A stretch of 64,000 bases of DNA, taken from positions 62,001 through 126,000 of the forward strand of contig JABCZH010000009.1 in NCBI GenBank assembly GCA_013289795.1. The letters run 5' to 3'. Positions 1 to 64,000 of the stretch are shown here, in pieces; positions within the stretch are counted from its first letter, which is position 1, and the number at the start of each line of letters is the position of its first letter. Position numbers and translations under genes: made by a program. The notes beneath the pieces are model-generated. The model saw only the letters and a list, made by a program, of their open reading frames with translations. It did not search any database and was not told where the DNA came from. The DNA comes from Acidobacteriota bacterium. Lineage in GTDB: Bacteria > Acidobacteriota > Terriglobia > Terriglobales > Acidobacteriaceae.

Positions 1-1
1 C

Positions 2-631
2 CGCCGCACTCAGGAACTGGTCGATTCGGTCGCCGCGGGCGACCAGCGTCCCTGGAAAAAGTACTTCGCCGAGGACTGCATGTTTTTTGACGAAAAGGGC
101 AGAAACATGAGTAAGGCAGCCCTGGTCGCCGATGTCACCCCGCTGCCGGCTGGTTCCTCAGGCAGCATCAAAATAGGGAAAGTGCAGAGCCACATCGAGC
201 GGAAGGTCGCCGTCTTGAGCTACGACCTTGACGAAAAAGAAACGATCTACGGGCAGGAAATGACGGCACGCTATCACGAAACCGATACCTGGATGCGCCG
301 CAACGGACAATGGCAAATCGTTGCCGGCCAGGTGTTGCGCTATTACGAGGACCCTGCGCCCGGAAAAGTGAACCCTGCCAGTTTCGCCGAGTATCTGGGA
401 ACCTACGAACTCGCTCCCGGGCAAACGCTGGCGATTTTGGCGGATGGCGGCTTGTTATTTCGTCAGCGCGGTGATCGTCCGAAAGATCAGCTCATTCCAG
501 AAGCCACCGACATATTCTTTCGCAAGGGAGTGGAAGGCCGCATCTTGTTTCAGCACGGCGACAACGGGAAAGTGGATGCGCTGATTGACCGGAGGAACAA
601 CGAGGACTTGGTCTGGAAAAAAGCGAGGTAG
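2..631 (+). CDS. 5'-truncated NTF2-like (DUF4440-type) protein
   Basis: The reading frame is already open at base 2 and ends at a TAG at 629-631, so the start lies outside the window; at least 209 residues are present. The first part resembles the NTF2-like fold of the DUF4440/SnoaL type: an acidic-aromatic segment (WKKYFAEDCMFFDEKG) near the start and the closing strand TDTWMRRNGQWQIVAGQ, which is typical of DUF4440. After a Pro-rich linker comes a beta-rich tail (FAEYLGTYELAPGQT) like domains often fused to secreted acidobacterial enzymes. A signal peptide cannot be judged because the N-terminus is missing. The family binds small ligands or acts as a ketosteroid-isomerase-like scaffold; the specific role is unknown. 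An internal ATG at base 80 would cut into the conserved domain and is not a credible start. Confidence 0.75.
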   Translation, partial: RRTQELVDSVAAGDQRPWKKYFAEDCMFFDEKGRNMSKAALVADVTPLPAGSSGSIKIGKVQSHIERKVAVLSYDLDEKETIYGQEMTARYHETDTWMRRNGQWQIVAGQVLRYYEDPAPGKVNPASFAEYLGTYELAPGQTLAILADGGLLFRQRGDRPKDQLIPEATDIFFRKGVEGRILFQHGDNGKVDALIDRRNNEDLVWKKAR

Positions 632-674
632 AGCGACGAGATCTCCCGGGGGCGGAATCCCAAGAGGGTGGAAT

Positions 675-703
675 CCCACCCTTGCAAAGAACGCAAGGAT
701 GGG
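675..703. repeat. REP-like intergenic hairpin
   Basis: An inverted repeat of 11 bases with one mismatch (675-685 against 693-703) encloses the loop AAAGAAC. It lies in the 230-base gap between two converging genes and could end transcription from either side, although no U-run follows. Its core GCAAAGAACGC (684-694) recurs exactly at 4006-4016 and with one change at 38798-38808, so it is probably a dispersed element. I see no gene in the rest of 632-861. Confidence 0.55.
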
Positions 704-861
704 CCACCCGTCGGCGTAGGGCGTAGTTAGTCAGGAACGGGAATATAAATCTTCCCGTTTCTAAGTTCTCTTCCCCACGAGCAACTGAAACTGGCGGAAG
801 CTGCGTCTTAAAGCTTCCCGCACCCGCCGTTTTCGGCTTTGCGCCGCACTCCCTGCCGTCT

Positions 862-2877
862 TCATGCCCCCACCAGTTCCCTATCTGCGCTTGGCTCGTA
901 CTCCACGATGTATCCCGCGACCGCGCTGGCAGCGACGGTTAGTGGGCTGGCAAGGTACATTTGGCCGGGACCACTGCGGCCGGGGAAGTTGCGGTTTTGG
1001 GCGCTGATGACCACTTGCTCGGGGCGCGTGGTCACCCCGGGGCCGGCATTGATGCAGGCGCCGCAACTGGGCTCGATCACGTGCGCGCCGGCTTTCTGGA
1101 ACACGTCGAGATAGCCCTTGCGAATGCAGTAGTCGCGGGTCTCCTGAGACCCGAACTGGATGTAGAACTTCACCGAATCAGCCACCCGCTTACCGTGCTT
1201 CAGCGCATCAGCCAGCACGGCGGCGTACATATCCATGTCTTCGTTCTTGCCGGCGGTGCAGGTTCCGCCGTAGGCAAGCTCGACGGGCACCGGCGTGTTC
1301 AAATCACGGATGTACTTACCGTTGCCGGGGTCGCCGGGCGTAGCGACCATGGGAGTGATTTCGGCGGCGTCAAGTTCGATGACGTGGGTATACTGCGCGC
1401 CGGGGTCGCTGCAGAGGCCTTCGATCATTTTCTCGGCTTGGTCGCGTTTCATGCCGCGGCGCTCGACCAGGAAGTCGACCGCCTTTCGGTCGGGGGCCAC
1501 GATTCCGGTGAAGCCGCCGATTTCCGCGGCCATGTTCGTCATGGTGGCGCGCTCGTCCACGCTGAGGGCCTCGATGGCTTCGCCGGCATACTCCATGACC
1601 TTGGCCAAGGCCTTGCCGCTGCGGACGTAGTCGAGGCTGAGAATCTTGAGGATGAAATCCTTGGCGGTGACGTTGGGATGCTTTCTGCCGCGGACCATGA
1701 TCTTGACCGACTCGGGAACTTTGACGCGGACGTCTTTGGTGATCCAACTGTTGAACACGTCGGTGGTGCCGATGCCGAAGGCCACGCAGCCGATGGCGCC
1801 GACATGAGGAGTGTGGGAGTCGGAACCGATGTTTAATTGGCCGGGCAGCGCGTAGCTTTCGAGGACAATGGAGTGGCAGATGCCTTCCGAGCCCTTGCGG
1901 TCTTTTAATTCTCCGTGCAACTTGATGCCTTGTTTAGTGGCGAAGTCCTGCTGCTTGAGTTTGAGCTGGGTGGCAAGGTCGAGCAGGCCGAGCTTTTTCT
2001 TTTCTTCGGAGATTACTTCATCGAGAAAGGTCAGGTGATCGCGAAAGAAGAGAATGCTGGAAGCATCGTTGACCTTGGCGTCTTTCCCGACGTAGCGCTC
2101 GAAGAAGATGGCGGCCATGGGAGTGACATACTCGTGGCTGAAGCGCAGGTCGGCGCGGGCGAATCCGGTGTCGCCGGGCTGGACGGATTTGTCGTCGGTC
2201 ATGTGGCGGGCGAAGATTTTTTCCGCCAGCGTCATAGGACGCTTTTCAGTCTTGATCGCGGGAAGAAAGACCTTCTTCTGCATGCGGGCGACATTGAAAG
2301 GAAACAGGCCGCCGTACTCGATGACTTGCCGCGTGATTTCGTCCTCGCCGGCGGTGAATTCGGCGAGTGGGATTTCGTCGCCGGCCCGAATCTGGTCGAT
2401 TAGAGAAAAGTTGGTTGAGGTCAGCAAACCGAGGTTTTGGCAGTTCTGCTTGTAGATGCGCTCGATGTTCTCGGCGATGACGACGCGGATGCCGGCGCAC
2501 ATCTCGGCGTAGGGCGACTGCTCGCGGCTTGACCCTTTGCCCCGGCGCTTGCCGCTGACGGCAGCAACGAATCCGCCTTTCTTGACGTCGGAGCGGCCGA
2601 TGGGAAGCACGTTGCCGCATTTCAGACCTAGATAGGGGATCTCGCCCAGAGTTTCGTCAAAGTAGAAACAGTAGTGGGCGGGAGTGATTTCGTCGGTGGA
2701 AATGTCGTCGCGCAGCTTGGGGTTGTTGGCGGGGTTCTTCGTGTCCCAGGGCAAATCCTCGCCGGCGAGCTGGCGCTTGATCAGTTCGGGGTCTTCGGTT
2801 AGGAAAAGGATGCGTCCCGAGAAACGGACTTTGTCTGGGCGTTTTTCGATCTTACGGGTTAGAAGTGAGTCAATCAC
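862..2877 (-). CDS. Aconitase-superfamily hydro-lyase, swivel domain first
   Basis: This 671-residue enzyme belongs to the aconitase/homoaconitase/isopropylmalate isomerase superfamily, [4Fe-4S] enzymes that isomerise hydroxy-acids by dehydration and rehydration. The swivel (LeuD-like) domain comes first: ISTDEITPAHY and the loop GKRRGKGSSREQSP lie near residues 60-120. The LeuC-like catalytic domains follow, with IGSDSHTPH, AAEIGGFTGI and the cluster ligands GGTCTAGKNED and EPSCGACINAGPG, ending in NRNFPGRSG. Order swivel then catalytic recalls AcnB, but the AcnB HEAT-like N-terminus is absent. The start is a GTG without a clear ribosome site. It could serve as aconitase, 2-methylisocitrate dehydratase or isopropylmalate isomerase; sequence alone does not settle the substrate. 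Confidence 0.85.
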   Translation of the reverse strand: MIDSLLTRKIEKRPDKVRFSGRILFLTEDPELIKRQLAGEDLPWDTKNPANNPKLRDDISTDEITPAHYCFYFDETLGEIPYLGLKCGNVLPIGRSDVKKGGFVAAVSGKRRGKGSSREQSPYAEMCAGIRVVIAENIERIYKQNCQNLGLLTSTNFSLIDQIRAGDEIPLAEFTAGEDEITRQVIEYGGLFPFNVARMQKKVFLPAIKTEKRPMTLAEKIFARHMTDDKSVQPGDTGFARADLRFSHEYVTPMAAIFFERYVGKDAKVNDASSILFFRDHLTFLDEVISEEKKKLGLLDLATQLKLKQQDFATKQGIKLHGELKDRKGSEGICHSIVLESYALPGQLNIGSDSHTPHVGAIGCVAFGIGTTDVFNSWITKDVRVKVPESVKIMVRGRKHPNVTAKDFILKILSLDYVRSGKALAKVMEYAGEAIEALSVDERATMTNMAAEIGGFTGIVAPDRKAVDFLVERRGMKRDQAEKMIEGLCSDPGAQYTHVIELDAAEITPMVATPGDPGNGKYIRDLNTPVPVELAYGGTCTAGKNEDMDMYAAVLADALKHGKRVADSVKFYIQFGSQETRDYCIRKGYLDVFQKAGAHVIEPSCGACINAGPGVTTRPEQVVISAQNRNFPGRSGPGQMYLASPLTVAASAVAGYIVEYEPSADRELVGA

Positions 2878-2900
2878 AAGTCTATTGTAAAACTTTTCAG

Positions 2901-2928
2901 CCGCAGATTACGCTGAACACGCAGATAA
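2901..2928. repeat. Short direct repeat of the CGCAGAT type
   Basis: Two copies of CGCAGAT(A/T)A lie about 19 bases apart in the 135-base gap upstream of the aconitase-family gene. The pattern resembles low-complexity intergenic repeats I recall from many soil bacteria. No function is evident. Confidence 0.35.
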
Positions 2929-2980
2929 ACCTTCTAACCACCAGGGCGGACAGAACGGCTTAACCACAAGAAAAGCTAAC

Positions 2981-3004
2981 CACAGAGGCCACAGAGGAGC
3001 ACAG
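2981..3004. repeat. CACAGAGG direct repeat
   Basis: CACAGAGG occurs twice (2981-2988 and 2990-2997), followed by a third partial unit, between the aconitase-family gene and the DUF1684 gene. It has the look of a widely dispersed intergenic repeat. No promoter or binding site can be inferred. Confidence 0.35.
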
Positions 3005-3012
3005 TGAAAGCC

Positions 3013-3912
3013 TTAGTGGTGGCCGTGGGCGTGGTCGTACTTCTCTCCCACAGGAATCGCCACGGTCAGCCGGTTTTCCTTGGGAGCCAATGGACAGGTC
3101 GCGTACGGCGTGACCGCGCAGGGCGGATTGTAGGCACGGTTGAAATCGACCACGACGGCGCCGTCTACGACCGGGCCTGTATCCAGGAAGCGTCCGCCGG
3201 GATAGGTGTCGGTCTTGGCGGTCAAGTCGTTGAAGACAATAAACAGGCCTTTGGCGGGATTGCCGCCGAGGTCGGTGAGTTGAAACTCCTCTCCATTAAG
3301 TTTGAACACCACGGCTCCGGCAACCGGCGTGGGACTGACGTCGCCCAGGACGTTGGGGACATCAACGGTCTTCTTGCCGTCAGACGGAACCCACTTGGCG
3401 GTCACACGGTAGTTCAGATCGAGCGGGAAGAAGACCAGGTCGTGAAAGTTACGAGCCGCCTCGCTGTCAAGGTCTTTGAGGCGGATGCCCAGGCGGGCGC
3501 CGCGCTTAATCACATAGAAACGTAGGCTACCCATCTCAACGATGGTGCGTTTCCCGGAGGTGTCGGGCAAGAGGGTTGAGGTGATGGCAGGCTTCCCGTC
3601 GATGACGGAGTGTGCATCGGGAGAGAATTTCGCAATCACATTTTCGCCCTGGAGAGTGAATACACCGGCGTGGGCGGGACCCTTAGGGAAGACAATGGCG
3701 CCCGCAGCGTCGCTGCCGAACGGGTTGTCTCCGGGCTTGAGCCAGAACAGACCGGCGAGCACGAGCCAGTTTTTCTTGAGGTCGTCAACCTGCTCGGCTT
3801 TCCACTTGTCGAAGGATTGCTGGTAAGCGGGATCGATGGCTGGGGTGCTGTTGCTGCTGGCCGAAGCTACCAAGGCGATTAGGACGAACATGCTGACGAG
3901 TTTGGAGTTCAT
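3013..3912 (-). CDS. Exported DUF1684 family protein
   Basis: The 299-residue product starts with an export signal (MNSKLVSMFVLIALVASAS). The ATG at 3912 is preceded by AAAGG eight bases upstream, so the in-frame extension to 3975 is rejected. The mature part has the features of DUF1684: an N-terminal FDKWKAEQVDDLK helix, LVLAGLFWLKPGDNPFGSD, a central beta region, and the C-terminal FNRAYNPPCAV and CPLAPKENRL segments with two conserved-looking cysteines. The last residues are His-rich (DHAHGHH), which might bind metal, though that is a guess. No enzymatic activity is established for the family. The gene stands alone, 128 bases downstream of suhB on the same strand, separated by repeats. Confidence 0.85.
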   Translation of the reverse strand: MNSKLVSMFVLIALVASASSNSTPAIDPAYQQSFDKWKAEQVDDLKKNWLVLAGLFWLKPGDNPFGSDAAGAIVFPKGPAHAGVFTLQGENVIAKFSPDAHSVIDGKPAITSTLLPDTSGKRTIVEMGSLRFYVIKRGARLGIRLKDLDSEAARNFHDLVFFPLDLNYRVTAKWVPSDGKKTVDVPNVLGDVSPTPVAGAVVFKLNGEEFQLTDLGGNPAKGLFIVFNDLTAKTDTYPGGRFLDTGPVVDGAVVVDFNRAYNPPCAVTPYATCPLAPKENRLTVAIPVGEKYDHAHGHH

Positions 3913-3993
3913 GATGTGGCCTTTGTAAGGAAGCGAGCCAAACGCGCGATTATTGTGTCGCAAAAAGCGCGACACATCGCGCGGCCCGCCCAG

Positions 3994-4027
3994 ATCCTTC
4001 GCTGCGCAAAGAACGCTTGCTCAGGAT
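3994..4027. repeat. Intergenic palindrome with GCAAAGAACGC core
   Basis: ATCCT at 3994 pairs with AGGAT at 4023, and GCG pairs with CGC around an AAAGAA loop. The core GCAAAGAACGC (4006-4016) is identical to the core of the hairpin at 675-703. It lies between suhB and the DUF1684 gene and may end suhB transcripts. Confidence 0.5.
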
Positions 4028-4034
4028 GACAATA

Positions 4035-4062
4035 CGGTTCTCAGTTCCCGGTTCTCAGTTCT
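4035..4062. repeat. Heptad array A (unit CGGTTCT/CAGTTCT)
   Basis: Four consecutive 7-base units (CGGTTCT, CAGTTCC, CGGTTCT, CAGTTCT), that is two copies of a 14-mer, with no gap. The suhB stop codon (4041-4043) is inside the array, which therefore encodes the last SuhB residues ELRTGN. This is one of six arrays with a 7-base period in the window. Confidence 0.7.
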
Positions 4063-4874
4063 GGCAAGCTCTCGAGATCCCGGCCGGCAAATATCTTGTC
4101 GAACTCCTGCAATAACGCCTCGTGCACCAGGCCGTTGGAGGCCAGAGTCTCGCGACTGTTCAACTCAAAAGGGCCGCCGTGAAAGTTGGTGACCTTGCCG
4201 CCAGCTTCTTCAACGATCAGCACGCCGGCGGCAGTATCCCAGGGGTTCAAGTTAAATTCCCAGAAACCGTCGAAGCGACCGCAAGCCACACAACACAGGT
4301 CGAGGGCCGCGGAACCGGCGCGGCGAACGCCGTGGGTCCGCAATGTAATCTGATGATAGAAAAAAATGTTGGGATTTTTGTGGCGCTTGTGGCTCGGGAA
4401 CCCGGTGGCGACCAGGCACTCGGCCAAAGTCGCAGTTTTCGAAACGCGGACGCGTTCGTCATTGAGGTAAGCACCACTTCCCTGCTCGGCGGCAAAGAGT
4501 TCGTCGCGAGTGGGATCGTAGATCACACCGGCAATGCGCTTGCCCTTATGCTCCAACGCCATGGAGACGCAAAACACCGGGAAACCGTGGGCGAAATTCG
4601 TAGTGCCGTCGAGCGGGTCAACGTACCAGCGGTAGTCGCTGCCAGTGTCGTGCAGGCCGCCCTCTTCGCCGAGAATGTCGTGCGAAGGCCAGTGCTCGCG
4701 CAGCCGCTCACGGATGAGGGCCTCGGATTTGCGGTCCGCAATGGTGACCAGATCGGCCTCGCCCTTGTATTCGATGGCTACGCGCTGACGAAAGTATTCC
4801 ATGAGCAGGGCGCCAGCCTCCCGGGCCACTTGCGTCGCAAGGGAGAGGACGTCGGTTTTGGTGGTGGAGACCAT
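4041..4874 (-). CDS. suhB: Inositol-1-monophosphatase family protein
   Basis: The 277-residue protein has all hallmarks of the Mg-dependent inositol monophosphatase family: the metal-binding GEEGG, DPLDGTTNF and the late motif WDTAAGVLIVEEAGG. Family members remove phosphate from inositol-1-phosphate and related sugar phosphates in the cytoplasm; in E. coli SuhB also acts in ribosomal RNA antitermination. Its ATG lies three bases after the stop of the hfq-like gene, so the two are probably one transcript. The C-terminal ELRTGN is encoded by a heptad repeat, which suggests the original 3' end was replaced or extended. Substrate could also be another sugar phosphate. Confidence 0.92.
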   Translation of the reverse strand: MVSTTKTDVLSLATQVAREAGALLMEYFRQRVAIEYKGEADLVTIADRKSEALIRERLREHWPSHDILGEEGGLHDTGSDYRWYVDPLDGTTNFAHGFPVFCVSMALEHKGKRIAGVIYDPTRDELFAAEQGSGAYLNDERVRVSKTATLAECLVATGFPSHKRHKNPNIFFYHQITLRTHGVRRAGSAALDLCCVACGRFDGFWEFNLNPWDTAAGVLIVEEAGGKVTNFHGGPFELNSRETLASNGLVHEALLQEFDKIFAGRDLESLPELRTGN

Positions 4875-4877
4875 CCC

Positions 4878-5150
4878 CTACTTGCGCTTACCGCCATCTT
4901 CGGCGATATACATGATTTCATGCTTGAAGATGAATAGATTGGGCTTTTCTTCTCTGGTAAGCCGGACCATGTTCTTGTCGTAGTACTCGATCCAACCGTT
5001 TACGATTTCGCCGTCCGACAACTTGATGCTCACCGGCGTTTGCTTTTCCGTGAGCGATCTCAGGTAGGCAGCCTCTTCCGATGTCTCCTCGGGCGGTGAG
5101 GTTCTGGGCTTGCGTGAGAGGCCTTGCGAGCCTTGTCCATGAAACGTCAT
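4878..5150 (-). CDS. hfq: Divergent Hfq-like Sm RNA-binding protein
   Basis: This 90-residue protein aligns with the Hfq Sm fold: TPVSIKLSDGEIVNGWIEYYD matches the Hfq Sm1 region (identical PVSI), and LFIFKHEIMYI matches Sm2, with FKH in place of the YKH signature. The region where Hfq carries the conserved Gln of the proximal RNA-binding face reads EEAAYLRSL, so that residue appears to be missing. About 28 polar residues precede the Sm core. Hfq hexamers pair small RNAs with messengers. The gene sits directly upstream of suhB. No strong ribosome site precedes the ATG. A related Sm-like protein of other function is possible. Confidence 0.8.
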   Translation of the reverse strand: MTFHGQGSQGLSRKPRTSPPEETSEEAAYLRSLTEKQTPVSIKLSDGEIVNGWIEYYDKNMVRLTREEKPNLFIFKHEIMYIAEDGGKRK

Positions 5151-5258
5151 GAGGACATTTTACACGTGCCGCAGGAGGGAACGAGCAAAACTCGCCACAG
5201 ATTTCCACGAGCACATATCTTGCACAACACCCTTAATCGCGGAGATGGTTGAGAAAGC

Positions 5259-5272
5259 CCGCCAGGAGGCGG
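5259..5272 (-). terminator. Weak terminator hairpin after the TonB receptor gene
   Basis: CCGCC (5259-5263) pairs with GGCGG (5268-5272) around AGGA, 24 bases past the stop of the receptor gene. Read on the minus strand it is followed by a T-rich GCTTTCTC. The stem is short, so this is a modest candidate. Confidence 0.35.
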
Positions 5273-5295
5273 AGAAAAACTGACATGTCTCCCAG

Positions 5296-8200
5296 CTAAA
5301 ACGTGACCTTCAAGGAGAATTCAATGGCGCGCGGAGCCCCGAGCGCGAACACGCCGGAGCCGAGCCCCAGGCGATTGCTGTTGGGCTGTTGCCCGGAAGT
5401 TCCATTAACCGATCCGGGAGTCCCGCTGAGAACGCCGCTAAGCGGATTGGAGGGCCCGTCAAAGTTGGCAAAATTCATCACATTGAAGAAAGAGACACCG
5501 GGATGGATTTCCACGCGCTCTTTCACTTTGTATATCCAGCTCAAACTGAGATCGGTGGCGCGGAGCCAGCCCATGTTGGCTTCGTTGGCGGGCGCGAGGG
5601 GGACGAGTTGTTGCACACCCCCGAGCGCCTGCAACTGGCCCAAAGTGAACAATCCATTATTGATAAGTGCCTGGCCGGCGGGAGTGGGCTGGCCGGCGAA
5701 GTTCTGGTTGTAAGCCGAAATAACGCTATTCAGGTTGCTGGCCTTGACCCCCCGACCAAAAGACCCAATGTTGGTTCCGGGCAGAACGTCGCCGGTGCCG
5801 CCATTGGAAGCGAAGCTGCCATCGCCGGTACCATCGCCGGTAAGGTCAGTCACGAAAATGCCGCCCGGGTTGCCGGTTGGTGGAAGGGTGAGGGTTACGG
5901 GAAGCGGGCTGTAAAAGTGACTGATCAAGCCGAGCCGGAACGAGTGGGGCAAGTCCATCGTGGTACCAATAGAAATTTGGTGGCGGCGGTCGAGTCCATT
6001 GGGGCCGAGGTAATGCAGGGGATCATTGAAATCGGTGGCAATGTTGATGAAGTCATTGTCCACCGCCGGGGCGACATATTTCGAATACGAGTACGAAATC
6101 TGCGAATCCAGATTGGAGATTCTCTTGAAGGGCTTGCTGGAATGGTGCTTCAGTGACATCTGCAATGCGTTGTAAACCGCTCGGCCACTGGGAGACAACA
6201 TCTGGTTTGTGCCCAAGTTTGGATTGACTCCGGGGAACGCCGCGTTAGGACAAGGCGCGCCGCTGCACAGCGAGTAGCCGGAGTCGAGACCGTTGGTGGC
6301 AAAGTCTGCGATGGTTGCACCCTTATTGTAGCCAGGCGCGCCGGTGACTGGATTGTTAGGACAATTGCCTATGGCAAGATTGATGGCGTTTGCCCCACTG
6401 ACACCGCAGTTAGCCAAGGTGGTGTTGACGGCCGTGATGGCGTTCTGTTTGTTGAAGGTGCGCACGTCGCCGACATGGTTGGTATCAATCGCGAGCAGGG
6501 TATGAGTTTCGATGTTGCGAAGATAGTCGATGGTGAGCACCATACCCTTGTGCAGCTCGTGCTGGATGCCGAAATTCATCTGCACCGATCGTGGGCTGAC
6601 GTAGTTGGGAGCAAACAGGTCCGTGCCGGTAGCATCAAGTCCATCGGACTTCGCGTTGCCGATGAACGATGGGTTCGTCGCCGGGCCGGCCGCGAGTGTA
6701 GCGGCCTGATATTGCGCTTGCATGGCGGCGATCTGGTTGGCAACCTGTCCGATGGGTCGACCGCAGACCGGCGCCCAGTTCTGAACCTGCCCATTGGGCA
6801 GAGTAAAAGAACCGCCGGTACCGTTCGAGCAAACCGTCTGATCGATGAGGAACAATCCCGACGGCAGACGAGGAGGCCTATCGAATAGGACGTTGTTCCA
6901 CACTGCGTTCTCGTAGAACAATCCGATTCCGGCGCGGAGGACGGTCTTGCCAGCTCGGCCCGGATCCCAGGCGATGCCGACTTGTGGAGCGAAGTTGAGA
7001 TTTGGCTGGTTGACACGGTTCCCGAGGCCGGCGCCGAACTGCTGTAAAGCCGGGTTCGCCGCCAGGTCGCTATCGGTGCGGCCGCTGTCACGAACGTAGC
7101 GCAGGCCATAGGTCACAGTCAGGTTGCGTTTCACTTTCCAGGCGTCACCGAGGTAAAGTGAGATACGATTGTCGGGCCCTATACCGCCGGCAGGTAGTCC
7201 GAAGGCAGGAATCTCTGAACTGAAACCTTGACCGTTGCCGAGAGTAACGCTGTTGGCGGGATAGTTGAGCGGGTTGTTGGCGCCGCCCGGCAGAGACAGG
7301 CAGACCGCGGCACAGTCGCCCACGCCTGCACCGACGGCCGGCGCGAGCGCGAGGAAACTGGCCGAGCCGCCTCCGAAGATGTGATTGTATCCGCCACCGT
7401 AGCGCAGGATGTGCGCTCCAATCGTTTTGCTTCCGTCGTATTTGATCTGGCGATTCGACTGGTAGGTCGATTGCGGCGCCAGGAAGCCGGGCCCGGAGCA
7501 AAAGAAATCGGCCCCCGAAGTCAGGCAATCGGGATCGCTGCCGATGGCCAATTCCAAGTTCGGCGCAGGATTGAAAATCGGGGAACCACCTACCGCATCT
7601 GTGATCTGATTGCGAAACTTGGTGTAGCCAAAACGAATGCTGTGGGTGAAACCGCCGGTGTTGAAGTCGAGTCCAAAGGCATGGACCGGGGTGTGATTGT
7701 TGTTGGCAAAGGGCTGAAAAGAGTTAGGAATGATGGCCAGGACACTGCGATTCTGATCGAAGGAAAAACGATAGAAGAACTTGAAACGGTTGTTGATCTG
7801 CCAATCCAAACGGCCCACGCCCTCGGCTTCGCGAAACGGAGAGTCGAAATTCCCGGTCAGGGCTTGAAAGGGACCACTGGGCAATACTGGATTCAGCAGA
7901 TCCTGCTTGGTGCGCTCCGCGCTTAAGAAGAAGAATAACTTGTTGCGAATGATGGGGCCGCCCACACTGGCGCCGAATTGATTTCGTTGAAAATAGTTGC
8001 TGCTGGCTCCGGGAAGATTGGCGTTGAGGCTCTGGTCGCGGAAGTAGTAGTAGCCTTCGCCATGGTAGGCATTGGTGCCCGACTTGGTGGTGACGTTCAC
8101 TGCACCCGAGGAAGTCAGCTCGGTGGACAGATCCAACGACGATTGCTCGATCTGAAATTCCTGAATCGCGCCTTCAGGGATGTTCTGAGTCGTGGTGCCG

Positions 8201-8835
8201 ACGGTTTCATCACTGATGTCGAGACCATCCACCTCGATGCGGGCGGTGCGGCCAAAGCGTCCGCCGAACGAAATGGAGGAAAAACCGTTCTTGGTGGGAT
8301 CAAAGTTACCGCCGTCCTGGATTTGCACTCCGGGTTCGAGTTGCGCGAGATCGAGGAAATTTCTTCCGTTGATGGGCAGGTTCTCAATCTGCTGGCTGGT
8401 CAGAACACCCTGCACGGTGACCTGCTCGGTGTTGACCTGAATCTCCCCGGCTTGCACTTCCACCACTTGACTGGTCTCTCCAACCGGCAATCTCACGCTA
8501 CCCGCGGTGGTGACGCCGACCTGGACGCTGAGAGGAAGTTCGGCGGTCTTGAAACCCTTGGCCTCGACGTGCACCACGTAGTCGCCGGGAGTCAATGCTC
8601 CCGAGGTGTAAGCTCCCGCGGAAGTGGTGGCGACATTCACCACCTGGCCCGTGGCTATGCGGGTGATGCGAACCTTGGCGCCGCTGACAACAGCTCCGGT
8701 CTGGTCCACGACGATGCCTTGAATGCTGCCGGTGGAACTCGTGCTCTGGGAAAAAAGCAGAGTTGACAACGCGAGCAAAACCGCAAGAGTGCAGAACGCG
8801 AAACTGGGTGGACGGAACCCCGAATTCGATACCAT
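5296..8835 (-). CDS. Oar-like TonB-dependent outer-membrane receptor
   Basis: The 1179-residue protein has an export signal (SFAFCTLAVLLALSTLLFSQ), then a carboxypeptidase-regulatory-like beta-sandwich (GSIQGIVVDQTGAVVSGAKV, roughly residues 35-115), a TonB plug (LPINGRNFLDLAQLEPGV, RIEVDGLDIS), and a long beta-barrel ending in an aromatic residue (IEFSLKVTF). This is the Oar-like architecture greatly expanded in Acidobacteria, thought to import or secrete large substrates through the outer membrane with TonB/ExbBD energy. The ATG at 8835 is chosen because AAAGGA lies eight bases before it; in-frame ATGs reach to 8907. There is no neighbouring SusD-like partner or degradative enzyme, so the substrate cannot be inferred. 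Confidence 0.93.
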   Translation of the reverse strand: MVSNSGFRPPSFAFCTLAVLLALSTLLFSQSTSSTGSIQGIVVDQTGAVVSGAKVRITRIATGQVVNVATTSAGAYTSGALTPGDYVVHVEAKGFKTAELPLSVQVGVTTAGSVRLPVGETSQVVEVQAGEIQVNTEQVTVQGVLTSQQIENLPINGRNFLDLAQLEPGVQIQDGGNFDPTKNGFSSISFGGRFGRTARIEVDGLDISDETVGTTTQNIPEGAIQEFQIEQSSLDLSTELTSSGAVNVTTKSGTNAYHGEGYYYFRDQSLNANLPGASSNYFQRNQFGASVGGPIIRNKLFFFLSAERTKQDLLNPVLPSGPFQALTGNFDSPFREAEGVGRLDWQINNRFKFFYRFSFDQNRSVLAIIPNSFQPFANNNHTPVHAFGLDFNTGGFTHSIRFGYTKFRNQITDAVGGSPIFNPAPNLELAIGSDPDCLTSGADFFCSGPGFLAPQSTYQSNRQIKYDGSKTIGAHILRYGGGYNHIFGGGSASFLALAPAVGAGVGDCAAVCLSLPGGANNPLNYPANSVTLGNGQGFSSEIPAFGLPAGGIGPDNRISLYLGDAWKVKRNLTVTYGLRYVRDSGRTDSDLAANPALQQFGAGLGNRVNQPNLNFAPQVGIAWDPGRAGKTVLRAGIGLFYENAVWNNVLFDRPPRLPSGLFLIDQTVCSNGTGGSFTLPNGQVQNWAPVCGRPIGQVANQIAAMQAQYQAATLAAGPATNPSFIGNAKSDGLDATGTDLFAPNYVSPRSVQMNFGIQHELHKGMVLTIDYLRNIETHTLLAIDTNHVGDVRTFNKQNAITAVNTTLANCGVSGANAINLAIGNCPNNPVTGAPGYNKGATIADFATNGLDSGYSLCSGAPCPNAAFPGVNPNLGTNQMLSPSGRAVYNALQMSLKHHSSKPFKRISNLDSQISYSYSKYVAPAVDNDFINIATDFNDPLHYLGPNGLDRRHQISIGTTMDLPHSFRLGLISHFYSPLPVTLTLPPTGNPGGIFVTDLTGDGTGDGSFASNGGTGDVLPGTNIGSFGRGVKASNLNSVISAYNQNFAGQPTPAGQALINNGLFTLGQLQALGGVQQLVPLAPANEANMGWLRATDLSLSWIYKVKERVEIHPGVSFFNVMNFANFDGPSNPLSGVLSGTPGSVNGTSGQQPNSNRLGLGSGVFALGAPRAIEFSLKVTF

Positions 8836-8932
8836 CGGCACATTCCTTTCAAGATTTCTCATGAACATCGGTGTCCAATTACTTATAGCATGCGTACTCA
8901 GGCTCACGCCGTAACAGACTTCGTCTGTCTAG

Positions 8933-9952
8933 TTAGAAGTGTGACTTGCGAGTGTAGTAGCCGGCGCGGTGGCGCACCACGAACGCGGGTCCGGCAGCAG
9001 TTCCGTTGACCTTGACCTGGATGCGGCGAAAATTGGGATCAGACGAGTGCCGCGACGGATAGTAAGCCAGGAGATATTGGGTGCGCAGCTCATCGCTGAT
9101 CTTCCGGAAGGCGTCGTCGAGTTGCGGCACTGAGGTGGCGTAAAAATACTTGCCGCCGGTATCTTCGGATATCTGGATGAGGGCATGTTCGCCCCCGAGA
9201 TCGCGCCCAGCGCTCGCCTCAATGGGGACAACGATGATGCTGTAGACGATGGCTTCAGCTTCCTGGGCGGCGCGGACAGCTTGCTTGTAGTCAACGCGGC
9301 TGACGGTATCGCCGCCGTCGGTGATGATCACCATCACCTTTCTCCCTTGCCGGCGATCCACTGCCTGCGCGCTCAGGTAGATGGCGTCATAAAGCGCGGT
9401 GGCGGCTCCATAGTGAACGCGGTCGATGCCGCGGTCGATGGCCTTCAGATCCGGAGTGAAGGGCACAACTTCGTCCACGGTCTCGCTGAATTCGTAGAGG
9501 CAGAGGGCATCGACAGGACGGAGGATGGCGTGGGCAAAGCGACGGGCCGAGGTCAATTCCAACGGCAGATCTTTCCGCGTGCTGAGGCTGGTGTCGATGT
9601 CCATGACGATGGAAAGCGGCAGCGCCGACTCCTTGTCGAAAACCGAGATGGTCTGTGGAGCGCCGTCTTCCAGCAGTTCGAAATTGTCCTTTGTCAGGCC
9701 CCCGACGGGAGCGCCATGATCGTCGGTGACGGTGACGAAGACATTGACTAATTTGACGTCAACTTTGATGGTCGCATCAGAATTCTGGGCAGCATCGGGG
9801 CTTGAACTGCTCGCCAGGGGCGCCGTCTTGGCGGGAGTGGTGGCACCGGCCCACGGCGGCTTGGGCACCTGCGCAGGGCAAACCGCAATGGCCGCAGCCA
9901 AAAAAAGGAGAAGCTGTCGCATGCTTGAAGGACGGTTCCTGAGGCTGGTCAT
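8933..9952 (-). CDS. Exported VWFA-domain protein of the acidobacterial type
   Basis: The 339-residue protein resembles the VWFA-related family first described in Acidobacteria. A signal sequence (MRQLLLFLAAAIAVCPAQ) is followed by the family lead-in VKLVNVFVTVTDDHGAPVGG LTKDNFELLEDG, then the von Willebrand A fold with a MIDAS-type motif DIDTSLSTRKD and VMVIITDGGDT. The C-terminus SDELRTQYLLAYYPS is also characteristic. Such proteins probably bind metal and mediate protein contacts in the envelope; no enzyme activity is expected. Its ATG overlaps the TGA of the upstream MoaD-MoaE gene (ATGA), implying coupled translation, an odd partnership. An internal ATG at 9922 would start exactly at the signal peptide. 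Confidence 0.88.
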   Translation of the reverse strand: MTSLRNRPSSMRQLLLFLAAAIAVCPAQVPKPPWAGATTPAKTAPLASSSSPDAAQNSDATIKVDVKLVNVFVTVTDDHGAPVGGLTKDNFELLEDGAPQTISVFDKESALPLSIVMDIDTSLSTRKDLPLELTSARRFAHAILRPVDALCLYEFSETVDEVVPFTPDLKAIDRGIDRVHYGAATALYDAIYLSAQAVDRRQGRKVMVIITDGGDTVSRVDYKQAVRAAQEAEAIVYSIIVVPIEASAGRDLGGEHALIQISEDTGGKYFYATSVPQLDDAFRKISDELRTQYLLAYYPSRHSSDPNFRRIQVKVNGTAAGPAFVVRHRAGYYTRKSHF

Positions 9953-10704
9953 TTAGATGCGGGCTTCCCTGAATGGCTGCCTTCACCGGAGGCAATCTCA
10001 GGCGGAAACGGCTCGCCATCGGCCCAGGTGGCACCGTCTTCAAAGTATTCTTTCTTCCAGATGGGCACGGTGCGCTTCAGCGTGTCAATCAGCCAACGGC
10101 AAGCCTCGAAGGCTGCGGTTCGATGAGCAGATGCGACCACGATGGCAACGCTGGTCTCGCCGATCTGCAAGCGGCCAAGCCGGTGCGCGATTGCGACATC
10201 GCGTATGGGAAACTTCGACAGCGCCTGCCGCGCCAGCAACTCCATCTGCTTGAGCGCCATTTCCAGGTAAGCCTCGTAGTCCAGGTAGAGTGTCCGGCGC
10301 CCGCGAGTATGGTTGCGAACCACGCCTTCAAAAACTACCGCAGCGCCATCGTCCGGCTGCTTGATTCGTTGCAGCAGGGCCTGCGTGTCAATTGCCCGAT
10401 CGACAATGGCAGCGTAACCGCTGTGATCCGCTGGCTCGGCGACCGAGTTCGGCTGGCCTGAGCCGCCGCTGACCGGAGGAAGTAGGGCGACTTCGTCCCC
10501 TGACTTGAGCCTGGAGTCGAGTGGGGCGTATTCCTGATTGATGGACACTGCGAGAGAAGCCGCAATCGGCTTCAGGCGGGGGATTTGCCCTTGGTAGTGT
10601 GTGAGCAGATCGCGCAAGGTGGCATGCTCGGGCAATTCGAGCGAATCGCTGCTCCACCCGGTGAGGTCTTTGAGCATTCCGAAGAATAAGACGTGAACCT
10701 GCAT
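9949..10704 (-). CDS. moaE: Fused MoaD-MoaE molybdopterin synthase
   Basis: The 251-residue product combines both subunits of molybdopterin synthase, which adds two sulfurs to cyclic pyranopterin monophosphate in molybdenum cofactor synthesis. Residues 1-81 are MoaD (MQVHVLFFGMLKDLTG to LLPPVSGG), including the terminal Gly-Gly that must become a thiocarboxylate. A linker (SGQPNSVAEPADHSG) leads into MoaE, with VVFEGVVRNHTRGR, HRLGRLQIGE and the lysine-rich active-site segment IWKKEYFEDGATW. The ATG at 10704 has AAGGG six bases upstream; the extension to 10803 is rejected. The internal Gly-Gly suggests cleavage to free the MoaD tail, as reported for mycobacterial MoaX. No other cofactor gene is adjacent. 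Confidence 0.9.
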   Translation of the reverse strand: MQVHVLFFGMLKDLTGWSSDSLELPEHATLRDLLTHYQGQIPRLKPIAASLAVSINQEYAPLDSRLKSGDEVALLPPVSGGSGQPNSVAEPADHSGYAAIVDRAIDTQALLQRIKQPDDGAAVVFEGVVRNHTRGRRTLYLDYEAYLEMALKQMELLARQALSKFPIRDVAIAHRLGRLQIGETSVAIVVASAHRTAAFEACRWLIDTLKRTVPIWKKEYFEDGATWADGEPFPPEIASGEGSHSGKPASK

Positions 10705-10713
10705 CACAAGCCC

Positions 10714-10741
10714 TTGGCTCTTGGCTGTTAGCTCTTGGCTA
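10714..10741. repeat. Heptad array B (unit TTGGCTN)
   Basis: Four 7-base units in a row (TTGGCTC, TTGGCTG, TTAGCTC, TTGGCTA), ending just upstream of the MoaD-MoaE start. It belongs to the same 7-periodic family as the arrays near 24240, 43760 and 44165. It would lie in the 5' untranslated region of the fused gene. Confidence 0.6.
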
Positions 10742-10774
10742 TCACCTTCAGTGTATCGTGATTGCCGCCAAGAA

Positions 10775-10804
10775 CATGACGGCTCCCTTTCGGGAGCCGG
10801 CATG
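10775..10804. terminator. Strong hairpin after the FecR-domain gene
   Basis: GGCTCCC (10781-10787) and GGGAGCC (10792-10798) form a perfect stem around TTTC, extended by CATG/CATG beyond a two-base bulge. It lies 19 bases downstream of the FecR-domain gene on the minus strand and upstream of the MoaD-MoaE gene. There is no clear U-run, so it may work as a terminator or a transcript-stabilising stem. Confidence 0.6.
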
Positions 10805-10822
10805 TTTGGTTAGTGCAGCGGG

Positions 10823-12772
10823 TTAGCGCCCACCCTTAGGTTTGCCCGAGTGTGCCGGTGGCGCCGAGGGATGCGGAGCTCTCGCAGCAGGTGCGGCCTG
10901 GTGTTGTTGCCAGGCGCTGAACTTCTGCGCCTCACTCTGGTTATGCTCCGGCCTGTCCATAACAGGCGGGGCGGATCTTACGAGCGGATGGCCCGCCTCG
11001 GCCGGCGGCCGTGGCACAGCCGCAGGATGCGGAATGTTGGGCGCAGGGCGATCATTCATGCTCGGCGGCTCTGGCCGGGATGCCGTTCTCTGTTCCTCCA
11101 GATGGGTATTGGGAGCGGGGCGCGGCGGCTGATTCTCGGTCCGGACGGGAGGCTCCGCTTTTCCCGGGGTTTCTGGACGAACGTTCATTGCGGGTTGCCG
11201 CTCCTCGAAAGAAGCCCGCGCGGCCGGCATGTGAGTACCGACCACTGGCCGGTTCACAACCGAGGCCGGTGGTCTTGCGCTTGCAGGGCGTCCCGCTCCT
11301 ATCACACTGGCCCGCGACGGCTGGGCAGGGATGGTGCGGACCACAGGCGCTTCCGCGAGTTGCCTGGCATCCACCTTGACCATGCCTTGAGCGACTGGAC
11401 GAGCATTGACGAAGGTGTCATGCGAAACTGCAGTCACGGCATTGGTCACATGCTGGTTGGCATACGTGACGTGGTTTACGTTGGTGTTGTTGACGACAGT
11501 AGTGTTGTAGACGTTGGTCACCTGGGTGACATTTACCCGGGTATTGGTGATGTTCACATTGTTTACGTACACGCGGCTGGTGCGATACCAGGGCACGAAC
11601 ACCTCGCGCGGCGCCAGTGGGAACCAGGCAACGGCTGGTCCGATGCCAACGCCGATGCCAAAACCGCCGCCACCCACGAAAGCCACCAAGGCGGGTGCGT
11701 AAACGGGCCGCACCAGCACCGGACCCGGTACCCAGCCCCATCCACCGCCTATAAAGGCCCAGCGTCCGTAGTGGAATGGCGCAAAGCCCCAAGGTTCGTC
11801 TTCCACCCAGGTCCAGCCCCAGGGTGCAACCCAGACCCAGTGGCCGAAGCGGTAGGGCGCCCATCCCGGCGCAACACCGACGGGCGTCCACACCGGACCA
11901 TAGTCCGCGGCGTAATTCCAGTGGCCATATTCGTCGAGGTCCTCAGCGCCAGTCATTTCCGGAGAAATGTAGTTCGACGATTCGGCTTTATCTTCGTGCT
12001 GGTCACGATTGAAACCGAAGTTGTCGAAGTCATCGCGATCAGGCACTTGCCCGATCTGGTGATCAAGTTTGTCGGTGCCGGTGAAGGTCGCGCGCTGGCC
12101 CGCAATCACCACGAAGGAATCGCCACCGCCGGTCACTTCACCCCGGCCTTTCCACATCGTGACATCGGTTTCGTCGCCAGCGGCATTCACGTCCACCCGG
12201 TATTCGCCGGGGCGTTGCACCTGGAAAGCGGAGTTTGGCGTATCGATCTCGAAGCGGTCTTCGTCATCGAGATGGCGCACGCGGAAGATGAGTGAACCCT
12301 GAGACAGACGCAGTTGCGTAGTGTGGTCGTCGAGATCCAAAAAGGTCACGCTGGTTTCGGAATCCATGCGAACTGACGTGGATCCCATTTGAAACTCGGC
12401 TCGCGAATCCTTGTCGGCCCACAGATTGTCGCCGCTAGACAATGGGCGATTCTGAACAGCCGTTACCCAGTCACCCTGTCCCCCCGGCTGAAACGAAATG
12501 GAACCGTTGGAATAGCTCAACCGGGCGACACGGCCGGGAGGATCCTGCGCCGGAGAAGCATCCGGCTGTGCCGGTTGGCCGACAGTTTGATCCTGCGGGG
12601 GCTGGCCCTGGTCCTGCGGTTGACTTTGGTCTGGCGGCGCCTGGGATTGGTCCTGCTGGGGCATTTGATCCTGCTGTGGCGGCTGGTCCTGGGCAAATAC
12701 TCGCCGCGAAACCGGCAACGCTAGAAGTCCAGTTAAGACTGCGGAAATTAGTAGGGCTCGTGGCGCCTTCAT
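10823..12772 (-). CDS. Exported FecR/DUF6600-domain protein
   Basis: The 649-residue protein begins with a signal peptide (MKAPRALLISAVLTGLLALP), then a Gln/Asp/Pro repeat tract of about 50 residues (QDQPPQQDQMPQQDQ and similar). A FecR-like beta domain follows (VARLSYSNGSISFQPGG, MDSETSVTFLDLDD, FEIDTPNSAFQVQRPGEYRV). Next is an aromatic region rich in Trp and Gly (GHWNYAADYGPVWTPVGVAP, GHWVWVAPWGWTWVEDEPWG) that defines DUF6600-type acidobacterial proteins, an Asn/Thr/Val stretch, and a disordered Pro-rich C-terminus. The ATG at 12772 has GAGGA eight bases upstream. FecR domains sense or transduce envelope signals in other phyla; no sigma factor is adjacent, so the role here is unknown, perhaps structural. 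Confidence 0.85.
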   Translation of the reverse strand: MKAPRALLISAVLTGLLALPVSRRVFAQDQPPQQDQMPQQDQSQAPPDQSQPQDQGQPPQDQTVGQPAQPDASPAQDPPGRVARLSYSNGSISFQPGGQGDWVTAVQNRPLSSGDNLWADKDSRAEFQMGSTSVRMDSETSVTFLDLDDHTTQLRLSQGSLIFRVRHLDDEDRFEIDTPNSAFQVQRPGEYRVDVNAAGDETDVTMWKGRGEVTGGGDSFVVIAGQRATFTGTDKLDHQIGQVPDRDDFDNFGFNRDQHEDKAESSNYISPEMTGAEDLDEYGHWNYAADYGPVWTPVGVAPGWAPYRFGHWVWVAPWGWTWVEDEPWGFAPFHYGRWAFIGGGWGWVPGPVLVRPVYAPALVAFVGGGGFGIGVGIGPAVAWFPLAPREVFVPWYRTSRVYVNNVNITNTRVNVTQVTNVYNTTVVNNTNVNHVTYANQHVTNAVTAVSHDTFVNARPVAQGMVKVDARQLAEAPVVRTIPAQPSRASVIGAGRPASARPPASVVNRPVVGTHMPAARASFEERQPAMNVRPETPGKAEPPVRTENQPPRPAPNTHLEEQRTASRPEPPSMNDRPAPNIPHPAAVPRPPAEAGHPLVRSAPPVMDRPEHNQSEAQKFSAWQQHQAAPAARAPHPSAPPAHSGKPKGGR

Positions 12773-12911
12773 TGGTTCATTCCTCGCTTGCGGTCGCATC
12801 GACCGCCAAATTCTCTGAAAAAAAGGGTCTCGAAGGATTAAACACCAGTGGAAGCTGGAAGTTCTACACCGGTAAACCGGAACCTGCTAACTGTAACTCA
12901 TAGATAGAGAA

Positions 12912-12940
12912 ATGCCAGCGCCGACTTTCGGGGCTGGCAT
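12912..12940 (-). terminator. Terminator hairpin after lon
   Basis: ATGCCAGC (12912-12919) pairs with GCTGGCAT (12933-12940), with an inner CCGA/TCGG stem around CTT. It lies 21 bases beyond the lon stop codon on the minus strand and separates lon from the FecR-domain gene. Only a short T-rich stretch follows. Confidence 0.6.
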
Positions 12941-12960
12941 CTGATTAAACAATACGACGC

Positions 12961-15399
12961 TTAAGCCACCGGTTGCTCGCTGAGGACTTTTTCGCGCTCC
13001 TCGGCGTCCTGCTTTTCTTCGCGGGTCGTAGAGGGCAATGCCAGGCGCAGAACCTCGTCGATGGTCTTGACGTAGTGGATGTTGACGTTCTCGAGTTGCT
13101 CCGGAGTCAGGTCCTCGACAACGTTCATGCGATTCTCCGCCGGCAGGATGACATCGCGGACACCCGCCCGCTTGGCAGCGAGAACTTTCTCTTTCACCCC
13201 ACCGATGGGCAGAACATTTCCGCTGAGCGTGATTTCTCCGGTCATGGCGGTCAGCGGACGCACCGGTCGATTGGTCAACAACGAAACCAGCGCGGTGGTC
13301 ATGGTGACGCCGGCCGAAGGGCCGTCCTTGGGGATCGCTCCCGCCGGAACGTGAATGTGAATATCGTGCTCCGCGAAGAAATTCTCGGAGATCCCCAGTT
13401 GCACCGCGTTGGAGCGGACCCAGGTGAGCGCGGCTTGCATGGATTCCTGCATGACCTGGCCGATCTGTCCGGTCATGGTGAAGCCGCCCTTGCCCTTCAT
13501 CACGTTGGCTTCGACGAATAGGATGTCGCCGCCCGAAGGGGTCCAGGCCAGGCCGACTACGACTCCAGCACGCTCAGTGCGCTCGGCGATTTCGCCTTCG
13601 ACTCGGATCTTGATGCCGCCCAGGAATTCCTGCACGATTTCCGGCGTCACCACCAATTTTTCCGTTTTACCCTCGGCGAGACGACGAGCTTGCTTACGGC
13701 AGATGGTGCCAATGGTGCGTTCCAGATTGCGAACACCCGCTTCCCGAGTGTAGTGACGGATCACGTACTGTACTGAGTCCTCAGGAAAGTCGATCTGCTC
13801 TTTGGTGATCCCGTTCTCTTCGATTTGGCGCGGAATCAGATACTGGAATGCGATGTGTACTTTTTCTTCCTCGGTGTAACCCTGAAGTTCGATGATCTCC
13901 ATGCGGTCACGCAGCGGTTCGGAGATGGGATCGAGCATGTTAGCGGTGGTAATGAACAGGACTTTGGAGAGATCGAAGGGAACGTCCAGATAGTTGTCGC
14001 GAAAAGTAGAATTCTGCTCGGGATCAAGCGCTTCGAGCAAAGCCGAACTGGGATCACCGCGGAAATCACGACCGACTTTGTCGATCTCGTCGAGCATGAA
14101 AACCGGATCTTTGGTCTCGGCGCGGCGAATTCCCTGGATGATCTGACCGGGTAGAGCGCCAATGTAAGTCCGCCGATGGCCACGCACTTCGGCTTCGTCG
14201 TGCACCCCGCCCAGCGAGATGCGAACAAACTTGCGACCCAGAGCGCGGGCGATGGATTTGCCCAGCGAAGTCTTGCCAACTCCAGGAGGGCCTACGAAAC
14301 AAAGGATTGGCCCCTTCATGGTGGGCTTCAAACGGCGAACCGAAAGATAGTCCAAGATGCGATCTTTGACACGCTTCAGGTCGTAATGGTCGGCGTCGAG
14401 AACTTCTTTGGCCTTGATGATATCCACGTCACCGCCGGAAGTCTTGGCCCAAGGGAGCACGGACAGCCATTCGATGTAGTTCCGGGTCACGCCGTAGTCG
14501 GCAGCCATCGGAGACATGCGAGTGAGCCGGCCCAATTCCTTGAGCGCTTCCTTCTTGACGTCATCCGGCATCCCGGCGGCTTCGATTTTCTGCCGCAGCT
14601 CTTCGGTATCACGCTGGCCTTCGTCCTGTTCCCCCAGTTCCTTTTGGATGGCCTTCATCTGCTCGCGCAGATAGTATTCTCGCTGGGTCTGCTGCACCCG
14701 GTCCTGCACTTCCGACTGAATCTTGTTGCGGAGTTGCTGAACCTCCAGCTCTTTCGCGAGATGCTGGTTGATCTTCTCCAGGCGAACCCGAACATCAGTG
14801 GTCTCGAGCGCGTCCTGCTTGTCGGCGGTCGAGAGTGAAGGCAGCGACGAAGCGATGAAATCCACCAGGCGGCCGGGCTCGTCAATATTCATGGCCACAG
14901 TGGAAAGTTCATCGGACAATGTGGGCGAGCCGGCAACGATCTGTTGAAACAGAGTCAGAACGTTGCGCTGCAAAGCTTCGACTTCAGAGCTTTTCGGCGG
15001 GATCGCTTCCGGGACGGTCTCGATCTGGGCGAGCATAAAGGGCGCCAGTTGGGCGAACTGTCCCAACCTCACCCGTTCCAGACCCTCGGCGAAGACGAAA
15101 AGACTCTGGTTGGGCATCTTGACCACTTTGTGGACGATCGCCAGGGTGCCGACGGTGTACAAATCAGCTGGCTGAGGAGTGTCAACTCGCGCCTCGCGCT
15201 GCGCGACCACCACGATGGTCTTATCCTCACCGAGCGAATTGATGAGCTGTACCGAGCTTTCCCGACCCACGGTCAAGGGCAGCACGGCGTGGGGGAACAA
15301 GACCGTATCTCGTACAGGGAGAATGGGAAGCGCGCGTTCCGCCTCTTCATTCTTGATGCTTTCCTTACTATTGCGCTCGCCGCGCGACGGCTGTGTCAT
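12961..15399 (-). CDS. lon: ATP-dependent protease Lon (first copy)
   Basis: This full-length 812-residue Lon degrades misfolded and regulatory proteins in the cytoplasm. The N-terminal substrate-binding domain starts at [20 protein letters not shown]; a coiled region ([20 protein letters not shown]) precedes the AAA+ module with Walker [14 protein letters not shown] and Walker [11 protein letters not shown]. The C-terminal protease has the catalytic serine in [14 protein letters not shown] and lysine near [16 protein letters not shown]. The ATG is preceded by AAGGTG five to six bases away. A second lon stands in the clpX operon at the right edge, so this organism has at least two Lon paralogues; this one is monocistronic. 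I see no clear heat-shock operator upstream. Confidence 0.97.
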
Positions 15400-15556
15400 A
15401 TTTCACCTTGAGTGTAATGTGCTCAAGTTTGGATGAGAGCACTGCCCCAAAAGATGCAATCGGCTCTTTAGGGCTTATTCGTGAGAGCGCACCGAGTGTA
15501 AACCTTCTTGGGATGGTTTGCACCCATCCAAAGGTAGCAAGACACCTGGTGTCAGC

Positions 15557-16042
15557 TCACGGCCCAGTGGACGCTGGAAGCGGACCCTCGATTTGCTTCT
15601 CCAGTACAAAGGCGTCTACGCCCGTGGAATAGTATCGTGGGACGACCTTCACCACGCTGTAATGATGCCGCTTATAGAAACCGAGTGCGGAAGTATTGTC
15701 GACAGCGGTTTCGAGAACCACTGTGTGGCAGGGGACATGGCGCAGGCGCTCTTCAGCCGCCACCAGCAACTGCGAGCCAAGACCACCGCGACGGCTGGCG
15801 GGGAGCACGTCAATGGTAATGATGTGACCCACTCCACGCCGGCTGGCTTCGGCGACGATGAAACCAGCAACGCTTGGTTTCTCTCCAGCGCGCTCGGCGA
15901 CTACGGTGAACGATCCCCGGTGCTGGATGTAGGCTGCCAACTCCCTCCGAGGGTAGGCAATGCCGGGAGGAAAGCACCGCTGGTCGATGCTCCACAAGAT
16001 CTCGAAATCCTCAGTTCGATACTCTCGCAGGGAAAATTCCAC
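15557..16042 (-). CDS. GNAT family N-acetyltransferase (RimI-like)
   Basis: The 161-residue protein shows the GNAT fold: N-terminal LREYRTEDFEILWSIDQRCF, a central strand SVAGFIVAEAS, then motif A HIITIDVLPASRRGGLGSQL, whose RxxGxG/A loop binds the pyrophosphate of acetyl-CoA, followed by LETAVDNTSALGFYKRHHY, the motif B region. The pattern is closest to RimI-type acetyltransferases that act on protein N-termini, but small-molecule acetylation is equally possible. The start is a GTG (16040-16042) without a clear ribosome site. It lies upstream of lon on the same strand with a 157-base gap, so co-transcription is uncertain. Confidence 0.85.
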   Translation of the reverse strand: MEFSLREYRTEDFEILWSIDQRCFPPGIAYPRRELAAYIQHRGSFTVVAERAGEKPSVAGFIVAEASRRGVGHIITIDVLPASRRGGLGSQLLVAAEERLRHVPCHTVVLETAVDNTSALGFYKRHHYSVVKVVPRYYSTGVDAFVLEKQIEGPLPASTGP

Positions 16043-16172
16043 TCGGTGATTCTATCCGGAAGCGCCCGCTCGGGGCTTGATGTATGCAGGAAAAGGGTTT
16101 AGAAGCGGTGCAAAAACATCTCACGAAACTGTTGCGCGGGGCGCACCCTAGGACGTACCATTCGCATCTGAG

Positions 16173-16832
16173 ATGGTTGTGGGACGCCTGTTTCTTATCT
16201 ACGCGGGATTAATGGCTGGCCTAGTCGGGCTGTGGTATTTCTGCATGGCAGCGTACAACCGCCGGAGGGGCCTACTCGCTTTGCGCAAAGTCGAGGCGGC
16301 GTGCTCACACCGGGCCCGCGTTGTTGATGCTCACTGGATTGGCGCGTCAAAACTCCAGGCGCATTTGCGCTTTGCCGCTCGCTGGTTTGAAAATGCCAGG
16401 ATCACAATCCGCCTCCAGCCTCGCCCCGTGCCAATGCTGTGGTTGTTGAGCAGTTGGCACAAACAAAGAGAAACGGTGACGTTTGAAGCGGACCTGGACA
16501 ACGCCCCGGGTGTTCGTCTGGACGTGTTCCGCCATCACTGGTTGAGTGACGGCGATCGCCAGATGATCAAGAGTTCCCGTAATTGGACGGTGACGCGTTC
16601 GCAGCCAGTAGTGCTCACCACCTCCAACCTGTGGCGGAAGGAACTCCCCCCGATCGTGAATACTCTTATGGCCTCTCGCGGGCACAACCTGTTGAAAGTT
16701 CGTCTGCGCCCCGAATCACCACACATAGCCGCGACCATGGATCTTGATGCTCTATCGGGCGAGGAGGCCGCAGCCGGGTTTCTGAGCGTGCTGCGGGAGT
16801 TGGCGGCTGGGGCATCGCGTACGAGACAGTAG
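16173..16832 (+). CDS. Membrane-anchored protein of unknown function
   Basis: I do not recognise this 219-residue protein. It has one N-terminal hydrophobic segment (LFLIYAGLMAGLVGLWYFCM) followed by a basic patch (AYNRRRGLLALRKVE), so the rest probably faces the cytoplasm. The soluble part is a mix of basic and beta-prone segments (RITIRLQPRPVPMLWLL, ETVTFEADLDNAPGVRLDVF) with a leucine-rich helical end (FLSVLRELAAGA). There is no catalytic motif. It stands alone between two minus-strand genes. The ATG lacks a strong ribosome site. Codon use looks like that of its neighbours, which supports its being a real gene. Confidence 0.6.
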   Translation: MVVGRLFLIYAGLMAGLVGLWYFCMAAYNRRRGLLALRKVEAACSHRARVVDAHWIGASKLQAHLRFAARWFENARITIRLQPRPVPMLWLLSSWHKQRETVTFEADLDNAPGVRLDVFRHHWLSDGDRQMIKSSRNWTVTRSQPVVLTTSNLWRKELPPIVNTLMASRGHNLLKVRLRPESPHIAATMDLDALSGEEAAAGFLSVLRELAAGASRTRQ

Positions 16833-16857
16833 CATCCCTACCAGGATTCCCACCCAA

Positions 16858-17502
16858 TCAATTTAGGAACTGACGGCGGACCTGCCCGTTGCTTGCCGGG
16901 CCTTTGGGGGCGTCCACCGTTCTCCAGGCACAATCAATAAATTGCACCTTCTGCAGCCCGTCTTTGGGACGATTTTCAGAGGCGACGTTGGCGCTGACGC
17001 GCAGCCGCTGAAGGCGGGCGATCGCGCGATCGACCACGCGAGCCAAGTCGGCTGCGTAATCGGCGCCGCGGCCTTCGCGCAAACGGTGTTTCGCCTCCTC
17101 CGGTGAGAACCAGGTGGGATTGCGGTCGAACTCCTGCGGCGCTTCCAACCGTGTGACTTCACAAAGGTGAGCCATGATGGTCTGTCGCTTTGAGGCTGCT
17201 GATTTGCGGGAAGCACCAGTCTTGTGGCGAACATAGCTCGCGAAGGAGGCTTCCTCCATGCGGCCATGAACCCCGGCTTCTTCGAAGGCCTCGAGGGCAG
17301 CGGCTTGGGCGTGAGTCAATCCGGGCTCGGCGCCGCCCTTGGGGAAAGTCCAGCGTCCACTGCCGCGAGTCCGTACCAAGAGAAATTCGATATCGGTGCC
17401 GCGAACGCGGTAACAGACGGCGGCCACCTGTTGGTCTCCTCGCAAGCGGCGAAGATGCGCGAGGCGGACGAACTTTGCGGAAGAACGCGCGACCGTGCTC
17501 AT
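16858..17502 (-). CDS. NUDIX hydrolase
   Basis: The 214-residue product has a NUDIX fold: AAVCYRVRGTDIEFLLVRTR, then WTFPKGGAEPGLTHAQAA with ALEAFEEAGVHG as the catalytic helix. The core glutamates of the EEAG part are present, but the usual Glu and Arg earlier in the Nudix box are Leu, as happens in the diphosphoinositol or dinucleotide polyphosphate branch with AxEAxEEAGV. It would hydrolyse a nucleoside or inositol pyrophosphate linkage. A C-terminal extension of about 45 residues is basic and lacks known motifs. The ATG at 17502 is chosen by homology; a TTG at 17544 adds 14 residues and neither has a good ribosome site. Confidence 0.8.
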   Translation of the reverse strand: MSTVARSSAKFVRLAHLRRLRGDQQVAAVCYRVRGTDIEFLLVRTRGSGRWTFPKGGAEPGLTHAQAAALEAFEEAGVHGRMEEASFASYVRHKTGASRKSAASKRQTIMAHLCEVTRLEAPQEFDRNPTWFSPEEAKHRLREGRGADYAADLARVVDRAIARLQRLRVSANVASENRPKDGLQKVQFIDCAWRTVDAPKGPASNGQVRRQFLN

Positions 17503-17652
17503 GGCACCAGAGTGCACGATGCGGGCGGGTGTGGATAGAGTCAAGGTTGGTTCGGGGTATTCACGGCTGCGGAATCCTCTTACATACTTGCGCTGCTTGA
17601 AAGATAGAGACAGTATTTTGTTTCGGCCGTCAGGCCACCAAAAGGGGGATGC

Positions 17653-18000
17653 TTGGAAAACTTGTACTGTCTGCGCTGCAATCGGGAACTGGAAGCAGGG
17701 CGCAAATCGGTTGCCATGTACATGTTCGCGCAGACGGTGGGAATCCGTCCGCGCCAGAAATCGGCAGCGCAGCGAATTTGTTTCTGCCCGCAGTGTTCGG
17801 TGTCCCTGGCCATGGGTCCGCCGCCGGAAGGCGCGCTCAACGTTGCCGCGTGGAATATGATCCGCGAACTCGTAGGCTCGGATCCGGCGCTCAATCAGGC
17901 GGCTTGGGAAAATCTGAGGGGCGTGGTTGGTTTATTGCCTGCTACGGGCACCGACGGCGTCCCGCGGCGGGCGAGCGGCGAAGGATATTTTGAATTCTAA
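17653..18000 (+). CDS. Small zinc-ribbon-like protein
   Basis: This 115-residue protein starts at a TTG (17653) with GGGGG four bases upstream, which decides the start. Two Cys pairs, YCLRCNRE near the N-terminus and CFCPQC around residue 45, could form a zinc ribbon. The rest is helical (LNVAAWNMIRELVGSDPALN). No enzymatic motif is present, and I do not know a family. An overlapping ATG frame at 17649 gives a cysteine-poor, unstructured peptide and is rejected. It converges on the response regulator gene, whose stop begins at the next base, so no spacer remains. Confidence 0.6.
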   Translation: MENLYCLRCNRELEAGRKSVAMYMFAQTVGIRPRQKSAAQRICFCPQCSVSLAMGPPPEGALNVAAWNMIRELVGSDPALNQAAWENLRGVVGLLPATGTDGVPRRASGEGYFEF

Positions 18001-18771
18001 TCAATCCGCCGGTTCGGGGACGAAGCGATATCCCACGCCCCGCACGGTGAGCAGGTGGGCGGGCTCTGCCGGGTCGTCTTCGATGTAACGGCGCAAGCGC
18101 ACAATGAAATTGTCGATGGCGCGAGTATCGGTGTCTTCGTGCAATCCCCACACCTCTTCTAATATTGACTTGCGGGAGACCACCCGCCCGCTGTTGCGCA
18201 CCAGATGGCGCAAAAGTTCGGCTTCCATCAGGGTGAGTTGGATGGTGTTCGCGTTGACCCGCAACTGCAACGTCCGAAAATCCAGAGTCCGTCCGTCGAA
18301 GGAGAAAATGTCATCTTCCTGCGAGTTTGCAGCTGACGGCGGCTTCGCCAGCTCGGAGCTCTGGCCCATACGAGACCATTCGCGGCGACGCAGCAACCCC
18401 TGCAGGCGGGCCAGCAAGATGGGCAGCTCAAAAGGCTTGGGAAGATAGTCGTCGGCGCCGGAAGCGAAGCCTTTAAGCACGTCTTCGGGACGTCCGCGAG
18501 CGGTCAGCATCAGCACCGGGACATAGTTCTTGGCGGCACGTAGCTCGGCTGCGACGGTGAAACCATCCTTGCCGGGAAGCATCACGTCGAGAACGACCGC
18601 GTCGAAGGCGACGGGCCTGGCCTTCTTTCCATCGCCTGAAGCTCCCAACAGGCGGTCGAGCGCGGTTTCGCCGTCGCCTGCAACCTCAACGGAATGCCCT
18701 TCTGCTTCCAGATTGAATCGCAGCCCATTGGCGAGGTGGGCCTCGTCTTCGACGATGAGGACGTGGCTCAC
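18001..18771 (-). CDS. OmpR/PhoB-type response regulator
   Basis: The 256-residue protein has a receiver domain (HVLIVEDEAHLANGL, phospho-acceptor Asp in AVVLDVMLPGKDG, MLTARG, and the lysine in LPKPFELP) and a C-terminal winged helix of the OmpR family (LTLMEAELLRHLVRNSGRVV, SRKSILEEVWG, LLTVRGVGYRF). A linker with extra residues (DGKKARPVAF) interrupts the receiver. It should bind DNA after phosphorylation by the kinase encoded just upstream; the two genes overlap by four bases (ATGA), so they are translated together. No target operon can be deduced from the neighbourhood. Confidence 0.95.
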   Translation of the reverse strand: MSHVLIVEDEAHLANGLRFNLEAEGHSVEVAGDGETALDRLLGASGDGKKARPVAFDAVVLDVMLPGKDGFTVAAELRAAKNYVPVLMLTARGRPEDVLKGFASGADDYLPKPFELPILLARLQGLLRRREWSRMGQSSELAKPPSAANSQEDDIFSFDGRTLDFRTLQLRVNANTIQLTLMEAELLRHLVRNSGRVVSRKSILEEVWGLHEDTDTRAIDNFIVRLRRYIEDDPAEPAHLLTVRGVGYRFVPEPAD

Positions 18772-19688
18772 GCCAGCTTCTCCGGAACGACACTGCGCGG
18801 CAGTTCCAGGACGACAGTAGTGCCGTGGCCTTCGCCCTCGCTCTGCGCAAACACCCGGCCTCCGTGCTTCTTTGCAATGGCACGCACGATGAATAGCCCC
18901 AGGCCAGTTCCCTTTACATGCGACGATGACCGGTTCTGCACTCGATAAAAGCGTTTGAAGACTCGCTTCAGCTCAGCCGGAGGAATGCCCATACCGTGAT
19001 CGTGAACGCTGAGGGCTACGCGCTTTTCGTCGGGCGCGTCGAGGCGAACCGATATATCCACCTGGTCGCCGGAGTACTTGATGGCATTGTCGAGCACGTT
19101 AGCAACGGCGGTACGAAGATCTTCGGGATCGCCGTTCACGGTCACGCCAGCTCCGTTGACGGCGGGCTCGAAGCGCAGCGCTTCGGGTTTAAGATGGCGG
19201 CTGTTGCGGGCCATCTGGACACATTCTTGCACCAGCCCCGAGAAGTCCACTGCGACGCGTCCGCGGGAGCCGCGCTTGTGCCCCATCATTCCCGCCTTCA
19301 AGACCTGCTCCACGGTCGTCAGGAGGCGATCGGAGTCGTCAAGCATGAGGCGATAGAACTCACGGCGCTGGGCTTCGTCCACGTCGCGATGCTGCAAGGT
19401 TTGCAGATAAAGACGAATGGAGGCGATGGGAGTTTTCAGCTCGTGAGTAACAGCATTGATAAAGCTATCGTGCTGCTCATTGCGGCGAATCTCGCGCAGC
19501 AGGAAAATCGTGTTTAGAACCAGGCCCGCAGTGATGGCGCCGAAGAAGATGAATCCCAGGAAAACCTTGATGTCGAGACGCCAGTTGAGGATGATCCAGC
19601 CAGAGCCTACGGCGACGGCAATGGCCGCCAGGCTCACGCCCAGGACCAGAAATGTGACCGTCGCTTTGCGCCTGCTGGTGATGCGCAT
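18768..19688 (-). CDS. Sensor histidine kinase
   Basis: This 306-residue kinase has two membrane helices close together (VTFLVLGVSLAAIAVAVGSG and VFLGFIFFGAITAGLVLN), leaving almost no periplasmic loop, so it may sense the membrane or an internal signal. The HisKA domain has the phospho-accepting His in FINAVTHELKTPIASIRLYL; the ATPase domain shows the N box VLDNAIKYS and G boxes HDHGMGIP and GTGLGLFIV. It partners the OmpR-type regulator whose gene overlaps its 3' end. No sensory PAS or HAMP domain is visible. Confidence 0.93.
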   Translation of the reverse strand: MRITSRRKATVTFLVLGVSLAAIAVAVGSGWIILNWRLDIKVFLGFIFFGAITAGLVLNTIFLLREIRRNEQHDSFINAVTHELKTPIASIRLYLQTLQHRDVDEAQRREFYRLMLDDSDRLLTTVEQVLKAGMMGHKRGSRGRVAVDFSGLVQECVQMARNSRHLKPEALRFEPAVNGAGVTVNGDPEDLRTAVANVLDNAIKYSGDQVDISVRLDAPDEKRVALSVHDHGMGIPPAELKRVFKRFYRVQNRSSSHVKGTGLGLFIVRAIAKKHGGRVFAQSEGEGHGTTVVLELPRSVVPEKLA

Positions 19689-19712
19689 AGCAGGATTCTA
19701 GCGCGTAGGCGG

Positions 19713-19841
19713 TTACTTTGGTTGCCACAGTGTGTAGACGTGAGTACGAAAAACGTACAGAACAGCAATCACGACTGCATAAATCATGGCCAAACACGTC
19801 CAGAAAACATTGCTCCGCTTGCTGTCAGTAGCGTCCGCCAA
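19713..19841 (-). CDS. Possible 42-residue membrane microprotein after the desaturase
   Basis: In the same frame as the desaturase, the 59 codons after its TAG (19893-19895) stay open to a TAA at 19713-19715. They encode a polar stretch, the basic residues SKRSN, and one hydrophobic helix (VFWTCLAMIYAVVIAVLYVF) ending with RTHVYTLWQPK. A TTG at 19839-19841 would give a 42-residue single-pass protein; the ribosome site is weak. It could be a separate small gene, a product of stop-codon readthrough, or a chance open frame. The clean helix with flanking positive charges is what makes it worth recording. Confidence 0.3.
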   Translation of the reverse strand: MADATDSKRSNVFWTCLAMIYAVVIAVLYVFRTHVYTLWQPK

Positions 19842-19892
19842 ATCGGAGAATTTGTCCCGGCTGGAAGCCGCACCCTTCCAAAATGAAGACGC

Positions 19893-20804
19893 CTAATCGG
19901 CGGATGCCGCCGAAGAGGACGTTAGATGCAGCGTGGTGATGGAAGACGCCACCGGCGGAATGGCGGGAAGATTGTTCACCTTCACCCGGTACACGTGGCG
20001 TGCCAGACCAAGCTTCTTCAGCGCCCAAATGCCGTACCAGTTCATGTCAATTTCATACCAGCGCAAGCCGTGCTGAGCGGAAACCGGGTGGGCATGATGG
20101 TTGTTGTGCCAGCCCTCGCCAAAGGTGAGAAGCGCCACCCACCAGCTGTTGGTGGAAAGGTCTTTGGTGATGAAGCGGCGTGTGCCCCAGCTATGGGTTG
20201 CAGAGTTGACCAGCCAGGTGGAGTGCAATCCGACCACGGTGCGCATGAAGATTCCCCACAGAAGGAACGGAAGGCCTCCAATGGCAAGCAGCGCTAATCC
20301 CAGCACGGTCATGGGAACGTAGTGATATTTCGTAAGCCAGACGTGATACTTGTCTTTCGCGAGATCTGGGACGTAGCGGGCCAGAGTAGTGGTGTCATGG
20401 TGCATCGACTTGCCGGTAAGAATCCAGCCCATGTGGGCCCACCACTTGCCGTCAATCGGCGAATGCGGATCGCCTTCTTCGTCAGAAAACTGATGATGAA
20501 TACGGTGCGTCGCCACCCAGAAAATCGGACCACCTTCAAGCGCCAGCGTGGCGCAGGTCGTCAAGAAATATTCCACCCACTTCGGGGTCTTGTAGCCACG
20601 GTGGGTCAGCAAACGGTGATAGCCCATGCCGATGCCCAGACTCCCCGAAACCCACCATAGAAACATGGCGGGGAACAGGGCTTTCCAGGTGAAGAAAAAC
20701 AGGGCCGCAATTGCTCCTACGTGAAACAGGCCCATAAAGATTGCGGTTACCCAGTTGATTTCATTGTCGGCGGCGGCTTTGCGATTGAGGACTTCGAGTT
20801 CCAT
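19893..20804 (-). CDS. Acyl-CoA delta-9 desaturase family enzyme
   Basis: The 303-residue membrane protein carries the three histidine clusters of diiron fatty acyl desaturases: HRLLTH, HRIHH and HNNHH, in the right order among several hydrophobic helices. It introduces a double bond into saturated acyl chains (probably acyl-CoA or phospholipid-bound) and adjusts membrane fluidity. The ATG at 20804 is preceded by GGGGA eight bases upstream. The sequence [19 protein letters not shown] and [20 protein letters not shown] are typical of bacterial DesC-like enzymes. The gene is followed by an in-frame open stretch after its stop, described separately. Electron donors are not encoded nearby. Confidence 0.92.
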
Positions 20805-20909
20805 GGCGCGTTCCCCGGTTGCAGCTGGATTCTAGATTTAAGGTATCAAGAGGAGAGAATCGTGAGTGTAATAGTTCTGTAATACTGGGGTTACGAGAGG
20901 TCAAGCCCA

Positions 20910-21791
20910 TCAGGCCGCGGTGCCTTTGACCTCGATTCCGGCCCATTTTTCGAGCAGGGTGATGGTAGCGGCATAGTCCAGGTTTTCGTGGCCGTCTTCA
21001 GTTGCCATCTCGTAAATCTCCTCGACGGTTTCAAGGGCGGGTAGTTTGACGCGGGCTTCTTTGGCGGCCTCGAGTGCCAGGCGGATGTCTTTGCGCATGA
21101 GCCGCAGTGGGAAGTTGGCCGAGAAGTCTCGCTTCAGGACAAAGGGCGCTTTGTAGTCCACGACTCCGGAACGCACCATGGACGCTTCGATCAAAGGCAG
21201 CATGGTTTCCGCATTCACGCCGAGTTTGGCGGCCAGCGTCAGCGCCTCGGCGAAGCCCTCGTAGATCAGTGCGATCTGTAGATTCATGGCCAGTTTGGCG
21301 GCCTCGCCTTTGCCGGTCTCGCCCATGCGGAAGATCTTCTTGCCGGTGGCCGCGAACAAGGGCTTCAGTTTGTCGATAATTGATTCTTCGCCGCCGACGA
21401 TGAAAATCAACGTGCCATTCTCGGCTCCGGCTTTAGAGCCGGTGACCGGCGCATCAACGTACTGCACACCTTTAGCGCTGACGCGCTCTGCGAACCGGCG
21501 CGTCGCCGTGGGCGAGATGGTGCTGGAATCTACAATGATTTGTCCATCGGCCAGGGATTCATGCACACCCTGAGGACCGAACAGAACGTTTTCGACAGCT
21601 TTGGTATCGGCGACACATAGCCAGATTATTTCAGCGCCGCGGGCGGCGTCTGCGGGAGATGTGGCGGTCTTGGCGCCTTCGACGTCCTTGCCCGCGCTGC
21701 GGTTCCACACGGTTACTTCGTGACCGGCCTTCGCCAGATTCGACGCCATGGGGCGTCCCATGATTCCCAAACCCAAGAATGCGATACGCAT
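20910..21791 (-). CDS. Beta-hydroxyacid dehydrogenase family oxidoreductase
   Basis: The 293-residue protein belongs to the 3-hydroxyisobutyrate/tartronate semialdehyde reductase family. It has an N-terminal NAD(P) site GLGIMGRPMASNLAKAGH followed by TVWNRS, the substrate loop YVDAPVTGSKAGAENG, and the catalytic lysine in GKGEAAKLAMNLQIAL. The residue after the second strand (Asn-Arg-Ser) often accompanies NADP preference, but this is not decisive. The ATG at 21791 is supported by GAGGGAG five bases before it, so the extension to 21860 is rejected. It could be a 2-hydroxy-3-oxopropionate reductase; a glycerate 2-kinase gene lies 2.4 kb away on the same strand and would use the product glycerate, a suggestive but separate location. 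Confidence 0.88.
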   Translation of the reverse strand: MRIAFLGLGIMGRPMASNLAKAGHEVTVWNRSAGKDVEGAKTATSPADAARGAEIIWLCVADTKAVENVLFGPQGVHESLADGQIIVDSSTISPTATRRFAERVSAKGVQYVDAPVTGSKAGAENGTLIFIVGGEESIIDKLKPLFAATGKKIFRMGETGKGEAAKLAMNLQIALIYEGFAEALTLAAKLGVNAETMLPLIEASMVRSGVVDYKAPFVLKRDFSANFPLRLMRKDIRLALEAAKEARVKLPALETVEEIYEMATEDGHENLDYAATITLLEKWAGIEVKGTAA

Positions 21792-21996
21792 GTCAACTCC
21801 CTCAAGTAGCAAAACGCCCGAACAAGAATTAGAACTGACGGCGATGGAACGGTCAAGCAATCTGCGCAGGATTTGTCATACAATGGGGAACATTGAGCCC
21901 GCGCCAAGTCAACGGACGTAATCAGGAGCCCTTGGGAATAGCCTCCGCACCCGGCGAGTGATCGTGGCCGAACCGGATGAGATTTGAAGCCTATTG

Positions 21997-22893
21997 ATGT
22001 TAAAGGCCAGTCTCCAGAACCCCGTCCTTCGCAAGCGTGCCCGAGCCTTCGGGCGGTTGGTGCAGGACTCTGCTGTGACACCGCGCACCGGACAAACCCA
22101 CAAGCCCAAATTGGTAAGCAACGGAGAGCTGGGAGTAACTTTCATCGGCCACGCCAGCTTTTTCATCCAGACGAGCGGGCAGAACATCGTCATTGATCCC
22201 AATTTTGCCCGCTGGTTATTTGTGCTGAAGCGGCTTAAGAAGCCGGGTGTGCGCTTGCGCGATCTGCCTGCCATTGATATGGTGCTGGTGACGCACGCGC
22301 ATTTCGACCACCTCCACCGGCCGTCGTTGCGGGCAATTGTGCAGCAGGCTCGGCGGCGGCGAGTTGCGCCTCCGGTGATCGTGGTGCCTCATCACGTCGT
22401 CGATCTGGTATCGGACTTGGGGTTCCGCGAGGTGGTAGAACTCGACTGGTGGGACAACTATCGTCACCTGGGAGTAACGGTGACGCATGTTCCCTCGCGG
22501 CATTGGGGAGCCCGTGTGCTTGAGGATTCGCATCGTGGCTACGGCGGATACGTTTTGCGCGACGACCAACATTCCGTTTACCACGCCGGCGACACTGCGT
22601 ATTTCCCGGGATTCCTCGAGATTGGACGAAGACTGGCGCCGGAGCTCGCGCTCTTACCAATTGGGGCTTACAATCCTGCTTCTTTCAGAAATGTGCACGC
22701 CGATCCCTCCGACGCAACCCGCGCGTTCCTCGACCTGAAGGCGCGCTGGATGGTGCCCATGCACTACGGAACCTTCCGGCTCTCGCACGAGCCCGTGGAT
22801 GAACCTCTGCAACTGTTGGCACAGGAAGCTAAGGCCGCAGGCATTGAAGATCGCGTCAGAGTGATGGAAGAAGGAATCACGCAGTTCTTCTAA
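21997..22893 (+). CDS. MBL-fold metal-dependent hydrolase (NAPE-PLD/UlaG-like)
   Basis: The 298-residue protein has a metallo-beta-lactamase fold of the type that includes bacterial NAPE-PLD-like and UlaG-like enzymes. Metal ligands can be seen in VTHAHFDHLH, in VPSRHWGAR and in HAGDTAYF; LLPIGAYNPAS and PMHYGTFRLSHEP complete the family pattern. It may cleave a phosphodiester or lactone, but the substrate is unknown. A tandem TTG-ATG occurs at 21994-21999; the ATG is chosen. The gene converges on the glycerate kinase gene, with only seven bases between their stops. Confidence 0.87.
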   Translation: MLKASLQNPVLRKRARAFGRLVQDSAVTPRTGQTHKPKLVSNGELGVTFIGHASFFIQTSGQNIVIDPNFARWLFVLKRLKKPGVRLRDLPAIDMVLVTHAHFDHLHRPSLRAIVQQARRRRVAPPVIVVPHHVVDLVSDLGFREVVELDWWDNYRHLGVTVTHVPSRHWGARVLEDSHRGYGGYVLRDDQHSVYHAGDTAYFPGFLEIGRRLAPELALLPIGAYNPASFRNVHADPSDATRAFLDLKARWMVPMHYGTFRLSHEPVDEPLQLLAQEAKAAGIEDRVRVMEEGITQFF

Positions 22894-22900
22894 GCAGCAC

Positions 22901-24217
22901 TCAGTAGGCCAGCAGGATTCGCAGGTCCCGCAGATTATTCCCCGTAGGGCCAGTCATGATGGTGTCGCCGAGGGCATCGAAGAACGGGTAGGCATTGAAT
23001 GCCGCCAGGTGAGTTTCAGCGTGTAATCCACGGGCTCGGGCGCGATCGAGCGTAGTGCCGTCCACAATAGCTCCCGCAGCGGAACTGTTCCCGTCGATGC
23101 CGTCAGTGCCGGCGCTGAGCACGGTGATGTTGTCGCCGGCAATCTTTTCCGCGCAGGCCAGGGCAAACTGCTGATTGCGGCCGCCGACGCCGCCATTGGT
23201 GACCTTGACCGTGACTTCACCGCCTGAAATCAGGCAGACCTTTTCAGATTGCTTCCGCAGTTCGCGTACCCGGCTCAGAAGGTAATCGGCTGCGCGCGCA
23301 TAGTCCCAGTCGTCGCAACTGTTGTCCACCTCGACCCTGAAGCCCTGGCGCTCGGCCTTGGCTTTAGCGGCGGCGATCAGCGTGGCGTTGGATAGCACTG
23401 TCCACCAACGGCTGCGGTGAAAGACATGATCGTCGGACTTGGGAGTTTCTTCCAAGGCATGGCGCTGAAAGAGCTCACGAACAGAAGCAGGAAAATGCGG
23501 CAACAGGCCATGCTCTGTGGCTATACGATTGCAGTCTTCAATCGAAGTCGAGTCGGGCATGGTCGGGCCGGAGGCCAAGGCATCGGGCGTGTTGTCAGGA
23601 ACGTCGGACACGAGAATCGAAACCTGCTGCGCAGGATGAGCTGCAACAGCAAGCCGGCCTCCCTTGACGGCAGACAAATGCTTGCGGATGACGTTGATCT
23701 CCGCGATGGACGCCCCGGAGTGCACCAGTGCCTGATAGGTTGCAATCAGATCTTCTAGCGAGATTTCGTCGTCGATGGGCTTTTCGGCGATCGAAGAGCC
23801 GCCGCCACTGAGCAGGAAGATGACGAGCGACGATGCATCTTGGGAGTCGAGCGATTTCAGCATGGCTTCGGCGGCATGGATCGATTCCTGATTGGGGGCA
23901 GGATGGCCTCCGAGGAAATAACGGAAGCCGCGAATCTGCGAAGCTGGCTCGGTGGAACTGGCAACGATCCCTTCAAGTCGTTCGCCGGCCTGCATCTCCA
24001 GCGCATTCACCATGGTGTGAGCAGCCTTGCCCAGCGACACTACAAACGCCCGCCGGTAGGCATGGAGGTCGTACAGGTCCTCGCAAACGCGCAGCACGCC
24101 GCGCTCGCAAACTACATGCTGTTCGAAGGCGCGATCAATACTGGATTGGGCGAGAGCGTGCTCGAAAAGATGGCGCGCAGCTACGCGCATTTCGATGGCC
24201 TGCTTGGCGGGAGTCAC
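22901..24217 (-). CDS. Glycerate 2-kinase (MOFRL family)
   Basis: The 438-residue protein matches the type II glycerate kinase family (GckA/TtuD). N-terminal domain: VVSLGKAAHTMV, FLLSGGGSSIAEKP, and NVIRKHLSAVKGGRLA; C-terminal MOFRL domain: CLISGGEVTVKVTNGGVGGR with NQQFALACAEKI, and LSAGTDGIDGNSSAAGAI. It phosphorylates D-glycerate to 2-phosphoglycerate, a link between glyoxylate or serine breakdown and glycolysis. The GTG at 24217 gives the longest product; the ATG at 24190 fits the family start better and has a weak CAGG upstream. An upstream heptad array separates it from the alpha/beta hydrolase gene. Confidence 0.92.
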   Translation of the reverse strand: MTPAKQAIEMRVAARHLFEHALAQSSIDRAFEQHVVCERGVLRVCEDLYDLHAYRRAFVVSLGKAAHTMVNALEMQAGERLEGIVASSTEPASQIRGFRYFLGGHPAPNQESIHAAEAMLKSLDSQDASSLVIFLLSGGGSSIAEKPIDDEISLEDLIATYQALVHSGASIAEINVIRKHLSAVKGGRLAVAAHPAQQVSILVSDVPDNTPDALASGPTMPDSTSIEDCNRIATEHGLLPHFPASVRELFQRHALEETPKSDDHVFHRSRWWTVLSNATLIAAAKAKAERQGFRVEVDNSCDDWDYARAADYLLSRVRELRKQSEKVCLISGGEVTVKVTNGGVGGRNQQFALACAEKIAGDNITVLSAGTDGIDGNSSAAGAIVDGTTLDRARARGLHAETHLAAFNAYPFFDALGDTIMTGPTGNNLRDLRILLAY

Positions 24218-24236
24218 GGGGAAGATTATACGGGCG

Positions 24237-24271
24237 AGCTATCAGCTTTCAGCTATCAGCCTTCAGCTACG
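24237..24271. repeat. Heptad array C (unit AGCTATC)
   Basis: Five contiguous 7-base units: AGCTATC, AGCTTTC, AGCTATC, AGCCTTC, AGCTACG. The stop codon of the alpha/beta hydrolase (TAG, 24267-24269 on the minus strand) is formed within the last unit. It lies between that gene and the glycerate kinase start. Confidence 0.7.
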
Positions 24272-24935
24272 CGGAAAGCACTTCCCAGATCCAGGCTTCA
24301 ATCGTTTCCCGCAGCTCCTTCAAGCGTCCTTCGAAGAAGTGGTCGGCGGCGTCGATCATCACCAGTTTCTTCGGTTCGGGGAGCGATAGTGCCAGTTCCT
24401 CCAGCCTTAACCGAGGACCAAACTGGTCGCGGGTGCCGCTGACCAGTAGCTTGGGCTTGTTGCAGGTCCGAAGAAAATCTAAATCGTAAACGCGGTCGTC
24501 GGTGGGAAGCAGGGGAAGCCCCAGACCGATGACCGAATCCACCCGCGCATCCGGACAAGCTGCGCGTAAGCCGATCGCAGCGCCGAAAGAGAAGCCAGCG
24601 AAAACCATCGGCAGGTGAAACTCGGCGTCGAGCCAGTCCAGGGCGGCGCGAACGTCATCCACTTCCCCGGCGCCGTTGTCGTGAGTGCCCTGGCTCATTC
24701 CCACCCCTCGAAAATTGAAGCGCAGGACGGGAAAGCCAAAACTATTCAGGGCTTTCATGGTGTGAAAGACGACCTTGTTGTGGAACGCCCCGCCGTACAG
24801 GGGATGGGGATGACAAACCAAAGCCGCGTGAGTCGCTTCCGCAGTACCCGGGTTGAGCAGGGCTTCGAGGCGGCCCGCTGAGCCGTCAAGGAAGAACGAG
24901 CGGATGGCGGCGTTGGGCGGCGAGGACACTGACAT
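24267..24935 (-). CDS. Alpha/beta hydrolase (COG2945-type)
   Basis: The 222-residue protein has the pattern of the COG2945 group of predicted hydrolases: ALVCHPHPLYGGAFHNKVV, LRFNFRGVGMSQGTHDNG, then the nucleophile elbow AGFSFGAAIGL with serine in GxSxG, the acid in SGTRDQFGP and a late histidine in DAADHFFEG. A cytoplasmic esterase or thioesterase role is likely; no substrate is known. The ATG at 24935 is chosen because the longer frame to 25073 would overlap the divergent M20 peptidase gene and lacks domain residues. The stop codon falls inside heptad array C. Confidence 0.82.
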   Translation of the reverse strand: MSVSSPPNAAIRSFFLDGSAGRLEALLNPGTAEATHAALVCHPHPLYGGAFHNKVVFHTMKALNSFGFPVLRFNFRGVGMSQGTHDNGAGEVDDVRAALDWLDAEFHLPMVFAGFSFGAAIGLRAACPDARVDSVIGLGLPLLPTDDRVYDLDFLRTCNKPKLLVSGTRDQFGPRLRLEELALSLPEPKKLVMIDAADHFFEGRLKELRETIEAWIWEVLSA

Positions 24936-25014
24936 CAAATTATCAGAACTCTGTTGAGCCACGCTCGGCCTGCGCGGGCGAGCCTCCCCGCGCCTACATT
25001 GCTGTCGGTAGGTT

Positions 25015-26019
25015 ATGCTTTCGTGCATGGACGTCGTTGCGCTTACTCGCAAACTGGTGGATATCGAGTCCACTACCGGGAATGAAGGCCATGTGGCGGA
25101 TTTCCTTCAGCGTGAACTCAGCCGGTTGGGCTACCGCTCCAACAAGATGCCGGTTGAGGGGGAGCGCTCGAATGTGTTCGCGACTTCCCCTCCGCAAGCG
25201 CGACCGGAGGTAGTGTTCTCCACACACATGGACACAGTTCCGCCCTTCATTCCGTCCTCTGAAGATGACGCGAAGATTTACGGGCGCGGTGCTTGCGATG
25301 CGAAGGGAATTATCGCCGCTCAGGTCGCGGCCGCGGAACGGCTTCGGCAGGAGGGGACTTACGTTGGCCTGCTCTTCGTTGTGGGCGAGGAAAAAGACAG
25401 TCTGGGGGCAAAGATTGCGAATCAGCAGTCGCCGGGCTGCAAGTTTCTAGTGAATGGCGAGCCGACAGAGAACCGGATGGCGTCGGCATCGAAAGGAACG
25501 TTACGTGTCGAAATCAGCGCCGCAGGACGCATGGCGCATTCGGCTTATCCGGAACTCGGCGAATCCGCGATTGACAAACTTCTTGAAGCCTTGAACCGCC
25601 TGAAGGCGATCAAGTTGCCATCGACCGAAGGGATTGGGCCATGCACTGTGAACATCGGAGTGATCGAAGGCGGGCGCGCACCGAATGTGATTCCCGACAA
25701 AGCGTGGGCACAACTGCTTTATCGGCTGGTCGGACCGTCGAACAAATTACGGGAAGAAATCGTGCGAACCGTGGCGGGATTGGCAACCGCTGAGTTCGTG
25801 CTGGAGATTCCTTTCGCTCGCCTGCGTACTCTGGATGGCCTACCCACGATGGTCGCGGCCTTCACGACTGACATTCCATGGCTGGGCAACTGGGGTGAGC
25901 CTTTGCTGGTGGGGCCAGGCTCGATTCACGTGGCGCACACCGGGGGCGAGTACATCGAGAAAAAGCAATTGCAGGATGCGGTCGAGCTATATTGTTCGAT
26001 AGCGAAGCGCCTAATCTAG
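25015..26019 (+). CDS. M20 family metallopeptidase (ArgE/DapE-like)
   Basis: The 334-residue protein is an M20 dinuclear zinc amidohydrolase. The metal-binding motifs STHMDTVPPF, YGRGACDAKG and VVGEEKDSLG appear in order, followed by the lid domain with SKGTLRVEISAAGRMAHSAYPE and a C-terminal HTGGEYIEKKQL bearing the last metal histidine. Relatives remove acyl groups from ornithine, lysine or diaminopimelate intermediates, or act as carboxypeptidases. The short lid and length suggest an ArgE/LysK-type deacylase. Two starts are possible, ATG at 25015 or 25027; the latter (MDVVALTRKL) matches relatives better. It is transcribed divergently from the alpha/beta hydrolase. Confidence 0.85.
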   Translation: MLSCMDVVALTRKLVDIESTTGNEGHVADFLQRELSRLGYRSNKMPVEGERSNVFATSPPQARPEVVFSTHMDTVPPFIPSSEDDAKIYGRGACDAKGIIAAQVAAAERLRQEGTYVGLLFVVGEEKDSLGAKIANQQSPGCKFLVNGEPTENRMASASKGTLRVEISAAGRMAHSAYPELGESAIDKLLEALNRLKAIKLPSTEGIGPCTVNIGVIEGGRAPNVIPDKAWAQLLYRLVGPSNKLREEIVRTVAGLATAEFVLEIPFARLRTLDGLPTMVAAFTTDIPWLGNWGEPLLVGPGSIHVAHTGGEYIEKKQLQDAVELYCSIAKRLI

Positions 26020-26079
26020 AACTGAGGTCGACGGTCCCAGTGCCAAGCAGGGCGGTTGCCAGACAGTTACACTTAACTT

Positions 26080-28230
26080 ATGAGCACCTCCACCCTCAAC
26101 TCCCTTTCCAAGGCGTCATCCGCCTACTTGCGCTCGGCCATGCACCAGCCTATCCAGTGGCGGGAGTGGGGTGAGGAAGCGTTTGCGGTGGCGCAGCGCG
26201 AGAACAAACCCATCTTGCTGGATATTGGCGCGGTGTGGTGCCATTGGTGCCACGTGATGGATCGGGAGTCGTACGACAGTCCGGAGATCGCTCAGATTGT
26301 GAACGAGCGTTTCGTGGCGGTAAAAGTCGACCGTGACGAGCGGCCTGATATTGACAGCCGCTACCAGGTAGCGGTGAGTTCCATCAGCGGGCAAGGGGGA
26401 TGGCCGCTTACAGCGTTTCTTACGCCCGATGGCAAGCCCTTTTACGGGGGAACCTACTTCCCTCCTGACGATTCTTATGGACGCCCCAGTTTCAAGCGGG
26501 TGCTGCTTTCCATCGCGAACGCATATCACGAGAAAAATGACGACGTGGTGGAGCAGGCGAAGATGGTCGAGAGCGCCATCTCGCAGGCCGAGTCGTTCGC
26601 CGGCAAGAGTGGTGATTTCTCTCCGTCGGTGATCGACGCCATTGTGAAATCGGCGCTGGGGATGTACGACCCGCAGAATGGCGGCTTTGGTAGCGCTCCC
26701 AAGTTTCCCCATCCGGCAACACTGGATTTGTTGATCGACCAGTATGTCCGAGCGGGCGACGAAGAACTGCGGAATGTATTCGTCAACACACTGGAGAAGA
26801 TGGCGCGAGGCGGTGTGTACGACCAGCTCGCAGGTGGCTTTCACCGTTATTCGGTCGATGAACGCTGGGGGGTACCGCACTTCGAGAAGATGTGCTACGA
26901 CAACTCTGAATTGCTGAAGAATTATGTGCACGCTTATCAGGCTACCGGTTCGGAGGTCTTTGCGGGAGTGGCGGAAGACATCATCCGCTGGATGGATGAG
27001 TGGCTGAGTGACCGCGAGCGTGGTGGTTTCTACGCCTCTCAGGATGCGGATCTCTCGATGGACGACGATGGCGATTACTTCACCTGGACTCTGGCGGAAA
27101 CTCGCGCAGTGCTTACCGAGGAGGAAAGCAGTGTTGCCTGCCTCTATTTCGACATCAACGAAATTGGCGAGATGCATCATAATCCTGCGAAGAATGTGCT
27201 TTACGTTCGAACGTCCACGGCCGATATCGCCAAACGGCTGAACCTGCCGCTCTCACGCATCGAAAGTTTGCTGCAATCGGCAAAGCAGAAAATGTACGCT
27301 GCCCGCCTCCGACGGCCGACCCCGTACGTGGATAAGACCGTATATGTGGGCTGGAATGCACTTTGCGTGTCGGCGTATTTGGAGACGGCCAAAGTTCTCA
27401 CGCTGGAATCTCCCCGGCATTTTGCCCTGCGAAGTCTGGATCGAATATTGGCGGAGGGCTGGCACGCCGACGCCGAGCTATTGCACGTGCTGGCGTACTC
27501 AGATGCGGCGGCGGAGAGGCGTAACGTTCCCGCCGTACTCGATGACTATGCGTTTACTGTGGTGGCCTGCCTGGATGCCTACGAATCAACCGCGGATTTG
27601 AGCTACTTCAATTTCGCGCAACGCATTGCGGATGCGATGGTGGAGCGCTTCTTTGATCCGGTCGCCGGGGGCTTCTTTGATACTCCTAAGCCGGTAGGGC
27701 TTGCGCAACCGTTGGGGGTGCTAGGCACGCACCGCAAGCCCTTCCAGGACTCACCAACACCGGCGGGAAACTCGGTGGCGGCCGTCGGGCTGCTGCGGTT
27801 GTATGCCTATACAAACGATCAGGGATATTACGACAGAGCTGAGCAGACGATGGAAGTGTTGGCGGGGATGGCTGGCCGCTATGGATTGTTCGCCTCAACC
27901 TACGGGATCGCGGCCGTGCATCTTTCCCAGCCGCACACCCAGGTCGTCGTGATTGGCGACGGCGCACTTGCGCAACAACTCTATCGCACTGCGGTGAAGC
28001 CCTTCTCTCTCAGCAAGGCTGTGCTCAAACTGTCCCATGAACAGACCGTGTCGCAGAACCTGCCACCTGCGCTGGCGGCAACCCTTCCGCACCTGCCGAT
28101 CATCAACCAAGGCAAGACTGCTGCCGTCATCTGCTCAGGATTTTCCTGTCAGGCGCCGATCTGTGATCCGGAGGAATTAGCGAAGCCTTTGCGGCACAAC
28201 CTTACCACGAGTCAGGAATCCAAAAAATGA
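26080..28230 (+). CDS. DUF255 thioredoxin-like/six-hairpin protein (YyaL/SPATA20 type)
   Basis: The 716-residue protein fits the DUF255 family (human SPATA20, bacterial YyaL). The N-terminal thioredoxin-like domain begins with HQPIQWREWGEEAF and carries the redox motif GAVWCHWCHVMDRESY, then VKVDRDERPDIDSRY and GQGGWPLTAFLTPDGKPFYG. The rest is an alpha/alpha six-hairpin fold related to glycoside epimerases, with FDQ-like repeats such as GGVYDQLAGGFHRYSVDERW and HFEKMCYDN. No biochemical activity is established; a redox or carbohydrate role has been suggested from fold. The stop codon overlaps a perfect hairpin. Confidence 0.9.
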   Translation: MSTSTLNSLSKASSAYLRSAMHQPIQWREWGEEAFAVAQRENKPILLDIGAVWCHWCHVMDRESYDSPEIAQIVNERFVAVKVDRDERPDIDSRYQVAVSSISGQGGWPLTAFLTPDGKPFYGGTYFPPDDSYGRPSFKRVLLSIANAYHEKNDDVVEQAKMVESAISQAESFAGKSGDFSPSVIDAIVKSALGMYDPQNGGFGSAPKFPHPATLDLLIDQYVRAGDEELRNVFVNTLEKMARGGVYDQLAGGFHRYSVDERWGVPHFEKMCYDNSELLKNYVHAYQATGSEVFAGVAEDIIRWMDEWLSDRERGGFYASQDADLSMDDDGDYFTWTLAETRAVLTEEESSVACLYFDINEIGEMHHNPAKNVLYVRTSTADIAKRLNLPLSRIESLLQSAKQKMYAARLRRPTPYVDKTVYVGWNALCVSAYLETAKVLTLESPRHFALRSLDRILAEGWHADAELLHVLAYSDAAAERRNVPAVLDDYAFTVVACLDAYESTADLSYFNFAQRIADAMVERFFDPVAGGFFDTPKPVGLAQPLGVLGTHRKPFQDSPTPAGNSVAAVGLLRLYAYTNDQGYYDRAEQTMEVLAGMAGRYGLFASTYGIAAVHLSQPHTQVVVIGDGALAQQLYRTAVKPFSLSKAVLKLSHEQTVSQNLPPALAATLPHLPIINQGKTAAVICSGFSCQAPICDPEELAKPLRHNLTTSQESKK

Positions 28231-28257
28231 GGCTGGCGATTTGCGAATCGCCAGCCT
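28230..28257. terminator. Perfect 12-bp bidirectional terminator hairpin
   Basis: AGGCTGGCGATT (28230-28241) is exactly complementary to AATCGCCAGCCT (28246-28257) around a TGCG loop. The stem starts at the last base of the DUF255 stop codon and lies between two converging genes, so it can serve both. No U-run follows on either strand. Confidence 0.7.
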
Positions 28258-28305
28258 GCGCAGTTTCAGCGCTGCACTGATTGCAGCGCGAACATTACTG
28301 CCACA

Positions 28306-28449
28306 CTACCGGCAGTGCCCACCGGAACCCGGCGGACAAAGCGGCGGCGGCGCTCCGTCCAATGACATAGTCATGGCTGGAGTGGCAAGAGCTGTGCCTG
28401 CGCACAACATACCTACCATCAGGAATAGCATCCTGAGCGCACGTTTCAT
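28306..28449 (-). CDS. 47-residue secreted peptide precursor
   Basis: This tiny gene begins with ATG at 28449 preceded by AAGGAGA nine bases upstream, one of the best ribosome sites in the window. The product has a signal peptide (MKRALRMLFLMVGMLCAGTA) and a likely cut after ALA. The mature peptide of about 25 residues is Pro/Gly-rich and has two cysteines (PPLCPPGSGGHCR at the C-terminus) that could form a disulfide. It is transcribed toward the DUF255 gene and ends before the shared hairpin. I recognise no family. Secreted peptide roles such as signal, inhibitor or envelope component are possible; none is shown. Confidence 0.65.
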   Translation of the reverse strand: MKRALRMLFLMVGMLCAGTALATPAMTMSLDGAPPPLCPPGSGGHCR

Positions 28450-28504
28450 GGATTGTTTCTCCTTGTGCGGGTCCCCTGGGAGCGGAAACCCTAGATGGGA
28501 GGAA

Positions 28505-28510
28505 ATTATA
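28505..28510 (-). promoter_or_regulatory. Candidate -10 box for the small secreted peptide
   Basis: Read on the minus strand, TATAAT occurs 55 bases upstream of the peptide's ATG. A TTGACA lies only seven bases further upstream, too close to act as its -35 partner. The -10 alone is consensus, so this is a low to moderate candidate. The remainder of the gap to 28709 shows no gene. Confidence 0.35.
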
Positions 28511-28709
28511 CGCGCTCTGTCAAGTCCGCGGAGATCATTCACTTAGTCGGTATCAGCCACGCAGCGGGAGAGAAACTCAACGCGGACTCCAATCTCCCTG
28601 CTTGGCATTGATTCTTAGACGGATATGCACATCCAGGAAGACTTCGGAGCGCCGATTGTAACCGCGGGTCAGCTAGCGGGAGTGTACAAAATTGAGACGA
28701 TCGTTGGTT

Positions 28710-29603
28710 TCACTTACTCGGAGGCAATTCCGGCGGATTTGGGATCTTCCGAGCGGAAGAGAGTTCCGAGAGCAGTTCCTTGGCGGACACAGGCTGGCGA
28801 TCACTTTCGGTGCGGGAGAAAGCCCGATCCACCATTCCTTCAAACATAGGGATCAGCGAATCCGCGGCAGCAGGACGCTGCAAGTCGCCGAGACTCTGCT
28901 CCCAGCGTTGCGACATTAGAAGATTGGTGGCTGCCTCGCGAGACGGTGCTTTCAAGATCGCATAACCCAGCCAAACCAGAATCGCACAGCAGTATGCGGC
29001 GGTGTCGAGAAAACCCACAGTCGAGTTGTTGATCTGTCCGCCGGAATTGAGAGCATTCGCCGCTAGTTCGATGCTGGCGAAACCGCCGAACCCCAGGGCA
29101 ATCCCGAAACTCTGCTGCCGCCAGGAGACTCCCAGGTATTTCGAGAACACGAGCAGGAAGAGGATCAAACCGCACTGGATGACGCGCACGCAACGTTGCA
29201 CCGTGGTCACGGCTTGAACGATGGGCGATTGCCCGGCAGGACTCGCCGCCGCCACCACCAGAGCCACAAAAAACATGACCAGCGTGGCCCATTTGAAGAG
29301 CACGGTTCCAAGGTCACGGAGCGTGTGGTAGGGACGAAAAACGTCCAGGAAAATCTCGTGAATGACGTAGAACCCGATGCCCAGGCTGACGACCTCACCA
29401 ATCCAGAAGGTGTAGAAATAGAGATCGTAATTGCCGGACCGCTGGATGGGGAACAACACCGCGAAATTCGCCAACTGAAAAATGATGTAGGCAAAGAAGA
29501 TGGGAAACGTGCGATGTAGCTTGCGCCAAAGCATCGCCGCGGCCAACAAGAGTTCCAAGGCCGGATGGGAAAGCCACAGCACGACTTGGACTTTGGCATT
29601 CAA
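28710..29603 (-). CDS. Multi-pass membrane protein of unknown function
   Basis: The 297-residue protein has about six or seven hydrophobic helices (for instance PALELLLAAAMLWRKLH, FFAYIIFQLANFAVLF, VMFFVALVVAAASPAG, CGLILFLLVFSKYLGV) and a polar C-terminal tail of about 80 residues (LLMSQRWEQSLGDLQRPAAA). Proteins of this size and layout are common in Acidobacteria without a known role. The start is a TTG (29601-29603) without a recognisable ribosome site; upstream in-frame codons offer no other start before a stop. The long gap before it holds a cluster of GTAAC boxes. Confidence 0.65.
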   Translation of the reverse strand: MNAKVQVVLWLSHPALELLLAAAMLWRKLHRTFPIFFAYIIFQLANFAVLFPIQRSGNYDLYFYTFWIGEVVSLGIGFYVIHEIFLDVFRPYHTLRDLGTVLFKWATLVMFFVALVVAAASPAGQSPIVQAVTTVQRCVRVIQCGLILFLLVFSKYLGVSWRQQSFGIALGFGGFASIELAANALNSGGQINNSTVGFLDTAAYCCAILVWLGYAILKAPSREAATNLLMSQRWEQSLGDLQRPAAADSLIPMFEGMVDRAFSRTESDRQPVSAKELLSELSSARKIPNPPELPPSK

Positions 29604-29697
29604 AGTGGGGCCGAATTGTTGTGTCCGGGCAGGAGCTTCAAAAGCCTTCTGCTCACACTAAAGTTAGCACGTGTACCTTAACGGTCAATGTACCAAA

Positions 29698-29743
29698 GTA
29701 ACCCGGCGGTAACGGTTACTGACGGGGTTACCGACCCCGTTAC
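29698..29743. promoter_or_regulatory. Cluster of five GTAAC/GTTAC boxes with a hairpin
   Basis: GTAAC occurs at 29698 and 29709 and its complement GTTAC at 29715, 29727 and 29739. The centres are 11, 6, 12 and 12 bases apart, close to a helical turn. ACGGGGT (29722-29728) also pairs perfectly with ACCCCGT (29734-29740) around TACCG. The block lies between the CBS gene and the membrane protein gene and could be a multi-site operator or a terminator. Confidence 0.35.
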
Positions 29744-29772
29744 CCGTTGAGAACAGGGATGAAACTGACGGG

Positions 29773-30204
29773 TTAAGCCTCCGGAGACGCCTGAATGTAG
29801 GCCCGCATCATGCGAACCTCGTGGTCTTTCTCCGTCAGGTCGTGCAGTACAACGTCCCGCAAGGAGACGACGGCGACTACGACCTGACCTTCGCAGATAA
29901 GCAGATGGCGAAACCCGTGCTGCCGCATCAAACCCATGCAGTTTTCCACGGTTTCGCAAGGGGCCACGGTAAGGGGATCCTTGGTCATGACCTGCCCGAC
30001 CTGGGTGGCACGAGGATCGAGCCCTTCTGCCACCACGCGGCTCATCAGGTCGCGTTCTGAGAAAATGCCCACCAACCGTCCTTCGCGCAGCACCGGCACG
30101 GCTCCGATGTTGCGGGTCACCATGGCCTTCACGACCTCAAGTACGCTCTGAGTGGCCTCAGTTCTGTAGGTGTCTTGGTTGACGATCAAATCGCAAATAT
30201 TCAC
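29773..30204 (-). CDS. CBS-pair domain protein
   Basis: The 143-residue protein is essentially two CBS motifs: MVTRNIGAVPVLREGRLVGI with FSERDLMSRVV, and GLMRQHGFRHLLICEGQVVV with AVVSLRDVVLHDL. Stand-alone CBS pairs bind adenine nucleotides and act as energy or redox sensors for partner proteins. The GTG at 30204 is chosen because a perfect AGGAGGT lies six bases upstream; the longer frame from 30228 would translate through that site. No partner is evident from the neighbours. Confidence 0.88.
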   Translation of the reverse strand: MNICDLIVNQDTYRTEATQSVLEVVKAMVTRNIGAVPVLREGRLVGIFSERDLMSRVVAEGLDPRATQVGQVMTKDPLTVAPCETVENCMGLMRQHGFRHLLICEGQVVVAVVSLRDVVLHDLTEKDHEVRMMRAYIQASPEA

Positions 30205-30358
30205 CCGCCCACCTCCTGTACGCCGCAAATCGCTGATCGGCGCGAGTATATGCCCAAACGGCAGCGCCGGGGAAGAGGGAAAACCATGTATTTGGCGTCG
30301 GCGGAAGGATCGTGGGCATGAAGGCTGCCACCAAAACCGACACGCTTTAGGAGATCCC

Positions 30359-31786
30359 TTAGACTTTCTGGCCCATGAACACGAAGTACGAGCAGGCCCA
30401 GAGCGCAGTGGGAATGCCGCCCCGGGGCTGAGTGGTGAAGATGATGTTGTAGTCGTCGGATGGCTGGAGGCTCTCGACTACAGACGGCGCGGGCTGCGCG
30501 CTAACGGCAGCGAGATAAGCGAGGAAACGGTAAAGGTCGGGGGCTCCGTCGTAGCCCGGTGCGACGAACGACATTTCGGCGTTCTCCCCGGCGAAATGCC
30601 AACTCAGCGAGGCGGCCAGCGCGATGGCATCTTCGTAGCTTTTCTCGGGGAGCACTCCGGCAGCGGGATTGTCGAAGACGATGCGCAGCTTGCGTTCATC
30701 TTCACGGCTGAATTCGCGTACTTTGAGCGAACCCGACTTCGCGGTTGCCTTCCAGTCCACGTGGCGGGCGGAATCTTCAGGAGCATATTCGCGGATGCGG
30801 TAAAGATCCGATCCGCGGCCACGCGTGAAGGTCGCAAACTCTCCGGTGATCAGAGGCAGCACTTCGAAGAATTCGTCGGCGGGTTCCACCGCCGGGTACA
30901 CGGTGATCTCGCGGGCAAGCGGAAGGCGGCGCGTCTTCACCAGAAAAGCAAACGGAAAGCGCGTTGCCAAGCCGAAGGGTGCCTGCTGGTAGACACCGCG
31001 GCGAAGGAAGCGTAGTGAGAGGTCAGCCTTGAGTTCGCTGCTCGCCCGAAGGAAGGGAAAGTAAGCCGAGCCCTCGAAAATGCCGGGCGGGGCCGTCGCC
31101 TCTTCCACGCGACGCAGGTTGCGGTCGGGCAACGTAATCCATTGCTTTTCAGGCGGGCGCTTCGACGGGAAAGTGAAAGTCGCGGGCACCCACCGCCAGC
31201 GTTTGGGGCTTTCCTTCCTGATGGCCACCACATTCACCGAGAATGACGGCAGCCAGCGACGGGGATTGCGCAACACGATCCGGCCCAGTGCCGCGCGACC
31301 GGCGAAGACGTGTTCGGGGAGGCGGACGTCCAGTTCGAGATCACGCAAAACCACCGCGGAAGCGATTCCCGATACCAGAATCGCCGCAAGCATCGCGGCT
31401 ACGATGATGTAAAGCAGATTGTTGCCGGTGTTCAGCGCTGCGATTCCGATCAGCAGCACGGTGACGATGTAGATGACGCCGACGCGGGTGACGTCGTAGT
31501 CGAAGGCATCTCGCAGCCGGGCGGTCGTGACCCGCCGAGCGAGATACGGCACGGTGGTCAGGCCCACAACCACGGCCAGCAGCAAGGCGGTCGAGGCGAG
31601 GATCAGCGTTCCCCACAGGCTTCCCGCTTCGCGAGCTACGGTCGAGAAGAGTGCGGCCGCGAAAGCCATAACCAATCCAACAATGGCCAGCAGGAAGCGT
31701 ACCCAGACCTCGGGAATCTCAACGCCTAAGGCCCGCGCAAGGCGCAGGCGTTCAGCGATGGCGGGCGACTTCGTGAGGGCCGGCAT
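30359..31786 (-). CDS. DUF58 membrane protein
   Basis: The 475-residue protein has about four hydrophobic N-terminal segments (FLLAIVGLVMAFAAALF, LILASTALLLAVVVGL, VIYIVTVLLIGIAALN, AAMLAAILVSGIASAVV) and a large C-terminal cytoplasmic region. The DUF58 signature IREYAPEDSARHVDWKATAK, followed by SLKVREFSRED, is clear; this region is related to von Willebrand A folds. DUF58 genes usually accompany MoxR ATPases and transglutaminase-like proteins; neither is present here, so this is a solitary copy. It may help assemble envelope complexes. The ATG at 31786 is preferred over a GTG at 31813, though neither has a clear ribosome site. Confidence 0.85.
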   Translation of the reverse strand: MPALTKSPAIAERLRLARALGVEIPEVWVRFLLAIVGLVMAFAAALFSTVAREAGSLWGTLILASTALLLAVVVGLTTVPYLARRVTTARLRDAFDYDVTRVGVIYIVTVLLIGIAALNTGNNLLYIIVAAMLAAILVSGIASAVVLRDLELDVRLPEHVFAGRAALGRIVLRNPRRWLPSFSVNVVAIRKESPKRWRWVPATFTFPSKRPPEKQWITLPDRNLRRVEEATAPPGIFEGSAYFPFLRASSELKADLSLRFLRRGVYQQAPFGLATRFPFAFLVKTRRLPLAREITVYPAVEPADEFFEVLPLITGEFATFTRGRGSDLYRIREYAPEDSARHVDWKATAKSGSLKVREFSREDERKLRIVFDNPAAGVLPEKSYEDAIALAASLSWHFAGENAEMSFVAPGYDGAPDLYRFLAYLAAVSAQPAPSVVESLQPSDDYNIIFTTQPRGGIPTALWACSYFVFMGQKV

Positions 31787-31828
31787 GTGGAGTTGCTGTA
31801 TCGAGCCTAGCACCGGACAGAGTGAGCA

Positions 31829-32098
31829 TCAATTGCCTCTGCGGTGACGAAACATTGTCTGCATCCAGCGGTTGGCTTTGGCCGCGGCGTCATCAGCGGC
31901 GCGGCCTACTTTGGGATAACGCACACGCAGTTTGTTGAGCAGATCATGCGCCCAGACGTACTCCGAAGAGAGAATGATCAGCCCGACCAGAAGAAACAAG
32001 ATGCCCGGTATAACGGGCAGGAACAACCCGAGAACTCCCAGCACGATGAAGCCCCACCCGATCACCAGCGCCACAGCAAGTTTGATGTGGGCATTCAT
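31829..32098 (-). CDS. Small PGPGW-type membrane protein
   Basis: The 89-residue protein has two adjacent membrane helices (IKLAVALVIGWGFIVLGVLG and IPGILFLLVGLIILSSEY) followed by an amphipathic basic helix (HDLLNKLRVRYPKVGR). The LPVIPGILFLLVGLIIL and WAHDLLNKLR pattern is that of the PGPGW family of small bacterial membrane proteins, whose function is unknown. It is 42 bases upstream of the DUF58 gene on the same strand, so the two may share a transcript. Confidence 0.75.
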   Translation of the reverse strand: MNAHIKLAVALVIGWGFIVLGVLGLFLPVIPGILFLLVGLIILSSEYVWAHDLLNKLRVRYPKVGRAADDAAAKANRWMQTMFRHRRGN

Positions 32099-32157
32099 AG
32101 CCGTGGCCGTGCGACAACCCTATCAGAGAATGTGCGGTGGAAAATGATGCGCAGAGT

Positions 32158-33015
32158 CTAGGACAAGAACAACGCCACCGCCCGATTGAACTCTTCTGGC
32201 ACTTCTTCGTAAGGCAAATGGCCGACGCCCTCCATCATGAGCAGGCGGCAGTTGTGAAATTGAGCTTTCAGACGATTCGCCGAGGCGGGCTCGACGGCGG
32301 CATCGCGGTCTCCCCAGATCAGCAGCGTAGGAATGTGGGCAATGATGGGAATTGCGGCTTGCAAGTTCCGCATATCTTGCTTCCAGCTGCGAATCACGCT
32401 CAAGGCGTATTCGAATGAACCGCGAGTCCGCATGGGTGCCAGGTAGCCTTCCAGTGTTCCTGCGCGGATGCGCCGCGTGTCGCCAAAAAGCCGCCGGAAG
32501 AAGAACTCCTGCATAAGGCGGAACCGTGGCGCGAGTTTCAGAAAGGCGTGCCCGACCGCAGGGTTGTTGAGAAAAGGAATCAGAAAGCGGCCATGAGCGG
32601 ACCAGGGGTTGGCTGGCGCGACCAGGACCAAGCGGCGGACGCGCTGCGGCGCAAGAGTCGCCGCCATCATCCCCAACGCTCCTCCGTGAGAAGTTCCTAA
32701 CAGGTCACAGGATGCGATGCTGCCCTGGTCCATGAAAAGCAGCAACCGTTTGGCACTCGCGGCGAGACTGTAGTCCAGGCCAGGCAAACGATCCGACAAA
32801 CCTGTACCCGGCAAGTCGAGCGCATAAACGGTTGCTTGCTCGGCGAGTACAGGAATCGCATGTCGCCAGGAGAACGAGTAGCCCATGAGGCCATGCACCA
32901 ACAGCAAAGCTGTGCCCGAACCCGCGCGTTGATAGCGGCAGCTCAGTCCATCGAGATTCATACGCAAATCTTCGATGGGAATGTTGATTTGTTGAGAGCC
33001 TGGATTCACAGCCAT
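32158..33015 (-). CDS. Alpha/beta hydrolase
   Basis: The 285-residue protein is a typical alpha/beta-fold hydrolase: the oxyanion strand LLLVHGLMGYSFSW, YALDLPGTGLSDR, nucleophile elbow LLGTSHGGALGM (serine in GTSHGG), the acid in LLIWGDRDAAVEP, and the histidine in GVGHLPYEEVPEEF. A lid of about 70 residues lies between the elbow and the acid. It could be an esterase, lactonase or C-C hydrolase; sequence does not decide. Its ATG follows the stop of the aminotransferase gene by eight bases, so the two are likely co-transcribed. AAGGG lies 12 bases before the start. Confidence 0.85.
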   Translation of the reverse strand: MAVNPGSQQINIPIEDLRMNLDGLSCRYQRAGSGTALLLVHGLMGYSFSWRHAIPVLAEQATVYALDLPGTGLSDRLPGLDYSLAASAKRLLLFMDQGSIASCDLLGTSHGGALGMMAATLAPQRVRRLVLVAPANPWSAHGRFLIPFLNNPAVGHAFLKLAPRFRLMQEFFFRRLFGDTRRIRAGTLEGYLAPMRTRGSFEYALSVIRSWKQDMRNLQAAIPIIAHIPTLLIWGDRDAAVEPASANRLKAQFHNCRLLMMEGVGHLPYEEVPEEFNRAVALFLS

Positions 33016-33023
33016 CGAACCAG

Positions 33024-34238
33024 CTAGCCCTTGCGCCGCTTCTTGCCCAGGTATTTCTTCAGCACACGGATGCCTTTGTCCACATGTTTTTCTTGCAGCA
33101 GAAATGGCGGCAGGAATCGCACCACCGTGTCCTGCGTGCTGTTGAAGAGAACGCCTTCGCTCAGAGCTTGCTCCACAATGGGACGGGCAGGGAGATCAAG
33201 CTGTAGGCCCTGAATCAGGCCCCGGCCCCGCCCTTCCTGGGCGGCGGCGTAGCGTTCGGTTAGCAGTTTCAATTCCTGCTGCAAGTAGGCACCAACGCGC
33301 GCGACGTTTTCCAGAAGTCTCTCTTCATCCAGAATCGCGAGGTACTCCAACGCAATCCGGCAGGCGAGCGGACCTCCGCCAAAGGTGGTTCCATGCTGAC
33401 CAACCGCAATCGCGGAGGCGAATTCTTCTTTCGCGAGGAACGCCCCCAGTGGCAGCCCAGCGGCAATGGGCTTGGCGATGGCGACGATGTCCGGAGTCAC
33501 GCCGAACGTCTGGAACGCAAAGATCGTACCGGTACGTCCCAAACCACATTGGATTTCATCAAAGATCAGAGCGGCGCGATGCTGGTCGGCCAGCCTGCGG
33601 CATTCCTGCAAGAATTCCATCGAGCATTCGTAGATTCCACCTTCACCGAAAATCGGCTCGAGCACAATCGCGCAAGTGTTGTCGCTGACCGCAGCCCGCA
33701 GAGCTTCGGCATCGTTGCGAGCGACGAATGTTACTTCTTCGAGTAGCGGCTCAAAACCTTTGCGGTATTTATCCTGGCCAGTCAGCGACATCGAGCCGAA
33801 GGTGCGTCCGTGATAGGAACCCTGCAGCGCGACGAGCCGGCTTTTGGCTTCGCCTCCCGCACGATGCCCGGCGAGCCGCGCCAGCTTGATGGAGCCTTCA
33901 ATCGCCTCGGTCCCGCTGTTGGAGAAAAAAGCGCGCTGCAAGCCGGAAAGCTGGCACAACTTCTCGGCGAGAAGGCCCTGGTATTCGTTGTAGTAGAGAT
34001 TCGATAAGTGAATGGCGCGGGCGCACTGCTCGCGGATGGTCTTCACGATTCTCGGGTGCGCATGGCCCAACGCGTTCACTCCAAGACCGGCGACGAAATC
34101 CAAATAGCGTTTACCGTCGAGATCGAAGAGAAAGACACCCTTGCCTCGGGCGATTACGAGCGGATACCGGCTGTAGGTCTGGAGGAGAAACTGACGTTCG
34201 CGTTGCACGACTGCGTCTTGGTTTTCGTTGGTACTCAT
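33024..34238 (-). CDS. argD: Class III aminotransferase, acetylornithine-type
   Basis: The 404-residue PLP enzyme has the family motifs FSNSGTEAIEGSIKLAR, GSYHGRTFGSMSLTG, ALIFDEIQCGLGRTG and the PLP-binding lysine in VAIAKPIAAGLPLGA. The late segment VVRFLPPFLLQEKHVD resembles acetylornithine aminotransferase (ArgD), which makes N-acetylornithine in arginine synthesis. Ornithine or 4-aminobutyrate aminotransferase functions remain possible because no other arginine gene is adjacent; the downstream partner is an alpha/beta hydrolase instead. The ATG lacks a strong ribosome site. Confidence 0.82.
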   Translation of the reverse strand: MSTNENQDAVVQRERQFLLQTYSRYPLVIARGKGVFLFDLDGKRYLDFVAGLGVNALGHAHPRIVKTIREQCARAIHLSNLYYNEYQGLLAEKLCQLSGLQRAFFSNSGTEAIEGSIKLARLAGHRAGGEAKSRLVALQGSYHGRTFGSMSLTGQDKYRKGFEPLLEEVTFVARNDAEALRAAVSDNTCAIVLEPIFGEGGIYECSMEFLQECRRLADQHRAALIFDEIQCGLGRTGTIFAFQTFGVTPDIVAIAKPIAAGLPLGAFLAKEEFASAIAVGQHGTTFGGGPLACRIALEYLAILDEERLLENVARVGAYLQQELKLLTERYAAAQEGRGRGLIQGLQLDLPARPIVEQALSEGVLFNSTQDTVVRFLPPFLLQEKHVDKGIRVLKKYLGKKRRKG

Positions 34239-34378
34239 GGGAGAAATACGATTCTACTGGATTTGGCCGCCACATGATGATGTGGGAAACAAGAGAGCTA
34301 AGCGACACTTGAATCAGACAGTTACCAAATATCACAACATGGCTTCCAAAAAACATATCCTTGCTATGGATTTAGTTC

Positions 34379-34384
34379 TATAAT
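34379..34384 (+). promoter_or_regulatory. Candidate -10 box for the sensor kinase gene
   Basis: TATAAT lies 40 bases before the preferred ATG of the PDZ-containing kinase, in an AT-rich stretch unusual for this window (34321-34390). No consensus -35 is found at the right distance. The box argues that the TTG at 34386 is not the translation start, since the transcript would begin near it. Confidence 0.4.
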
Positions 34385-34424
34385 ATTGGAACTAGGTGTT
34401 TACAAGCCACTTACTGGCTATCCT

Positions 34425-37325
34425 ATGGGCGTAGTCATGGCAGCGAACGTGCATAAGGCAGGGCAGGAGCCGTCCAGCCCGCGGCTGGTGCCGTCGACGT
34501 CCATGAACAAGGACTTCCAAGTCCGCTCCACCGTTATTCTCCTGGCGCTGCTGACCACGGCAGCGATCGTCTACGCGGGATATAACTTCCAGGCAGAACG
34601 CTCGTTTCAATTACCCACCGATGGCGTCTGGTGGGTTGAGCAGAGCGGTAGCCTGGTGGCCGCCCGGGTGGATGAAGGCGGGCCGGGAACCCGCGCAGGG
34701 ATCAAAGTCGGCGATCAACTAACGGCGATCGACCAGCACGCCGCGACCACCACTGCAGCCCTCAGTCATCAACTGTTTCGGGTTGGCGCCTGGTCGAAGA
34801 CTACATACTCGCTGGTGCGGCAGGCGGTCCCGGTGGATGTGGTCCTGATTCCGGTTCCGTCCGAGCGCTCACAGTACGACTGGCTGAGGCTGATCGGCCT
34901 GATCTATCTTGGGGTCGGACTTTACGTGCTGTTGCGGCGATGGACTGCGCCGGGCTCAACCCACTTTTATATTTTCTGCCTGGTCTCGTTCATTTTTTAC
35001 AGCTTCCACTACACCGGGAAACTCAATCCCTTCGACTGGACGATTTATTGGGGAAATGTTGTTGCTTGGATGCTGCAGCCCGCCCTGTTCCTTCATTTCG
35101 TTCTGACCTTTCCCGAGCGGCGCCAATTCGTGCGTGAACATCGCTGGGTGATTCCTGCCGTTTATCTGCCCGGAGCGGTGTTGTTGGGCGTGCATGTCGC
35201 GGCGCTCCAACTGCTGCGGGCCAGCGAGGTTTTGCGCTGGAACCTGGATCGGCTGCAGATGGCCTATCTGGCGGCTTTCTTCATCGCCGCCGCGGTTGTG
35301 CTGGTCAACACTTACCGCTGGGCAGGGACTCCGATTCTGCGTCAGCAATTGAAGTGGATCACCCGCGGAACCATTCTGGCGATCACGCCATTTACATTGT
35401 TCTACGTGATCCCGTATCTCGCGGGCACGCTGCCGGAAAACACCATGAAGGTTTCCGTGTTGTCACTCGGACTCCTTCCCTTGACGTTTGGGTACGCCAT
35501 CTTCCGTTACCGACTGATGGATGTGGACCTGATCTTCAAACGTGGCATGGTGTACACGCTGTCGGCAGCAGCGATCATCGGCGCGTACTTCGCAGTTGTC
35601 GCAGCAGTAGCGGAAGTAGTACACGCCCGCGTACCCAGTTCTGGTCCCATCGGACTGGTGCTGGCCATTGTGGTCACAGCGCTGGTGTTCGACCCAGTAC
35701 GCAAGTGGATCCAGGAGCGCATCGATCAGTTCTTCTATCGCACACGCTACGACTACCGCAAGACGCTGATCGAATTTGGCCGCGAACTGAGCGCGGAAAC
35801 GGACCTCGACGAAATGTTGAGTTCGGTCGTCGATCGTCTCTCGCGCACCCTGCTGGTGGACCGGATGGCGGTATTCCTCTCCGGCGGAGAGGGGCCGGTT
35901 CGGTTCCTGCTTTCGAAATCGTTCGGCATGACTCAGACCAGTGGGTTGGACTTGAGCTTCCTGGCTGCTCCGCGGCCGGAGGTGGGCGCGGGACACATAT
36001 TCTTTGATAATACTCACCAGGTGCCGCGCGAGACTCCGAGCGCGCAACAGACCATCGCCCGGCTGGATTTGAACTATTACATCCCCTGCCGCGCCCAAAA
36101 GCAGACCGTCGCGGTGCTGGGCCTGGGAAAAACTGTAGAAGGCGACTTTCTCTCTAGCGAAGATGTGGAACTCCTGGAGACTTTGGCTGGGTATCTGGGA
36201 ATCGCCATCCAGAACGCCCGGCTGTATGCGTCGCTGGAGCAGAAGGTCGCTGAATACGAGCGCCTGAAGGACTTCAACGAGAACATCGTCGAGTCGATCA
36301 ACGTGGGCGTGCTGGCGGTGGATCTCGCCGACCGCATCGAATCCTGGAATTCGCAAATGGAAGTTATGTATGCGCTGCCGCGCTGGCAGGTGCTGGGGCG
36401 CCCCCTTAGCGAAATATTGCCGGCGGCTTTCGTCGAAGAGTTCTACCGGGTGAGACAAAATCAGGGCATCCACAACCTCTACAAGTTCCGCCTGAATACG
36501 CCGACAGGCGAGAGCCGGATTGTGAATGTGGCGATTGCGCCTCTAGTCACGCGCAAGTTCAACGTCATCGGCCGGCTGATCATCATGGATGACATTACCG
36601 AGCGGATCGAACTTGAGGCGCAACTCTCGCAGGCCGATAAGCTGTCGTCCATCGGACTGTTGGCCGCGGGTGTAGCTCACGAGGTCAACACGCCGCTGGC
36701 GGTCATCTCCTCGTATGCTCAGATGCTATCGAAGCAACTGCAAGGCGATCCGCAACGCGGCGCGCTGTTGGAGAAGATCACAAAGCAAACCTTCCGGGCT
36801 TCGGAGATCGTCAACAACCTCCTGAACTTCTCGCGCACCAGCGGCACTGAGTTCACTGAAGTGGATGTGAATCGCATCATCCACGACACGCTGGCATTGC
36901 TGGAACACCAGTTCAAGACTTCGAAGATTCAGGTGCATGATGAAACAGCGGCGCATCTTCCCCCTATCAGCGGCAATGCGGGACGGCTGCAACAGGTGTT
37001 TTTGAACCTGTTCCTGAATGCCAAAGATGCGATGGCGAACGGTGGTACGTTGCGGATCGCAACTTCCAACGGCGAAGGCGTCAGTGTGGTGGTTTCGGAT
37101 ACTGGGTCGGGGATTGCGCAGGAACACATCCAGCGCATTTACGATCCCTTCTTCACCACCAAAGCGTCGCGCGAGGGCCAGCCGCGGGGCACCGGGCTGG
37201 GCTTGTCGGTGAGTTACGGAATCATTCAGGAACATGCGGGGAAGATTCGGGTGGAGAGCCGTCCCGGCGAAGGCACGCGGTTCTATCTTGATTTCCCGCT
37301 GACCAGGAAGGCAGTCAATGTCTGA
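34425..37325 (+). CDS. PDZ-membrane-GAF-PAS sensor histidine kinase
   Basis: A 966-residue kinase with an unusual order: one N-terminal membrane helix (STVILLALLTTAAIVYAGY), a PDZ-like domain (LVAARVDEGGPGTRAGIKVG with DQLTAIDQ, roughly residues 65-130), about eight further membrane helices, a GAF domain (DLDEMLSSVVDRLSRTLLVD), a PAS domain (IVESINVGVLAVDLADRIE), HisKA with the phospho-His in GLLAAGVAHEVNTPLAVISS near residue 750, and an ATPase domain (NLFLNAKDAM, VSDTGSGIA, GTGLGLSVSYG). The start is uncertain (ATG at 34425, 34437 or 34503). Its stop overlaps the NtrC-type regulator by eight bases, so they form one system. The PDZ suggests it binds exposed protein ends in the envelope. Confidence 0.9.
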   Translation: MGVVMAANVHKAGQEPSSPRLVPSTSMNKDFQVRSTVILLALLTTAAIVYAGYNFQAERSFQLPTDGVWWVEQSGSLVAARVDEGGPGTRAGIKVGDQLTAIDQHAATTTAALSHQLFRVGAWSKTTYSLVRQAVPVDVVLIPVPSERSQYDWLRLIGLIYLGVGLYVLLRRWTAPGSTHFYIFCLVSFIFYSFHYTGKLNPFDWTIYWGNVVAWMLQPALFLHFVLTFPERRQFVREHRWVIPAVYLPGAVLLGVHVAALQLLRASEVLRWNLDRLQMAYLAAFFIAAAVVLVNTYRWAGTPILRQQLKWITRGTILAITPFTLFYVIPYLAGTLPENTMKVSVLSLGLLPLTFGYAIFRYRLMDVDLIFKRGMVYTLSAAAIIGAYFAVVAAVAEVVHARVPSSGPIGLVLAIVVTALVFDPVRKWIQERIDQFFYRTRYDYRKTLIEFGRELSAETDLDEMLSSVVDRLSRTLLVDRMAVFLSGGEGPVRFLLSKSFGMTQTSGLDLSFLAAPRPEVGAGHIFFDNTHQVPRETPSAQQTIARLDLNYYIPCRAQKQTVAVLGLGKTVEGDFLSSEDVELLETLAGYLGIAIQNARLYASLEQKVAEYERLKDFNENIVESINVGVLAVDLADRIESWNSQMEVMYALPRWQVLGRPLSEILPAAFVEEFYRVRQNQGIHNLYKFRLNTPTGESRIVNVAIAPLVTRKFNVIGRLIIMDDITERIELEAQLSQADKLSSIGLLAAGVAHEVNTPLAVISSYAQMLSKQLQGDPQRGALLEKITKQTFRASEIVNNLLNFSRTSGTEFTEVDVNRIIHDTLALLEHQFKTSKIQVHDETAAHLPPISGNAGRLQQVFLNLFLNAKDAMANGGTLRIATSNGEGVSVVVSDTGSGIAQEHIQRIYDPFFTTKASREGQPRGTGLGLSVSYGIIQEHAGKIRVESRPGEGTRFYLDFPLTRKAVNV

Positions 37326-38748
37326 AGCCGCCGTCATCACGCACCCGGGGAACGACACTCACTCGTCGATGGGTTCGGTCTTGATCATCGATGACGAGGC
37401 GGCCATCCGCGAATCGCTGGAGACGCTGCTGGAAATGGAAGGCTACGCCGTCGAGTCGGCGGGCAGCGGCGAACTGGGGTTGGCACGGATTGGCGAGCAC
37501 AACTTCGATCTTGTGCTGCTCGACCTGGCGCTGCCAGACCGCGATGGAATGGATCTACTGGCCGAAATTCATGCCCAGGACCCGCAGCTTTCGGTCATCA
37601 TGATCACCGCGTACGGCACGGTGGAGAATGCAGTCAGGGCGATGCAAGTGGGAGCTGCGAATTTCATCCAGAAACCCTGGGACAACGAAAAGCTTCTCGC
37701 CGATGTCCATGCCGCCATCGCACGCCATCGGGCGGAGGAGGAAAACGTTCAGCTCAAGCGCGCCCTCAAGCAGCGCTACAACTTTGAAAACATTGTGGGC
37801 AAGAGCGAGCCCATGCTGAAGATTTTTGATCTGGTGGGCCAGGTAGCGTCCAGCCGGTCAACCGTGCTTTTGCAGGGCGAGAGTGGGACAGGTAAAGAAC
37901 TCATCGCGAAAGCCATCCATTTGAATTCTCCCCGCCGGGACCATTCTTTCGTCCCCGTCAATACTGGATCGGTGCCGCCCGACCTGTTGGAATCCACGCT
38001 ATTCGGCCACGTGAAGGGGGCATTTACCAGCGCGATTGCTTCCAAGAAGGGTTTGTTTGAGGTTGCCGACCGAGGAACGCTGTTTCTCGACGAAATCGGC
38101 ACCATGAACCTGGACATGCAGAGCAAAATTCTGCGCGTGCTTCAGGACCGGAAATTTATGCATTTGGGCGGTGTCCACGAGATCCAGGTGGACGTCCGCA
38201 TCATCGCGGCCACGAACGTCGATTTGCAACAGCAGGTGCGGGAAGGCAAGTTCCGGGAGGATTTGTTCTACCGCCTGAACGTGATCACCATTGATCTCCC
38301 GCCATTGCGCCAGCGCCGGGAGGACATTCCGCTGCTGGCCAGCTTCTTCCTCGACCGCTACTCCAAGGAGAATGCGCTTGCCCTGCGGCGCATCACTACC
38401 GAGACTCTCCGCGCGCTGATGGCCCATTCCTGGCCGGGCAACGTACGCGAACTCGAGAACGTGATCGAACGCGCCGTGGTGCTTTCCACGGAGGAAGAGA
38501 TCGGCCCAGACCTTCTGCCCGATTCGATCGTGGGCCGCAGCGCGTCATTCCCCGCTTTACAACACCGCCGTGACGCGTCCTTGTTCGACATCATGGAAGA
38601 TGGCGAACGGCGGGTGATCATCGACATGCTGGAAAAATGCAATTGGAACCAGACCGATGCCGCCGAGCGATTTCACGTTCCTCTCTCCACCCTCAATCAG
38701 AAGATCAAACGGCTCAACATCGAAATCAGACGAAAGATCAAAGAATAG
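37318..38748 (+). CDS. NtrC-family sigma54-dependent response regulator
   Basis: The 476-residue protein has a receiver domain with phospho-Asp in LVLLDLALPDRDGMD (about residue 69), an AAA+ domain with Walker A GESGTGKELIA, the sigma54-contacting GAFTSA loop, FLDEIGTMNLDMQ and the arginine-finger region, and a C-terminal Fis-type helix-turn-helix (NWNQTDAAERFHVPLSTL NQKIKRL). It activates sigma54 promoters when phosphorylated by the upstream kinase, with whose stop its ATG overlaps. Possible targets include the lipid-transport genes 180 bases downstream, but I could not find a well-spaced -24/-12 promoter there. Confidence 0.95.
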   Translation: MSEAAVITHPGNDTHSSMGSVLIIDDEAAIRESLETLLEMEGYAVESAGSGELGLARIGEHNFDLVLLDLALPDRDGMDLLAEIHAQDPQLSVIMITAYGTVENAVRAMQVGAANFIQKPWDNEKLLADVHAAIARHRAEEENVQLKRALKQRYNFENIVGKSEPMLKIFDLVGQVASSRSTVLLQGESGTGKELIAKAIHLNSPRRDHSFVPVNTGSVPPDLLESTLFGHVKGAFTSAIASKKGLFEVADRGTLFLDEIGTMNLDMQSKILRVLQDRKFMHLGGVHEIQVDVRIIAATNVDLQQQVREGKFREDLFYRLNVITIDLPPLRQRREDIPLLASFFLDRYSKENALALRRITTETLRALMAHSWPGNVRELENVIERAVVLSTEEEIGPDLLPDSIVGRSASFPALQHRRDASLFDIMEDGERRVIIDMLEKCNWNQTDAAERFHVPLSTLNQKIKRLNIEIRRKIKE

Positions 38749-38779
38749 CCCAGAGATTTTCTTAGCGCACTTGCAATCC

Positions 38780-38832
38780 CTTGGCGACCTTTGCGGTGCA
38801 GAGAACGCTAAGGTTTCGCAAAGGTCGCCAAG
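38780..38832. repeat. Perfect 16-bp inverted repeat with possible pseudoknot
   Basis: CTTGGCGACCTTTGCG (38780-38795) is exactly complementary to CGCAAAGGTCGCCAAG (38817-38832). The 21-base loop contains CGCTAAG (38806-38812), complementary to CTTAGCG at 38761-38767, so an alternative stem or pseudoknot can form. The loop also holds GCAGAGAACGC, a variant of the core of the hairpins at 675 and 3994. It lies between the NtrC-type gene and mlaE: a terminator, a leader structure or a dispersed element. Confidence 0.65.
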
Positions 38833-38926
38833 TTCCGCCCCGAAACGACCATCAACTACTGGGGCTGAAACCGGGTCGGCTTCTCTGCTATAGTTCCGTG
38901 AGCATGCGCGATCCTGAGACGACGCA

Positions 38927-39709
38927 ATGGAACTGATCTCACCTACAGAAATCGCCAAAGAGAAAATTGAAGCAGTCCAGGACTTTTCCGTGCTGGCCGG
39001 GCGGTCGGTAGCCAATCTTTTCCGCTATCCCCGCTACTTTGCCGACATGATGCAGCAGGCCGACCTGATTGGCGTTGGGTCTCTGCCCATCGTGGTGCTC
39101 ACGGGCCTGTCGATCGGCGCTGAACTGGCATTGAACAGCGCGAATACGCTCCAGCGGTTTGGCTCACTGTCGTTGATCGGACAGCTAGTATCCGTCGGAA
39201 TGGTGCGCGAACTGGGCCCGATCATCACCGGGCTGATGGTCGCCGGCAGAAACTCTTCCGGGATGGCCAGCGAACTGGGCTCGATGGTGGTGACCGAACA
39301 GATCGATGCCATGCGCGCCCTGGGCACCGACCCGTTGAAGAAGTTGGTAACGCCCCGGGTGGTTTCCACCGTGTTCATGCTGTTCTTCCTGACCATCATC
39401 TCCGACCTGCTGGGTTTGTTCGGCGGATCGTTGATTTCCACTTTCTTGTTTAGAGTCGACTGGCGGCAGTATTGGAACAGCGCTTACCAGATTCTGATGT
39501 TTCAGGACGTAATCATGGGCCTGTTGAAGCCGGTGCTCTTCGGATTCATTATTGCCACTGTGGGGTGCTACTACGGGGTTTCGGCGCGAGGCGGAACCCA
39601 GGGCGTGGGCCGGGCAACGACACAAGCAGTGGTGGCGTCGTCGGTGTTGATCCTTCTGGTGGACCTGCTGACCACCAAGTTCCTGATGGCAATTTTTTCG
39701 TATCGCTGA
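38927..39709 (+). CDS. mlaE: MlaE-type lipid ABC transporter permease
   Basis: The 260-residue protein has five or six membrane helices and the hallmarks of the MlaE/YrbE permease family: GLSIGAELALN early, then RELGPIITGLMVAGRNSSGM followed by ASELGSMVVTEQIDAMRALG and the C-terminal RGGTQGVGRATTQAVVASSV. In Gram-negative cells MlaE works with the ATPase MlaF and an MCE protein (MlaD) to move phospholipids between the outer and inner membranes. The ATPase gene follows after three bases, but no MCE gene is adjacent. The gene follows the PDZ kinase/NtrC pair. Confidence 0.92.
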   Translation: MELISPTEIAKEKIEAVQDFSVLAGRSVANLFRYPRYFADMMQQADLIGVGSLPIVVLTGLSIGAELALNSANTLQRFGSLSLIGQLVSVGMVRELGPIITGLMVAGRNSSGMASELGSMVVTEQIDAMRALGTDPLKKLVTPRVVSTVFMLFFLTIISDLLGLFGGSLISTFLFRVDWRQYWNSAYQILMFQDVIMGLLKPVLFGFIIATVGCYYGVSARGGTQGVGRATTQAVVASSVLILLVDLLTTKFLMAIFSYR

Positions 39710-39712
39710 GCC

Positions 39713-40561
39713 ATGGCCGCGCCTCCCATCACCGTTGACGAGCGCTCCGTCCCAACCGAAACCTCCCGGTCACCGGTCATTGCCTTTGATAACGTTTCAA
39801 TCGCTTTCGAGGGCAGGACGGTTCTGGATGGAATTTCTTTTCAGCTCAACAAAGGCGAGACCAAGGCGATCTTTGGCGTTGCCGGTTCGGGGAAGAGCAC
39901 AATTCTCAAGCTTGCCCTCGGATTGATGAAGCCCGACGCCGGACGCATTCAAGTACTGGGCGAAGATGTCACACAGATGAGGGAAGAGGAGCTGTTCGAT
40001 CTGCGGCGGAAGATCGGCATGGTCTTTCAGGAGAGCGCTCTGTTCGATTCGCTTACCGTTCGGGAAAACGTTGCCTTCCGGTTGCTCGAGGAGGGCGACG
40101 TCACTGAAGAAGAGGTGGAAAAACCAGTCCGCGAGTCACTCAGTTTCGTGGAACTGGAGAAGACTGTGGACATGTTTCCCTCCGAACTGTCAGGAGGGAT
40201 GCGGCGACGGGTGGCCATTGCCCGCGCCATCATCACGCATCCGGAGATACTGCTCTACGATTCCCCGACTGGAGGCCTGGATCCGGTCACCTCCACTACG
40301 ATTGTTCAATTGATTGTGAAGCAACGTGATGTTTACAAGACCAGTTCGCTGCTGGTGACCCACCGCCTGCAGGACGCCTTCACCATGGCGGCAAGCTATT
40401 TCGACCGCAAGACCAACCAGATGCAGCCACTGCCGCCGGGCATGCGGGGAGAAGTCCCGATGGGCTTTCTGATTCTGAGGGATGGCAAGATCATCTTCGA
40501 CGGCGACGTGCACGAATTGGCTGCATGCCGCGATGAGTACATCCGGGAATACATCTCCTAG
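39713..40561 (+). CDS. mlaF: MlaF-type ABC transporter ATPase with altered Walker B
   Basis: The 282-residue ATPase pairs with MlaE. It has Walker A GVAGSGKSTIL, Q-loop GMVFQESALFDSLTVRENV, signature LSGGMRRRVAIARA and the switch histidine in LLVTHRLQDAF. The Walker B segment reads LLYDSPTGGLDP: the glutamate that normally follows the aspartate and polarises the attacking water is serine (codon TCC). This would be expected to slow ATP hydrolysis in both sites of a homodimer. A C-terminal extension (FDRKTNQMQPLPPGMRGEVP) precedes the last strands. Whether the change is shared by the whole acidobacterial branch is unknown to me. No MCE-protein gene is adjacent. Confidence 0.9.
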   Translation: MAAPPITVDERSVPTETSRSPVIAFDNVSIAFEGRTVLDGISFQLNKGETKAIFGVAGSGKSTILKLALGLMKPDAGRIQVLGEDVTQMREEELFDLRRKIGMVFQESALFDSLTVRENVAFRLLEEGDVTEEEVEKPVRESLSFVELEKTVDMFPSELSGGMRRRVAIARAIITHPEILLYDSPTGGLDPVTSTTIVQLIVKQRDVYKTSSLLVTHRLQDAFTMAASYFDRKTNQMQPLPPGMRGEVPMGFLILRDGKIIFDGDVHELAACRDEYIREYIS

Positions 40562-40571
40562 GAAAAGGAAA

Positions 40572-40597
40572 GGCGGCCGCGTAGGACCACAGCCGCC
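40572..40597. terminator. Terminator candidate after mlaF
   Basis: GGCGGC (40572-40577) pairs with GCCGCC (40592-40597) across a 14-base loop, 11 bases past the mlaF stop; CTTTTTA follows 11 bases later. It also lies at the 3' end of the converging small gene. Confidence 0.45.
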
Positions 40598-40612
40598 AGT
40601 TGTGAATGCTTT

Positions 40613-41065
40613 TTACGCAGCAGCCTTGACCGCTTTGCGCATGGCAGCCTGGGATTGCTGCGTCTGTTTCAGCCGCTCCGGCCCACCCTGAGAGGTCATG
40701 ATCACCTTCTCCACATTGCCGAAGATCTTAGGGTTCTGCATTTTTTCGCGCAGTTCCTTAAGATAGGGCTCGATCTTGGCGAAGATAAAGAACATCTCCC
40801 CGGAAAAGCTGCCTTCCAGAAAGAGTTCCCGGTTGAGGGTGCCGTGCAGAACAAAAGAAGCGGCCATCTCCCAGTATCCGCCAACCTGACGCATCCAGGC
40901 GTTTTCCTGACTACCGAGGGCGGTGGCGATCTTCATGATCTCATCGGCGGAATTGGGCCAGAAGCCCAGCCACCAGTTTCGTGCTTTGCGGAGTTCGGCT
41001 TCGCGCCGCAGGTCATAGAGCTTGAGAATCAGTTCAGCATCAGCGGTCGTCGGTGTATTGGGCAT
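40613..41065 (-). CDS. Small cytosolic protein of unknown function
   Basis: I do not recognise this 150-residue protein. It is mainly helical, without a signal or membrane segment: AELILKLYDLRREAELRKAR, then WWLGFWPNSADEIMKIATAL, an aromatic centre (GGYWEMAASFVLHG) and an Ala/Gln-rich end. Its start is well supported: ATG at 41065 with AGGAGA six bases upstream. The neighbours, mlaF on the other strand and topA 114 bases upstream on the same strand, give no clue. The composition and ribosome site make it a secure gene of unknown role. Confidence 0.75.
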   Translation of the reverse strand: MPNTPTTADAELILKLYDLRREAELRKARNWWLGFWPNSADEIMKIATALGSQENAWMRQVGGYWEMAASFVLHGTLNRELFLEGSFSGEMFFIFAKIEPYLKELREKMQNPKIFGNVEKVIMTSQGGPERLKQTQQSQAAMRKAVKAAA

Positions 41066-41179
41066 GCAATTCTCCTATCGAATGTTATGGGGTTGAGTGG
41101 AAACTTGCTTTTCGGACTGACAAGCCTATGGATGAGCGCAGAACGGCCCGGATTCAAAATAAGTATGGTTGGGGCCCGG

Positions 41180-43669
41180 CTAAGACGTAGCAGTTGCCGC
41201 TTCCAGGGGCGCCGACCGCTCATAGTCGCACTCCTTATTAGGACATGCGATCACCGGCACTGACTTGACAAACTTCTCCACTAGGAACTCCTGGCCACAG
41301 CTCGGGCACTTCTCCGCAAGCGGTTTGTTGGCCGAGGTGAACTTGCATTTGGGGTAATTGGAGCAGCCGTAGAAAGTGTTGCCCTTGCGCGCGCGTTTCT
41401 CCACCAGATCGCCGTCTTTGCAGAGTGGACACTTTACTCCGATGAAGTTCTGCTTCACATACTTGCACTCAGGATAGCCGCTGCAAGCAGTGAATTCTCC
41501 GTAGCGGCCATGGCGGATCATCAGGTTTCGCCCGCACTTTGGACAAGGCTCGTCGAGCGGAATATCCGGGACTTTCTTCCCCTGATCCAGACGGCGTGTA
41601 GTCTTGCAGTCGGGATAGCCCGTACACGCCATGAACTGACCGAAACGTCCGCGCTTCAGCACCATCACCCGGCCGCAGTTCTCGCAATATTCCTCCTGCG
41701 TGGTCTCCTGCACGTCGGCCGAATCGAGGTCCGGCAAGTTAATGGGATTTTCTTTGGTGAAGGTGCAACTGTTGGGATCTTCCTTGTCGTACGAACTGCA
41801 TGCGTAGAAGGAACCGTGCTTGCCCCACTTGATCACCAGCGGTGACCCACAGCGCTCGCACTTCTCGTCTGTGGGCTTCTCCATCCGCTTGATGTTTTCC
41901 ATGTGCTTGGCGGCATACTTGAGGTCTTTCTCGAATTTCTTGTAGAAGTCCGCCAGCGCGTCGGTCCATTTCTCTTTGCCTTCCTCGATGCCGTCGAGCT
42001 CCTCTTCCAGGCGGGCGGTGTACTGAATATCGAAAATATCCGGGAAGTTTGCCACCAGCAGATCAGTGACGACCAGTCCGATTTCCGTGGGCGTGAACTT
42101 GCCGCCCAACTTCTGCACGTATTGGCGCTCCTGAATGGTGCTCAGGATGGCGGAATAGGTGGACGGACGCCCGATGCCGCGTTCCTCGAGCTCCTTAACT
42201 AGCGACGCCTCGTTATAACGCGGAGGAGGCTCGGTGAAGTGCTGCTCCGGCTTCAGTTCCTTGAGTGTCAGTTTCTGCCCAGCTTCGAGCGCGGGCAGCT
42301 TGTGCTTCAGTTCCTCGTCTTCTTCGTCCTTGCCTTCCTTCGATTCTTCGTACACTTTGAGGAAGCCGTCGAACTTCATGACGGAGCCGGTCACACGGAA
42401 CCAGAAAGTATCGGCGCCGGACTTGGCGTCAATATCAACCGTGGTCTGGTCGAAGACCGCAGGCGTGATTTGGGAAGCCACGAAACGCTGCCAAATCAGC
42501 TTGTAAACCTTGAACTCATCTTCTTTTAGGTATTGCTTGATCTGATCGGGATGTCGGGACGCCGAGCTTGGCCGGATGGCTTCGTGCGCTGCCTGGGCTT
42601 CTTTCTTCTCTTTATAGGCGTTGGGTGACTGCGGCAAATACTGATCGCCGTACTGGCTCTTGATGTATTCGCGCACTTCGGTCAGGGCCTCTGCCGACAC
42701 ACGCGTTGAATCGGTGCGCATATAGGTGATGAGGCCGACCAGACCCTCTTCCCCCAGTTCCACGCCCTCATACAGCCGCTGCGCAATCATCATGGTGCGC
42801 TTCACGCTGAACCGCAGTTTGCGCGAGGAGTCCTGTTGCAACTTGCTGGTGGTAAACGGCGGAGTCGCGTTGCGGCGGCGCTCTTTGCGATCGACCGAGC
42901 GGACCAGCCAGTCAGCCTTCTCTAAAGCGGTTCGTATCTTCTCAGCTTCCTCGCCATTGTGAACTTCGACCTTGTCTTCCCCTTTGCCCACAAAGCGGGC
43001 ATCGAATGCCGGCGGCTTGGGCCCGGCGAGATGAGCATCGATGGTCCAGTATTCCTTCTTCTCGAACGCCTTGATCTCGCGCTCGCGCTCCACAATGAGG
43101 CGCAATGCAACCGTCTGCACGCGGCCGGCGGAAAGCCCGCGGCGGACCTTGTCCCATAACAAAGGCGAGACCTGATACCCCACTAGGCGGTCGAGAACAC
43201 GGCGGGCCTGCTGGGCGTCGACCAAATGTTGGTCAATGTCGCGAGGATGCTCGAAAGCGGCACGAACTGCGCGCTGGGTAATTTCGTTGAAGGTGACGCG
43301 GCGAATACGCTCGCCGCCATTTTCTTCCTCGCCCTTGGCTTTCTTTTTCTTCTTCTTGGCCTTGGCCCCATCGCCCAGTTCTTCCGCCAAGTGGGCTGCA
43401 ATGGCCTCGCCTTCGCGATCCGGGTCAGGCGCCAGATAAATCTTGTCGGCGGAGAGCGCCAACTTCTTCAGCTTGGCGAGAACCTTCTCTTTGCCCGGGA
43501 TAACGATGTATTCGGTCTCGAAGTCGTTATCGGTATCAACGCCCAGGGTGCTCTTGGGCAGATCCTTCACGTGGCCGAGAGATGCCTCGACCGTGAAACC
43601 CGCCCCCAGATACTTCTGGATGGTTTTCGCCTTGGCTGGCGATTCGACGATGACCAAACCTTTGCTCAA
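41180..43669 (-). CDS. topA: DNA topoisomerase I
   Basis: The 829-residue enzyme relaxes negative supercoils by nicking one strand. The N-terminal TOPRIM domain has the catalytic Glu in LVIVESPAKAKTIQKYLG and DPDREGEAIAAHL; a Lys-rich insertion (AKAKKKKKKAKGEEENGG) interrupts it. The active-site tyrosine is in LITYMRTDSTRVSAE. At the C-terminus are several four-Cys zinc ribbons (CERCGSPLVIKWGKHGSF, CENCGRVMVLKRGRFGQF, CPKCGRNLMIRHGRYGEF, CPLCKDGDLVEKRARKG, CPSCGQEFLVEKF). The start is a TTG (43667-43669) with GAGAGG five bases upstream. Full length. Confidence 0.97.
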   Translation of the reverse strand: MSKGLVIVESPAKAKTIQKYLGAGFTVEASLGHVKDLPKSTLGVDTDNDFETEYIVIPGKEKVLAKLKKLALSADKIYLAPDPDREGEAIAAHLAEELGDGAKAKKKKKKAKGEEENGGERIRRVTFNEITQRAVRAAFEHPRDIDQHLVDAQQARRVLDRLVGYQVSPLLWDKVRRGLSAGRVQTVALRLIVEREREIKAFEKKEYWTIDAHLAGPKPPAFDARFVGKGEDKVEVHNGEEAEKIRTALEKADWLVRSVDRKERRRNATPPFTTSKLQQDSSRKLRFSVKRTMMIAQRLYEGVELGEEGLVGLITYMRTDSTRVSAEALTEVREYIKSQYGDQYLPQSPNAYKEKKEAQAAHEAIRPSSASRHPDQIKQYLKEDEFKVYKLIWQRFVASQITPAVFDQTTVDIDAKSGADTFWFRVTGSVMKFDGFLKVYEESKEGKDEEDEELKHKLPALEAGQKLTLKELKPEQHFTEPPPRYNEASLVKELEERGIGRPSTYSAILSTIQERQYVQKLGGKFTPTEIGLVVTDLLVANFPDIFDIQYTARLEEELDGIEEGKEKWTDALADFYKKFEKDLKYAAKHMENIKRMEKPTDEKCERCGSPLVIKWGKHGSFYACSSYDKEDPNSCTFTKENPINLPDLDSADVQETTQEEYCENCGRVMVLKRGRFGQFMACTGYPDCKTTRRLDQGKKVPDIPLDEPCPKCGRNLMIRHGRYGEFTACSGYPECKYVKQNFIGVKCPLCKDGDLVEKRARKGNTFYGCSNYPKCKFTSANKPLAEKCPSCGQEFLVEKFVKSVPVIACPNKECDYERSAPLEAATATS

Positions 43670-43741
43670 TAGACCTCTCAGTGGACAATTGCTTTCGAAG
43701 CTAGCACGAATGTCAAGCTGGCAACAAGGTGCCGACTGCCT

Positions 43742-43783
43742 TCAGCTATCAGCTCTCAGCTTTCAGCTACTCGCTCTCAGCTT
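43742..43783. repeat. Heptad array D (unit TCAGCTN)
   Basis: Six 7-base units without gaps: TCAGCTA, TCAGCTC, TCAGCTT, TCAGCTA, CTCGCTC, TCAGCTT. The stop codon and the last codons of the four-helix-bundle gene (KLRASS, stop at 43763-43765) are inside the array. It is inverted relative to array E on the other side of that gene. Confidence 0.75.
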
Positions 43784-44122
43784 GTGAATCAAGGAGGCAA
43801 GCATCCGTTTTACCTCAACCACTGCCTCCGAAAGACGCTGATAATCGGACGGTTTCAATAGCTCCAGATCGTGAGCGAGCAGAATGTGATACTCGAGTTC
43901 GCTTGCCGAACCAATGGCAATCTGCAAGAATCGCCCGAATTCACAATCCCCCTTGCGACAGGATCCTTCAGCGATATTCGCCCCGATGGAAGCTGACGCC
44001 CTGCGCATCTGACTCGTCAACCCGTACATTTCATCTCGCGGAAACGGCTTGCTGGATCGGTAAAGATCCAGCGTCAGAACGTGGGCCTTCTCCCAAACTC
44101 TGAGGTTTCTAAAGCTCTGCAT
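43763..44122 (-). CDS. Four-helix-bundle protein (S23/IVP family)
   Basis: The 119-residue protein matches the four-helix-bundle family first found as open frames in 23S rRNA intervening sequences, and related to the Avd accessory protein of diversity-generating retroelements: FRNLRVWEKAHVLTLDLYR, FPRDEMYGLTSQMRRASASI, GANIAEGSCRKGDCEFGRFL, ELEYHILLAHDLELL. The ATG has GGGAGG five bases upstream. No reverse transcriptase or variable repeat is nearby, so it is an orphan copy, a frequent state for this family. It stands between topA and dprA and is flanked by heptad arrays in inverted orientation. Function is unknown; the fold forms pentamers that bind nucleic acid in Avd. Confidence 0.88.
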   Translation of the reverse strand: MQSFRNLRVWEKAHVLTLDLYRSSKPFPRDEMYGLTSQMRRASASIGANIAEGSCRKGDCEFGRFLQIAIGSASELEYHILLAHDLELLKPSDYQRLSEAVVEVKRMLASLIHKLRASS

Positions 44123-44148
44123 GTTCGCCTCCCGATTCCGGACTGCCT

Positions 44149-44183
44149 AAGCTGACGGCTGATAGCTGACAGCTAAAAGCTCT
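44149..44183. repeat. Heptad array E (unit NAGCTGA)
   Basis: Five 7-base units: AAGCTGA, CGGCTGA, TAGCTGA, CAGCTAA, AAGCTCT. Read on the minus strand it has the same TCAGCTN unit as array D. The dprA stop codon (TAG, 44173-44175) is within the fourth unit. Confidence 0.75.
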
Positions 44184-45342
44184 TCACAAAATTCTTTCCC
44201 GGCAGTTGCTTCACCTTGCCGGCCAGCTCGAGTTCGAAAAGCGCGGCAAAAATCTCGGAGGAGGACAGTCCCGGCTCCAGGCGCTCGACAATCTCATCAA
44301 TGTGGGTGGCTTCGTCGGCTTTCAGCAGAGCAAAGATCTTTTTTTCGTGGGGCGGGAGTTCGTTTTCCTGGAATAGAGATGCGGTTTGCCCCGCCGGCGA
44401 TTCATCGGCACCTTGGGGTTGCAGTCTAAGTCTAACATCCGTAGGGAGTTCCTCCCACACATCCTCCCACGTGGCCACCAGCTTGGCGCCTTGTTTAATA
44501 AGGGTGTTGGGGCCCCAGGAGTTCTTGTTGGTGACGTTGCCCGGGACCGCGTAAACGTCACGACTCTGCTCCAGGGCGCAGCGTGCGGTGATGCGAGTTC
44601 CGCTGTATTCCGCTGCCTCCACCACTAGGACGCCCAGAGAGATTCCGCTGATAATCCGGTTGCGAATGGGGAAATTCTGGGGCGCGGCAAACGTTCCCAT
44701 GGAAAACTCGGAGATCACAGCGCCTCCTGAAGCAAGTATCTGATCCATGAGCCGGGTATTCTCTTTGGGATACGTAACATCCACGCCAGTGCCGAAGACT
44801 GCCACAGTTTTTCCTTTCCCAGCGAGAGCGCCGCGGTGACCCGCCGTGTCCACGCCGCGGGCCATGCCGCTGAAGATGACGAGCCCGCGAGCGCCCAGAT
44901 CGCAGGACAGTCGTTCAGCCATCCCCAGACCATAGGGAGTTGGGTGCCGTGTACCAACCAGGGCCACTCCGGGCTGCGAAATTACTGCGTCATCGCCGCG
45001 CACATAAAGGATGAGCGGGGGGTCGTAGATCTGCTTCAACTGGGAGGGATAGGCGGAGTCATCCAAAGAAATGACTCTCACGTTCGCAGCCGCCGCGCGG
45101 GCGATTTCGTCCTGCGCCAGTTCCAGAGAGCGGCCCGTGCCCAGCGATTGGGCCGAAACCGCCCGGACACCGGTGGCCTCTAACTCCGTAAGTGACGCCT
45201 GAAAAACAGCGTTCACGCTGCCAAAGAACTCGACCAGGCGGCGGCCCCGTGTTGGGCCCAGCCCCGGAGTCAAGGCGAGGGCAAGCCACTGGCGGGTGGC
45301 GGTTTCGACGGTTCTGTCAGATGCGGCGAGGGTTGCGGACAC
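44173..45342 (-). CDS. dprA: DNA-processing protein DprA
   Basis: The 389-residue protein protects incoming single-stranded DNA and loads RecA during natural transformation. It has an N-terminal helical region (WLALALTPGLGPTRGRRLV), the Rossmann fold with YPSQLKQIYDPPLILYVRG, ALVGTRHPTPYG, FSGMARGVDTAGHRGAL and FGTGVDVTYPKENTRL, and a C-terminal winged helix (KKIFALLKADEATHIDEIVE). The start is GTG (45340-45342) with GGAGGT five bases upstream. The last codons and the stop lie in heptad array E. Other competence genes are not adjacent. Confidence 0.95.
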   Translation of the reverse strand: MSATLAASDRTVETATRQWLALALTPGLGPTRGRRLVEFFGSVNAVFQASLTELEATGVRAVSAQSLGTGRSLELAQDEIARAAAANVRVISLDDSAYPSQLKQIYDPPLILYVRGDDAVISQPGVALVGTRHPTPYGLGMAERLSCDLGARGLVIFSGMARGVDTAGHRGALAGKGKTVAVFGTGVDVTYPKENTRLMDQILASGGAVISEFSMGTFAAPQNFPIRNRIISGISLGVLVVEAAEYSGTRITARCALEQSRDVYAVPGNVTNKNSWGPNTLIKQGAKLVATWEDVWEELPTDVRLRLQPQGADESPAGQTASLFQENELPPHEKKIFALLKADEATHIDEIVERLEPGLSSSEIFAALFELELAGKVKQLPGKNFVKSF

Positions 45343-45458
45343 GGATGACCTCCATCAAGCGTCTTGGCGCATCTATACACGGCAGCGGAGGGGAGTCAAG
45401 GTTAGATGAACATTGAGTAGTGTTGAAATTGAGCTTTGTTAGAATGATGAGTCCCTGA

Positions 45459-46295
45459 ATGAAACGCCTGCGCATCTCCGCCATTTCCTATCTCAACACC
45501 GCCCCGCTGATGTGGGACTTCGAGCACGGTCGAGCCGGCGAGGCTTTCGACATTTCTTACACCCTTCCGGCGCAGTGTGCGGCCAGCTTGCACAACGGTT
45601 CGGCGGACATCGGAATCATTCCTGCGGCGGCATATTGCAGCACCCCTGACCTCGCCATCATTCCGGGAGTCGCCATCGCGTCGCGGCGGGCGGTGCGGTC
45701 CATTTTGCTGGTCAGCAAGGTGCCATTGGACGACATTCGGACCGTCGCGCTCGATACTTCCTCAATGACCTCGGTCGCGCTCACCAAAGTGTTGTTTGCG
45801 AGATGGTGGAGCGGACAGCGAATGTTCTCGGCAATGGCTCCTGACATCGGAAGCATGCTTGAGCAGCACGATGCCGGGCTGGTGATCGGCGATCCAGCGT
45901 TGCAGATCGATCGTTCGCGATATGTCACCTACGATCTCGCCGAAGAATGGATTCGGTTCACCGGCAAACCGTTTGTTTTCGCCTTCTGGGCCGTGCGGCA
46001 AGCTGCACTGCGAGATGCCGCCAGTAATGCAGACCTGGCATCGCTGTTTCAGCAATCGCGCGACCACGGGCTGGTCCCTAAAAATGTTGGTCTCATCGCC
46101 CGCGAGTGGGCTCCTCGGCTGGGGTTAAGCAACGCGATGCTGAGGGATTACTTGACTCACAGCATCCACTATTCTCTCGACGCGGAGTGTCTTGCGGGGC
46201 TGCGGTTGTTTTATCAGTACGCTGAGGAGTGCGGAGCTCTACCGACTGCAATGCCTTTGCAGTTTTTGGAAGTCGCCAGGGCAGCGGCGAGCTAA
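45459..46295 (+). CDS. mqnA: Chorismate dehydratase MqnA
   Basis: The 278-residue protein belongs to the MqnA branch of the MqnA/MqnD family, two-domain binding-protein folds. Typical segments: RISAISYLNTAPLMWDFEHG, SADIGIIPAAAYCS, VRSILLVSKVPLDDIRTVAL and LVIGDPALQI. MqnA removes water from chorismate to give 3-enolpyruvyl-benzoate, the first step of the futalosine pathway to menaquinone. mqnC follows after 54 bases on the same strand and mqnD lies 5 kb downstream, supporting the assignment. No mqnB gene is seen in the window. Confidence 0.92.
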   Translation: MKRLRISAISYLNTAPLMWDFEHGRAGEAFDISYTLPAQCAASLHNGSADIGIIPAAAYCSTPDLAIIPGVAIASRRAVRSILLVSKVPLDDIRTVALDTSSMTSVALTKVLFARWWSGQRMFSAMAPDIGSMLEQHDAGLVIGDPALQIDRSRYVTYDLAEEWIRFTGKPFVFAFWAVRQAALRDAASNADLASLFQQSRDHGLVPKNVGLIAREWAPRLGLSNAMLRDYLTHSIHYSLDAECLAGLRLFYQYAEECGALPTAMPLQFLEVARAAAS

Positions 46296-46349
46296 GATTC
46301 TGCTCTGTCTGGCGGTCTGGTTCGCTGTCCGCTAGAATCATTAGGCAAT

Positions 46350-47396
46350 ATGTCTCTGACCAAACAACAGGCAGTCGATCTTTTTCGTTCCGATGACCTG
46401 GTCGGTATCGGCATGGAAGCCAATGCGGTGCGCCGCCGCCTGCACCCTGAGGGCGTGGTCACCTACATCATTGACCGCAACATCAACTACACGAACTATT
46501 GCACCGAATACTGCACCTTTTGCGCTTTCTACCGGCCGCTGAAGGGGCCTAAGGCGAAAGAAGGCTACATCCTGGATTTCGAAACCATCTACGACAAGAT
46601 TCGCGAGACTGTCGAACTTGGTGGGACAGGCGTACTGATGCAGGGGGGATTGCATCCTGACCTGAAAATCGACTGGCACGAGCAGATGCTGCGCGGCATC
46701 AAGCAACGCTTTCCGCAAGTTCACATGCACTGCTACTCAGCTTCGGAAATCCTCGCCATCGCCGAATATAGCAACCTCAGCGTTCGCGATACGATTGCGC
46801 GGCTCCGCGATGCCGGCTTGGATTCAATCCCCGGTGGCGGTGCCGAGATCCTCGACGACGAAGTGCGCTACAAGATTGCCCGTTTGAAGTGTCTGACTGA
46901 CGACTGGCTCAACGTGCACCGCACCGCCCATCAACTCGGCATGCGCACCACGGCGACCATGATGTTTGGCGTAGGCGAGAACTTCGAGAACCGCGTCAAT
47001 CACTTCCAGCGGCTTTATGAGTTGCAGGAGGAAACCGGCGGTTTCACGGCGTTCATCCCCTGGACGTTTCAGCCGGCGAACACGGCGCTAGGCGGGCGAC
47101 ATTGGGACGAGGCCACATCAGTGGAATACTTGAAAACGCTGGCTATCTCGAGGCTTTACCTCTCCAACTTCCTCAATGTCCAATCCAGTTGGGTAACGCA
47201 GGGATTGAAGGTCTGCCAACTCGGTTTGCAGTTCGGCGGCAATGACGTGGGATCGGTCATGTTGGAAGAGAATGTCGTTCGGGCGGCGGGAGTGACCAAT
47301 TGCACCACGGAAGAAGAACTTCGACGAATCATTCGCGATGCCGGGTTCAGGCCGGCCCAGCGCGACACTTTGTATCGAACGTACTTCCTGAACTAA
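46350..47396 (+). CDS. mqnC: Cyclic dehypoxanthinyl futalosine synthase MqnC
   Basis: The 348-residue radical SAM enzyme has the cluster-binding CTEYCTFCAFYRPLKG, followed by GGTGVLMQGGLHPDLKIDWH, GLDSIPGGGAEIL and TTATMMFGVGENFENR, the typical MqnC pattern (close to MqnE and CofH). It cyclises dehypoxanthine futalosine to the bicyclic precursor of 1,4-dihydroxy-6-naphthoate in menaquinone synthesis. It is in one transcript with mqnA (54-base gap). A hairpin follows at 47402. MqnE is a near relative, but the ISNTDYC-like region and length fit MqnC better. Confidence 0.92.
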   Translation: MSLTKQQAVDLFRSDDLVGIGMEANAVRRRLHPEGVVTYIIDRNINYTNYCTEYCTFCAFYRPLKGPKAKEGYILDFETIYDKIRETVELGGTGVLMQGGLHPDLKIDWHEQMLRGIKQRFPQVHMHCYSASEILAIAEYSNLSVRDTIARLRDAGLDSIPGGGAEILDDEVRYKIARLKCLTDDWLNVHRTAHQLGMRTTATMMFGVGENFENRVNHFQRLYELQEETGGFTAFIPWTFQPANTALGGRHWDEATSVEYLKTLAISRLYLSNFLNVQSSWVTQGLKVCQLGLQFGGNDVGSVMLEENVVRAAGVTNCTTEEELRRIIRDAGFRPAQRDTLYRTYFLN

Positions 47397-47401
47397 GGAA
47401 A

Positions 47402-47425
47402 ACGGCCTCGATTTCTCGAGACCGT
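47402..47425 (+). terminator. Terminator hairpin after mqnC
   Basis: ACGGCCTCGA (47402-47411) pairs with TCGAGACCGT (47416-47425) with one mismatch around TTTC, six bases past the mqnC stop. The following sequence is not U-rich. The rest of the 208-base gap to the glycosyltransferase shows no gene. Confidence 0.6.
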
Positions 47426-47604
47426 CTTCAAGAGCACAGTACCCCGTCAATGTCACTCCTATTATCGTTCTTTGTGCGCTGCAAGAATCATGTTCATTCG
47501 TCGCACCATCGATGCCCCATTCCCATTCCAGCACGGTCCTTCAGGTAGAATAGACGTTTTGGACAGACTGGCTGTGAGCCGCTGAGGGGCTCCCACTCGT
47601 TCGC

Positions 47605-49224
47605 ATGTTCCTCTCCTCCCAACTGTTAGCGGCGGCCCTTGCCCCCAAAGGCGTGGGTCAGTACATCCGGCAGCATTTCCTGGACAAGACTTTTCAGGGC
47701 CTTTATCAACCCAATGCCTTCGATCTGGCACTGCTGATTCCCTACTTTATCGTTCTGATTCTGCTGGCGTCCTACGGGGCGCACCGCTACGTGCTGGTTT
47801 ACCTCTATTACAAGCACAAGAAGAACCGGACCACCGAGCCAGCTTCGCATTTTTCCGAGTTGCCACGAGTCACAGTGCAGTTGCCCATCTTCAACGAGCA
47901 GTTCGTCGTGGAACGGCTGCTGGAGGCGGTTTGCCGCCTGAGCTACCCGCGGGAGAAGATCGACATTCAAGTATTGGACGATTCCACCGACGAAACCGAA
48001 GCCGTGGCGCGAGGTTTGGTGAATCACTACGCGGCGCAGGGGTACCCAGTAACCTATCACCACCGCGACAATCGTGAAGGGTTCAAAGCCGGCGCACTTG
48101 CAGAAGGGATGAAGACAGCCAAGGGTGAATTCATTGCTATCTTCGACGCCGACTTCGTTCCGCCAGAAGACTTTCTATTGCGAACCATCCACCACTTCAC
48201 CGATCCCAAGATCGGCATGGTTCAGACGCGCTGGACCCACATCAATCGCAATTATTCGTTCCTCACAGAGGTCGAGGCCATCCTGCTCGACGGCCATTTC
48301 GTGCTGGAGCACTCCGGCCGGGCGCGCAGCGGTGTGTTCTTCAACTTCAATGGAACGGCGGGCGTGTGGCGGAGGCAAGCGATTGAAGAAGCCGGCGGCT
48401 GGCAACACGACACCTTGACCGAAGACACTGATCTCTCTTATCGGGCGCAGCTCAAGGGCTGGAAGTTTATTTATTTGCAGGACGTCGAGTGCCCTGCGGA
48501 ACTGCCGGTTGAGATGACCGCCTTCAAGACGCAACAGGCAAGGTGGGCGAAAGGACTAATCCAGACCAGCAAGAAGATATTGCCCAAAGTGCTCAGGAGC
48601 GATCAACGGTTTCACGTGAAGCTCGAAGCCTGGTATCACTTGACCGCAAATCTGAGCTACCCGCTGATGGTGGTGCTGTCGGTCTTGTTGATGCCGGCGA
48701 TGATCATTCGCTTCTATCAGGGCTGGTTTCAGATGATGTACATCGACCTGCCGTTGTTTCTGGCCTCGACGTTCTCGATTTCCAGCTTTTATCTGGTGTC
48801 GCAGCGCGAGTTGTTTCCGGGAAAATGGTTTCGTGCCCTGCTGTATCTCCCCTTCCTGATGGCGCTGGGAATCGGCCTGACGGTGACCAACACGCGGGCG
48901 GTATTGGAGGCGCTGGTGGGAAAACAAACCGCCTTCGCGCGCACTCCGAAATATCACGTGGAGACGCGAAAAGACAAAGTACGGGCCAATACCTATCGCC
49001 GTCGTTTGGGGTGGGTGCCGTGGGTTGAGTTGCTGATCGGCTGTTATTTCGCCTTTACGGTTTATTACGCGATAGACAACGAGAATTACATTACGGTGCC
49101 CTTTCTGATTTTGTTTGTCATCGGATATTGGTACACCGGGCTGATGTCGCTGCTGCAGGGGCGGTTCTCCGGCTTATCGCTGAGCGCCGAAACGCATACC
49201 AAGCCCTTTCCAGTCGGAGTTTGA
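47605..49224 (+). CDS. Membrane glycosyltransferase family 2 (cellulose-synthase-like)
   Basis: The 539-residue protein is a processive family 2 glycosyltransferase. An N-terminal membrane helix (ALLIPYFIVLILLASYGA) is followed by the cytosolic catalytic domain with VTVQLPIFNEQFVVERLLEA, DDSTDET, AIFDADFVPPEDFL, TEDTDLSYR and the QQARWAKG motif (QxxRW) that marks polymer-making synthases. Four or five C-terminal helices follow. It would make and export a beta-linked polysaccharide from a nucleotide sugar; cellulose- or glucomannan-type products are possible, but no PilZ domain or BcsB-like partner is adjacent. An unusual feature is the small stem (GAGCC/GGCTC) just upstream of the ATG. Confidence 0.9.
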   Translation: MFLSSQLLAAALAPKGVGQYIRQHFLDKTFQGLYQPNAFDLALLIPYFIVLILLASYGAHRYVLVYLYYKHKKNRTTEPASHFSELPRVTVQLPIFNEQFVVERLLEAVCRLSYPREKIDIQVLDDSTDETEAVARGLVNHYAAQGYPVTYHHRDNREGFKAGALAEGMKTAKGEFIAIFDADFVPPEDFLLRTIHHFTDPKIGMVQTRWTHINRNYSFLTEVEAILLDGHFVLEHSGRARSGVFFNFNGTAGVWRRQAIEEAGGWQHDTLTEDTDLSYRAQLKGWKFIYLQDVECPAELPVEMTAFKTQQARWAKGLIQTSKKILPKVLRSDQRFHVKLEAWYHLTANLSYPLMVVLSVLLMPAMIIRFYQGWFQMMYIDLPLFLASTFSISSFYLVSQRELFPGKWFRALLYLPFLMALGIGLTVTNTRAVLEALVGKQTAFARTPKYHVETRKDKVRANTYRRRLGWVPWVELLIGCYFAFTVYYAIDNENYITVPFLILFVIGYWYTGLMSLLQGRFSGLSLSAETHTKPFPVGV

Positions 49225-49269
49225 AATCTCAAAGTCTTTGAATTTCGCAGTCTACAAGGATGAAACGCA

Positions 49270-50604
49270 ATGCGCAGACTCTTGCTCGTAGTTTTGCTGA
49301 TCGTGCAAACAGGTTGGGCCTTGGATCGCCAGCCCAACGCGGATTTCCACGCCCGGCGAGTGGCGTTGGCCGGCAAGACCCCGAATGCCAGCCTGGTGCT
49401 CTTGTTTTCTCCCCCAGAGACCGAAGGACCCAACGATCTTTTTACCTACCGGCAGGAGGACAATTTTTTCTATCTCTCGGGATGGACCGAGCCGGGAGCG
49501 GCTTTGTTGATCGCACCCGCAGTTGAGGCCAAGGACGACTCGCCGGCTCGCGCTTATACCGAGATCCTTTTTCTTCCGGCGCGCAACCCGGTGCAAGAAA
49601 AGTGGACGGGCCCAAAGCTCGGCGCGGAGAATCCCGACGCCCCACGCATCACCGGGTTTGATCAGGTCAAGACACTCGAAGATCTGCGGGGCGTGATTTA
49701 CGGCCTGCTTGCCGAACACCGGGCTGCGATTTACACCGACGTTCCGGCTGCAGGGGAGACTTCGAACTCAGAGACCTCCTTGCAATGGTTGGAGCGGGCT
49801 AACGCGTTCCCACGGGGCGGACGTTATCAGGACGTTCGGCCGCTGGTGCAATCGCTGCGTACCGTCAAAGACGCGGGAGAGATCGAGAGGATTCGCAAAG
49901 CCACCGAAGCCTCGGTGGCAGCACATCTGGTCGCGATGCACGCGGTGAAACCCGGCGTAAACGAAAGCGAGATTTCTGCTCTGATGCAGTATGAGTGGGG
50001 CAAGCGGGGCTGCAGCCGCCCGGCGTATTCTCCGATTGTGGGATCGGGATTCAATTCCACGGTGCTGCACTATTCGGAAGATTCCGCCACCATGCAGGCC
50101 GGGGACCTAGTCGTGATTGACGCCGCGGGAGAGTATTCGATGTACGCATCGGACATCACTCGCACTCTTCCAATCTCAGGAAAATTCACCCCCCGGCAGC
50201 GCGAGATTTATGACATTGTGCTGGGCGCGCAGCAGGCGGCAATGGACGCGTTTCAGTCCGGAAAATCAACGCTGAAGCCTGGCCCGAATACATTGCAGAA
50301 GGTGGCTTTCGACTACATCAACACTCACGGCAAGGACTCCCACGGAGATCCCCTCGGCAAGTATTTCATTCACGGGTTGGGCCACTACGTGGGCCTGTAT
50401 GTCCACGACGCAAATGACTACGATGTGCCACTGGCTCCAGGGTCGGTGTTCACCATCGAACCCGGGATCTACATTCCCGAAGAGAAGCTGGGAGTCCGCA
50501 TCGAAGATATGTATTACGTCGATGCCAGCGGGAAGCTAATCAAGCTGAGCGCCGGTTTGCCTTCGAAGGCAGATGATGTGGAGCGAATAATGGCCGGGAA
50601 GTGA
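49270..50604 (+). CDS. Secreted Xaa-Pro aminopeptidase (M24B)
   Basis: The 444-residue protein has a signal peptide (MRRLLLVVLLIVQTGWA) and an aminopeptidase P architecture: an N-terminal creatinase-like domain and the C-terminal pita-bread fold. The five metal ligands are visible in VVIDAAGEY, YASDITRTLPI, FIHGLGHYVGLYVHD, FTIEPGIYIP and VRIEDMY. It would remove N-terminal residues before proline from peptides in the periplasm; most bacterial PepP are cytoplasmic, so the signal peptide is notable but common in Acidobacteria. AAGGA lies nine bases before the ATG. Confidence 0.92.
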   Translation: MRRLLLVVLLIVQTGWALDRQPNADFHARRVALAGKTPNASLVLLFSPPETEGPNDLFTYRQEDNFFYLSGWTEPGAALLIAPAVEAKDDSPARAYTEILFLPARNPVQEKWTGPKLGAENPDAPRITGFDQVKTLEDLRGVIYGLLAEHRAAIYTDVPAAGETSNSETSLQWLERANAFPRGGRYQDVRPLVQSLRTVKDAGEIERIRKATEASVAAHLVAMHAVKPGVNESEISALMQYEWGKRGCSRPAYSPIVGSGFNSTVLHYSEDSATMQAGDLVVIDAAGEYSMYASDITRTLPISGKFTPRQREIYDIVLGAQQAAMDAFQSGKSTLKPGPNTLQKVAFDYINTHGKDSHGDPLGKYFIHGLGHYVGLYVHDANDYDVPLAPGSVFTIEPGIYIPEEKLGVRIEDMYYVDASGKLIKLSAGLPSKADDVERIMAGK

Positions 50605-50634
50605 GCCCGGTTTGGTATCCTAGGGCTCGTGCGC

Positions 50635-50769
50635 ATGATGTGGTGGTTTCTGATTTTTGCCGGTGGCGCTGGAGCGGCGCTGTGGGCAGGCATTGCAGCC
50701 TATCTTCGGGTGCGGCGCCACATGAAGGCGTCGACGCCCCAGGAACCACCCGCAGAAGAGCGGCGCTGA
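50635..50769 (+). CDS. 44-residue single-pass membrane microprotein
   Basis: This short gene lies between the aminopeptidase and bioY. AGGG is nine bases before the ATG at 50635; a GTG at 50629 is an alternative. The product is one hydrophobic helix (WWFLIFAGGAGAALWAGIAA) followed by YLRVRRHMK and a Pro/Glu/Arg tail (PQEPPAEERR), the layout of an inner-membrane microprotein with a cytosolic tail. The frame, start and good ribosome site support it; no family is known to me. It may be co-transcribed with the aminopeptidase 30 bases upstream. Confidence 0.6.
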   Translation: MMWWFLIFAGGAGAALWAGIAAYLRVRRHMKASTPQEPPAEERR

Positions 50770-50819
50770 GCGGAAACTAGCAGGCTTCGACACTACGCGA
50801 CACAGAATGAGGGAATCCA

Positions 50820-51413
50820 ATGCTTAAGTCGGTCACGGCGATCGAGCCCAACCCAGTCCTGCAGAAGCAGGATCGAGTCCTCGCTGCCACGAAGCAAACG
50901 GCGCTGGTGGTGGGCGCCAGCCTTTTCGTCGCTTTGTGCGCGCGCGTCTCTCTGCCTTTGCCTTTTACCCCGGTGCCACTGACGCTGCAGAATTTCGGCG
51001 TTGTGCTGGTCGGGTTGGCCTTGGGAAGCCGCCGCGGTTTTGCTGTGTTGGCGCTTTATCTTGCGGAAGGCATGGCCGGGCTGCCAGTATTCAGTCCAAC
51101 CGGTCCCGGCGGCCTTGCTCAGCTGGTTGGTCCTACTGGTGGATTCCTGCTTGCCTATCCCATCGTTGCCGGCATCGCGGGCTGGATCATGGAAACCGGG
51201 CGTCGGACTTTTGGGCGTGCTGCAGTGGCCAGCGTCCTCGCTGAGATCGCCTTGTTCGCCAGCGGACTCTCATGGCTGGCGATCCTCACTCACTCCGTTT
51301 CTCAAGCGTTGCGCTGGGGGCTTTACTGGTTTGTTTTTGCAGAGGTGATCAAGATCATGATGGCGTCCGCGCTGGCCGGGACCTGGAACCGCATCCGTGG
51401 GGTCCGGCAATGA
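50820..51413 (+). CDS. bioY: Biotin transporter BioY
   Basis: The 197-residue membrane protein is the substrate-binding subunit of an energy-coupling-factor biotin transporter. BioY family motifs are clear: [37 protein letters not shown] and [19 protein letters not shown], across about six membrane helices. GAGGGA precedes the ATG. BioY can work alone or with shared EcfAT; no ECF genes are nearby. Its TGA overlaps the mqnD ATG (ATGA), so the two are translated together. Confidence 0.93.
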
Positions 51414-52300
51414 CTCCGACCGAAACTACTTCCGAGAAGTCCGCTGGGGAGAGTAGTCAGCCTTCGCTGATCCGCACCATTACGGTGGCGCACAGTCCTG
51501 ACTCCGATGACGCTTTCATGTTCTACGGATTGGCGACCAACAAGGTACGCGTACCGGGCCTGCATTTTGCCCATACTCTCTGCGACATCGAGACCTTGAA
51601 CCGCAAGGCGATGGAAGGCGTGTACGACGTGACCGCGATTTCATTTCATGCGTATCCCTATATCCAGGACCACTACGCTTTGCTGCCAAGCGGCGGCAGT
51701 GTGGGAGATGGTTATGGCCCCATGATCGTTGCCCAGCGCGCGTTTTCGGCGCAAGACATCAAAGGAAAACGCATTGCAGTTCCAGGGACCATGACCACTG
51801 CGTATCTGGTGCTCAAGCTCTTCGCCCCCGGCATTGAAACCGAGGTTGTGCCCTTCGACCAGATCATCCCGCAGTTGCTGGAAGGCAAACATGAGGCCGG
51901 ACTGATTATCCACGAAGGACAGCTTACTTACGACAAGTCAGGGCTGCATCGCATTGTTGATCTCGGCCGCTGGTGGCAAAAAGTCACCGGCCTGCCGTTG
52001 CCTCTGGGAGGAAATGCGGTTCGCCGCAGCCTGGGGCCGGAGTTGATGTCGAAGGTGGCAGCCGCGTTACGGGAGAGCATCCAGTATGCCCTCGACCATC
52101 GCGAAGAAGCCCTCGCGTACGCCATGCAGTTTGCGCGGGATCTGGATCCGCAAATGGCGGACAAGTTCGTCGGCATGTACGTGAACGAGCGAACGCTCGA
52201 TTACGGACCCGACGGGCGTGAGGCTGTACGCCGCCTATTGGACATGGGCCACACTGCCGGCATCATTCCGCAGGCGGCCAAGGTAGAGTTCGCGGCGTAG
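51410..52300 (+). CDS. mqnD: 1,4-dihydroxy-6-naphthoate synthase MqnD
   Basis: The 296-residue protein is Mqn[73 protein letters not shown] and [19 protein letters not shown] are family segments. It converts the cyclic futalosine intermediate to 1,4-dihydroxy-6-naphthoate in menaquinone synthesis. The ATG at 51410 overlaps the bioY stop by four bases; a frame open further left to 51272 is not used. mqnA and mqnC are 4-6 kb upstream on the same strand. Confidence 0.94.
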
Positions 52301-52304
52301 CGGT

Positions 52305-52318
52305 CAGCTGATAGCTTC
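52305..52318. repeat. Short heptad remnant F
   Basis: Two 7-base units, CAGCTGA and TAGCTTC, fill most of the 18 bases between the converging stops of mqnD and the M49-like peptidase gene. They match the unit of arrays C to E. Confidence 0.45.
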
Positions 52319-54028
52319 CTACTTCACCGCTTCCTTCAACGAGAACACCGGGTCAATGTCTACCGGGACGCTCGCGGCAGCTTTCAGCGTGCCTCTTAGT
52401 TCGACCGGCATGACATCGTATTTCTTGAACCAGTTCTCGGCGCGCGCACGATCCCCGGTCGCCTCGATGGTCAGAAGTTCCTTCGCCAGATCGCTTAAGG
52501 TTCCCGGCATTTTCGCGTAGTCAATGGCGTACCGCCCTGACGACCGTCGCTTGACGGCTCCACGCTCAACCAGATAGTTCAACTCCATCATTTCTGCCTT
52601 CGAGTGGGCCTCGGCAACACCGAAGCGCACCGTGCGAAACATGCCCCCAACGAATGAGGCGTAACACTCTTCCATCCGACTCTTGGGCAGGTAGCCGTGT
52701 TCCACCAGCCAGTTCAGGCCGAAGAGGCCGACAACATCGGCTTTGGCTTCCTCCAGCCCACTGAAGGCGGGCCCAATGGCTTCGCGAATATCCACCTTGC
52801 CGGCTTGGGTGCGGGCATAGGCCGGCCCCAATCCATGCGCAATCTCATGCATGATGACGCCGAGGACATACCCTTCGCTAGTCACTTTCGCTGCCTGCCC
52901 GGGCAGCAGCACATGCCGAGCGACGGGGATGATGACGTAGTTCACCCGCGCATCCATGAAATTCTTAAAGAAGATCTTCTTGCTGCCCTTCAGTTCGTGA
53001 ATACGAGGATCATTGGGGAGATTGTCGGCCACAGCCTGATAGCCGTGGGTCAAGTCACCCGCCCGGTAGGGCGCATCCATAACTTCCATCGGGGTTTGGA
53101 GGCCGTGTTTGGATGGCCGGTCCTCCGCCGGCAGGGGAAGCGCATCCTGGATGTCCGCCACGTACTTCTGAAACATTTCGAGCTTGCGGCTCTCCACTGC
53201 ATTCCGCACCAGCACCGCGACACCATAGGTTGCCTTTACCCCCAGCAGTCCGTCGCCGTAGGTTTCGTATGGGGCGAAGATTATGTCCACTTTCGGGCGG
53301 TCCAGATCCATCCAAGCCAGATCGCTCTTGTAGTAGTCATCGGTGAGCAAAGCCTCGGCACGGAGTTGCAGAAACTTACTGAAGGCTGGATCGTCGCTAA
53401 GCGCTGCCGCCTCGCGCAGGCGGAGGGCCGCGGGCTCCAGGAAGGCCCGGAAAACGATGTGATAGGGCAACGCCACCAATTCGCCGTCATGCCAGCGCAC
53501 GATGGTGGTGGAACTGTAGATCGCCTCTTTCTTTTCAGGATGGGCCTTCACGTACTGCTCGATCTTCTCCCGCGTCAGATCCTGCGGGTAGAAGCCGCGC
53601 CCCGGAGACATGGGAGCAGTCCCTACAAAAGGCTTGTTTTCGTCAAGCAGATCAAATCGTGAGGCGTTGATGCCCAGATAGCGCCGGAGTTTTACATCGC
53701 GCGGATCTGTACTCCCGGCCAGAGATTGGTACAGCGTGAGGCCATCGGGGTCCATCTGCCGCCAGTAGATTTCCTCCAGGTAACGCGAGGCATCCACCAA
53801 CTTCTCAACCAACTTCACTTCACGAGCTGTCAGGCCGGGGGTGCGTAACGGCATTTCGACGCGAGCAAACTTCGCTACCCGGACGTCAAGGTCGGGGGCT
53901 ACGTGCAGAGCCTCGGATACGGCGCCCTTGGCGGCAGATCCCGTCATTGGTTTATTTTCTCTCTGAATCGCACTTGAAGAAAGCAGACTAGAAGCAAGCA
54001 GCAGGAAAACCCAGGGGCCCGGTGTCAT
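52319..54028 (-). CDS. Exported M49-like zinc peptidase (DPP III-related)
   Basis: The 569-residue protein has a signal-like N-terminus (WVFLLLASSLLSSSA) and the zinc motifs GVIMHEIAHGLGPAYAR (HExxH) and GLEEAKADVVGLFGL (third ligand Glu). The layout matches dipeptidyl peptidase III relatives, which usually have HExxxH; shortened HExxH forms are known in bacteria such as Caldithrix. It would trim dipeptides from peptides in the periplasm. An N-terminal region of about 250 residues is unlike known domains but ends in YGVAVLVRNAVESRK, found in related proteins. The ATG at 54028 starts the signal; the longer frame to 54148 overlaps the divergent HAD gene. Confidence 0.8.
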   Translation of the reverse strand: MTPGPWVFLLLASSLLSSSAIQRENKPMTGSAAKGAVSEALHVAPDLDVRVAKFARVEMPLRTPGLTAREVKLVEKLVDASRYLEEIYWRQMDPDGLTLYQSLAGSTDPRDVKLRRYLGINASRFDLLDENKPFVGTAPMSPGRGFYPQDLTREKIEQYVKAHPEKKEAIYSSTTIVRWHDGELVALPYHIVFRAFLEPAALRLREAAALSDDPAFSKFLQLRAEALLTDDYYKSDLAWMDLDRPKVDIIFAPYETYGDGLLGVKATYGVAVLVRNAVESRKLEMFQKYVADIQDALPLPAEDRPSKHGLQTPMEVMDAPYRAGDLTHGYQAVADNLPNDPRIHELKGSKKIFFKNFMDARVNYVIIPVARHVLLPGQAAKVTSEGYVLGVIMHEIAHGLGPAYARTQAGKVDIREAIGPAFSGLEEAKADVVGLFGLNWLVEHGYLPKSRMEECYASFVGGMFRTVRFGVAEAHSKAEMMELNYLVERGAVKRRSSGRYAIDYAKMPGTLSDLAKELLTIEATGDRARAENWFKKYDVMPVELRGTLKAAASVPVDIDPVFSLKEAVK

Positions 54029-54115
54029 TTCGATGGCGATTCTAGCAGAAGAAATTACCCCGTGGTTCTGCTTCGTCTCGCGAACCAACAATAACACCGC
54101 TATGATGTTACAGAG

Positions 54116-54829
54116 ATGAGCACTGCGAGCAATTCGTACGAATCGCAAACGCTGCTGATTGACGCCGACGACACGCTTTGGGAAAACAATATCTACTTTG
54201 AACGGGCCATCGCCAACTTTATTTCATTTCTCAACCATCACGAATATTCTCCCGAGCAGGTGCGCGAGGTCTTGAATGACGTGGAGCGGGAGTGCATCGT
54301 CAGCCACGGCTACGGGTTGCACAGCTTTGTGCACGCCCTGGTGCAAACTTTCGAGCGGCTGGCAGTGGAACCCCTGACCCCCGCTTTGCACGAAACCATT
54401 AATGGATTTGCTCATACCATTGCCGAACATCCGGTGGAGATACTGGAGGGAGTCCCACAAACCCTGCAGTATCTGTCGGCGCGGCATCACATAATCCTGA
54501 TGACCAAAGGTGCAGTGGTGGAGCAATTGGGGAAAGTCGAGCGATCAGGACTGAAAGACTATTTCGCTGCGGTAGAGGTGGTGGCGGAAAAGGACATGCC
54601 AGCCTACCGCGAGGTCACCTCGAAGTACGGACTCGCTCCCGACTCGACCTGGATGGTGGGCAACAGCCCGAAGTCAGACATCAATCCGGCCCTGGCCGCG
54701 GGATTGAACGCGGTGTTCGTCCCGCATGGCAATACCTGGATCTTGGAACACGATGAAGTTGCTGAGGCCCTGCCACCACGCCGCTTGCTGGTGGTGGAGA
54801 GCTTCTCAGAACTGGCGAGACATTTCTAG
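54116..54829 (+). CDS. HAD family phosphatase
   Basis: The 237-residue protein has the four haloacid-dehalogenase motifs: LLIDADDTLWENN (nucleophile Asp and acid/base Asp), ILMTKG, the lysine in VVAEKDMPAYREV, and WMVGNSPKSDINPALAAG. A helical cap follows motif I. It most resembles YjjG-type nucleotidases and related small-molecule phosphatases, but the substrate is unknown. It is divergent from the M49-like gene across an 87-base gap. Its 3' end is 91 bases from the REC-PilZ gene. Confidence 0.88.
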   Translation: MSTASNSYESQTLLIDADDTLWENNIYFERAIANFISFLNHHEYSPEQVREVLNDVERECIVSHGYGLHSFVHALVQTFERLAVEPLTPALHETINGFAHTIAEHPVEILEGVPQTLQYLSARHHIILMTKGAVVEQLGKVERSGLKDYFAAVEVVAEKDMPAYREVTSKYGLAPDSTWMVGNSPKSDINPALAAGLNAVFVPHGNTWILEHDEVAEALPPRRLLVVESFSELARHF

Positions 54830-54920
54830 CTCCGAGGTCGAATGTGCCCTTGTCATTACGACCGCAAGGCCCGCCGCCTCGATTAGAATTCGGAGAAGTA
54901 AAGACGTTTGGAGTACTCCC

Positions 54921-55616
54921 TTGAAAAGCAAGGAGCAGGCGACCGACTTGAAGCTCCTGGTCGTGGAAGACGACCTGGCAGGCCTGGAATTGATGGCTGA
55001 GGTTTTCAGATCGCTGCAGGCGGAGGTCCGCACCATCAGCGAAAGCAAGAAAGCAGCCAGCCTGATCAATCGCGAGAAATTCGACGGCATTTTCCTCGAC
55101 CTGGAAATGCCCGGACTTCATGGGTTGGAATTGGCGCGCCTGATTCGCAATTCCTCGTGGAACAAAACAACCCCCATCATTATCGTGACCGGCCAGGACG
55201 ACAGAAAAACCATGCAACAGGCGTTTGCCGCGGGAGCGACTTTCTTCCTCCAGAAACCGGTTGACCGGCAGAAACTTTTGAGCTTATTCAGGGTGGTGCG
55301 CGGAGGCCTGTTGGAGAGCCGGCGCCGCCACCTGCGGGTTCCGTTGCAAACCGAGATCACTTGTACCGCCGGAACACGCAGCCTGCGGGGGCGAAGTTGG
55401 AACCTCAGTCTGGGGGGAATGCAGATTGAAGTTGAAGGCTTGCAGACCGGCCAAACCCTTCGAGTCTCATTCCAATTGCCGGTTTCAGAGGTCGCGATTG
55501 AGGCGGAAGGGCAAGTCGCATGGGTCAATCCGAATCGCCAGGGCGTGCGATTCACCAACGTCGGCGAAGCAAGCTCGCAGGCGATCCGGACATTCGTAGG
55601 AGAAGAGCACAGTTAG
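54921..55616 (+). CDS. REC-PilZ protein
   Basis: The 231-residue protein joins a receiver domain to a PilZ domain. REC: KLLVVEDDLAGLELMAEVF, phospho-Asp in GIFLDLEMPGLHGLELARL, IVTGQDD and the lysine in FLQKPVDRQK. PilZ: RRRHLRVPLQTE supplies the RxxxR of c-di-GMP binding and WNLSLGGMQIEVE the NxSxxG loop, followed by EGQVAWVNPNRQGVRF. It is likely to couple phosphorylation to c-di-GMP control of an output such as motility or the neighbouring polysaccharide synthase, an inference. The start is a TTG (54921) with GGAG seven bases upstream; a frame open further left to 54726 is not coding-like. Confidence 0.85.
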   Translation: MKSKEQATDLKLLVVEDDLAGLELMAEVFRSLQAEVRTISESKKAASLINREKFDGIFLDLEMPGLHGLELARLIRNSSWNKTTPIIIVTGQDDRKTMQQAFAAGATFFLQKPVDRQKLLSLFRVVRGGLLESRRRHLRVPLQTEITCTAGTRSLRGRSWNLSLGGMQIEVEGLQTGQTLRVSFQLPVSEVAIEAEGQVAWVNPNRQGVRFTNVGEASSQAIRTFVGEEHS

Positions 55617-55620
55617 CAGG

Positions 55621-56058
55621 TCAAGACTTGGCAGCCATCTGCTCGCCACAGAATCTGTCGAAGGCCTGCTTGAGTTCGGATGCAATGTCGGCGGCGTCAC
55701 GATGCTCAATGTCACTACGCTGCAGCATGTGGACCAGTTTGCCGTCGCGCAGAAAGGCGATCGAGGGCGACGAGGGCGGATATCCCGTGAAGTAGCCGCG
55801 CGCGCGCTCGGTTGCGCCAATGTCCTGGCCGGCGAACACGCTGAACATTCTTTGGGGACGCGGAGAGTGCTGTAGCGCCATACGCACTGCGGGCCGCATG
55901 CGACCGGCGGCACATCCGCAAATTGAGTTAACCACCACCATGGTAGTTCCAGGTTGAGCGGCGATGGCGCGGTCAACCTCTTCTGGAGTACGCAGTTCTT
56001 GCACCCCTACGCGCGTCAGTTCCTCGCGCATGGGAATCACCATAATGTCCGGATACAT
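55621..56058 (-). CDS. BrxA/BrxB family bacilliredoxin
   Basis: The 145-residue protein has a thioredoxin-like fold with the CGC motif in VVVNSICGCAAGRMRPAV, and MFSVFAGQDIGATERARGYF, PPSSPSIAFLRDGKLVHM, all typical of the YphP/BrxA family. In Firmicutes these enzymes remove bacillithiol from proteins; in Acidobacteria the low-molecular-weight thiol may differ. The ATG at 56058 has GAGGAG seven bases upstream. It is convergent with the REC-PilZ gene, only four bases from its stop, and divergent from murB. Confidence 0.9.
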   Translation of the reverse strand: MYPDIMVIPMREELTRVGVQELRTPEEVDRAIAAQPGTTMVVVNSICGCAAGRMRPAVRMALQHSPRPQRMFSVFAGQDIGATERARGYFTGYPPSSPSIAFLRDGKLVHMLQRSDIEHRDAADIASELKQAFDRFCGEQMAAKS

Positions 56059-56148
56059 GCTTGGGCTCCTCGGCAAACTGCTTGCTTATACATCCTAACC
56101 CAGGATTCGGGTTACGGCGGGACTGCTCGTATATATTGGATCGGTCGC

Positions 56149-57192
56149 ATGAATTTTCAGGAAAATGTTCCGCTGGCGCCGCTGACCACGTTCAAGGTCG
56201 GCGGGCCTGCGCGCTTTCTGGTGGAGGCGGCAAGCCACGCCGAGGTGGCGGGCACTGTACAATTCGCGCGCGCCCAGAGTTTGCCGCTGTTCGTACTGGG
56301 CGGCGGCAGCAATCTAGTGATCTCCGACGCGGGATGGCCGGGCGTGGTGCTGAAAGTTGCCATCGCAGGGATGGAGGAACGCAGCGAGAATGGCAAGGTG
56401 TTGTTTGAAATGGGCGCGGGAGTGGAGTGGGACAAATTCGTGGCGCGAGCGGTGGCGCGCAACTGCTCGGGGATCGAATGTCTCAGCGGCATCCCGGGAA
56501 GCGTGGGCGGGACTCCGGTGCAGAACGTGGGCGCGTATGGACAGGAAGTTGCGGAGACCATTGAGTCGGTGCTGGCGCTGGATATGAAGGACGGCCAGAT
56601 TCGCGAGCTCTGCAATGAAGCCTGCGGGTTCAACTATCGCACCAGCATCTTCAACACCAGCGAGCGCGGGCGCTACATCATTTTGCGAGTGACCTACGCA
56701 CTTGAGCCCGGAGGCGTGCCGCGCGTGCACTATGCCGATCTCAAACGATATTTTGTGGGACGTGACGCCCCGACCTTGGCCGAGACTCGCGATGCGGTAC
56801 GCAGGATTCGCGCCGGTAAAGGCATGCTAATCACTCCCGGAGATGAGGATTGCCGTAGCGCCGGATCGTTTTTTAAGAATCCCGTGCTCTCGCCGGGACA
56901 GTTTGACGACCTGGCGTCGCGGGCGGCAGCCAAGAATTTGCAGATTCCCAGCTACCCCGCGCTGGACGCCCAGAAGAAAGTGTCTGCCGCATGGCTGGTG
57001 GAGCACTCCGGATTCAGCCGTGGACATGGGCACGGGCCAGTGGGTATATCCCGCAAACATGCGCTCGCCATTGTGAACCGTGGCGCGGCTACTGCGGCCG
57101 ACATCGTAGCCTTCAAGGACGAGATCCAAGAGCGCGTTGAAGATTTGTGGGGAATCCGTCTGCAACCGGAGCCGGTGTTCGTGGGCTTCTGA
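56149..57192 (+). CDS. murB: UDP-N-acetylenolpyruvoylglucosamine reductase MurB
   Basis: The 347-residue FAD enzyme makes UDP-N-acetylmuramic acid for peptidoglycan. It has the FAD-binding FVLGGGSNLVISDAGWPGVV, SGIPGSVGGTPVQNVGAYG, the tyrosine of FNYRTSIF, the catalytic serine in SAGSFFKNPVL and the C-terminal glutamate in LQPEPVFVGF. The YRTSIF form and the length point to the type I (E. coli-like) MurB. The ATG at 56149 is chosen from the domain; the frame is open to 55954 without support. Other mur genes are not adjacent. Confidence 0.95.
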   Translation: MNFQENVPLAPLTTFKVGGPARFLVEAASHAEVAGTVQFARAQSLPLFVLGGGSNLVISDAGWPGVVLKVAIAGMEERSENGKVLFEMGAGVEWDKFVARAVARNCSGIECLSGIPGSVGGTPVQNVGAYGQEVAETIESVLALDMKDGQIRELCNEACGFNYRTSIFNTSERGRYIILRVTYALEPGGVPRVHYADLKRYFVGRDAPTLAETRDAVRRIRAGKGMLITPGDEDCRSAGSFFKNPVLSPGQFDDLASRAAAKNLQIPSYPALDAQKKVSAAWLVEHSGFSRGHGHGPVGISRKHALAIVNRGAATAADIVAFKDEIQERVEDLWGIRLQPEPVFVGF

Positions 57193-57297
57193 TGACATTG
57201 GGAGGCAGCCACCAGCCCCAGACGGCGACCCGCTTTAAGAATTCCCCATTTGTGAGGGAGGGTGAGCCAGTCCGGCTCCGGCGGCGGCCGCCTCCCC

Positions 57298-57984
57298 TTA
57301 TGCATCGGCAAGGCGGGCCGCGTCTTTAAAGATGAGCAGAAACATGGCTCGAGTCAGTTTCCCGGTTTGAGTGTTCTGGTTCGAGGGATGGTAGGAAGCC
57401 AGTAACGTCTTTCCGTCTGCCATCTTGTAGCGCGCCCCGTGTTGGAACAGATAGTCCCGCTTGCGGGCGAGCAGGCCACGCCGCTGCGAGTAGTTGAGGT
57501 AGGCATCGAAGCCGATCTTGCCCAGGGCCACCACGACTTTCACGCACTTCAGACCCTCAAATTCACGATCCAGATAAGGAGCACAGTTCGCGAGTTCCTG
57601 CGGCAGAGGCTTATTGTCGGGAGGAGCACACCGAACCGCAGCGGTGATGTACAGGTCTTTGAGTTGGAGGCCGTCGTCGCGGTCGGTAGCTGTAGGCTGA
57701 TTGGCAAAGCCAGTATCGTACAAGACCGGGTACATGAATTTTCCGGAGGCGTCGCCGGTGAAGGGGCGTCCAGTGCGGTTGGAGCCGTGCGCGCCGGGAG
57801 CGAGGCCGAGAATCAGCACACGCGCGTTTGGATCGCCAAAGCCGGGGACAGGTTTGCCCCAGTATTCATGGTCGCGGTAGGCACGGCGCTTCTCGCGGGC
57901 GACCTTTTCTCTGTAAATCACAAGGCGCGGACACAGAGTGCAGGAGATGACTTCGGCGTTGAGGATGGTGAGCCAGTTGGGCAT
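57298..57984 (-). CDS. Uracil-DNA glycosylase family 5 (UDGb)
   Basis: The 228-residue protein is a [4Fe-4S] uracil-DNA glycosylase. Family 5 motifs are present: CTLCPRLVIYREKVAREKRR, the active-site region LGLAPGAHGSNRTGRPFTGD (motif I with Ala-Gly-His instead of a catalytic Asp), and YHPSNQNTQTGKLT. Cluster cysteines are in CTLCPR, AAVRCAPP and ANCAPYL. It removes uracil and some deaminated purines from DNA. The start is ATG at 57984; a TTG at 58014 adds ten residues. The 105-base gap to murB has no gene. Confidence 0.93.
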   Translation of the reverse strand: MPNWLTILNAEVISCTLCPRLVIYREKVAREKRRAYRDHEYWGKPVPGFGDPNARVLILGLAPGAHGSNRTGRPFTGDASGKFMYPVLYDTGFANQPTATDRDDGLQLKDLYITAAVRCAPPDNKPLPQELANCAPYLDREFEGLKCVKVVVALGKIGFDAYLNYSQRRGLLARKRDYLFQHGARYKMADGKTLLASYHPSNQNTQTGKLTRAMFLLIFKDAARLADA

Positions 57985-58071
57985 CGGTGGTTTAGTTGTT
58001 CGTAGTTGGTTCAAAACAGGTTATCGGGTCGTTGGCATTGATACCAGACCCCAGCGGATCCGGGCATCGGG

Positions 58072-58869
58072 TTACTTATCTTTCAACCCCTGCTTGCGGA
58101 TGATTTCCTTCTGCTCCGGTGTCCAAACCCCGGACATATCGCCATGCTGGCCCAGCATTTGCTTGTCGTCGTACATCCTCCTGGTGAGATGAAAATACTT
58201 CACGTTGGCGTAGTGCCCGGACTCGTCCCATGCCTTGTCCACTTCCCGATCGTGGTACCGGAAGACAACATTCTCCGCGTTGTGGACAATGTTGCTCCAA
58301 TCGTCCATGGCGATGATCGTCGAAGCCGGAGTTCCGTCGGCATTCCGCTTCAAGATCGCTTTCTCCTCCAGAATGCCGGGGATGGTGACGCGGTAGGTCG
58401 TTGCCGCGTCCGACTCAGAGAATTCGAATGGCACAGGTTTAGCCTTGCCGAACGGCAAGACTGGGTCGCCGGGCACGGCAACGTACTGGTCGCTCATGTA
58501 GTGCACCATTCTCGTGAGCGCCTCGCGCTGCTCGGGCGAAGCTTTCTGGTCGACGTAAAGCGTGGCGAACAGACGTTCGGGTTTCGCGTCCACCAGATTG
58601 CCGACCATAGCGACGCTGAGCCCATCCAGCTTCACCTTCCCGTAGTGACCACGCTTGATGTGGGCGACGTCTGCGGCAAAGCAGGTGCCGTGGGTGGGCG
58701 ACCCGTTTTTCTGGCAGGGGCAGGCGAGGGCCGTGCACTGGCATTGCCATAGCCCAACTCCTTCGACTTCGAAATCCTGCACCGCCGGCTGGTCGGATTT
58801 CTGCGCGACGAGCAAGGCAACCGCGCAAAGGAAAGATAACGCAGCGATCAGTTTGATGTGATGGATCAT
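58072..58869 (-). CDS. Exported DUF1326-like protein
   Basis: The 265-residue protein has a signal peptide (IKLIAALSFLCAVALLVAQ) and a Cys-rich segment, GLWQCQCTALACPCQKNGSP, followed by HGTCFAADVAHIKRGHYGKV with KLDGLSVAMVGNL. The CPC, CF and HIKRGHYG pattern is that of DUF1326, a domain of unknown function in soil bacteria that may bind metal. The ATG at 58869 has GGAGA seven to eight bases upstream. A C-terminal region of about 120 residues with NIVHNAENVVFRYHDREVDK lacks known motifs. It is divergent from tig with 212 bases between starts. Confidence 0.8.
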   Translation of the reverse strand: MIHHIKLIAALSFLCAVALLVAQKSDQPAVQDFEVEGVGLWQCQCTALACPCQKNGSPTHGTCFAADVAHIKRGHYGKVKLDGLSVAMVGNLVDAKPERLFATLYVDQKASPEQREALTRMVHYMSDQYVAVPGDPVLPFGKAKPVPFEFSESDAATTYRVTIPGILEEKAILKRNADGTPASTIIAMDDWSNIVHNAENVVFRYHDREVDKAWDESGHYANVKYFHLTRRMYDDKQMLGQHGDMSGVWTPEQKEIIRKQGLKDK

Positions 58870-59081
58870 GGAGCGATCTCCGAAGAGTGGGCTCAAGCGC
58901 GGAGACTAATGGTTCCGACGACGCGCCGTCAAGAGAACGGCCTGAACAGCGGTTCCAGGCGATCCACTCGACAGTCCCCGATTTTGCTTGCACAGTCCGG
59001 TTACTTTAGTCCCGAAATGAACCACAAAACCCAGCCCCCGGCGTTTGACGCTGCTCTCCATATATCTTTACACTCATCAAT

Positions 59082-60350
59082 GTGAGCCCCACGGAAACAA
59101 CCAGCAATACTAAGCGGGAAATCCAGGTGGAAGTGCCTGCCGCCGAAGTTACGCGCGAGACTGACACCTTGATTCAGAAGTACCAGAAGCTGGCGCGAAT
59201 TCCCGGCTTCCGGCGCGGGCACGTACCGGCTTCCGTCATCAAACAGCGCTTTTCTGAGGACATCAAGAGTGAAGTGGTGGACGCGTTGGTGCCACGCTTT
59301 TTCCGCCGCGAGGCTGATAAACAGGGACTGATTCCGGTCTCGCAACCCCGCGTTTCCGATCTACACATTCACGACGGCGAACCGCTGCGCTTCAAAGCTA
59401 CGTTTGAGGTCATGCCGGAAATCAAGGTGGAAGGCTACAAGGAACTGCGCGCCGACAAGCCCTCGATTGCCGTTACCGACGAAGAAGTCGAAGAGTCGCT
59501 GAAGGGGATACAAGAGCAGCGCGCGACCTTTACTCCCATCGAGGGCCGTGTCCTCGCGGATGGCGACTTCGCGCAAGTCTCTCTGGACGGAAAACCTAAA
59601 GACGGCGACGGCAAGCCTGTCCACATGGACGACATTCTGGTCGAGATTGCCGGCAAGACGACGATGCCCGAGTTCACCGAGAACCTGCGCGGCGCTTCAG
59701 TCGGAGATGAACGGACCTTCGACGTGCTTTACCCTCAAGACTTCTCCGATCAGCGCCTCGCGGGCAAGACCCTCACCTACACCGTCAAGGTGCAGGGGAT
59801 CAAGCAAAAGAGCCTACCGGAATTGAATGACGCGTTCGCCAAAGAGCTGGGAGCGTTCGCCAATCTCGACGACGTACGAAAAAAGCTCCGCGAGGGCATG
59901 GAAGCCGAGCGCAAACAGGCTGCGGAAAGGGAATCCAAAGACAAACTGGTCACCGAGCTGATCAAGCGTAATGATCTTGAAATGCCCGAAGCTTTGGTGG
60001 AACGGCAGATTGACTTGCGCCTGGAGCGCGGGTTGCGGGCGCTGGCGGCACAGGGCATGAAATCCGAAGACATGAAGAAGATGGACATAAGCCGGCTGCG
60101 CGCGGGGCAGCGCGAGCAGGCGGTGCAGGAACTGAAAGCAGCAATGCTGCTGGAAAAGATCGCCGACCAGGAAAAAATTGAAGTCGGAGATGAGGAGATC
60201 AATCGCGAGGTCGAAGCGTTGGCGGAGCAGTCAAAACAACCGGTGGAAAGCATCCGCGCCCGTTTGACACAAGAAGGGGTGCTGGATAGAATCCGGAACA
60301 GAATCCGCAACGAAAAAACCCTCGATTATTTGTACCATCAGTCCGCGTGA
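59082..60350 (+). CDS. tig: Trigger factor
   Basis: The 422-residue ribosome-bound chaperone has the N-terminal ribosome signature LARIPGFRRGHVPASVIKQR, a central FKBP-type prolyl isomerase region (ADGDFAQVSLDGKPKDGDGK to LAGKTLTYTVKVQGI) and a long helical C-terminal arm domain. It folds nascent proteins as they leave the ribosome. The start is a GTG (59082-59084) with no ribosome site and an AT-rich stretch (CATATATCTTTACACTC) just before it, so the mRNA may have a very short leader. It heads the quality-control cluster tig-clpP-clpX-lon. Confidence 0.96.
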   Translation: MSPTETTSNTKREIQVEVPAAEVTRETDTLIQKYQKLARIPGFRRGHVPASVIKQRFSEDIKSEVVDALVPRFFRREADKQGLIPVSQPRVSDLHIHDGEPLRFKATFEVMPEIKVEGYKELRADKPSIAVTDEEVEESLKGIQEQRATFTPIEGRVLADGDFAQVSLDGKPKDGDGKPVHMDDILVEIAGKTTMPEFTENLRGASVGDERTFDVLYPQDFSDQRLAGKTLTYTVKVQGIKQKSLPELNDAFAKELGAFANLDDVRKKLREGMEAERKQAAERESKDKLVTELIKRNDLEMPEALVERQIDLRLERGLRALAAQGMKSEDMKKMDISRLRAGQREQAVQELKAAMLLEKIADQEKIEVGDEEINREVEALAEQSKQPVESIRARLTQEGVLDRIRNRIRNEKTLDYLYHQSA

Positions 60351-60425
60351 ATAGCCGCTTCCGCCCCCACAGAAGCTAAGGTTCATCGGGGCAGGAGTGT
60401 GAAAGCAAGTTCAAAGGAGCAAGTG

Positions 60426-61022
60426 ATGCTGGTACCGATGGTCATAGAGCAAACCGGACGTGGTGAGCGGGCATATGACATTTATTCCCGGCTGTTGCGC
60501 GACAACATCATCTTCATCGGCACGCCGATCGACGACAACATCGCCAATCTGGTGATCGCGCAGATGCTGTTTCTGGCACAGGAAGATCCCGAGAAAGACA
60601 TTCAGCTCTACGTCAATTCTCCGGGCGGCTCGATTACCGCGGGCATGGCGATCTACGACACCATGCAATACGTCAAGAATGACGTCATGACGTTGTGCGT
60701 AGGTCAAGCGGCTTCCATGGCCGCCTTGTTACTTTCGGCTGGGGAGCCCAAGAAGCGCCTGGCCCTGCCCAATTCGAGAATTTTGATCCACCAACCCTCG
60801 ATGGGCGGGCTTTCTGGGCAGGCTACCGATATCGACATTCATGCCCGGGAAATCCTCCGGATGCGGGAAATCACCAACCAGTTACTTGCGAAACATAGCG
60901 GTCAGAAGCTGGATAAGGTAGAAAAGGACGTAGAGCGGGACTTCATCATGAATGCCCAGCAGGCTAAGGAGTATGGAATCATAGACGATATCATCTATAA
61001 GACCGCAAAGGCGGCGGTGTGA
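60426..61022 (+). CDS. clpP: ATP-dependent Clp protease subunit ClpP
   Basis: The 198-residue serine protease has the catalytic triad in [14 protein letters not shown] (Ser), [11 protein letters not shown] (His) and [10 protein letters not shown] (Asp). It forms the chamber used by ClpX or ClpA. The ATG at 60426 is chosen because AAAGGAG lies six bases upstream; an in-frame GTG at 60399 would lie upstream of that site. It lies 75 bases after tig and 46 bases before clpX, in the usual order. Confidence 0.97.
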
Positions 61023-61068
61023 ATGCCGGTCTTACGGGTCCGAAGGTGAGTCTAGAGGAGCAAGCTGC

Positions 61069-62349
61069 GTGAAAACCAGAAGTGGCACTGAAGAAATTCT
61101 ACGCTGTTCGTTCTGCCATAAATCACAGGACGCGGTCGCCAAGCTGATTTCATCCCCCAGCGATTACCCCCGGGCGTACATTTGCGATGAGTGCGTGGCC
61201 GTCTGCAATTCCATTTTGGAAGATGACCGGGCCTCCACTCCTCCCGCCAGCACCCCCAACCAGCTTCCCAAGCCGCAAGAGGTGAAAACCTTCCTGGACG
61301 AGTATGTGATTGGCCAGGAACAGACCAAGAAGAAGCTGGCGGTCGCGGTTTACAACCACTATAAGCGCATCTACATGAACCGGCAGAAGACCAGCGATGG
61401 CATCGAGCTGGCGAAATCCAACATCATGCTGATCGGGCCCACCGGGACGGGCAAGACTTTGATGGCCCAGACGCTGGCGCGAATGCTTGATGTGCCGTTC
61501 GCGATCGTCGATGCGACCACGCTGACCGAGGCAGGCTATGTCGGCGAAGATGTCGAGAACATCATCCTTAAGTTGCTGCAAGCCGCGGATGGCGACGTCG
61601 GCCGGGCGCAGACCGGCATCATCTACATCGATGAAGTAGACAAGATTGGGCGCAAGGATGAGAACCCGTCCATTACCCGGGATGTGTCCGGCGAAGGGGT
61701 GCAACAGGCGTTACTGAAAATTCTGGAAGGAACCATCGCCAACGTTCCTCCGCAAGGCGGACGCAAACACCCTCACCAGGAATTTACTCCGGTGGACACC
61801 ACGAACATTCTGTTCATTTGCGGCGGGGCTTTCGTCGGACTAGAGAAGATTATCGGCCGGCGTGTAGGAAAGAAGTCTCTAGGCTTCCGGGCCGCGGAAG
61901 AAGGGGAAGCGGAAGAGACAACAGCCGCAAGCCGCAAGCGGAATTTCGAGTTGCTCAGTGAGGTTCAGCCCGAAGACATGATCAAGTTTGGGCTGATTCC
62001 GGAATTCGTAGGCCGTTTGCCGGTAGTAGGCGTCCTGGAAGACCTGGATGAGTTTGCACTGATTGAGATCCTCACTCGGCCCAAGAACGCTATCGTCAAG
62101 CAATATCAGAGGTTGTTCGAGTTTGAGAATGTGCGCCTGAAGTTCAGCGACGAAGCCTTGAAGGCAGTGTCCCGGCAGGCTATGGCACGCAAGGTCGGCG
62201 CTCGCGGGCTGCGCATGATCCTGGAAGAATTGATGCTCGAATTGATGTACCATTTACCTAGCCAGAAAAAGGTGAAGGAATTCGAAGTGACACGAGAAAT
62301 GGTGGAGAAGCGCAATGTTTCTCTCGCCATGATGGAAAAAGCAGGATAA
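61069..62349 (+). CDS. clpX: Clp protease ATPase subunit ClpX
   Basis: The 426-residue unfoldase has an N-terminal four-Cys zinc domain ([16 protein letters not shown] and [10 protein letters not shown]), Walker [17 protein letters not shown], Walker [12 protein letters not shown], the LGF variant of the ClpP-docking IGF loop ([12 protein letters not shown]) and the C-terminal sensor 2 region ([18 protein letters not shown]). It delivers substrates to ClpP. The start is a GTG with GAGGAG about nine bases upstream. It is flanked by clpP and lon. Confidence 0.97.
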
Positions 62350-62441
62350 GCTGCTACTTCTGGCTGACTAGCCAGAGCAGACCTGAGATAATAAAGACTG
62401 GCTCGACCCAAGAGCCGGTCAGAATGCTGTTCGGAGACCCG

Positions 62442-64000
62442 GTGACCACATCGAAAGAAAAGTTCGAAACTAAGAAGCTGCCCATGATGCCCATCCGGGA
62501 TGTGGTTATCTTCCCTTACATGATGACCCCGTTCGTGGTAGGCCGGGACTCGAGCGTGCGCGCACTGGAAGAGGCGCTGGCTGCCGACAAGAAGATTTTC
62601 CTGGCGACGCAGCACGACGCCGGTGTGGACGAGCCTAAACCCAACGAGATTTATCAGGTCGGCACCGTCGTCAACATCGTGCAGAGTCTCAAGCTGCCCG
62701 ACGGCAACATCAAGGTCCTGGTGGCAGGCATTGAGCGCGGCAAGGTCCTGCAAGTCACCGAGACCGAGGGGTTCATGCAGGCCTCGGTACGGCTGGCGCG
62801 GTATACGGTCGAGACCAACCCGCAGATCGAAGCCGGCATGCAGCGGGTGACAGCGCTGTTTGAGCAGTACGTGAAACTCTGCCAGTCGCTCAATTACGAA
62901 ACCATGATCGCGGCGGTACGTATGGAAGATCCGGCCAAGCTCACCGACACGATCGCTGCCAACCTCCAGCTCTCCATCGAAGAGAAGCAAGAACTGCTGG
63001 AGATTTTCGATCCTGCTGAGCGCTTGAGTCGAATCGGCGACGTGCTCGATATCGAGATTGAGAAATTAAACATGGACCGCACCATCCAGTCGCGGGTAAA
63101 GCGACAGATGGAACGGGCGCAAAAAGAGTATTACCTCAACGAGAAGATCAAGGCCATCCAGAAAGAGTTGGGCCGCGGCGAGAAGAGCGAGTTTGACGAA
63201 CTGAAAAAGAAGATCGAAGCCTCCGGCATGCCCAAGGAAGTGCGTGACAAGGCCATCCAGGAACTGAAGAAGCTCGAGGCCATGCCGCCGATGTCAGCAG
63301 AGTCCACCGTGTCCCGCAATTATCTGGACTGGCTGCTGGCGGTGCCGTGGAAGAAGCGCTCGAAGGAAATCCGCAATATCACCAGAGCTGAGAAGACCCT
63401 GAACGAAGATCATTATGGGTTGGAGAAGATCAAAGAACGCATCCTTGAATTTCTCGCCGTCCGGCAGTTAGTGAAGAATCCAAAAGGCTCGATTCTATGC
63501 TTCGTCGGACCGCCGGGAGTGGGCAAGACTTCGCTGGGCATGTCGATTGCCAAGGCCACCGGCCGCAAGTTTGTACGCATGTCTCTAGGCGGAGTGCGGG
63601 ACGAAGCCGAAGTTCGTGGCCATCGCCGGACCTACATTGGAGCATTACCGGGCCAGATCATCCAGATGATGAAGAAAGCCGGAACCAAGAACCCGGTGTT
63701 CATGCTGGATGAAGTGGACAAGATGTCGATGGATTTCCGCGGAGATCCTTCGGCGGCGCTGCTCGAAGTGCTCGATCCGGAACAGAATTTCATGTTCGTA
63801 GACCACTATCTGGACGTGGAATACGATCTTTCGCAGGTCTTCTTCATTGCCACGGCAAACGTGATGCACACCATTCCTCCGGCATTGCAGGACCGCATGG
63901 AAGTGTTGCGGCTGCACGGCTACACCGAGCCGGAGAAGGTCGAGATCGCGAAGCAGTTCCTAGTGAAAAAGCAAATGACCCAGGCGGGGCTGACGGACAA
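62442..64000 (+). CDS. lon: ATP-dependent protease Lon (second copy, 3'-truncated)
   Basis: The frame runs off the right edge; 519 codons are present. The N-terminal substrate domain (LPMMPIRDVVIFPYMMTPFV), the coiled region (RQMERAQKEYYLNEKIKAIQ) and most of the AAA+ module with Walker [14 protein letters not shown] and Walker B VFMLDEVDKMS are visible; the protease domain lies outside. A GTG at 62442 with GGAG five bases upstream is preferred; an ATG at 62424 is also in frame. It stands in the standard tig-clpP-clpX-lon order, so it is probably the housekeeping Lon, while the copy at 12961-15399 is the extra paralogue. Confidence 0.95.
   Translation, partial: MTTSKEKFETKKLPMMPIRDVVIFPYMMTPFVVGRDSSVRALEEALAADKKIFLATQHDAGVDEPKPNEIYQVGTVVNIVQSLKLPDGNIKVLVAGIERGKVLQVTETEGFMQASVRLARYTVETNPQIEAGMQRVTALFEQYVKLCQSLNYETMIAAVRMEDPAKLTDTIAANLQLSIEEKQELLEIFDPAERLSRIGDVLDIEIEKLNMDRTIQSRVKRQMERAQKEYYLNEKIKAIQKELGRGEKSEFDELKKKIEASGMPKEVRDKAIQELKKLEAMPPMSAESTVSRNYLDWLLAVPWKKRSKEIRNITRAEKTLNEDHYGLEKIKERILEFLAVRQLVKNPKGSILCFVGPPGVGKTSLGMSIAKATGRKFVRMSLGGVRDEAEVRGHRRTYIGALPGQIIQMMKKAGTKNPVFMLDEVDKMSMDFRGDPSAALLEVLDPEQNFMFVDHYLDVEYDLSQVFFIATANVMHTIPPALQDRMEVLRLHGYTEPEKVEIAKQFLVKKQMTQAGLTD

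Follow-up and report, generated by a model that had tools for sequence, protein, structure and literature searches.

A four-helix-bundle gene framed by inverted heptad arrays looks like one member of a mobile DNA family that is widespread among bacteria and so far little recognised

Introduction

Between dprA and topA in an Acidobacteriota genome lies a small S23/IVP-type gene whose two ends are marked by tandem arrays of the heptanucleotide TCAGCTN, set in opposite orientation. The locus raises the question of whether gene and arrays form an inserted mobile cassette bounded by inverted repeats, as the original prediction proposed, and, if so, what the encoded protein contributes to it. The window, that is the whole stretch of DNA analysed here, covers 64,000 nucleotides (contig JABCZH010000009.1, positions 62,001 to 126,000 of the forward strand), and coordinates are those of the window unless a locus is named.

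According to the parts of PMC4990558 available to us, the 23S rRNA of Coxiella burnetii carries an intervening sequence (IVS) of 428 nt, closed by a terminal stem of 28 bp and with an S23p ORF in its loop. Immediately before this ORF stand two to three tandem heptads (GACAGAT), deletion variants exist, and the origin and function of IVSs are described as unclear (PMC4990558). Heptanucleotide repeats are known from Xanthomonas and Nostoc (PMC4692102), Beggiatoaceae (PMC4679880) and Geobacter (PMC2700814). The portions of these three papers at hand name no partner gene for the heptads, and a text search of the available text of PMC4692102 and PMC4679880 gave no mention of four helix or of 23S (23S rRNA). 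The origin of the heptads is posed in both as an open puzzle, and PMC4679880 suggests a repeat-binding protein, then unidentified, as a possible mobile entity. Our literature search, which left preprints outside and took in few subscription papers, found no link of the four-helix gene with heptad arrays beyond the Coxiella IVS.

The cassette between dprA and topA

Read on the minus strand, the gene order is dprA, the 119-aa four-helix gene and topA. The relevant features of the window are as follows.

43763..44122, minus strand: four-helix-bundle (S23 / 23S_rRNA_IVP) gene, 119 aa, in the loop of the element (ORF, PF05635 and TIGR02436 profiles, AlphaFold, Foldseek)
44149..44183, minus strand: 5' arm, heptad array AGCTNTC / TCAGCTN, overlapping the dprA stop codon at 44173-44175 (sequence reading and Tandem Repeats Finder)
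43738..43782, minus strand: 3' arm, inverted unit (NAGCTGA on the gene strand), overlapping the four-helix stop codon at 43763-43765 (reading, Tandem Repeats Finder and RNA fold)
44173..45342, minus strand: dprA, upstream neighbour, a host gene outside the element (ORF list and profile matches)
41180..43669, minus strand: topA, downstream neighbour, a host gene outside the element (ORF list and profile matches)
24237..24269, plus strand: gene-less TCAGCTN array with the unit of the window cassette, its inverted partner absent within 700 nt (Tandem Repeats Finder and array census)
4035..4062, plus strand: short gene-less AGTTCTC-type array with the unit of the genome's fourth cassette, L004 (Tandem Repeats Finder; under the lag-7 threshold)
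10713..10740, plus strand: gene-less CTTGGCT-type array (Tandem Repeats Finder and lag-7)

The gene was correctly recognised as S23/IVP-type in the original prediction: its protein matches PF05635 with an E value of 1.1e-35 (122.4 bits, curated cut-off 33.8) and TIGR02436 with 2.2e-35 (121.1 bits, cut-off 24). The sequence and Tandem Repeats Finder, which placed the arrays beside the gene at 43741-43783 and 44149-44181, likewise bear out the opposite orientation of the TCAGCTN units at its 3' end and 5' side and the overlap of each array with a stop codon. The letters of the 5' arm run AGCTTTT-AGCTGTC-AGCTATC-AGCCGTC-AGCTT and cross the dprA stop codon. In the predicted RNA fold of 43738-44183 (minus strand) the two arrays pair as a long terminal stem, with -179.7 kcal/mol for the whole as compared with -153.4 kcal/mol (sd 6.1) for shuffles (z -4.29). 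The cassette has the build of an IVS, with an S23 ORF looped between complementary termini; its site is between dprA and topA, and an Rfam scan of the whole window gave zero matches. PF05635 is the sole gene of the window element, in which no other Pfam family and no transposase, nuclease or reverse transcriptase was found. The three extra gene-less arrays of the window, at 4035-4062, 10713-10740 and 24237-24269, are of three unit types, and the CTTGGCT unit occurs in the dprA-topA cassette of a relative (L185) and in none of the four cassettes of the source genome.

The AlphaFold model of the 119-aa protein consists of four helices (mean pLDDT 97). Foldseek placed 2gsc best (TMq 0.94), then 2rld, then Avd of a diversity-generating retroelement (DGR) at TMq 0.79 and 14% identity, with Avd/DGR structures 4dwl, 8ub7 and 8ube and DGR ribonucleoprotein structures among the matches. 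The two closest structures, 2gsc and 2rld, have five chains each, and the S23p of X. campestris is a homopentamer according to the available part of PMC4990558. Against the Avd model NF033474 the window protein reached 23.4 bits, far under the cut-off of 80. Over 127 diverse four-helix proteins the near-invariant residues, which are strikingly polar for a bundle, include W10, Q38, R41, S45, N49, E52, G53, S72 and E75 (window numbering), and the near-invariant polar set Q38, R41, S45, N49, E52, S72 and E75 suggests a ligand or catalytic site and not a mere scaffold. Purifying selection is strong, with a dN/dS of 0.052 for the window protein vs that of L050; for the pairs with finite dS among the 25 closest proteins the median is 0.056.

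Inverted arms across phyla

In order to see the arms on a wider scale, we used 114 loci (30 from 100 genomes of the same family, 80 named loci from many phyla and the four of the source genome), many of them metagenome-assembled contigs in which assembly errors are possible. At the 112 loci with both 150-nt flanks, a local score of at least 24 was taken as an inverted match. Such a match was found at 85 of the 112 loci, as compared with 7 of 455 control spots taken from these loci, 3 of 112 shuffles, 137 of 2240 mismatched pairs and, in the direct (non-inverted) comparison, 6 of 112. The 27 loci that the test missed have to be read with the trimming of arrays that overlap the gene's stop codon: the window's close relatives L050-L055 fell below the score because their flank began after the stop. 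With the flank begun 30 nt earlier, a setting without control, 125 of 139 non-redundant loci scored at least 22.

A lag of 7 was detected in 45 upstream and 33 downstream flanks of the 112 loci and in none of 224 shuffled flanks, and a period of 8 in 8 upstream and 8 downstream flanks and in one of the 224 shuffles. The best lag was 7 in 76 of the 112 cassettes, 8 in nine (L033 and eight Prevotella/Prevotellaceae loci), 9 in one and 11 in one, with 25 under the cut; the cassettes of best lag 8, 9 and 11 rule out a fixed period of 7. The idea that Prevotella genomes are all of period 8 failed too, since they are mostly 7 and some 8. One hypervariable base per heptad, as a signature of mutagenesis, was modest only (0.54 of mismatches at the top phase vs 0.43 at random).

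Single loci added further observations. L098 has a cassette of period 9 and L033 one of period 8. In Prevotella (G101), L310:13212-13569 holds eight near-identical blocks of ~46 nt in a row with three GTGAAAA-type heptads each, and further GTGAAAA-type arrays lie a few kb off and elsewhere on the contig. At L128, of Thermoanaerobacter wiegelii, heptad arms were not detected beside the PF05635 gene, which may be a domesticated copy. The two copies of G076 (L029 and L272) considered as near-identical for mapping the element ends turned out to be alike only in profile score, with no nucleotide match. An Rfam scan of 20 of the 114 loci found none with rRNA, and searches of phages and of E. coli genomes gave no match.

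Occupied and empty sites

If the cassette is mobile, related DNA should be found with and without it. At the dprA-topA junction we compared 30 loci, the window being one of them, from 30 of the 92 genomes with a dprA match. The gene stands between inverted arrays in 13 of the 30, is decayed in four (L173, L182, L190 and L192) and is absent from 12 with a gap of 67-281 nt, the sorting into decayed and empty sites being made by eye, and one locus at a contig end was unreadable; the gene is thus not fixed at this site. The arms co-vary between relatives, from TCAGCTN to TTAGCTN, TTGGCTN, TCCGCTN and GAGCNNT types. Given that the window protein is under purifying selection, the copy at dprA-topA is an old resident, and the insertion at this site is old. 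Clean presence or absence was found at 97-98% identity in plasmids of the Nostocales.

PF05635 genes occur in 26 PLSDB plasmid records, nearly all cyanobacterial. Among the 12 plasmid stretches read, near-perfect inverted heptads are seen in L335 (GGGAGTA), L336 (GGGAACA) and L330 (GGGTGTA), and arms were not seen in L332. Presence and absence of the element at otherwise near-identical sites was observed directly. In set 1, a 428-nt cassette is present in Trichormus and Scytonema plasmids and absent in those of Tolypothrix, N. linckia and N. carneum, with a flank identity of 97-98% (about 97.8%; junctions read in L342-L344). GTAAT flanks the cassette on both sides and is single at the empty site. 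In the more distant plasmid L345 that site holds a decayed copy, and for this reason the empty sites of set 1 may be either ancestral or precise losses. In set 4, the cassette is flanked by TTCTA in L337 and L354 and is missing from L351, L352 and L355; in L355 the neighbouring intergenic gap holds a cassette of a different unit, and L337, L351, L352 and L354 have no cassette in that gap. Sets 2 and 3 are less clean, the gene-free site of set 2 keeping ~50 nt of other sequence (L346) or gene-less arms (L348) and the flanks of set 3 being only about 90% identical. The candidate target duplications of the four events measure 5 bp twice (GTAAT and TTCTA), about 3 bp once and 0-1 bp once.

In plasmid pNPM1 of a Nostoc lichen symbiont, a gene-less heptad hairpin of 182 nt (L353:1248-1429) interrupts a four-helix-bundle gene, and its unit TCAGAAG/TCAGGAG is that of the interrupted cassette's own arms. 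As the gene is otherwise intact, the hairpin is best read as a gain. This gene-less element matches at 98 places, itself included, in 43 plasmid records, 28 of them with at least 80% coverage. On cyanobacterial plasmids, cassettes also lie inside CRISPR operons, in L333 between cas6 and cas4 and in L338 between cas10 and a Cmr3 gene.

Gene-less copies and the pairing of unit and protein

The source genome (4.67 Mb in 33 contigs) has four PF05635 genes, so the description of the window gene as an orphan does not hold. By eye, all four copies are framed by inverted arrays, each with a different unit.

L001 cassette: unit TCAGCAN
Window copy cassette: unit TCAGCTN
L003 cassette: unit GGTCGTN
L004 cassette: unit AGTTCTC/AGTTCCC, with an in-frame TAA in the gene

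Copies lacking arrays would have spoken against the cassette, and the other three of this genome, like the 85 of 112 loci above, are framed. The gene of L004 (L004:1501-1818) has its in-frame TAA, yet gene-less arrays matching the L004 arms are present in the genome.

In 862 kb of the source genome we counted 54 arrays of lag 7; other lags from 4 to 22 gave 0-4 arrays each, except the multiples 14 (29) and 21 (8). An inverted partner was found within 700 nt for 32 of the 54, mostly with gene-free loops under 80 nt. The random-partner control was weak, as for 23 of the 54 arrays a score of 24 was also reached by one or more out of 20 randomly chosen 700-base pieces; it is impure because the units recur genome-wide. 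Examples are L007:1502-1568 and L014:1507-1577, the latter between two genes that we take to be ribosomal protein genes. Six gene-less hairpins, hand-picked and not a random draw, fold as RNA with z from -3.2 to -11.8. Gene-less hairpins far outnumber the gene-bearing copies.

The gene-less arrays tend to resemble the arms of a cassette in their own genome. In the sampled source-genome DNA this was the case for 37 of 50 (score of at least 24), 18 of them matching L001, 10 L003, 5 L002 and 4 L004, and the remaining 13, of AGTTTCN and T(A/G)GCT or TTGGCT types, match no own cassette and have units carried by the cassettes of relatives. Only 21 of the 50 passed the test of own vs other cassettes at p<0.05. 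Of 78 gene-less arrays in eight further genomes, 39 matched an own cassette better than 95% of cassettes drawn at random from other genomes, as compared with 3.9 expected; for several of these genomes the comparison used part of the cassettes, for example 4 of 12 in G101, 2 of 9 in G102 and, in G117, 4 of 26.

The unit also follows the protein. At strictly non-orthologous sites the same unit is shared by 15 of 576 pairs (2.6%) at 30-35% protein identity and by 55 of 107 (51%) at 60-65%, and such cassettes mostly agree in the direction of the unit with respect to the gene. In G025, two copies at separate sites that are 63% identical both have the unit GGCTAGT.

The arrays tend to go with the gene across genomes as well. 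Lag-7 arrays number zero in 400 kb of four gene-free genomes and 0.8-8.8 per 100 kb in six genomes with 2 to 8 gene copies; two one-copy genomes also gave zero in 120 kb each. The TCAGCNN array pattern TCAGCNNTCAGCNNTCAGC has 1832 matches over the 100 genomes and its reversed control 99. The number of matches correlates with PF05635 copy number (Spearman 0.64, 100 genomes), and at least one match is found in 51 of 72 gene-bearing vs 8 of 28 gene-free genomes; these genomes are related, so that p-values serve as a guide only. The presence of the gene itself is patchy (72 of the 100 genomes). One clear exception, G026 (97% complete), has 60 TCAGCNN matches and zero PF05635 hits, which may mean that gene-less families outlive their gene.

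A reverse transcriptase was considered as the mover. The RVT_1 profile has no match in the source genome and is absent from 38 of the 72 gene-bearing genomes, including those with 11, 9 and 8 copies (G025, G007 and G074). Mean copy number is 3.2 with RVT_1 and 2.4 without (p 0.064), which is no clear separation. RVT_1 is not required within the genome, and a reverse transcriptase of another family is possible.

Landing position and orientation

Of 104 cassettes that have a long upstream frame, 78 begin their 5' arm no more than 15 nt from the stop of that frame, a figure inflated by the stop codons that the arms themselves contain. At the empty plasmid sites the gap at the insertion point is only a few bases wide. 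Between co-directional genes the sense orientation prevails by locus (48 vs 9), but after grouping orthologous sites the bias is 15 vs 6 (21 clusters) and not significant (p 0.078). At dprA the first heptad coincides with the stop codon; copying of the unit from the local target site is nevertheless ruled out, since a small number of units recurs dozens of times over the genome and the unit goes with the protein even where the sites are unrelated.

Discussion

Taken together with its relatives, which occur at many sites in diverse bacteria, the unit between dprA and topA appears to represent a kind of mobile DNA that has so far been little recognised. There is good support for a mobile element that exists in two forms, with and without the gene, and the inserted cassette of the original prediction is upheld by the frequency of inverted arms over controls together with the presence and absence in plasmids. 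Since the element has no transposase, nuclease or reverse transcriptase of its own, the protein's part in mobility is deduced from association only; our best inference is that it recognises the hairpin of its own family and is what drives or maintains that hairpin.

The mechanism that we propose is as follows. The element is a long hairpin, and each of its arms is a tandem array of a 7-nt unit, or in some lineages of 8 or 9 nt, the two arms being oppositely oriented. Copies with the four-helix gene, which occupies the loop, measure about 430-530 nt, and gene-less copies have a short unrelated loop. Probably forming a pentamer in the manner of 2gsc, the four-helix protein would bind the heptad hairpin of its own family, as DNA or RNA, and enable its insertion or maintenance in trans, as RAYT does for REPINs, with catalysis supplied by host enzymes. 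Most cassettes sit where the upstream gene ends, at its stop codon, the position of least harm. We put the probability of this reading, a mobile family whose protein binds its own heptad hairpin and acts in trans with host catalysis, at about 0.72.

The heptad hairpins could instead be ordinary regulatory or termination hairpins expanded by replication slippage, with the four-helix gene as a passenger. The parts of PMC4692102 and PMC4679880 at hand report the view that heptads arise by slippage over the polymerase footprint, the hairpins fold strongly as RNA, and slippage does act on the arms, as seen from L334 and L339, whose difference is exactly two heptads. However, empty sites lack arms and gene alike, the unit tracks the protein lineage at unrelated sites, and the four gene-free genomes have no lag-7 arrays (neither do the two one-copy genomes). 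Slippage as the origin is already disfavoured, and we regard it as very improbable. A more serious candidate is an element that moves at the RNA level, in which the hairpin transcript would be excised by RNase III, in the manner of rRNA IVSs, and recopied by a reverse transcriptase in trans, the four-helix protein serving as an RNA chaperone similar to Avd. The likeness to the Avd fold, the fact that RNase III excises the Coxiella IVS (available part of PMC4990558) and the position of cassettes at the stops of long upstream frames would all fit, and the sense orientation of 15 of the 21 site clusters leans the same way without being significant. Against it stand the low score with the Avd model and the 38 gene-bearing genomes without RVT_1, the source genome among them, and we consider it unlikely.

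The protein could also be a host-beneficial regulator of heptad hairpins in mRNA, a regulon whose elements spread slowly as regulatory sites. Such a role would agree with the strong purifying selection at conserved sites and with hairpins between operon genes, as at dprA-topA and L014, and MacGregor (2015) proposed a network of regulation for TAACTGA heptads (PMC4679880, in the part available). It is harder to reconcile with four paralogues and four units in one genome, with the patchy presence of the gene, with the decayed copies at dprA-topA and with a hairpin inserted into a gene (L353), and we hold it to be quite unlikely.

RAYTs are HUH (Y1) nucleases, and in REPIN/RAYT systems the protein gene is flanked by the repeat that it serves, gene-less palindromic copies lie between genes, and there is one family per paralogue. 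The four-helix elements are alike in that dispersed gene-less palindromes match the repeats around the gene. They differ in that the protein has no Pfam nuclease match, the element contains no Y1 HUH RAYT, and the repeat consists of heptads in tandem, in arrays that vary in length. With the 23S rRNA IVS, as described in the available part of PMC4990558, the window unit shares its size of ~430 nt, the stem of terminal inverted repeats, the S23/four-helix ORF in the loop and the tandem heptads. In contrast to the IVS, it lies between protein genes with heptad arrays as both arms, and the source genome has several unit families and many gene-less copies. The four-helix fold is common to Avd of diversity-generating retroelements (Foldseek), from which the window protein is set apart by its score far under the NF033474 cut-off and by the lack of RVT_1 in the source genome. 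The published heptanucleotide repeats, in the portions available, are alike in being tandem heptads, mostly intergenic, with some inverted pairs or fold-backs. The element family resembles both IVSs and REPIN/RAYT, and the four-helix protein is likely its hairpin-specific partner.

The 23S rRNA IVSs are probably members of this class that landed in rRNA. Taken further, S23 proteins in general may be the mobility or maintenance proteins of an unrecognised class of transposable elements, heptad-hairpin elements, spread across phyla, without a known transposase or reverse transcriptase, with lineage-matched units and gene-less hairpins mobilised in trans, of which the IVSs and the heptads of cyanobacteria, Xanthomonas, Geobacter and Beggiatoaceae would be products; we hold this wider claim tentatively, at somewhat less than even odds.

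If the four-helix protein is the partner, an abundant gene family annotated by its fold alone gains a role, and a partner gene is offered for two old puzzles, the purpose of the S23 protein in rRNA IVSs and the source of heptanucleotide repeats. If this is true, a class of mobile elements without a known recombinase would be open to test with a 119-residue protein and a short hairpin.
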